Shown here: piece by piece, positions 1-23,677 of the stretch
How positions within the stretch are numbered: position 1 is the first letter of the stretch
How the letters are laid out: each line of letters opens with the position of its first letter
Virus record (IMG/VR): IMGVR_UViG_3300045973_000287
Coordinates: 1-23,677 of that record
Strand: one strand, 5' to 3'
Origin: a virus
Length of the DNA: 23,677 bases
Made by a program: the position numbers and the translations under genes
The notes under the pieces: model-generated
The model's database searches: none
Seen by the model: the letters and a program-made list of their open reading frames with translations, nothing else
What the model was told of the DNA's origin: nothing

Positions 1-194
1 TCGGCGCGGCAGGCGGCGGCATAGGCGGCCAGTGCCGGAACTGCGAACTTGTCGGCCATGTCGAGCACGAAGTACTCGGCTCCGTGGTGCTTCTCGCCGG
101 GTGCGTCGCGACCGTCGGTTCGGCTGACGTTGAACTTCGGGAAAAGGCCGAGGGCCTTCTTGTCGACGGCGGCTTGGGCTGTGGTTTCAGACAT
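1..194 (-). CDS. Small phage protein, C-terminus cut by window edge
   Basis: The reading frame starts at an ATG at 194 and runs leftward off the window, so only the first 64 codons are present. AGGA lies about 8 nt upstream of the start. The visible product begins MSETTAQAAVDKKALGLFPK and contains a motif of the form RTDGRDAPGEKHHGAEYFVLDM. That resembles a small conserved protein seen in many proteobacterial prophages with the pattern RTDGR-(D/S)-APG-x-KH and YFVLD, for which I know no function. It follows the 99-aa gene by 18 nt and is probably the second gene of the leftward early operon from the PL-like promoter at 582-611. Whether it is full length cannot be judged. Confidence 0.7.
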   Translation of the reverse strand, partial: MSETTAQAAVDKKALGLFPKFNVSRTDGRDAPGEKHHGAEYFVLDMADKFAVPALAAYAAACRA

Positions 195-212
195 AAATCT
201 ATCCTGGTTGAA

Positions 213-512
213 TTAAGCAAAGAGGGCGTCGATTTCGCGGGAGGCCGAAGCCTTAGCGATTGCATCGGCGGCGATACGGACGGCGTGGCGCTCGGCCGAT
301 GCCAGCATTTCGCGTGCTTCGCTGGCATCGATCTTTTCCAAACCGTTGTGGGGGATGAAGCGGTAAAGCTGGGTGCCGGCCAGGTTGGCGAGGATGTAGG
401 CATCGGGCAGGTAGTCACCCGGCGTTGCAATCGCTGCCTTCACGACCAAAGAGAGAAAACCAACCTTGACGGTTTGGCCGGCGGTCCAGTTTTGGCGGGT
501 CTTGGTGATCAT
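213..512 (-). CDS. Conserved phage protein, first gene of leftward early operon
   Basis: This encodes 99 aa starting MITKTRQNWTAGQTVKVGFL. The frame is open further upstream, to 650, but that extension would cross the operator pair and the promoter. The ATG at 512 has GGAG about 8 nt upstream (minus-strand ggagcgcaaaccATG), so I chose it. The product has a conserved-looking core (GQTVKVGFLSLVVK, TPGDYLPDAYILAN, YRFIPHNGLEKI) and an alanine-rich C-terminal helix. Similar small proteins occur in early regions of proteobacterial phages; I know no function. It lies about 63 nt downstream of the predicted PL start and should be switched off by CI. Confidence 0.75.
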   Translation of the reverse strand: MITKTRQNWTAGQTVKVGFLSLVVKAAIATPGDYLPDAYILANLAGTQLYRFIPHNGLEKIDASEAREMLASAERHAVRIAADAIAKASASREIDALFA

Positions 513-581
513 GGTTTGCGCTCCTTGGTGATCCGCTGTGTGTTGCGGTGGTTCGTCTTGGTGTTTTGCGTGGACAACTGC

Positions 582-611
582 ATTACAACACGTGTTGAAT
601 ACTGTAGTCAA
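582..611 (-). promoter_or_regulatory. PL-like promoter
   Basis: On the minus strand, TTGACT (plus 606-611) is followed after 18 bp by TGTAAT (plus 582-587). The -35 overlaps the end of one operator and the -10 the end of the other, the same geometry as the PR promoter at 3497-3525. Transcription should begin near 575 and give a leader of about 63 nt before the ATG at 512. Occupancy of either operator should block it. Confidence 0.7.
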
Positions 612-624
612 CACGTGTTGTAAT
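582..624. promoter_or_regulatory. Left operator (OL-like): two CAACACGTGTTG palindromes
   Basis: Two perfect copies of the 12-bp palindrome CAACACGTGTTG lie at 586-597 and 609-620, with centres 23 bp apart. The flanks also match: 582-598 and 608-624 are perfect 17-bp inverted copies of each other around a 9-bp spacer. The same motif recurs three times between cI and cro (3461-3522). By analogy with lambda OL/OR, these are the binding sites of the CI and Cro repressors. Binding is inferred; the repeats are directly visible. Confidence 0.85.
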
Positions 625-661
625 TTCGTGCAATAATTTCCCCACGCCAAAACGAGGGCGT

Positions 662-684
662 AAAAAAACCGCCCGGAGGCGGTT
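662..684 (-). terminator. Rho-independent terminator of the cI operon
   Basis: Read on the minus strand, a 7-bp GC-rich stem (aaccgcc / ggcggtt, plus 678-684 and 667-673) with a 4-nt loop is followed by a run of seven T (plus 662-668). It lies just after the DinD-like gene and before the PL region, so it would stop cI-operon transcripts from running into the leftward early operon. There is no T-run on the other side, so it should work in one direction. Confidence 0.85.
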
Positions 685-701
685 GGTGTGGGGCTGTATG
701 G

Positions 702-1679
702 CTATTTCTTTTTCTGTTTCAGAGTGAGCTGTTCTGGATCATTTACGCGACTGCCACCACCAAGGAAGTTTTCTGCAGAGGCGACAGATTTCCCGAGCTT
801 CTTTTCCAGCCCGCGTCGGGCATCACCAGCAACGGTTCCTCCTGATGCCGCTGCTTCTGCATTGGCTTTGTAGCCTTGGGCGTCGGTTGCTACGGCAATC
901 GCTGTCGTGGATTTTTCGCCAAGCATCGTAAAAATCAACTCGAGATCGGTCATGTGATCACGCAGGTTATGCGCTTTCAAGCCCTTCAGCTTTTTGTGCG
1001 CCGCGGTGTCCAGTCCAAACGTCTTGCGGGAAATTATGTTTGTCAGATGGCCGTATTCCGCGCCCTCGATGCCTCGGTCCTTCCATTCGTCGGTCAGGTC
1101 CTTGCGGGTGACGATTGAGCGAATTCTGGCGTCAATCCAATCCTCCGAGCGGCCCTGAACCTGCCAGTTGAGAATCGCTCGTTTGACGCCGATTTCCGGA
1201 TTCTGGATCTCCTGTATCCGCTCGTAGCCAGTCTTGGCGAGCCAGCGCTTGAATGGCTCGGCTTTGGCTGATGGGATGGACTGGACAATCCGGAACAGCG
1301 TTTCGACGTTGACCGAGTCTGTTGCGTAGTTTTTTCCGTCTGGCGCCTTCATTTTCAGTTGTACGATTTGATCGTACACCTCAGAAAACCCCTCGTCGGA
1401 TGCGAGCTTTCCTTTGAGGTCAGCCCAATACTGCCTTGGTCGTTCCGTTTCCATGACCGCTTCAATCACATCCACAATGGAAAAAAACCATTCGTTATTG
1501 TGGAAGACCTGACGAACCTCTTTTCCCCTAAAGAGGGCGATCTGCCCCTCTCCCTCTGCGATCATTATCGGGTTGGTTTCTTGATCGTCTGAAGCGGTAG
1601 CTTTAGCCGCTCGCTCCATCGCTTCGTCTTTCGGCATATCCAGGCCAAGATCCTTTGAAAGTTGCTTTCTGTCAGGCAT
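702..1679 (-). CDS. Bro-N / DinD-like protein
   Basis: This encodes 325 aa. I chose the ATG at 1679: it sits 1 nt after the stop of the HNH gene, with a G-rich stretch just upstream. Upstream in-frame ATGs lack such a site. Residues about 45-170 resemble a Bro-N domain (QIALFRGKEVRQVFHNNEWF, PRQYWADLKGKL). The C-terminal part has the DinD-type signature NLRDHMTDLELIFTMLGE followed by AQGYKANAEAAASGGTVAG and a RRGLEKKLGKSVAS helix. E. coli DinD is an SOS-induced protein reported to disassemble RecA filaments in vitro; Bro-N proteins in phages are often antirepressors. Being last in the operon of an SOS-cleavable repressor makes a role in RecA or induction control attractive, but this is inference. 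Confidence 0.8.
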   Translation of the reverse strand: MPDRKQLSKDLGLDMPKDEAMERAAKATASDDQETNPIMIAEGEGQIALFRGKEVRQVFHNNEWFFSIVDVIEAVMETERPRQYWADLKGKLASDEGFSEVYDQIVQLKMKAPDGKNYATDSVNVETLFRIVQSIPSAKAEPFKRWLAKTGYERIQEIQNPEIGVKRAILNWQVQGRSEDWIDARIRSIVTRKDLTDEWKDRGIEGAEYGHLTNIISRKTFGLDTAAHKKLKGLKAHNLRDHMTDLELIFTMLGEKSTTAIAVATDAQGYKANAEAAASGGTVAGDARRGLEKKLGKSVASAENFLGGGSRVNDPEQLTLKQKKK

Positions 1680-1680
1680 G

Positions 1681-1986
1681 TTACCCCCCATATGTGATGA
1701 TTTCATTGTTTTTGATGCGGCATATTCTCCGCTCTGCCCGGTCTTTGATCTTGGCATCACCTACGGTCTGCCACTGCATATTGCTGTAGCGATCCGATCC
1801 GCCCGCACAGAGCGGGATTACATGGTCAATGATCCAACCAGGGCACGATCCTTTTGACTGGCCAGTAGCGGGACAAGGTTGCTGGCGCTTGAATTCGGAT
1901 TTCGCGGCGTAGCTGCGCTGGGTTTTGGCTTCAACATCACAAGCCAAAAGCAAAGCTACAAAACATGCAATCAGCGCTGAACGCAC
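1681..1986 (-). CDS. Exported HNH endonuclease-like protein
   Basis: This encodes 101 aa from a GTG start at 1986, the only plausible start in this frame; it overlaps the preceding gene by 16 nt. Residues 1-20 form a signal peptide. The segment LLLAC (12-16) could be a lipobox, so it may be a lipoprotein instead of a free periplasmic protein. The mature part carries the HNH signature of a small secreted nuclease family: Cys38/Cys48 (PCPATG...CPG), IIDHVIPL with Asp54-His55, and GGSD...NMQWQT with Asn69. This family is known from bacterial genomes as exported HNH proteins. In a prophage, next to cI, it may cut incoming phage DNA in the periplasm or act as a lysogenic-conversion factor; this is not shown. 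Confidence 0.75.
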   Translation of the reverse strand: MRSALIACFVALLLACDVEAKTQRSYAAKSEFKRQQPCPATGQSKGSCPGWIIDHVIPLCAGGSDRYSNMQWQTVGDAKIKDRAERRICRIKNNEIITYGG

Positions 1987-2339
1987 TTGAATGTAACGTA
2001 CTCGACATCGATTTTTTTGAATTCACCGGATGATGTTTTTTCGTAAAACGTTGGTGAAAACGCAGCATTCGCCGCCATGGAGATCAGCCCAAGACTGCTG
2101 TCCTTTGTCCTTATCCAGCAGCGACCCTTTGATGCGTTGTATTCGCTGACTTTTGAGAAACTCTCTGCTACCGAGTACAGCCTTCCGTCATCGCCCTTGA
2201 CGGCTTCTATAGTCTTCATCGAACACATTTGAAAACCAACGCCCCAGCATGAGCTTCCCTCAACTTTTCCAACAACAGCATAATCAGCAATTGATGCTGA
2301 ACTTGCTACGGTCAACGCGAAAAACCAGAGTATTTTCAT
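1971..2339 (-). CDS. Exported protein of unknown function
   Basis: This encodes 122 aa. Residues 1-18 (MKILWFFALTVASSASIA) are a clear Sec signal peptide with an AxA-like cleavage site before DYAV. The mature part has four cysteines (SSCWGVGFQMCS, GRCWIR, FKCVQR) that could form two disulfides in the periplasm. The start ATG overlaps the stop of the upstream gene as ATGA, and its own end overlaps the HNH gene by 16 nt, so the two exported proteins are tightly coupled. I do not recognise the family. A superinfection-exclusion or nuclease-partner role fits the position but is speculative. Confidence 0.7.
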   Translation of the reverse strand: MKILWFFALTVASSASIADYAVVGKVEGSSCWGVGFQMCSMKTIEAVKGDDGRLYSVAESFSKVSEYNASKGRCWIRTKDSSLGLISMAANAAFSPTFYEKTSSGEFKKIDVEYVTFKCVQR

Positions 2340-2716
2340 GATCTGATTCTTTGGAGCAAAGCCAAGCTGTTTTGCCGATTTCCATCCGAGAAAAAATGAG
2401 CTGAAAATTCATAGGCCAAAGGCCAGTTTGGGTAGGCTAATTCGAATTTCCCAAGAACCATTGTGATGACACCAATCACGTGTTCATTTGAAGAAGATTC
2501 AGATGACTTTCCATCCAGTATAGAAGCGACGACAGTTTGCCGTAAGCAATCGACAAACTTTATGTAGGCTTCGGCGCCCTTATCCTTGCCAAAAAACGTT
2601 TTTTTCCCGACGTTTTTTGCGACGGATTCCATGGCCATGACCAGTTTTTGTAGCGCAGCAAACATATGCGGATACATGATCGGCAATTGATCTTTGTAAA
2701 GCTGCATTCCTGCCAT
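2336..2716 (-). CDS. Unknown protein directly downstream of cI
   Basis: This encodes 126 aa starting MAGMQLYKDQLPIMYP. An upstream ATG at 2755 lies inside cI. The ATG at 2716 is only 4 nt after the cI stop and has GGAGAAAGGG upstream, so it is preferred. The protein is mostly helical by appearance, with no signal peptide or membrane segment and no motif I recognise. It is co-transcribed and probably translationally coupled with the repressor, so it should be made in the lysogen. Its stop overlaps the next start (ATGA). Confidence 0.65.
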   Translation of the reverse strand: MAGMQLYKDQLPIMYPHMFAALQKLVMAMESVAKNVGKKTFFGKDKGAEAYIKFVDCLRQTVVASILDGKSSESSSNEHVIGVITMVLGKFELAYPNWPLAYEFSAHFFSDGNRQNSLALLQRIRS

Positions 2717-2720
2717 CGGA

Positions 2721-3452
2721 TTATCCCTTTCTCCGGTATTTTTTACGGTGCTCAACCATCGTTCCTATAACGCGCAAATGCTCAATATCGCTGCGCATGG
2801 TTGGGTAATCTTCATTCAGTGGTACTAGCTCGAACACTTGTTCGCCACGTTCGTTCATGCCGCGAGGACGGTACTTTTTGAAGGTGGCCATCTGCTTGCC
2901 GTTTTTTGCAACGACAAAGTCGCCTGGCATTGGTGAAACATCAGGATCGATAATGATCCGGTCGCCTGGACGGAAATCAGGCTGCATTGAATTACCTTCG
3001 ATCTCCAGCGCAAAAGCAAAGCGTCCAAGATCGTCCTCGCAGATTTCCGTAGCAAATCCATCACCCGGCGCGTAAGGGTCGTTGATGTCAGTCAGCAGTC
3101 CGGCTTGAATATAGGAAATCACGGGGATAGGCCGCAGACCAAGCGGCACACTGGTCACATTGGCGTCAAATTCTGCGCTTTGTGACTGGCTTTGGCTATT
3201 GGACGAAGGTAATAGCGGAGCGGGTTTTGAGTCGACGTCGTCGATTAGTTTTGGAAGGTCTCCGTCATTGAGCCATTCCAGTCTTACCTTGAGAGCCTTG
3301 GCTATTTGAACATCAAGTTCGCATCGCTTGCTGTCTCTCTTTATTAAAGCGGAAAGCCTTGCTGGCGTCAGATCAGGGATGAGGTCGAACAGAAATGACC
3401 TTTCTTCTCCCATTTCGCTTAAGCGACTTTCGATTCGTTTCCCTAGATTCAT
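2721..3452 (-). CDS. cI: CI-type repressor with LexA/S24 self-cleavage domain
   Basis: This encodes 243 aa. Residues about 1-62 are a short helical DNA-binding domain, followed by a Ser/Gln-rich linker (about 75-97) and a C-terminal S24 peptidase domain. The cleavage site is Ala117-Gly118 (YIQAGL), the nucleophile is Ser155 in GNSMQP, and the general base is Lys192 in ATFKKY, exactly 37 residues later as in LexA/CI proteins. RecA-stimulated self-cleavage should therefore induce the phage after DNA damage. It faces cro across three operator sites (3461-3522). The ATG at 3452 has no Shine-Dalgarno, and the predicted PRM start falls within 0-2 nt of it, so the message may be leaderless. It heads a five-gene lysogeny operon. 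Confidence 0.92.
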   Translation of the reverse strand: MNLGKRIESRLSEMGEERSFLFDLIPDLTPARLSALIKRDSKRCELDVQIAKALKVRLEWLNDGDLPKLIDDVDSKPAPLLPSSNSQSQSQSAEFDANVTSVPLGLRPIPVISYIQAGLLTDINDPYAPGDGFATEICEDDLGRFAFALEIEGNSMQPDFRPGDRIIIDPDVSPMPGDFVVAKNGKQMATFKKYRPRGMNERGEQVFELVPLNEDYPTMRSDIEHLRVIGTMVEHRKKYRRKG

Positions 3453-3460
3453 GACGGCAC

Positions 3461-3489
3461 ATTACAACGTGTGTTGATATAGACAAACA
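3461..3489 (-). promoter_or_regulatory. PRM-like promoter for cI
   Basis: On the minus strand, a fair -10 TGTAAT (plus 3461-3466) is preceded by a poor -35 TGTTTG (plus 3484-3489) at 17 bp. The -10 lies inside the cI-proximal operator (OR3 position), and the -35 abuts the middle operator, as in lambda PRM. Activation by CI bound at the middle site and repression from the proximal site would be expected. The start would be at about 3452-3454, at or next to the cI ATG. Confidence 0.55.
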
Positions 3490-3522
3490 TCACGTGTTGA
3501 CATGAAATCAACACGTGTTGAT
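3461..3522. promoter_or_regulatory. Right operator (OR-like) with three repressor sites
   Basis: Three copies of the operator motif lie between cI and cro. CAACGTGTGTTG (3465-3476) has two changes from the palindrome. CATCACGTGTTG (3488-3499) has one. CAACACGTGTTG (3509-3520) is perfect and extends to a 16-bp palindrome at 3507-3522. Centres are 23 and 21 bp apart. The perfect site covers the PR -10 and the most diverged site covers the PRM -10, matching the OR1/OR2/OR3 affinity order of lambda. Confidence 0.85.
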
Positions 3523-3525
3523 AAT
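3497..3525 (+). promoter_or_regulatory. PR promoter for cro and the rightward early operon
   Basis: A consensus -35 TTGACA (3497-3502), a 17-bp spacer and GATAAT (3520-3525) make this the strongest promoter-like sequence noted in the window. Its elements overlap the ends of two CI/Cro operators. The predicted start is at 3532-3533, on the A of the cro ATG at 3533. Confidence 0.85.
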
Positions 3526-3532
3526 GTTCGGC

Positions 3533-3898
3533 ATGAAACCACTTGATAAAGCGATATCGATAGCTGGCGGTCAGTCCGCCCTTGCTGCCGCCATTAACGG
3601 AACGCCTCAACTCGTTAATAACTGGCTTAGGCGTAAGGTTTTTGTTCCGATCGAATATTGCGCATTGATCGAAATGGCCACAGGTGTAACCCGCCGCGAC
3701 CTTCGCCCCGACGACTGGCACCTGATCTGGCCTGAATTGGTAACGGCTGAATTCCCGGCTCCAGGCAGCGTCAGCGTTATTGCCCCACGCCCAGGCCGCT
3801 CCAACGCCGACCGTCGCACCAAGCCCGAACAGCGTACCGACAACCCGCCGCCGCACGTCATGGCGGAGAAGCGCACCCCAACTGAGAAGGCTGCTTGA
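3533..3898 (+). CDS. cro: Cro/YdaS-like repressor
   Basis: This encodes 121 aa beginning MKPLDKAISIAGGQSALAAA. The N-terminal 60 residues are a typical Cro/YdaS-type helix-turn-helix (HTH about 14-33, QSALAAAI...QLVNNWLRR; then PIEYCALIEMATGVTRRDLRP). The last 50 residues are a Pro/Arg/Lys-rich tail of unknown role. GTG (3515) and ATG (3524) starts also exist in frame, but both fall upstream of the predicted transcription start. The ATG at 3533 matches family N-termini and coincides with the predicted +1, so cro mRNA is probably leaderless; no Shine-Dalgarno is present. Its stop lies 8 nt from the stop of the opposing ClpP-like gene. Confidence 0.85.
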   Translation: MKPLDKAISIAGGQSALAAAINGTPQLVNNWLRRKVFVPIEYCALIEMATGVTRRDLRPDDWHLIWPELVTAEFPAPGSVSVIAPRPGRSNADRRTKPEQRTDNPPPHVMAEKRTPTEKAA

Positions 3899-3906
3899 TG
3901 AATCGT

Positions 3907-4455
3907 TTAAACCCACCATCGAACTGCATCTTTGGGAATTGTTGCCTCGGCAATTCCAGTCGCAATTCCAGCGGACAAGGCGGATTGACTGTCGAGGATA
4001 TTCGCCTTTCCAAGGAGATGCGAACTGACGTCCACCGGCTTGTCCGCTCCCTGTGTTCTCTCCTTGAAGATGGCGGAGTAACGATCCGCATCGAAGTCCA
4101 TGCTGTCGACAAACTCCCTCAGTCTGTCGTGGTCCACGGCGCCGGCATTGAATCCCCAGTGCATGGGGTGGATTTTGACTTTCCCGTGAGGAACGATCAG
4201 ACGGGTGTCGGCAGCCAAAAACAGGATGACGGCCATCGATTCGACGTTGCTGATGCAGTGGATAGTCAGTCTGACCGGAAGGGAGCGTAAGAAATGGTAC
4301 GCAGTAAAACCATAGTCCGTTCCTCCTCCGATGCTCGAAAGGTGAATATTTATTTCGGTCGCTCCGCCTTGAAGCGCTCCGAGACATACGTTTTGCAATC
4401 CGGTGAGAGTTTCCGGATTGATTTCCCGCATGAAGTGGATCGTGTGGACTGTCAT
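3907..4455 (-). CDS. ClpP-like serine protease in the early region, antisense to it
   Basis: This encodes 182 aa with AAAGGA 8 nt before the ATG at 4455. It has the ClpP/crotonase-like fold signature: INIHLSSIGGG (35-45, oxyanion-hole glycines), the nucleophile Ser73 in SNVESMAVILFLAAD, and a histidine in KIHPMHWGF (His96 or His99), about the usual distance downstream. In phages such proteases are usually prohead proteases next to portal and coat; here the gene stands alone between cro and an XRE gene, on the opposite strand. It would be transcribed from the 4456-4540 gap and opposed by the PR transcript. Possible roles are turnover of a phage or host regulator; the substrate is unknown. Confidence 0.8.
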   Translation of the reverse strand: MTVHTIHFMREINPETLTGLQNVCLGALQGGATEINIHLSSIGGGTDYGFTAYHFLRSLPVRLTIHCISNVESMAVILFLAADTRLIVPHGKVKIHPMHWGFNAGAVDHDRLREFVDSMDFDADRYSAIFKERTQGADKPVDVSSHLLGKANILDSQSALSAGIATGIAEATIPKDAVRWWV

Positions 4456-4517
4456 GGGTAATTCCTTTCAGATAGTGCGTTGGTGGAACTTCGCATTCTA
4501 CGCGATTGGAATTACCC
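4456..4517. promoter_or_regulatory. Divergent control region with GGAATTACCC inverted repeat
   Basis: The 10-bp sequence gggtaattcc (4456-4465) and its exact reverse complement ggaattaccc (4508-4517) lie 42 bp apart between the start of the minus-strand ClpP-like gene and that of the plus-strand XRE gene. A TAGAAT -10-like box on the minus strand (plus 4495-4500) would serve the protease, with the right repeat inside its spacer; no good -35 is visible. The repeat is a plausible operator for the adjacent XRE protein. This is inference. Confidence 0.4.
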
Positions 4518-4540
4518 TCTTTTTTGGCTGGAGGGTCTAA

Positions 4541-4747
4541 ATGGATTCCCCCCTCAAGGCCGCCCGCCTTCGCCGTGGCGAAACGCTCCAACAAGTCGCG
4601 GACGCGATTGGCAGCAACACCGGCAACCTTTCCCGCATCGAGCGCGGTCAAGTCCCAAACAGCAAGCTGACGGCCAAGATCATTGCCTACTTTGGCGGTG
4701 AGATTTCCGAATTCCAGTTGCTCCAAACAGAAATGGAGGCTGCCTGA
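4541..4747 (+). CDS. Small XRE-family transcriptional regulator
   Basis: This encodes 68 aa and consists of a single helix-turn-helix domain. The segment about 16-36 (LQQVADAIGSNTGNLSRIERG) is the classic XRE helix pair, followed by LTAKIIAYFGGEISEFQLL. GGAGGG lies 5 nt before the ATG; a ccctc/gaggg pair (4515-4519 / 4531-4535) could fold over this ribosome site. Its place after cro at the head of the replication genes is where CII-type regulators sit, but no CII-specific feature is visible. It could control the divergent ClpP-like gene. Confidence 0.8.
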   Translation: MDSPLKAARLRRGETLQQVADAIGSNTGNLSRIERGQVPNSKLTAKIIAYFGGEISEFQLLQTEMEAA

Positions 4748-4748
4748 C

Positions 4749-4946
4749 ATGGCCGAAAAGAAAACCGAGCGCGTCACAGTATGGCTTCCAGAAACGCTGG
4801 CTATCGAGCTGATGCGACTCGCCCACAACGACGACCGCAAGTTGTCTGAATTCATCACGCTGGCCCTTTCTCGCTATGTCTATGGTCACTCTAGGCGGGC
4901 GGATGAATCTTGCGACGTGGCTATAAGCGGAGATACGCCGCAATGA
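4749..4946 (+). CDS. Small ribbon-helix-helix-like protein
   Basis: This encodes 65 aa starting MAEKKTERVTVWLPETLAIE. A beta-strand (TERVTVWLP) followed by two amphipathic helices (ETLAIELMRLAHNDD, KLSEFITLALSRYVYGH) fits the MetJ/Arc ribbon-helix-helix layout. A longer frame begins at 4683, but the ATG at 4749 has GGAGG 9 nt upstream and lies 1 nt after the XRE stop. Likely a dimeric DNA-binding protein; the target is unknown. Its end overlaps the next start (ATGA). Confidence 0.7.
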   Translation: MAEKKTERVTVWLPETLAIELMRLAHNDDRKLSEFITLALSRYVYGHSRRADESCDVAISGDTPQ

Positions 4947-5053
4947 TCAATTACCTGATTTCAATCGCACCGGAAACCATCGCCACGATCTTCATTGTCG
5001 GCGCATGCGGTTACTACGAGTACCGGGCTTCTAAGAAGCGGGGGCGCAAATGA
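4943..5053 (+). CDS. 36-aa membrane peptide
   Basis: This is a short frame encoding MINYLISIAPETIATIFIVG, then ACGYYEYRASKKRGRK. It has one hydrophobic helix (residues about 3-24) followed by a basic tail, so it probably sits in the inner membrane with the tail in the cytoplasm. It overlaps the genes on both sides by the ATGA arrangement, which supports real translation. The function is unknown. Confidence 0.6.
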   Translation: MINYLISIAPETIATIFIVGACGYYEYRASKKRGRK

Positions 5054-6768
5054 TCATGCAACTGAACCTCGACATTCACGGCGAGTTAATCATCGACAAC
5101 TTTGCCGGCGGTGGCGGCGCATCTACGGGCATCGAGCTTGCGCTCGGTCGCCGTGTCGACATTGCCATAAACCACGATCCAGAAGCCGTTGCAATGCACT
5201 CGGCGAATCATCCGGAGACGAAGCACTACTGCGAATCAGTCTGGGAAATCGACCCGCGTGAAGTGACGCAAGGCCGTCCGGTCGGTCTGGTCTGGCTGTC
5301 GCCTGACTGCAAGCACTTCAGCAAGGCCAAGGGCGGCAAGCCGGTCGAGAAGAAGATTCGCGGCCTGGCATGGGTTGCGCTGCGATGGGCTGCCGTAGCT
5401 CGTCCGCGCGTCATCATGCTTGAGAACGTCGAAGAGTTCCGCACCTGGGGGCCGCTGGTGATCGATGGCGAAGGAAATGCCCGTCCGTGCCCGAAGAATA
5501 AGGGACGGACGTTCAATTCATTCTGTAACGCCCTGCGCCGACAGGGCTATCAGGTCGAGCATCGCGAGCTTCGCGCCTGCGACTATGGAACACCCACGAT
5601 CCGCAAGCGCCTGTTTCTGATCGCGCGCCGGGATGGTCATCCGATTGTCTGGCCGGAAGTAACCCATGGCGATCCGCGCAACATCGCCACCAAGGCCAAG
5701 AAGCTGAAGCCATGGCGAACCGCCGCCGAGTGCATTGATTTCTCCTTGCCTTGCCCGTCGATTTTCGAGCGCAAGCGCGAACTTGCACCGGCCACGCTGC
5801 GCCGGATTGCCAAGGGGATCATGCGGTATGTGGTCAATGCGTCAGAGCCGTTCATTGTTCGCAACGTGGCGCCGGTCCTGACGGAGTGCGCGAATTCTTC
5901 CTCGCCGCGCTGCATGCCTGCCGACGAGCCGCTGCGCACGATCTGCGCACAGACCAAGGGTGGACACCATGCGCTGATCGCCCCGACGCTGGTCCAGGCC
6001 GGCTACGGGGAACGCGATGGACAAGCCCCCCGGGCGCTGGACATGGCAAAACCGCTCGGCACGTTGGTCGGCAGCCAGAAACACGCGCTGGTTTCCGCTT
6101 TCCTCGCCAAGCATTACACCGGTGTGGTCGGTGCAGACCTGACCGAACCCGCGCCAACAGTCACCAGCGTTGACCACAATAGCCTGGTCACCGCCAACCT
6201 GATTCACATGGGCCACGGCGAAGGAAAGGACGGCACCAAGCGTTTCAGCCACGGCATCCGCGATATTGAGCAGCCGATCAACACTATCACGGCCAACGGC
6301 GCCACTGCCGGGATTGTCACCACGCACCTTCAGCGTGATTTCGGAAAAAGCATCGGCAGCGGAACTGACGAACCGATCCCAACGATTACGGCCGGCGGCG
6401 GTGGTCATGTGGCCGAGGTGCGCGCCTTCTTAGTCGCTTACTACGGTACTGACCAAGACCCGAACATGCAGGAACCCCTGCATACGGTCACTACCAAAGA
6501 TCGCTATGGCCTCGTCACCGTTGCCGGCAAGGAATACCAGATTGCCGACATCGGCCTGCGCATGCTGGCGCCGAAGGAGCTTTACTGCGCTCAAGGCTTC
6601 CCGAGTCACTACATCACCGAATACGGCATCACCCCGGACGGAAAACGCATCGCACTGACTAAGAAGGCGCAGGTCCGCATGTGCGGCAACAGCGTTTGCC
6701 CACCGCTGGCCGCTGCGCTGGTCAGGGCAAACCTGTCAGAGATGGCAATCACGCGGAGGGCAGCTTGA
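5050..6768 (+). CDS. DNA cytosine-5 methyltransferase
   Basis: This encodes 572 aa. C5-methyltransferase motifs appear in order: motif I (DNFAGGGGASTGIE, 16-29, AdoMet binding); motif IV with catalytic Cys87 (LSPDCKHFSKAKGG, a PDC variant of the usual PC); motif VI ENV (125-127); motif VIII (YGTPTIRKRLFLIARR); and motifs IX-X near the C-terminus (RMLAPKELYCAQGFP; MCGNSVCPPLAAALV). The target-recognition part is long and built of repeated units with an EP-x-x-T-(I/V)-T pattern (see findings). It probably protects phage DNA from host restriction, or regulates. No cognate restriction enzyme is nearby. The start overlaps the preceding peptide (ATGA); an ATG at 5056 is a possible alternative. Confidence 0.9.
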   Translation: MIMQLNLDIHGELIIDNFAGGGGASTGIELALGRRVDIAINHDPEAVAMHSANHPETKHYCESVWEIDPREVTQGRPVGLVWLSPDCKHFSKAKGGKPVEKKIRGLAWVALRWAAVARPRVIMLENVEEFRTWGPLVIDGEGNARPCPKNKGRTFNSFCNALRRQGYQVEHRELRACDYGTPTIRKRLFLIARRDGHPIVWPEVTHGDPRNIATKAKKLKPWRTAAECIDFSLPCPSIFERKRELAPATLRRIAKGIMRYVVNASEPFIVRNVAPVLTECANSSSPRCMPADEPLRTICAQTKGGHHALIAPTLVQAGYGERDGQAPRALDMAKPLGTLVGSQKHALVSAFLAKHYTGVVGADLTEPAPTVTSVDHNSLVTANLIHMGHGEGKDGTKRFSHGIRDIEQPINTITANGATAGIVTTHLQRDFGKSIGSGTDEPIPTITAGGGGHVAEVRAFLVAYYGTDQDPNMQEPLHTVTTKDRYGLVTVAGKEYQIADIGLRMLAPKELYCAQGFPSHYITEYGITPDGKRIALTKKAQVRMCGNSVCPPLAAALVRANLSEMAITRRAA

Positions 6769-7697
6769 ACTTCTACAAGCACTACATCGGCGACTTTCAG
6801 CGCGATACAGGGCACCTGTCGCTTACCGAGCGGGGCGCTTATTTGTGCCTAATCCATCACTACTACGCGACAGAAAAGCCGCTCCCCAATGACCTGGATG
6901 CGCTTTGCAGAATCGCTGGCGCAGTTTCGAAAGTTGACCGCGCAGCAGTCAAGGTCGCAATCGGTTTTTTTGAGCCAGTAGCAAGCGGGTTGATGCACGC
7001 CAGAATCGAGGCTGAGCTTGAAAAGGCGGGCGAAATATCAAACACAAATCGTGCAATTGCTCTGGCACGCGAAGAGAAAAGACGTACCGAGAAAGCGAAA
7101 CGAACAGAGCACGAACAGAGCACGAAGCGTGCTCAAAGCGTGCCACGAACAGAGCACGAACAGAGCACTAACCAGACACCAGACACCAAAGTAAACCTAA
7201 AGACTATAGCGAGCAGCAACGATTTAACCAGTGGTAGCCCCGGCGAAGAGCCGAGCGCCGCTGCTCGCTTCGCTGTGGCCATCAGGGGCTGGGAAAAAGC
7301 GCGAGGCAAGATGACCTCTCTGCAAGCCTCTGATCCGAGGGTCCAAGCATGGGGCGACGCAAAGGTCACCGATGAGCAGCTTGCTTTGGCATACGACTGG
7401 GCTGTCGGAGACCGCGAGGCCAACAGCGACGCATCGCCGATCAACGCCGGGTTCCTCGACGTGTTCGTCGCCAAGGTGCTTAAACCAGCCATCGGCACAA
7501 GCGCTGTCGGCAAGCTGCCACCACCAAAGCCGTGGTTCATGTCTGCAAGCGGAATCGAGGCCAAGGCGCATGAGCTTGGTGTAGCCCAGGCTGTCGGCGA
7601 GATTTTCCCGAACTTCCGGGGCCGGGTATTCGCCGCGGCAGGCGTGACCGAAGAAATGGTCCGCAGGGAAAAGATCGACGCAGGGGGGCGCGTTTGA
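6765..7697 (+). CDS. DUF1376 (YdaU-like) replication protein
   Basis: This encodes 310 aa from a TTG start at 6765, which overlaps the methyltransferase stop (TTGA) and has a perfect GGAGGG 4 nt upstream. The in-frame ATG at 6681 lies inside the methyltransferase and gives an unrelated N-terminus. Residues 2-80 are a DUF1376 domain (NFYKHYIGDFQRDTGHLSL, GAYLCLIHHYYATEKPLP), found in phage replication-region proteins. Next come a basic linker (RTEKAKRTEHEQST, with RTEHEQST repeated) and a C-terminal domain after about residue 165. The linker is encoded by 11-bp direct repeats that may be the replication origin, like the lambda O gene. No helicase or helicase-loader gene follows directly. Confidence 0.8.
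   Translation: MNFYKHYIGDFQRDTGHLSLTERGAYLCLIHHYYATEKPLPNDLDALCRIAGAVSKVDRAAVKVAIGFFEPVASGLMHARIEAELEKAGEISNTNRAIALAREEKRRTEKAKRTEHEQSTKRAQSVPRTEHEQSTNQTPDTKVNLKTIASSNDLTSGSPGEEPSAAARFAVAIRGWEKARGKMTSLQASDPRVQAWGDAKVTDEQLALAYDWAVGDREANSDASPINAGFLDVFVAKVLKPAIGTSAVGKLPPPKPWFMSASGIEAKAHELGVAQAVGEIFPNFRGRVFAAAGVTEEMVRREKIDAGGRV
7101..7178. repeat. Iteron-like direct repeats, candidate phage origin
   Basis: The 11-mer CGAACAGAGCA occurs four times without mismatch as two tandem pairs: 7101-7111 and 7112-7122, then 7146-7156 and 7157-7167, offset by 45 bp. A degenerate copy follows at 7168-7178. Between the pairs, GAGCACG (7118-7124) and CGTGCTC (7128-7134) form a perfect inverted repeat, and AGCGTGC appears twice. 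An A-rich stretch follows from about 7186. Iterons within a replication-protein gene next to an A/T-richer element are the lambda-type origin layout. Confidence 0.55.
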
Positions 7698-7698
7698 C

Positions 7699-8058
7699 AT
7701 GCCGCTACCCATCATCCCCGACTCAGATGACCTCCGAAAGTGCAGCCAATGCACCCAGATAGGAAAGTTCGGCCCCTGCATGGCAGCACGCCGGGGCGAA
7801 ATCGTCGCCAGTCGAACCTACGAGCCAGACCGGAACCTGCTGCGGCGCTGCGAAGGATACAGGCCGGACAGGACCGACCCAGATCAACGCCCAGGACTGC
7901 AACGCTGGCCGGGATTGAACTTTATTGCCTTGCCGATATGGTCAGAAAGCTCATGTACTGATGATACAAAACAACAAAGATCAGTCGCAGGTAAGCATGC
8001 TGTTTGCCCAGATGGTAGCCGCCATCCAGCCGGCCGCAAAGCGGGCAGAGCGATATAA
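7699..8058 (+). CDS. Small cysteine-containing phage protein
   Basis: This encodes 119 aa and starts 1 nt after the preceding stop. The first 75 residues look conserved: a CxxC pair (RKCSQCTQIGKFGPCMAARRGE) with a third Cys, then YEPDRNLLRRCEGYRPDRTDPDQRPGLQRWPGL. This is a recurring small protein in proteobacterial phage replication regions, possibly metal-binding. Relatives I recall end near RWPGL. Here the frame continues 40 more codons and overlaps the next gene by about 62 nt, so the real C-terminus may be altered. The function is unknown. Confidence 0.65.
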   Translation: MPLPIIPDSDDLRKCSQCTQIGKFGPCMAARRGEIVASRTYEPDRNLLRRCEGYRPDRTDPDQRPGLQRWPGLNFIALPIWSESSCTDDTKQQRSVAGKHAVCPDGSRHPAGRKAGRAI

Positions 8059-8296
8059 CCCGCGGCCGAAGGGAACGATACAGAAGGGTAGCGCCACCGA
8101 TGCCGTTCTCGACTTCCTCACTAAGTCGCCTGGACTGAAGACTGAGGCGCAGATCTGCTGGGCGACTAAGCGCAGTCACAGCGCCGTGTCCTGGGCGCTA
8201 ATTCGCCTGCGCTCATGGAAGCGCATCGATGCAATCGAGGATCCCAGCCGGAACAGCCGCTACTTCCGTTACAGGATTTCAAAGGAAAAACCATGA
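7997..8296 (+). CDS. Winged-helix-like protein
   Basis: This encodes 99 aa from the ATG at 7997, which has GCAGG 5 nt upstream. An ATG at 7961 would add 12 residues but has no ribosome site. Residues about 35-95 look like a winged-helix domain (ATDAVLDFLTKSPGLKTEAQ, ICWATKRSHSAVSWALIRLR, then a strand pair ending SRNSRYFRYRI). It may act as a replication or transcription accessory factor; the family is not identified. It overlaps the previous frame by 62 nt and the next start by ATGA. Confidence 0.65.
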   Translation: MLFAQMVAAIQPAAKRAERYNPRPKGTIQKGSATDAVLDFLTKSPGLKTEAQICWATKRSHSAVSWALIRLRSWKRIDAIEDPSRNSRYFRYRISKEKP

Positions 8297-8769
8297 TTCG
8301 CATGAGTCCGGACGAGTACAAGGAATACCAGAACCAGCTTAACGCCCGCATGCGTGCCCGTCTCGACATAGCTGCAACCATGAATCCTGGCGAGGTGCGG
8401 GAAAAGGTTTCCAGGGCCCGGCGCGGAACGCGCAACAAGTACGGCGCCGAGGCAACCATGATCGACGGCATGCGCTTCGATTCCAAGGCGGAGGCCAAGC
8501 GCTATCAGCAGCTGGTGATCATGCAACGTGCTGGGGAAATCTCCGACTTGGAAACGCAGGTGGCTTTCGACCTCATCCCAGAACAGAACGTGAATGGGCG
8601 AAAGGAAAGGCCGGTGCGCTATCTGGCCGATTTTAGATATATCCGCGACGGCAAGACGATCACCGAGGATGTGAAGTCCGCGCCTACGAAAACAGCTGAA
8701 TTCATCATCAAGCGCAAGCTGATGCTGTGGATCCACGGGGTAATAATTCAAGAGGTATTGATGTCATGA
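8293..8769 (+). CDS. DUF1064 nuclease (PD-(D/E)XK type)
   Basis: This encodes 158 aa starting MIRMSPDEYKEYQNQLNARM at the ATG that overlaps the upstream stop; a longer frame from 8215 would read through the preceding gene. From residue 48 it matches DUF1064: NKYGAEATMIDGMRFDSKAEAKRY, then VRYLADFRYIRDG and ITEDVKS. Glu67, Asp113 and the pair Glu125...Lys128 (EDVKS) form a PD-(D/E)XK nuclease core. DUF1064 proteins occupy the place of Holliday-junction resolvases or recombination nucleases in phage replication regions, which fits the position before terminase. The exact DNA substrate is inferred. Confidence 0.8.
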   Translation: MIRMSPDEYKEYQNQLNARMRARLDIAATMNPGEVREKVSRARRGTRNKYGAEATMIDGMRFDSKAEAKRYQQLVIMQRAGEISDLETQVAFDLIPEQNVNGRKERPVRYLADFRYIRDGKTITEDVKSAPTKTAEFIIKRKLMLWIHGVIIQEVLMS

Positions 8770-9341
8770 CAGCCAAGAAAAAACCAGCAGCCAGAACAAA
8801 GGCAGGAACATCGAAGCGGTCCGCCGAGCAGAAGCGAGAGATCTTCGTCGAAGCATTTTTTGCTAATGGTGAGAATGCCACGCAAGCCGCCGTGGCTGCA
8901 GGGTTTAGCGAGAAAACCGCAGGAGTTACCGGCGCGAAAATGCTAAAGGATCCTAGGATTTTGCTAAGGGTAGAGGCTCGCCGGAAAGAACTGGTCAAGG
9001 ACATGCGACTGAGCACCGAACGCCTGTGCCTCGAAGTTGCCCGCCTGGCGTTCTCCGACCCGCGCGGGATCATGCACCCCGATGGCCGGATGAAGATGCC
9101 GCACGAGCTGGACGACGACACGGCCGCGGCCATTGCTTCCTTCGAGTTCGATATCGACGGCTCAATCAAATACAAGTTTTGGGACAAGAACAGTGCCCAG
9201 GAGCGCGCGGCAAAGATCAACGGGGCATTCGAACGCGACAACAAGCAGAAGGCAGATCCGCTACGGGATCTTCTGGAATCGCTCGGCGGCAAGGTGCTGG
9301 GCGTTGCGAAGGTTTTTAACGAAGACGAAGATGAGGAATAG
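8766..9341 (+). CDS. terS: Terminase small subunit
   Basis: This encodes 191 aa starting MTAKKKPAARTKAGTSKRSA. After a basic N-terminal tail, residues 20-75 match the Terminase_2 DNA-binding region: a helix-turn-helix with NGENATQAAVAAGFSEKTAG, VTGAKMLKDPRILLRVEARR. A helical oligomerisation region follows. It should recognise the phage packaging site and recruit the large terminase. Two genes downstream is the large subunit. The start ATG overlaps the DUF1064 stop (ATGA). Confidence 0.85.
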   Translation: MTAKKKPAARTKAGTSKRSAEQKREIFVEAFFANGENATQAAVAAGFSEKTAGVTGAKMLKDPRILLRVEARRKELVKDMRLSTERLCLEVARLAFSDPRGIMHPDGRMKMPHELDDDTAAAIASFEFDIDGSIKYKFWDKNSAQERAAKINGAFERDNKQKADPLRDLLESLGGKVLGVAKVFNEDEDEE

Positions 9342-9343
9342 CC

Positions 9344-9577
9344 ATGACTGCACCAGTAATCTACCTATCGCCTGCGCCAAACACCAGCATGAGCCCGGTG
9401 CAGGCTCTTCATTCGGCTATGGCCGATGCCGAAGATAATGGAATGCAGGATGTGCTGATCATTGCCTATGATGCGAATGGCGACCTGTATATCCGGTCGA
9501 GCAAAATGACGTGCTCCGAGGCGTTTTTCATGGCCAATAAGGCGATGCGCTGGGCTGAATCTGGCGGGGTTGAATGA
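9344..9577 (+). CDS. Small conserved phage protein between terminase genes
   Basis: This encodes 77 aa, with GAGGA 7 nt before the ATG and an ATGA overlap with the large terminase gene. The segment PVQALHSAMADAEDNGMQDVLIIAYDANGDLYIRSSKMTCSEA, read as two short pieces, has an alternating helix/strand look. Similar proteins of about 75 aa occur in proteobacterial phages, with no function known to me. Confidence 0.7.
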   Translation: MTAPVIYLSPAPNTSMSPVQALHSAMADAEDNGMQDVLIIAYDANGDLYIRSSKMTCSEAFFMANKAMRWAESGGVE

Positions 9578-11148
9578 CCTTATCCGCCGAAGAGCTGGCC
9601 GCCAACCTGGAAAATCCGGTTTGGAGAATAGGTGCTCTCTACAAAATTATCATCAAGGGCGACGATGACGACGAGGAAGAGGGGCTTGTCGTCCAGTTCC
9701 GGCCGAATCGCGCTCAGCGTCGACTCATGGCCAGGCTGCACCATCGCAATATAATTTTGAAGGCGCGTCAACTCGGGTTTACTACACTTATCGCTATCCT
9801 CTGGCTCGACACGGCGCTGTTCTCGAAGAGCCCGATCCGCTGCGGCATCATCGCCCAGGACAAGGAAGCGGCCGAGAACATCTTTCGCGACAAGGTGAAG
9901 TTCGCGTACAACCATCTGCCCGAGTCGTTGCGCATGGCGATGCCGCTGGCCACGGAGAACAAGACCGAGCTCGTGTTCGACCACAATGGCGCATCGATCC
10001 GCGTGGCCACGTCCATGCGGTCGGGCACCATCCATCGTCTGCATGTGTCGGAATTCGGGAAGATCTGCGCGAAGTACCCCGATAAGGCGCGCGAAGTTGT
10101 CACCGGCTCAATCCCGGCTGTGCCGAAGTCAGGCATCCTCGTCATTGAATCGACGGCCGAGGGCAGGGACGGCGAGTTCTACAAGATGACCAAGCGAGCC
10201 CAGGCGCAGGCCGAGCAGCGCGTCGAGCTCTCTCCCAAGGATTACCGCTTCCACTTCTTTGCCTGGTGGCAGGCGCCGGAATACTGCCTCGATCCGGATA
10301 GCGTTGCCATCTCGTCGGTCTATTTGCGCTACTTCTCCGATGTCGAAGGTAAGATCGGCCGGGAGCTGAGCGATGAGCAGCGCGCGTGGTATGTCGCAAC
10401 ATGCGAGAGCGACTTCGGAGGCGACCAGTCGCTGATGTGGCAGGAATACCCATCATTCCCCGACGAGGCGTTCCAGGTTTCAACCGATGGATGTTACTAC
10501 GCGATGCAGATTTCCCGAGCTCGAAAGGAAGGCCGCATCGTCAAGGGGCTACCGCTCCTGGCTGTGCCGGTGAATACCTTTTGGGACTTGGGTCGCGGAG
10601 ACATGACGACCGTTTGGCTGCACCAGCGCGCGACGTTGCAGGATCGATTCCACTACTACTACGAGAACAGCGGCGAAGACCTGATCCACTACGTCCACCA
10701 TCTGCAGGAGGTGGCTGCCGAGAAACGCATTGTTTTCGGCGTCCATTACCTTCCGCACGAAGCCGACTACAAGCGGCTTGGCAAGGATCCGGACAGCAAC
10801 CAGACGCTCAAGGAAATGATGGAAGATCTCTGGCCTGGCCAGAAGTTCGCGATCGTGCCGCGCATATCGAACCTTCAGTCAGGCATCCAGGCAACACGTC
10901 AGGCGTTCCCGTCTGCCTGGTTAGATGAGGAAGGCACGGCGCAGGGCGTCACCCGGCTAAGCAATTACCGGAAGCAATGGAACAAGCTGCTCGGCTGTTG
11001 GAGTGAGCAAGACGTTTCCGATGACAACGCCCACGGATCTGATGCTTTCCGGCAGTGGGGCCAGGAGGTGGCGAGTGGAAATGTGTTCGCTACCGGCACG
11101 ACGGGAAGCAATACCTTCAGGCGCAGAGGATCCCCGATGGCCAGATGA
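9574..11148 (+). CDS. terL: Terminase large subunit
   Basis: This encodes 524 aa. The ATPase domain has a Walker A-like segment KARQLGFTT (63-71) and a Walker B region ILVIESTAEGRDGEFYK starting near 188. The nuclease domain begins near residue 334 (NTFWDLGRGDMTTVW, with the first acidic residue Asp338) and ends with NAHGSDAFRQW, whose Asp is a likely metal ligand. It would pump DNA into the prohead through the portal and cut concatemers. It overlaps the preceding gene by ATGA. The length is normal for the family. Confidence 0.93.
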   Translation: MTLSAEELAANLENPVWRIGALYKIIIKGDDDDEEEGLVVQFRPNRAQRRLMARLHHRNIILKARQLGFTTLIAILWLDTALFSKSPIRCGIIAQDKEAAENIFRDKVKFAYNHLPESLRMAMPLATENKTELVFDHNGASIRVATSMRSGTIHRLHVSEFGKICAKYPDKAREVVTGSIPAVPKSGILVIESTAEGRDGEFYKMTKRAQAQAEQRVELSPKDYRFHFFAWWQAPEYCLDPDSVAISSVYLRYFSDVEGKIGRELSDEQRAWYVATCESDFGGDQSLMWQEYPSFPDEAFQVSTDGCYYAMQISRARKEGRIVKGLPLLAVPVNTFWDLGRGDMTTVWLHQRATLQDRFHYYYENSGEDLIHYVHHLQEVAAEKRIVFGVHYLPHEADYKRLGKDPDSNQTLKEMMEDLWPGQKFAIVPRISNLQSGIQATRQAFPSAWLDEEGTAQGVTRLSNYRKQWNKLLGCWSEQDVSDDNAHGSDAFRQWGQEVASGNVFATGTTGSNTFRRRGSPMAR

Positions 11149-11195
11149 CGATACAAGCATGGCAACTTCCGATCAGTTAAAAATCGGAGGCCGCC

Positions 11196-11615
11196 ATGGC
11201 TGTATCGCTCGATCCGCGCAAAGCGCACAAGGCACTCGTCATTGGCGACGTGCTGATGATCCTCACCTGGGTAAATGACGAACGCGCCATGGTGCTTATG
11301 CCAGCGCATCGGGCCATGGGCTCCCCCTGGTTCATCATCATGGAATCGGCTTCCTACAAGTACGACGAACCGCGTTACCTGGCGCAGCAGGCAGCCAAGG
11401 CTGCGCAGATCATGGGCATGGATGAATCGACGTCGACATGGGTTCGTGTTGCCGACATCGTGATGAACTATTTGCCCGACCTGATACGCATGCCGTCCTC
11501 ACCTACGCCAGAATTCCACAGCGGATCCTTTGGAACCATGACGCTGATGGCCGATGGCCAGGCAATACGCCAGGAAGAAATCAAGGTTGAAAAATCGGGG
11601 CTAGAGTATGCCTGA
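11196..11615 (+). CDS. Conserved phage protein upstream of portal
   Basis: This encodes 139 aa with GGAGG 5 nt before the ATG. It begins MAVSLDPRKAHKALVIGDVL and contains an internal helix rich in Ala (DEPRYLAQQAAKAAQIMGM). There is no signal peptide or motif that I recognise. It lies between terminase and portal and overlaps the portal start by 8 nt, so it is likely a late gene. The function is unknown. Confidence 0.7.
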   Translation: MAVSLDPRKAHKALVIGDVLMILTWVNDERAMVLMPAHRAMGSPWFIIMESASYKYDEPRYLAQQAAKAAQIMGMDESTSTWVRVADIVMNYLPDLIRMPSSPTPEFHSGSFGTMTLMADGQAIRQEEIKVEKSGLEYA

Positions 11616-14106
11616 GTTTGATTCCGTCCGACCAATCCGCGGCAAGGCGCCGGGTGACCAGTACAGCGACTGGATCGATGCACAGAGCACGGCCAACCTG
11701 CCGGCCGAATTGCCCGCTGCTCATCTATTGGACACCGAGGAAGCGCTCGAAGAGCACAAGCGCATGCTTGCCTGGTTCTACATGGAGCGCGAGATTCAGG
11801 CCGAAAACCGAATGGAAATGGCGCTCGATCATGGCTTTTACGATAACGAGCAGTGGGATCCGGATGACTCGGCCGAGCTGAAGGCTCGCGGGCAGATGCC
11901 CTTGGTGTTCAATGAAGTCGCGCCGATGGTCGATTGGATTATCGGCACCGAGCGCAGAACGCGCGTCGATTGGAATGTTCTGCCGCGTGCCGAGGATGAT
12001 GTCGAGGCGGCAGACACCAAGGAGAAGGTGCTCAAGTTCATTTCCGACATCAACCGCGTGCCATTCGCTCGCTCACGTGCGTTTGCTGATGCGGTGAAGG
12101 GCGGCATTGGCTGGGTTGATGATGGCGTGCGCGACGATCCGACGCAGGACGTTCTCTATTCGAAGTATGAAGACTGGCGCAACGTGTTGTGGGATTCGTC
12201 CTGCTACGAGCTCGACCTGTCCGACGCCCGCTATATTTTCCGCTGGCGCTGGGTGGATGAAGATATTGCGCTGATGATGTTCCCTGACCGCGCAAACCAG
12301 ATCCGCCAGGCCGTTGAAGATGCCGGCGCATTCTCCACGGAGAAGGAAGAGGATTCCTGGTACATGGGCGAATCGCTCAAGCAGCGCGAGCGCAGCGGCG
12401 TGGTCTACGCGGCCGGCGCCGGCGTGACGGTCGATGCCAAGCGCCGCCGTATCAAGCTGATCGAGTGCCAGTATCGCAAGCCGTGCATGTGCAAGCTGGT
12501 GTCGGATGGTCCGATGAAGGGGGCTTTCTTCAACGAGCACGACCGCGTGCTGGCCGAGAACGCCATGCGTCACGGCGCGACGATTGTCGATCGCGTGATG
12601 ATGCGGGTGCATGTGGCCGTCTTCACCGAGGCGCACTTGCTGTCGCTCGATCAATCCATCTTCCGCCACAACAAATTCGGCCTTACCCCAGTATGGTGCT
12701 ACCGCCGCGGGCGTGATCGCCTGCCGTATGGTGCTATTCGCCGTATCCGCGACGTACAGCAGGATCTGAACAAGCGCGCCAGCAAGGCTCTATTCATGCT
12801 GAATACGAACCAGATCATTGCAGAAGAGAATGCCGTCGATGACTGGAACCAGGCGCGCGACGAGGCCGACCGGCCCGATGGCGTGATCGTGAAGAAGAAG
12901 GGATCCGAGTTCGTCATTCGTCGCGACACCGACGCGGCGACCGGCCAGCTGCAAATGATGACGCTTGATGCGCAGTCCATCCAGAAGTCGGCCGGCGTAT
13001 CGAACGAGAATCTTGGGCGGCAGACAAATGCTGTATCCGGTGAAGCCATCAAGGCGCGCCAGTTACAAGGCAGCGTCGTTACAACAGAGCCGTTCGATAA
13101 CCTGCGCTACACCGTGCAAGTCCAGGGCGAGAAGCAATTAAGCCTGGCCGAGCAGTTCTACACCGAGGAAAAGGTTATCCGCCTCACCGGCAGCCGCGGG
13201 AAGATCGATTGGGTCAAGGTCAATCAGCCTGAGCTGCAGCCCGATGGCACTGTGCGCTACATCAATGACATCACGGCATCGCAAGCAGATTTTGTGGTTG
13301 CCGAGCAGGATTATTCCGGCACATTGCGACAGGTGATGTTTGACAGCCTTAACCAGATGGCTCAGCGACTGCCTCCCGAGGTTTCCATGCGGCTCATGAT
13401 CATCGCTATGGAATTCTCCGACCTGCCGAATAAGGATGAGATTGCCGACCAGATCCGCCAGATGACCGGCGAACGTGATCCTAACAAGGAAATGACACCG
13501 GAGGAGGCGCAGCAGATGGAGCAGCAGACCCAAATGCAGGGTGAGGCGCTACAGATGCAACGCGAGCAGGCAATGCTGGCGCTCGAAGAGGCTCGCGCCA
13601 AGGTCCGCGAACTCAATGCCAAGGCGGCCAAGATGGAAGCCGAGGCAGGCGGGCAGGGCGGTGGTATGCCACAGGAAATCGAGCAAGCAATCCGCCAGGT
13701 GCAGAGCCAGGCCGCCGACCAGATCGATCTCCTATCGCAGCAGCTGGCCAAGGCGCAGTCCGAACTTGCCAACCGCACGATGCAGATTTCGCGCGATGCC
13801 GACATCAAGCTTGAAGCGGCGCGCATCGATGCCGATGCTAAGGTCCGCGTTGCAGAGATTCAAGGCAAGGCCGACAAGCAAATCACTGCACTCGAACAGC
13901 GCATGGAATCTCTCGTTGCTGCACTCGAAACTAAGTTTGAAAAGAATCGTCCGGTACCCGAGCCGAATGTAGAAGCGAATCCCCAGCCGATCACCACGAA
14001 CATCCAGATTGATGCCAAGCAGGGCACGATCAAGAAGGAAATCAAGGTCGAGAATGACCAGGACGGCAACATCATCGGCGCGACTTCTACCGAGTCTGAT
14101 AAATGA
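11608..14106 (+). CDS. P22-type portal protein with extended coiled-coil C-terminus
   Basis: This encodes 832 aa. The core (about 40-560) resembles P22-like portals: WFYMEREIQAENRMEMALDH, the conserved patch RGQMPLVFNEVAPMVDWIIG, then PYGAIRRIRDVQQDLNKRASKA and the VSNENLGRQTNAVSGEAI region. Residues about 630-685 (QQMEQQTQMQGEALQMQREQ and on) and 693-785 are long heptad-like helices, reminiscent of the helical barrel of the P22 portal but rich in Gln/Ala, followed by a polar tail. It would form the dodecameric DNA gate at one capsid vertex. It overlaps the preceding gene and is followed by a terminator. Confidence 0.9.
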   Translation: MPEFDSVRPIRGKAPGDQYSDWIDAQSTANLPAELPAAHLLDTEEALEEHKRMLAWFYMEREIQAENRMEMALDHGFYDNEQWDPDDSAELKARGQMPLVFNEVAPMVDWIIGTERRTRVDWNVLPRAEDDVEAADTKEKVLKFISDINRVPFARSRAFADAVKGGIGWVDDGVRDDPTQDVLYSKYEDWRNVLWDSSCYELDLSDARYIFRWRWVDEDIALMMFPDRANQIRQAVEDAGAFSTEKEEDSWYMGESLKQRERSGVVYAAGAGVTVDAKRRRIKLIECQYRKPCMCKLVSDGPMKGAFFNEHDRVLAENAMRHGATIVDRVMMRVHVAVFTEAHLLSLDQSIFRHNKFGLTPVWCYRRGRDRLPYGAIRRIRDVQQDLNKRASKALFMLNTNQIIAEENAVDDWNQARDEADRPDGVIVKKKGSEFVIRRDTDAATGQLQMMTLDAQSIQKSAGVSNENLGRQTNAVSGEAIKARQLQGSVVTTEPFDNLRYTVQVQGEKQLSLAEQFYTEEKVIRLTGSRGKIDWVKVNQPELQPDGTVRYINDITASQADFVVAEQDYSGTLRQVMFDSLNQMAQRLPPEVSMRLMIIAMEFSDLPNKDEIADQIRQMTGERDPNKEMTPEEAQQMEQQTQMQGEALQMQREQAMLALEEARAKVRELNAKAAKMEAEAGGQGGGMPQEIEQAIRQVQSQAADQIDLLSQQLAKAQSELANRTMQISRDADIKLEAARIDADAKVRVAEIQGKADKQITALEQRMESLVAALETKFEKNRPVPEPNVEANPQPITTNIQIDAKQGTIKKEIKVENDQDGNIIGATSTESDK

Positions 14107-14128
14107 CCAATCAATTTTAATAATCAAG

Positions 14129-14150
14129 CTGCCTTCGGGCGGTTTTTATT
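14129..14150 (+). terminator. Rho-independent terminator after portal
   Basis: A short stem ctgcc / ggcgg closed by a TTCG tetraloop (14129-14142) is followed by TTTTT (14143-14147). It lies 22 nt after the portal stop and before the lysis cassette. Late read-through, or a separate promoter, would be needed to express the genes beyond it. Confidence 0.75.
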
Positions 14151-14169
14151 GCTCGGAGAAAACAAAAAA

Positions 14170-14475
14170 ATGCCAGATGACCTGCGAAAGCAAATCATTG
14201 AAGCCATCGCCGCGTCGGGTGACGAAAACTACAAGCGGCTTCTATTGCTGCTGTTGCGTGTCGAGGAAATATTTCTCGATAGAGTTGATGAATTGACGAA
14301 TCAACTAACTGTGCCAGTACAGGAGCATTCCGACGATCACGCATGGGTTAAGTCAAGTCGTGCTGCGGGCAGCAAGGTGAGCGCTGCAGGTTGGAAGATT
14401 CTCATCTCAATCGTGGAAAAAGGTGCGCTGGTTGCTGCTGGCGCGATTGCGCTGAAACTTACAGGAGGCGTCTGA
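14170..14475 (+). CDS. Small membrane protein of the lysis cassette
   Basis: This encodes 101 aa starting MPDDLRKQIIEAIAASGDEN, with GGAG 11 nt upstream. A soluble helical N-terminus is followed by a C-terminal hydrophobic helix (about 76-98, KILISIVEKGALVAAGAIAL). It lies 1 nt before a three-segment holin gene and could be a second holin, antiholin or pinholin. Only its position and the single membrane helix support this. Confidence 0.6.
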   Translation: MPDDLRKQIIEAIAASGDENYKRLLLLLLRVEEIFLDRVDELTNQLTVPVQEHSDDHAWVKSSRAAGSKVSAAGWKILISIVEKGALVAAGAIALKLTGGV

Positions 14476-14476
14476 C

Positions 14477-14977
14477 ATGTTCGAAACTGCAATCACATTC
14501 ATTGGTGGAACGGCTTTCCGCCTGATCTTCGGCTCGGTGATGGATTGGTTCAAGGCCAAGCAGGATCACCAGCACGAAATGGACATGCTGCGTATCCAGT
14601 CCGAGCTGGACGCGCAACGGCACAACCGCGACATGGAGCGCATTCAGATGCAATCCGCGCTGGCCGTGAAGGAGATTCAGGTCGTCGGCGATGTGGCTGA
14701 GCAGAAGGTGATGGCTGATGCCTTCCTGGAGGCGGTGAAGGCGACCGGTGTTAAAACAGGCATTGGCCTTGTCGATGCGTGGAATGCTTCGATTCGCCCG
14801 GCGGGGGCTACGTTCTCTCTGGTGGTATGGATCGGCTCGGTGATCGCGGCTTACTTCGCGGCTGATGCGGCGTTGGTGGCTTCCGGTGCCGTGCTTACCG
14901 ACTTCGACCGCTCTATGATTTCCGCCTTTCTCGGCGTATTCGTTGGCGACCGTATCCACAGCAAGGGCCGGCTGTGA
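14477..14977 (+). CDS. Holin, 3-TM type
   Basis: This encodes 166 aa. An N-terminal hydrophobic/amphipathic segment (1-25) is followed by a long charged helix (KAKQDHQHEMDMLRIQSELD to about residue 95). Two membrane helices follow (about 108-133, AGATFSLVVWIGSVIAAYFA; and 145-158, SMISAFLGVFVGDR). The pattern DAWNASIRP before the second segment and GVFVGDR at the end matches the GTA_holin_3TM group. It would form the inner-membrane hole that releases the endolysin encoded next (GTG overlap). Function is by family and context. Confidence 0.7.
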   Translation: MFETAITFIGGTAFRLIFGSVMDWFKAKQDHQHEMDMLRIQSELDAQRHNRDMERIQMQSALAVKEIQVVGDVAEQKVMADAFLEAVKATGVKTGIGLVDAWNASIRPAGATFSLVVWIGSVIAAYFAADAALVASGAVLTDFDRSMISAFLGVFVGDRIHSKGRL

Positions 14978-15420
14978 GCATCATTGACAGGCTGGCCAAT
15001 TTCTTCGCCTTGGCAAAGAAGTTTGAGGGCTGCCGGCTGATGCCTTACTACTGCCCGGCTGGCGTTCTGACCTGCGGCTGGGGCAGTACCGGGGCCGATG
15101 TATTCCCTGGCGTTGCTTGGACGCAGGAATACGCCGACAAGCGTCTGGCCCAAGATGCGGAGCGTTTTGCGCTCGGGGCGCTGGCCGCCTGTCCGGGTCT
15201 GGCCTTTGAGGATGACGCGAAGCTCTCGGCCGTCACCGACTTTGCGTACAACCTGGGGCTTGGCCGGCTGAAGGCATCAACGCTTCGCAAGCGGGTTAAT
15301 TCCCGGCAATGGGCAGCGGCCTGCGTCGAGCTTCATAAGTGGGTGAATGGCGGTGGTAGGCGGCTGCTGGGGCTTGTTCTTCGGCGCGAAGCCGAGGCAA
15401 AACTATTGATGGCGGTTTGA
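14974..15420 (+). CDS. Endolysin, GH24 lysozyme
   Basis: This encodes 148 aa from a GTG start that overlaps the holin stop (GTGA). The T4-type lysozyme catalytic triad is seen as Glu18-x8-Cys27-x5-Thr33 (KKFEGCRLMPYYC...LTCGWG), the E-C-T version of the usual E-D-T. The rest fits the GH24 fold (DFAYNLGLGRLKASTLRKRV; the end GLVLRREAEAKLL). There is no N-terminal membrane anchor, so it needs the holin to reach peptidoglycan. No Rz/Rz1 spanin pair is visible in the window. Confidence 0.9.
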   Translation: MSIIDRLANFFALAKKFEGCRLMPYYCPAGVLTCGWGSTGADVFPGVAWTQEYADKRLAQDAERFALGALAACPGLAFEDDAKLSAVTDFAYNLGLGRLKASTLRKRVNSRQWAAACVELHKWVNGGGRRLLGLVLRREAEAKLLMAV

Positions 15421-15474
15421 ATGACCTACCTCGAAAAAGTCCTGATCGCAATCGGCCAACTCACCGGCTATTGA
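15421..15474 (+). pseudogene. 17-codon remnant related to the 23051 gene
   Basis: Directly after the endolysin stop, a frame encodes MTYLEKVLIAIGQLTGY and stops. It resembles the N-terminus of the 74-aa protein at 23051 (MSLKNILIGIDQLANTLIGG): both have L-x-x-(V/I)-LI-x-I-x-QL. No ribosome site is seen. It looks like the broken stub of a gene of that family. A further open frame (about 15470-15535, IYLVAESRRREIKAKLRMDE) has no usual start. The rest of the gap to 15591 shows nothing else I recognise. Confidence 0.35.
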
Positions 15475-15591
15475 TATTTACCTGGTTGCAGAATCTCGGC
15501 GCCGGGAGATCAAGGCGAAGCTGCGAATGGACGAATAGGCTTTGCTTATCCTGCTGCTTGACTGACTGTCGCTGCAAGCATGGCATCGTGC

Positions 15592-15608
15592 CTTCCATTC
15601 AATGGAGG
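15592..15608 (+). promoter_or_regulatory. Hairpin enclosing the ribosome site of the 15614 gene
   Basis: cttccat (15592-15598) can pair with atggagg (15602-15608) around a 3-nt loop, using one G-U pair. This buries the GGAGG Shine-Dalgarno that serves the ATG at 15614. Translation might therefore be held low until something opens it. Confidence 0.4.
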
Positions 15609-15613
15609 CCGAC

Positions 15614-15808
15614 ATGGCAAAGAAAAGTTCTGCTGTAGCACTCACAGACGAAAACGAATGGCGCGTCGAGTCCGACCTGCGCACTCTGATCGAGGCCGAG
15701 CAAATCGAGAAGGATCCGAAGCGCATGAAGATGGTTCGTGCTCTGGCCAAGAAGCGAATGCTCGAAGTTGCCTCAGTTGCCGCCGAAGGCGGTAGCGAAG
15801 ACTGCTGA
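15614..15808 (+). CDS. Small charged phage protein
   Basis: This encodes 64 aa starting MAKKSSAVALTDENEWRVES, with GGAGG 5 nt upstream. An in-frame ATG at 15602 is less well placed. The product is helical and charged (DLRTLIEAEQIEKDPKRMKM, VRALAKKRMLEV) with no recognised family. It sits just ahead of the scaffold gene and is probably a late protein. Confidence 0.7.
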   Translation: MAKKSSAVALTDENEWRVESDLRTLIEAEQIEKDPKRMKMVRALAKKRMLEVASVAAEGGSEDC

Positions 15809-15828
15809 TTTCCAACCACACACAACCT

Positions 15829-15841
15829 GTCATGGAGTGAC
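15829..15841 (+). promoter_or_regulatory. Small hairpin with the scaffold Shine-Dalgarno in its loop
   Basis: gtca (15829-15832) pairs with tgac (15838-15841), placing tggag (15833-15837) in the loop. A GGA in the loop of a short stem at a ribosome site is the classic shape of a CsrA binding site, and a CsrA-like gene lies in the same operon. The stem is only 4 bp, so this is weak evidence. Confidence 0.3.
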
Positions 15842-15846
15842 TAAAC

Positions 15847-16761
15847 ATGGGTATTGAGCTCGACAAAGATATGGCCGCAACGCTGACCGAGGAAGAACTG
15901 GCAGCGATCAATGATTCTGAAATATCGGAGGAAGAACTTGCCTCGATGAAAGGCATTGCCGAAGGCGCGGGCGAAGACGACGAGGACGAAGACGATTCAG
16001 ATGGCGATCTTCCGGTAGAAAAACTAGCTGCGAAAGAGGCCGCCAAGACCGCCGTGGCCGATGATGAAAACACTGAATCGAACAACGATGATGCCGACGC
16101 GGAAGCATTCAAGCCGAAGTATCAGGCCCAGCTTCCGCAGGATTTCGCGGCGCAGATTGACTCGATCAAGACCGAGACGCGCACTCTGGCTCAGCAATTC
16201 AAGGAAGGTGACATCGACCTTGATGAATACAACATCAAGGTTGAGGCGCTGAATGAAAAGCGCGATGGTCTGATGCAGCAGAAGCTCAAGGCTGACATCT
16301 TTAGTGAAATGGATCACCAGACGGCCGAGCAGCAATGGCAATGGACGATCAACCAATTCACTTCGAAAACAGCGAAGAGCGAAGGCATTGATTACCGCAA
16401 GGATCAGGAGAAGGCGGCTGACCTGGATATTTTCGTCAAGCGCCTGGCCGAGAGCCCGGCCAATTCCGACAAGCCAATGGATTGGTTCCTGGTCGAAGCC
16501 CATAAGCGCGTCATGGCGCTGCATTGCATAGCCCAGACCGACGCCAGCGCACCGAAGGACAAGCTCAAGGAAGCCAAGGAGTCACGCAAGCCGCCGCTCG
16601 GTAATGCACCGAAGACGCTGGCCCAGGTTCCTGGTGGCGATGGTCCTGGCGATATGGGCAATGAGTTCAATGATCTCGACGGCCTGGATGGTATCGATCT
16701 GGAGTCCGCGATCGCCAAGATGACCCCGGCGCAGCGCGAGCGATTTGCCAAGGCAATGTAA
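15847..16761 (+). CDS. Capsid scaffolding protein
   Basis: This encodes 304 aa with GGAG about 9 nt upstream. The composition is that of a scaffold: an acidic N-terminus (GEDDEDEDDSDGD near 41-54), long predicted helices (QIDSIKTETRTLAQQFKEGD, DEYNIKVEALNEKRDGLMQQ), no cysteine-rich or catalytic motif, a Pro/Gly linker, and a C-terminal helix (DLESAIAKMTPAQRERFAKA). It lies just before the coat gene, the usual scaffold position. No sequence family is recognised with certainty; the function rests on composition and order. Its stop overlaps the CsrA-like gene (ATGA). Confidence 0.75.
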   Translation: MGIELDKDMAATLTEEELAAINDSEISEEELASMKGIAEGAGEDDEDEDDSDGDLPVEKLAAKEAAKTAVADDENTESNNDDADAEAFKPKYQAQLPQDFAAQIDSIKTETRTLAQQFKEGDIDLDEYNIKVEALNEKRDGLMQQKLKADIFSEMDHQTAEQQWQWTINQFTSKTAKSEGIDYRKDQEKAADLDIFVKRLAESPANSDKPMDWFLVEAHKRVMALHCIAQTDASAPKDKLKEAKESRKPPLGNAPKTLAQVPGGDGPGDMGNEFNDLDGLDGIDLESAIAKMTPAQRERFAKAM

Positions 16762-16952
16762 TGACCGAGCCGCTATCTCGCCTGATTGTCGATGTTCGCC
16801 CGGGTGAAGTGCTTTGCACATCGCTCGGGGTATCGATTGAACTGGTGCAGAAGAGCGGGCAGCTTGCCCGGCTTCGCGTTACAGCGCCTCGCGATGTGAA
16901 GATCGAGAAGCAGGGCACACCGAACAATCACGTTGCAAGCATGGCAATGTAG
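16761..16952 (+). CDS. CsrA-like RNA-binding protein
   Basis: This encodes 63 aa and overlaps the scaffold stop by ATGA. Its first 50 residues align by eye with CsrA: VRPGEVL for the RRVGETL turn, VSIELVQKSGQLARLRVTAP for the strand pair ending in (N/T)AP, and RDVKIEKQ for KEVAVHRE. The key CsrA RNA-binding arginine (E. coli Arg44) is Lys here, a mild change. CsrA dimers bind GGA motifs in mRNA leaders and block or open ribosome sites. The next gene, coat, has two GGA motifs and an occluded ribosome site just downstream, so it is the obvious target. Scaffold, in the same operon, is a second candidate. RNA binding is inferred. Confidence 0.65.
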   Translation: MTEPLSRLIVDVRPGEVLCTSLGVSIELVQKSGQLARLRVTAPRDVKIEKQGTPNNHVASMAM

Positions 16953-16980
16953 CAAATGCAGGTAAAGCTGTGGCGCGCAG

Positions 16981-17020
16981 GAAGTGCTCCATGAACAAAG
17001 TAATTTTCTAGGAGTACTTC
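16981..17020 (+). promoter_or_regulatory. RNA stem that encloses the coat ribosome-binding site
   Basis: gaagtgctcc (16981-16990) pairs over all 10 positions (one G-U) with ggagtacttc (17011-17020) around a 20-nt loop. The 3' arm contains the GGAG Shine-Dalgarno and ends 1 nt before the coat ATG at 17022. As folded, coat translation should be blocked. GGA motifs lie at 16980-16982 and 17011-17013, 31 nt apart. Confidence 0.6.
16991..17011 (+). CDS. Candidate six-codon leader peptide MNKVIF
   Basis: ATG at 16991 is followed by five sense codons and TAG at 17009-17011, giving MNKVIF. AGGA at 16979-16982 lies 8 nt before the ATG, an excellent ribosome site. A ribosome starting here would cover the 5' arm of the coat stem (16981-16990) and would stop exactly on the coat Shine-Dalgarno, freeing it for re-initiation at 17022. 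It is too short for any family evidence; the arrangement alone suggests a translated leader. Confidence 0.35.
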   Translation: MNKVIF

Positions 17021-17021
17021 A

Positions 17022-18137
17022 ATGGCACGCACTATTGTTGGCGTCAATGACGCCAAATCCGTGAAGCGTTGGGCCGGTCTGTTGGCTTACGATACTTCGC
17101 AAAAGTCCTATTTCAATCAGCGATTCATGGGTCGCGGCGCCGAAGCCGAAGTGCCCATCCAGATCCTGACCGATCTTGAGTCCGATGCTGGCGAACAGAT
17201 CAGCTATGATCTGCTGGCCGAGCTCAAGATGGCGCCGGTCGAAGGTGAAGACACCCTCGAAGGCAAGGAAGAATCGCAGAAGTTCTACACCGATGCGATC
17301 TACATCGATCAGGCGCGCTGCGGCGTGAATACCGGTGGCCGTATGACGCGCAAGCGCACGCTGCACAACCTGCGCGAGAAGGCCAAGCGCCAGCAATCCA
17401 GCTGGTGGGGCCGTTTGATGGATGAAATCCTGTTCATCTACCTTTCCGGCGCTCGCGGTATCAATGCCAATTTCCTGTTGCCGACCGGCTATACCGGCCG
17501 CGCCAACAACGCCCTCGTTACTCCGGACAGCAATCACATACTGTACGGCAATGATGCCACGGCCTTCAACAACATCGACGCGACCGACAAGTTCGACTTA
17601 CGCCTGGTTGATCGCGCGAAGACCAAGGCCGACGCGCAGGGCGGCGGCGCTACCAGTATCCCAGTCCTGCAGCCTTGCAAGATCGATGGCAACGAAACCT
17701 TCGTTTGCGTCATGCACACCTTCCAAGAAGATGACTTGCGCGCCAATACGAATACCGGCCAGTGGATGGACATCCAGAAGGCTGCCGCTTCTGCTGAAGG
17801 TCGCAACAATCCGCTGTTCAAGGGTTCGCTTGGCATATACCGCGGCGTGATCCTGCACAGCCACCGAAATGCCATCCGTTTCAACACGGCCGGCGCTGGC
17901 GGTAACGTGGAATCCGCTCGCGGTCTGTTCCTCGGCTCCCAGGCCGCTGTCGTTGCCTTCGGTTCACCGGGTACCAATCTGCGCTTTGACTGGCACGAAG
18001 AAACCCGCGACAACGGAGACAAGGTAGTTATATCAACGTCATCAATCTTCGGCGTCAAGAAGGTGTCATTCAACACTGATGTTGGCATGCAAGACTTCGG
18101 CGCTTTCGCGCTGGATACCGCTGCCGCATCCCGCTAA
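17022..18137 (+). CDS. Major capsid protein (Phage_capsid_3 / N4 gp56-like)
   Basis: This encodes 371 aa beginning MARTIVGVNDAKSVKRWAGL. Family-like segments are SQKSYFNQRFMGRGAEAEVP, ISYDLLAELKM, the RQQSSWWGRLMDEILFIYLSG helix with GARG, and VCVMHTFQEDDLR. The length and order (after scaffold, before a Gly/Ala-rich decoration-like protein) fit a HK97-fold coat of the N4 gp56-like family, where the scaffold is a separate protein. The start has GGAG 7 nt upstream, inside an RNA stem. Coat should be the most abundant late product, which makes the closed ribosome site notable. Confidence 0.88.
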   Translation: MARTIVGVNDAKSVKRWAGLLAYDTSQKSYFNQRFMGRGAEAEVPIQILTDLESDAGEQISYDLLAELKMAPVEGEDTLEGKEESQKFYTDAIYIDQARCGVNTGGRMTRKRTLHNLREKAKRQQSSWWGRLMDEILFIYLSGARGINANFLLPTGYTGRANNALVTPDSNHILYGNDATAFNNIDATDKFDLRLVDRAKTKADAQGGGATSIPVLQPCKIDGNETFVCVMHTFQEDDLRANTNTGQWMDIQKAAASAEGRNNPLFKGSLGIYRGVILHSHRNAIRFNTAGAGGNVESARGLFLGSQAAVVAFGSPGTNLRFDWHEETRDNGDKVVISTSSIFGVKKVSFNTDVGMQDFGAFALDTAAASR

Positions 18138-18149
18138 TAGGAGGCCGAC

Positions 18150-18620
18150 ATGGCTTTTACCAATAGCAATGATGTGATCGCTGGCCGCACGCCGGTTATC
18201 TTCCCATCCGGCATCGAAGTAGTCGCGATGCGTTTCACGCTGGCGATGGCTATCGTTGATCTGGCCCTGAACTCCATTGGCCAGATCGGCACCCTGCCGG
18301 CTGGCTGCGTTCCGGTCGAGGTTCGTGTCGATGGATCCGACATGGATTCCGGCGCGGGTGCTGCGGTGTTCCAGGTTGGTATCCTCGATGCGGCCGGCAC
18401 CTCGATTTCCTCTGCCGCAGCCGATGGCGGCGGTGCCTGGGGCGATACCGGTGCGGCAGTGGCAACGGCTTTCGACAAGCCGCTGACGCGCACCCTGAAC
18501 AACATTGCCAGCGTCGTGAAGTCTGATTCTGATCGCAAGATCGGCGTCAAGGTTACGACTGCACCGAGCACGGCAGTTGCCGGAACTCTTGGCGTGACCG
18601 TGTTCTACAAGGCCGCCTAA
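18150..18620 (+). CDS. Probable head decoration or minor structural protein
   Basis: This encodes 156 aa with AGGAGG 5-6 nt before the ATG. The sequence is rich in Ala, Gly, Ser and Val with many predicted strands (EVVAMRFTLAMAIVDLALNS, AVFQVGILDAAGTSISSAAA, LGVTVFYKAA), typical of phage beta-sandwich surface proteins. It follows the coat gene by 12 nt and precedes a terminator, so it is made with coat, probably in similar amounts. No family is recognised. Confidence 0.65.
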   Translation: MAFTNSNDVIAGRTPVIFPSGIEVVAMRFTLAMAIVDLALNSIGQIGTLPAGCVPVEVRVDGSDMDSGAGAAVFQVGILDAAGTSISSAAADGGGAWGDTGAAVATAFDKPLTRTLNNIASVVKSDSDRKIGVKVTTAPSTAVAGTLGVTVFYKAA

Positions 18621-18654
18621 GTAGCCGCATCCCCTCCTTGATGGAGTATAGGCG

Positions 18655-18687
18655 GGGGGAATTCACAAGATTCCCCCGTTTTATTTT
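18655..18687 (+). terminator. Rho-independent terminator after the capsid genes
   Basis: An 8-bp stem (gggggaat 18655-18662 with attccccc 18670-18677) and a 7-nt loop are followed by gttttatttt. It would limit expression of the downstream connector and fibre genes relative to coat. Confidence 0.8.
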
Positions 18688-18698
18688 CGGAGTAAGAA

Positions 18699-19040
18699 AT
18701 GAAACTCGAAACCACTATTGCTGCACGTCGCGACAGGACCGTTACCGCGGCGATCGGTTCGGAAAAGTATGTTTTCCAGAAGAACGAGCAGGGCTGTCTC
18801 GTCGCTGAAGTGACGGAAGAGTCACACATTGCCTACCTTCTCGGTACAGGCGACTTTCTCCCGGTGGATGATGAAGACTTCGAAGCAGCGAGCAAGATGG
18901 TCGCACAGGCCAACGAAGACGACGGCGAAGAATCCGATGATTCCGACGAAAGCGATGATCCGGAAGACGAAATAGCCGTGGCGCCACCTGTCGAAGAAAA
19001 CACCCCGCCGTCAGGCCGCAAGCCGCGCAAGGTTAATTAA
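18699..19040 (+). CDS. Acidic phage protein after the capsid genes
   Basis: This encodes 113 aa with CGGAG 8 nt before the ATG. A folded N-terminal part (VTAAIGSEKYVFQKNEQGCL, AYLLGTGDFLP, to about residue 60) is followed by a very acidic region (EDDGEESDDSDESDDPEDE, about 73-91) and a basic end (SGRKPRKVN). It resembles small proteins found between coat and connector genes in phages; a head-completion role is possible but unsupported by motif. Confidence 0.7.
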   Translation: MKLETTIAARRDRTVTAAIGSEKYVFQKNEQGCLVAEVTEESHIAYLLGTGDFLPVDDEDFEAASKMVAQANEDDGEESDDSDESDDPEDEIAVAPPVEENTPPSGRKPRKVN

Positions 19041-19042
19041 TC

Positions 19043-19681
19043 ATGGCGACGTGGTCAGATTGGCATCCAGATATTCTCATTCATGTGGATGGTTGCCCAT
19101 CGATTATTGTTGATCATGAGCTGAGGCGCGCTGCACAGCGCTTCTTCGGTGGCTCGCGCGCCTGGAAGGTGGCGCTTAATCTGATCGCCGTGACGGCTGG
19201 CCAGGAGATGGTAGCCGTCTCCCCGGACGATACGACGCAGGAAATGGTTCGTGTCGAAGCTGCTTGGTACGACGGCAATCCGGTTGACGTCTATTCCCCC
19301 GAGGAAATGGATAGCTTGTTCAATGACGATTGGCAAGTTCATGTCGGAGCGCCGGCTGCGATCGTTCAGCTCACGCCAGGAACCGTTCGGCTCTACCCAA
19401 TCCCGCTCGGTGCTTCGAGTATCGGACTGAAGCTCCGAGTTTCCGTTCGCCCATCCGAGGACTCAACAGGTATTCCCGATGAGCTGCTAGTGAAGTATCG
19501 CGATGCTATCTCGGACGGCGCAAAACACAAGCTGATGCTGTATCCGAACAGGCCGTGGACCGCACCGGATCTCGCAGCGTTGTGCGGCGATGCGTTTGAG
19601 ACGGAAATCATAAAGGCTAGGGTGGCCGCGTCCCGCTCGTTCGGATCTGGCCGTATCTCGTCGCGCCCTAGGTGGTGCTAA
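19043..19681 (+). CDS. Probable head-to-tail adaptor
   Basis: This encodes 212 aa and starts 2 nt after the previous stop. Features are an N-terminal helix with DHELRRAAQRFFGGSRAWK, a central beta region (VQLTPGTVRLYPIPLGASSI, LKLRVSVRPSEDS) and a C-terminal helix pair (IPDELLVKYRDAISDGAKHK). That is the pattern of small adaptor or head-completion proteins that dock under the portal of short-tailed phages. The position after the capsid genes supports this; the family is not certain. Confidence 0.6.
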   Translation: MATWSDWHPDILIHVDGCPSIIVDHELRRAAQRFFGGSRAWKVALNLIAVTAGQEMVAVSPDDTTQEMVRVEAAWYDGNPVDVYSPEEMDSLFNDDWQVHVGAPAAIVQLTPGTVRLYPIPLGASSIGLKLRVSVRPSEDSTGIPDELLVKYRDAISDGAKHKLMLYPNRPWTAPDLAALCGDAFETEIIKARVAASRSFGSGRISSRPRWC

Positions 19682-19693
19682 AGGAGTCTTTCG

Positions 19694-19852
19694 ATGAACA
19701 GCTTTGCCGAAAACAAATTCAAAGAACTTACCATCGAGGCAGTAAAGATCACTGCCGATGGTAAGCGTATCCCTTTAGGCGTTGTGAGTTACTGGAGCCG
19801 TAACCCGATCAAACGCTTCGCCTTTTGGCTCAAACAGAAATTAGGATACTGA
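19694..19852 (+). CDS. 52-aa basic protein
   Basis: This is a short frame starting MNSFAENKFKELTIEAVKIT, then ADGKRIPLGVVSYWSRNPIK and RFAFWLKQKLGY. AAGGAG lies 7 nt before the ATG, and the stop is 1 nt before the next start, which supports a real gene. It is basic, with an aromatic amphipathic C-terminus that could contact membrane or DNA. The function is unknown. Confidence 0.6.
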   Translation: MNSFAENKFKELTIEAVKITADGKRIPLGVVSYWSRNPIKRFAFWLKQKLGY

Positions 19853-19853
19853 C

Positions 19854-20219
19854 ATGGCATCAGTAATAACAAACACGGGCAAGGCCATCTACAACAACCG
19901 CATGAAAGGCACTGGCACTGAGCCTGTTTATGCAGGATGGGGTACGGGTGCAGGCACGGCTTCCGTTGCAGATACCACGCTCTTTACTGAAACGGGTTCC
20001 CGAGTTGCGGGTACGTCTTCGGTTGTTACCACAACGACGACCAATGACACCTATCAGGTGGTTGCTATGCTCACAGCAGCAGGGGGAATCACGGTAACGA
20101 ATGCGGGGCTATTTGACGCATTGACAGCAGGCAACTCGTTCCTGAAGACCGATTTCGCTGGTGTCTCCTTGGCTGTAGGTGAGTCGATTCAATTCACCTT
20201 CAAGGCTGTCTCGGCGTAA
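19854..20219 (+). CDS. Conserved structural protein near the fibre genes
   Basis: This encodes 121 aa, rich in Thr, Ala, Gly and Val. The pattern NTGKAIYNNRMKGTGTEPVY, then GWGTGAG, TNDTYQVVAMLTAAGGITVT, NAGLFDALTAGNSFLKTDFA and a SIQFTFKAVSA end is common in small tail or virion proteins of phages placed before tail-fibre genes. An all-beta surface protein is likely. It starts 1 nt after the 52-aa gene, in the same operon as the fibre. Confidence 0.7.
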   Translation: MASVITNTGKAIYNNRMKGTGTEPVYAGWGTGAGTASVADTTLFTETGSRVAGTSSVVTTTTTNDTYQVVAMLTAAGGITVTNAGLFDALTAGNSFLKTDFAGVSLAVGESIQFTFKAVSA

Positions 20220-20228
20220 GGCTAACCC

Positions 20229-22616
20229 GTGTCTATTTTTTTCCTCGACTACGAAGGCGGAAGCGACGCTGCTGATGGCCTGACATTCCCAAATAGATGG
20301 AAGACCATCACTGCCGGGGCTACTGCTGCCCGTATCGCTCCCGGTGACACGATCCGCGTTATGGGTTCGCCTGCGCCTACGTTGGTCGGGAATGGGACTT
20401 GGACGAATGGGCCGCTGGCAGCTAGGTATGCGTTGGCGGGGGCGCTTTTCTCAAATACAACTCCAATTAAAGTTTCATACATAGTTTCATACATAAATAA
20501 CGGTGATACCGTTATTGTTGATAGCGTTGTAGGTAATACATCTGCAAACGGAGTTTGGATTGTATCCAACAAAGGTGCGTCTGACTTTGAGTTGCTAAAC
20601 GCTGATGGTTCTGCGTCTGTAGGAAACGGAACAGGTAGCGGAACAGGTGGTATTCGCAATTTCACAAATTCAGTGGTCACTCTTGCATCTGCTGTCACCG
20701 CAAACATTGCAGAGTGCGGAAACCGTGGCGTAAAGCCAAACTGGACGGCATCAGCAAACGTCACTTGCGCTAAATCAACGGCTGACTTTAAAGAAGGTGG
20801 CGAGTGTCAGCAAATCGCAGTTGCAGCCGCATTCACAACTGGACTAGCCGCATACTTCCCGACAGGAACGCTCAACCTATCTGACTATCAACAAGTCAGC
20901 TTCTGGATCAAGCAGACGGTAGGAACGCTTGGTGCAGCATCGTCAATCAGCCTGGCACTATGCTCTGACATTGCCGGTGTTACTGCGGTCAATACGGTCA
21001 ACATTCCCGCACTTGGTGCGATCAATCAATGGTCGCCAATTAAAATTGATCTGGCTACGGCACTCGGCTCATCCATTCAGTCTATAGCCCTGTACGTCAA
21101 CACCGACAACGCGGCTCAAACCTTCCTGATTGATAACGTCATTGCCTGCAAAGCATCGTCGTCTGCGGATAGCCTGAACCTGACTTCGCTGATTAGCAAA
21201 GACCCCGGCGACCATACTTACGGCGACGGTTACGAATGCTGGTTCGGCCTTCAGTCAATCAACAAAACGCGCGTTGTGCTGGATGGGATTGTAAATACGA
21301 TTCCAGCAGCATCTCCGCAACGCGGATACGCCGGGGCGACTGAGACAGTATCAACGTACATGCGCGAAACCATCAAGACGCCGATGGCTGCAAACACTAC
21401 TGTTGGCGCACACATTGTTCAAGACTTTGGAGCGTTAGGAAGTCTTATTTCGTTCTCTGGTGGGTGGGACAGAACTGATATGTCAACCAAGACGCTGGAA
21501 TCTTGGTTCGATGGTCAGAATGGTTTTGGTATTTGTGTTGTTCCAAACACCAAAGCATTTACAGCGTATGACAGGATTCACGGTGCAAGGTACACCAATG
21601 TGTTCAGCGGTGGAGTAGCCGATAGTGATCAGACGATTATAAGGATGGATGCTGCTAATTGTTCATCCAGTCCTGTCATCACTACAGGCAATAGATTAAC
21701 CGCAACAACTCTATCGGCGGTCTGCTGCGGCGGTGCAATCACTCCCGGCACAGGTTCAGTTGTGCAGACGATTGGTCGTTCTGACTCTTCTTCTGTTGGC
21801 AATGGACTGACCACAGGGAATGGTAGCCAGACTCTGGAGGTTAAGCAGGCAAATAACAACTTTTTCGGAGGAGTAATTTCCGGCATATCTTCCTACATAC
21901 GCAATATATTTGCTGCTAATGGTAATAACGGCGCAGGTTATTCTCCCGGAGCAAGGTCTGTCTGCGAGTTGGTTACAGCAAACTACAATACATCGAACGG
22001 AATAAATTTTGGCTCAAGCACAAATGAAGGCGCATTGGTGCTTGGAGGATCGTCAGTCGGTAACGCGTTTAGCGGGATAGGTTTGAGTAACGCGAGTGGA
22101 ACCATTCGCAACTTCACCATCAACGAAGCCGCCGAAGTCAGCGGATACACTGGATACCACGATGGCCGCGTCTACTCAGAAAATCACGATGGCATAGCAG
22201 GTAATGTGAAAATCTTTTGCGACGGTGGATTGATCGGTACTGTTGCTACTCCGGTTCATGGCTCATCTTCGCTGGCGTGGAAGTTCAGTCCTACATCTGC
22301 AAACCGCAGCCAGTATTACCCGCTAAATCAGTCAATCGCAAAGGTGGCCTGCGGCGCATCTACGCTCGTTACTGTATCGGCATGGTTCCAGCGTAGCAAT
22401 ACCGGACTGACTGGAAACCTCGTCTGCAAAGGTGGTCAGATCGCAGGCGTAGCGTCTGCCATTTCGGAAACTATGACCGCTGCTGCGAATACATGGGAAC
22501 AACTCACAATCACCTTCACCCCGTCTGAGGCTGGTGTTGTTGAGATTGAATCCCAGTTCTACGGCGGCACAACCTACAACGGATATGTCTGCGACATGTC
22601 CATTTCACAGGCGTAA
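20229..22616 (+). CDS. Large tail fibre or receptor-binding virion protein
   Basis: This encodes 795 aa from a GTG start at 20229. It is almost wholly beta-structured by composition (Gly, Ser, Thr, Asn, Val). The N-terminus (FFLDYEGGSDAADGLTFPNR) resembles the virion-attachment start of beta-helix fibres. Residues about 80-140 (VSYINNGDTVIVDSVVGNTS, ANGVWIVSNK) look like an inserted small beta domain. The middle (about 165-310) resembles a lectin-like sandwich, residues about 450-640 a beta-helix (short Asn/Gly turns), and the end (from about 660) a carbohydrate-binding-type jelly roll (VTVSAWFQRSNTGLTG, TWEQLTITFTPSEAG). It should bind the host surface. No depolymerase motif is recognised. 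Confidence 0.75.
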   Translation: MSIFFLDYEGGSDAADGLTFPNRWKTITAGATAARIAPGDTIRVMGSPAPTLVGNGTWTNGPLAARYALAGALFSNTTPIKVSYIVSYINNGDTVIVDSVVGNTSANGVWIVSNKGASDFELLNADGSASVGNGTGSGTGGIRNFTNSVVTLASAVTANIAECGNRGVKPNWTASANVTCAKSTADFKEGGECQQIAVAAAFTTGLAAYFPTGTLNLSDYQQVSFWIKQTVGTLGAASSISLALCSDIAGVTAVNTVNIPALGAINQWSPIKIDLATALGSSIQSIALYVNTDNAAQTFLIDNVIACKASSSADSLNLTSLISKDPGDHTYGDGYECWFGLQSINKTRVVLDGIVNTIPAASPQRGYAGATETVSTYMRETIKTPMAANTTVGAHIVQDFGALGSLISFSGGWDRTDMSTKTLESWFDGQNGFGICVVPNTKAFTAYDRIHGARYTNVFSGGVADSDQTIIRMDAANCSSSPVITTGNRLTATTLSAVCCGGAITPGTGSVVQTIGRSDSSSVGNGLTTGNGSQTLEVKQANNNFFGGVISGISSYIRNIFAANGNNGAGYSPGARSVCELVTANYNTSNGINFGSSTNEGALVLGGSSVGNAFSGIGLSNASGTIRNFTINEAAEVSGYTGYHDGRVYSENHDGIAGNVKIFCDGGLIGTVATPVHGSSSLAWKFSPTSANRSQYYPLNQSIAKVACGASTLVTVSAWFQRSNTGLTGNLVCKGGQIAGVASAISETMTAAANTWEQLTITFTPSEAGVVEIESQFYGGTTYNGYVCDMSISQA
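20471..20494 (+). repeat. 12-bp tandem repeat in the fibre gene
   Basis: agtttcatacat occurs twice back to back (20471-20482, 20483-20494), adding the repeated peptide VSYI. It lies at the start of the AT-richer inserted domain (about 20450-20660) and may mark a recent duplication or recombination joint. Confidence 0.6.
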
Positions 22617-22619
22617 ATC

Positions 22620-23054
22620 ATGAGCTATCAAGTCACCGAGAAGAATAAAACCCTATCTGGCAAGTGGCAAGTGCGTGTGGTGATTGATGCCAATACATCA
22701 ACGTTCTTGTCCTTTCCTACTGAGCCAACACAGGCAGAAGTTGATCGTGAAGCTGAAGCGTGGGACTTGAATCGCCGCCTTGCTGAACTGCGCAATCAAC
22801 CTGTGCCCGAAGTGTATCCGGAAGCGCCGACTACTAAGCTGTCGAAGCTCGACTACATGAACCGCTTCACTGAGGCTGAACTGGCGACTATCTACACCGT
22901 CGCCAAGGCCAATGTCGCTGTGGAGGTGTGGCTTGAGAAATTCAAGCTAGCCTCGGATATTGACTTGGCTGATCCGCGCACTATTGGTGGAGTTCAAGCA
23001 CTGGAGGCGGCGGGTCTGTTGTCAGCAGGTCGGGCAGGTGAAATCCTCGCATGA
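22620..23054 (+). CDS. Fibre-associated phage protein
   Basis: This encodes 144 aa starting MSYQVTEKNKTLSGKWQVRV. The C-terminal half (LSKLDYMNRFTEAELATIYT, VAVEVWLEKFKLASDIDLAD, then PRTIGGVQALEAAGLLSAGR) is a recurring helical module in small proteins encoded just after tail-fibre genes in many phages. It may be a fibre chaperone or a minor virion protein; the function is not established to my knowledge. Its stop overlaps the next start (ATGA). Confidence 0.75.
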   Translation: MSYQVTEKNKTLSGKWQVRVVIDANTSTFLSFPTEPTQAEVDREAEAWDLNRRLAELRNQPVPEVYPEAPTTKLSKLDYMNRFTEAELATIYTVAKANVAVEVWLEKFKLASDIDLADPRTIGGVQALEAAGLLSAGRAGEILA

Positions 23055-23275
23055 GCCTCAAGAATATCCTGATTGGCATTGACCAACTGGCGAACACCTT
23101 GATCGGTGGCAGTCCGGATGAAACCTTGTCGGCTAGAGCGTGGCGATGCTGTTGGCGTATTCGCCCATTGATCGACAAGCTATTCTGGTTCGATAAGAAT
23201 CACTGTAAGTCTAGCTACGAAAGCGAGCAGGAGCGTCGTCAGCTACCTGAGGAATACCGTGGCGCTACCAAGTAA
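23051..23275 (+). CDS. Small conserved phage protein (DETLSARAWR family)
   Basis: This encodes 74 aa beginning MSLKNILIGIDQLANTLIGG, then SPDETLSARAWRCCWRIRPL, and ending in a charged tail. The DETLSARA-x-R motif recurs in small proteins in the tail/lysis region of many proteobacterial phages; the function is unknown. It overlaps its neighbour by ATGA. A truncated relative seems to sit after the endolysin (15421-15474). Confidence 0.7.
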   Translation: MSLKNILIGIDQLANTLIGGSPDETLSARAWRCCWRIRPLIDKLFWFDKNHCKSSYESEQERRQLPEEYRGATK

Positions 23276-23677
23276 AACTGACCTCCTGCGTCTAGGCGTT
23301 TCGTTCAGAGGGAAACCGTTCTGCGACGTTGAGGCCAAGTCGCTAAATACGCAGCACCTCGATGTATCGTTCAGAGGGAAACCGTTTGTAGGCGTAGGTG
23401 CGGTTGCAGCAGTTATCTATTACGCAGAAGCCGTGGCAAACGTTGTGCTGACTTCATCATTTACCCGGTCAGTTGGCAGGGCTGTATCGGCAATTCGCTC
23501 GTCCAGTGTTGCGGTTTCGCGTGCGGTATCGAAAGTGATAACGGCCGTGCAAGCGACCAGTTCTGCAATTGTTCGCTCCATTGGAAAGGGCGTAACTGCA
23601 AACACTGTACTTGCAGCGACTTTTGCAAAATCCAAAACCTATGCCATCACAGTTGCAGCAGTTGCCTCGGTAGCTGC
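23259..23677 (+). CDS. Virion protein, N-terminal part, cut by window edge
   Basis: A GTG at 23259 with GAGGA 6 nt upstream opens a frame that runs off the window (139 codons visible), overlapping the end of the previous gene. It starts VALPSKTDLLRLGVSFRGKP. The segment VSFRGKPF is present twice (about residues 13-20 and 35-42), encoded by a 20-bp perfect DNA repeat. It is followed by an Ala/Val/Ser-rich stretch (AVANVVLTSSFTRSVGRAVS). It is probably a tail or virion protein; the family is unknown. Confidence 0.65.
   Translation, partial: MALPSKTDLLRLGVSFRGKPFCDVEAKSLNTQHLDVSFRGKPFVGVGAVAAVIYYAEAVANVVLTSSFTRSVGRAVSAIRSSSVAVSRAVSKVITAVQATSSAIVRSIGKGVTANTVLAATFAKSKTYAITVAAVASVA
23301..23386 (+). 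repeat. 20-bp direct repeat
   Basis: The sequence tcgttcagagggaaaccgtt occurs perfectly at 23301-23320 and 23367-23386, 66 bp apart (22 codons, in frame), encoding the repeated SFRGKP segment. Confidence 0.85.

Follow-up and report, generated by a model that had tools for sequence, protein, structure and literature searches.

The window, that is, the whole 23,677-base virus record analysed here, belongs to a podophage whose portal is P22-like and whose capsid protein is of the Phage_capsid_3 type; the Bcep22-like phages and PBC5 are related to it. Its coat (major capsid protein) gene is preceded by a leader with two overlapping hairpins, A and B, and a csrA-like gene is the immediate upstream neighbour of leader and coat gene (Table 1). 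Neither a sigma-70 promoter nor a terminator was found at the coat leader, a search with 4227 Rfam covariance models against positions 16850-17120 gave zero matches up to E 1, and relaxed motif searches inside the window returned matches at or below chance level. A 795-aa ORF at 20229-22616, without Pfam or PHROG match, is by its position probably a receptor-binding or tail protein.

Table 1. Coat gene, leader elements and neighbouring csrA-like gene in the window.
Feature	Position	Strand	Evidence and remarks
csrA-like gene (63 aa); product proposed to bind RNA and regulate in trans	16761..16952	+	phrog_8397, Pfam CsrA, RsmE profile, AF2/Foldseek
Hairpin A, core GCGC (16975-16978), loop AGGAA (16979-16983), GUGC (16984-16987); putative CsrA site	16970..16992	+	exact core match, conservation
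Hairpin B, GAAGUGCUCC (16981-16990) with GGAGUACUUC (17011-17020)	16981..17020	+	MFE fold, covariation, forced-A folding
Mini-ORF MNKVIF	16991..17011	+	present, judged incidental; in no other distinct leader
Coat Shine-Dalgarno AGGAG	17010..17014	+	inside 3' arm of hairpin B (sequence)
Major capsid protein gene, 371 aa	17022..18137	+	ATG at 17022 (sequence); phrog_334 major head protein, E 1.6e-113; Pfam Phage_capsid_3, E 8.9e-61

The modelled product of the upstream gene has a CsrA fold. The window protein matches the CsrA-like regulator phrog_8397 (E 7.6e-11), and Pfam CsrA (PF02599) is matched by 47/52 relatives at E<=1, with a best value of 1.3e-8. On its own, the window protein reaches 17.8 bits, which is under the 27-bit Pfam CsrA cut-off; BcepIL02 CsrA is above it. 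A profile of the family finds RsmE in the PDB (2jpp, E 8.2e-8). The AF2 model of the window protein has a pLDDT of 87, and the best 15 PDB matches found with it by Foldseek are all CsrA, RsmA or RsmE (E 8e-3 and up), most with an rmsd of about 1.1 A. At position 4, one of the RNA-contact positions of CsrA (L4 and R44), most of the CsrA-like proteins have a hydrophobic residue (I/V/L/M). The window protein has K instead of R at position 44, and lacks R6.

The original prediction placed a 10-bp stem over the coat Shine-Dalgarno. This stem, hairpin B, is present with one G-U pair, and is included in the minimum free energy fold of the surrounding 121 nt (-42.6 kcal/mol, z = -3.87, 0/200 shuffles equally stable). 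For comparison, 80 relatives were retrieved via the capsid protein, of which 56 distinct leaders were used for covariation; these relatives, like those behind all conservation counts given here, are not mutually independent. The covariation signal on the stem is strong. In hairpin B and its upper part, 90 two-sided changes keep the pairing, compared with 37.4 +/- 6.5 in shuffled alignments, and the covariation score is 0.346, compared with 0.218 +/- 0.010 when shuffled. Shifting the pairing partner by 1-3 columns lowers the score. Hairpin B is thus real beyond chance, as judged from the aligned leaders. The wider claim that coat translation is regulated is very probably correct, through a conserved, covarying stem that buries the ribosome site (MFE, covariation and the forced folding described below).

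The most conserved part of the leader is, however, a second hairpin that had been missed. Hairpin A has the consensus GCGC-A.GA(N)-GUGC, to which the window version GCGC-AGGAA-GUGC is an exact core match, and GCGCA is invariant in the leader alignment (A1). Hairpins of this type, defined by a stem of at least 4 bp and a loop A.GA(.) or A.GGA., are found in 136/155 distinct capsid leaders (from four relative searches plus named phages), compared with a mean of 2 in dinucleotide shuffles. Variant stems remain paired (CCGC/GUGG, ACGC/GUGU, GGGC/GUCC). The loop has 4, 5 or 6 nt and the wobble G-U pair is kept in 131/136 leaders, as would be expected of an RNA element and not of a DNA operator. Covariation in hairpin A is weak within the closest group, because its arms hardly vary; its support comes instead from invariance, distant variants and recurrence. 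From alignment A1, RNAalifold recovers just the four core pairs of hairpin A, because one arm is contested between A and B and the length of the apical loops differs; each structure was therefore counted on its own.

Loops of the AGGA type are found in 86/136 capsid leaders, and ANGGAN, the loop described for RsmE (PMC7652899), in three (one branch, hexaloop). The CsrB repeat bound by CsrA, CAGGA(U/A/C)G, is the same as the hairpin A loop CAGGANG (PMC7652899). In the window, the loop AGGAA is closed by C-G and so presents GGA in a hairpin loop, as in CsrA targets, whereas many other hairpin A loops are AUGA or AAGA and fall outside the strict GGA rule. Among CsrA-like proteins that go with AGGA loops, 72/78 carry K or R at position 44, versus 11/30 of those that go with other loops, a difference that fits co-evolution but is confounded by clade and is kept as a hint.

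The 3' arm of hairpin A is also the 5' arm of hairpin B: both use GUGCUC (16984-16989), and the two are therefore mutually exclusive. Hairpin B is predicted to be more stable than A in 69/70 leaders, with a gap of about 9 kcal/mol. When A is forced in the window, the unpaired probability of the Shine-Dalgarno rises from 0.16 to 0.50; across 70 capsid leaders the median goes from 0.17 to 0.44, with a rise in 65/70.

The element is not confined to capsid genes. A strict motif found 65 sites in whole records, versus 11 for the reversed pattern (38 records), and 82 versus 4 in a further 23 records. Among 60 further sites, two of which precede additional capsid genes, 40 lie 28-59 nt before an ORF with an ATG start, at least 100 aa and a Shine-Dalgarno, compared with 14/600 random positions. 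Non-capsid sites precede endolysin, DarB and virion genes in PBC5, Atu_ph08, POI1126, Mwe-JY07, Itty13, LASTA, Skulduggery, F116 and 8P, and in these named phages are typically 32-44 nt upstream, on the coding strand. Genes of this regulon encode, among others, a structural protein of the virion (phrog_8003), an internal one (phrog_511), the giant DarB/endolysin protein (phrog_938, phrog_10089) and endolysins (phrog_315, phrog_181). Across 57 late leaders of non-capsid genes, the mean probability that the GUGC arm pairs downstream is 0.77, versus 0.32 with a shuffled spacer, and the initiation region becomes more open in 55/57 when A is forced. The same A/B architecture in these leaders indicates that the two-state design is regulon-wide.

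In POI1126 gp26 (L131, 18521-18533) and Pavtok gp28 (L134, 42147-42159) the annotated GTG starts overlap the hairpin, and in both the real start seems to be a downstream ATG, whose spacing is close to that seen elsewhere. An exact conserved motif is also found inside the DarB coding sequence of DC1, JC1, CSP3 and BcepMigl (e.g. NC_018452.1:46734-46746), in DC1 about 0.9 kb from the annotated start, and could reflect an internal start or mere coding conservation. As it is not at an annotated gene start, it was left out of the regulon.

In another arrangement hairpin B is missing and the A loop itself holds the start codon or the Shine-Dalgarno: this is seen for the PBC5 integrase, F116 p49 and 8P 013, and in the latter two it is the Shine-Dalgarno that lies in the loop. 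The PBC5 integrase start codon sits in the loop of a GCGC-AUGA-GUGC hairpin (L132:961-972), which suggests that integrase translation may be repressed by the same CsrA-type regulator. In relatives, though not in the window, the gene upstream of csrA (phrog_8246) often has its start codon in a GCGC-AUGA-GU loop (L010:1745-1756, L018:1423-1434, L043:1742-1753, L064:1785-1796 and others), and GCGC lies directly 5' of AUG(A) at the phrog_8246 start in most of the distinct relatives examined. Feedback on csrA through coupling with this upstream gene is possible.

Nearly all relatives that have enough upstream sequence carry a csrA-like gene close to the capsid gene, and the two adjoin in BcepIL02, DC1, JC1, CSP3, BcepMigl, Pavtok, PEp14, LASTA, Skulduggery, Parlo and Itty13. 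Where genes have been inserted between the two, the element stays with the capsid gene, and it is also kept before the capsid gene in PBC5, Atu_ph08 and POI1126, in which csrA is elsewhere in the genome. In one relative (L007:1981-2868) a csrA-like domain and HNH-like sequence share a single stop-to-stop frame upstream of the capsid gene. The outgroup phages KLEP18-1 and ARM81mr have neither CsrA nor the site. In a clade of four (L028, L030, L031, L051), GCGC...GUGC is kept and the A.GA loop is lost, the arms being separated by just AU or AC; no csrA was detected in L028, and that of L030 and L031 is distant and divergent. A CsrA profile search of Mwe-JY07 detected none, and a CsrA-like short ORF is visible there by eye; CsrA was likewise undetected in six hairpin-bearing records (G055, G033, G058, G060, G061, G048), some of which are fragments. 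Seven prophage-bearing bacterial genomes have no CsrA above the Pfam cut-off, and their three sub-threshold hits are all inside prophages. Burkholderia cepacia and B. cenocepacia are reported to lack a chromosomal csrA, although their phages carry one (PMC7366521). In these hosts, the phage protein is the likely CsrA-type ligand.

These results are probably best explained, with considerable room for doubt, by a bistable leader that is read by the phage CsrA-family protein, with binding at A melting B and activating translation of virion and lysis genes. In the default and more stable state, B, GUGCUC would pair with the coat Shine-Dalgarno and initiation would be blocked; in state A, GUGC(UC) would fold back on GCGC and expose the A.GA(N) loop. 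A phage CsrA-like dimer binding this loop would stabilise A and melt B, freeing the ribosome site and turning coat translation on. The same hairpin precedes genes for endolysin, DarB, and internal and structural virion proteins, which suggests that CsrA would switch the translation of a whole late regulon. For the PBC5 integrase, F116 p49, 8P 013 and, in several relatives, the gene upstream of csrA, where B is missing and the A loop holds the start codon or Shine-Dalgarno, binding would lead to repression. From the computed hairpins, with their overlap and conservation, the regulon and the CsrA fold, we infer CsrA as the ligand of hairpin A, and more weakly that its net effect on the coat gene is activation. 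The predicted stability gap between B and A, which would be much for a single protein to overcome, counts against this reading, as do the AUGA and AAGA loops and the hairpin-bearing records in which CsrA was undetected.

The sign of the effect could be the opposite. A CsrA dimer might bridge the A loop and a GGA in the coat Shine-Dalgarno and repress the late genes, as a timing brake or autogenously. This is unlikely, but has real points in its favour: repression is the classical mode of CsrA, CsrA is known to bridge sites separated by 10-63 nt (PMC7652899), and betaproteobacterial leaders have AAGGAG, with a GGA in the Shine-Dalgarno through which a dimer holding both sites could repress. The Shine-Dalgarno of F116 p49 and 8P 013 in the A loop also points this way. 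However, several leaders of other clades have Shine-Dalgarnos without GGA (GAGGG, GAGGC), a second repressor would be redundant because B already hides the ribosome site, and the conserved overlap of A and B is most simply explained by A opening B.

Less probable still is a genuine A/B switch that works without CsrA: its reader could be a virion protein or a host factor, or it could need no ligand, in the manner of a co-transcriptional timer or temperature sensor. Hairpin A is the first to form during RNA synthesis, so that folding order alone could time translation, and both the AUGA and AAGA loops without GGA and the hairpin-bearing records with CsrA undetected would be accommodated. Against this, the GCGC arm and A.GA loop are conserved beyond the needs of B and across unlinked genes, which points to a reader acting in trans. 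Most of the genomes tested have a CsrA-fold gene, the site is missing from both capsid outgroups that lack CsrA, and in the clade that has lost the loop csrA is undetected or distant and divergent.

The original prediction instead had a ribosome on a short leader ORF melt the stem and hand over to the coat gene. The ORF is as described, with ATG at 16991, the peptide MNKVIF, TAG at 17009-17011 and AGGA (16979-16982) 8 nt upstream; it is intact and well spaced in the window, and in iraD, CsrA is known to act through coupling with a short ORF upstream (PMC5574718); a variant on these lines would be one in which CsrA blocks the AGGA of the ORF. However, MNKVIF was sought in the other distinct leaders examined and found in none: its start, stop and length are absent from them, and most of them have both hairpins. 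Other short leader frames vary among relatives in start, length and stop, and a GTG frame ends at the Shine-Dalgarno in about one third of leaders, which is within what chance allows. As no short ORF is conserved across leaders, leader-peptide control was rejected; with or without CsrA it is very improbable, and the mini-ORF is probably incidental. Of the two features whose joint absence from relatives was to count against the original prediction, the mini-ORF is indeed absent, and the stem is kept and covaries. The leader AGGA is more plausibly read as a loop that a CsrA-type hairpin exposes, given the conserved A.GA and the CsrA-like protein encoded next to it. Coat loss upon blocking of AGGA would still follow, because AGGA would be a CsrA-type loop and not the ribosome site of the mini-ORF.

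It is scarcely credible that the palindrome works as DNA, as an operator or late promoter ahead of late operons, in spite of its symmetry and its place before late genes, given the variable loop between fixed half-sites, the kept G-U pair, the tight distance to the start codon, the RNA covariation of the companion stem, and the failure to find a sigma-70 promoter or terminator at the coat leader.

The proposed activation by CsrA has precedents in bacteria. E. coli ymdA is activated by CsrA through melting of a hairpin that hides the Shine-Dalgarno (PMC7492729), and such a hairpin, opened by CsrA bound both at it and next to it, is what the phage leader is proposed to share with the ymdA leader. 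By folding, the initiation site that the hairpin hides is more open with A formed in 65/70 capsid and 55/57 other late leaders. Whereas ymdA is a host gene under host CsrA, the phage would use its own protein on a virion and lysis regulon, with an explicit alternative hairpin that shares one arm. Exposure of a hidden Shine-Dalgarno has likewise been proposed for activation of P. aeruginosa phz2 by RsmA and of moaA by CsrA, although these are single host operons and not phage genes (PMC7652899). The repeat hairpins of CsrB/RsmZ and the RsmE-hcnA complex (2jpp) resemble hairpin A in being short hairpins with a CAGGANG or ANGGAN loop; however, CsrB/RsmZ are sponge RNAs, while hairpin A has mostly tetra- or pentaloops A.GA(N) and is part of an mRNA switch.

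The phage CsrA/RsmA described in Bcep22-like phages, JC1, CSP3 and F116 is the same gene (PMC9144972, PMC10269572, PMC7366521, PMC8450108). Its position upstream of the capsid gene in Bcep22-like phages had been noted (PMC10269572), it was classed as a moron, a single peptide of it being detected in virions of JC1 (PMC9144972), and it was read as a possible repressor of host CRISPR (PMC8450108). The roles published there are thus moron, host manipulation and CRISPR repression. In the passages of the literature covered, with Gill et al. 2011 (Bcep22) outside the coverage, no link of phage csrA to late-gene leader hairpins was found.

Taken together, there is a somewhat better than even chance that a widespread family of podophages of about 55-65 kb, some with hosts that lack CsrA, has its own CsrA as a master regulator, which switches on virion and lysis translation via a repeated bistable leader. 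This would be the first phage CsrA regulon proposed in the literature searched, and would explain why csrA is beside the capsid gene. Phage csrA, until now read as a moron or host-manipulation tool, would gain a concrete job in controlling late translation of the phage itself, for which an RNA target can be named and a regulon listed. The matched protein-RNA pairs, with AGGA, AUGA, AAGA and ANGGAN loops, form a natural collection for the evolution of CsrA specificity, and late gene timing in tailed phages may possibly include a post-transcriptional layer.
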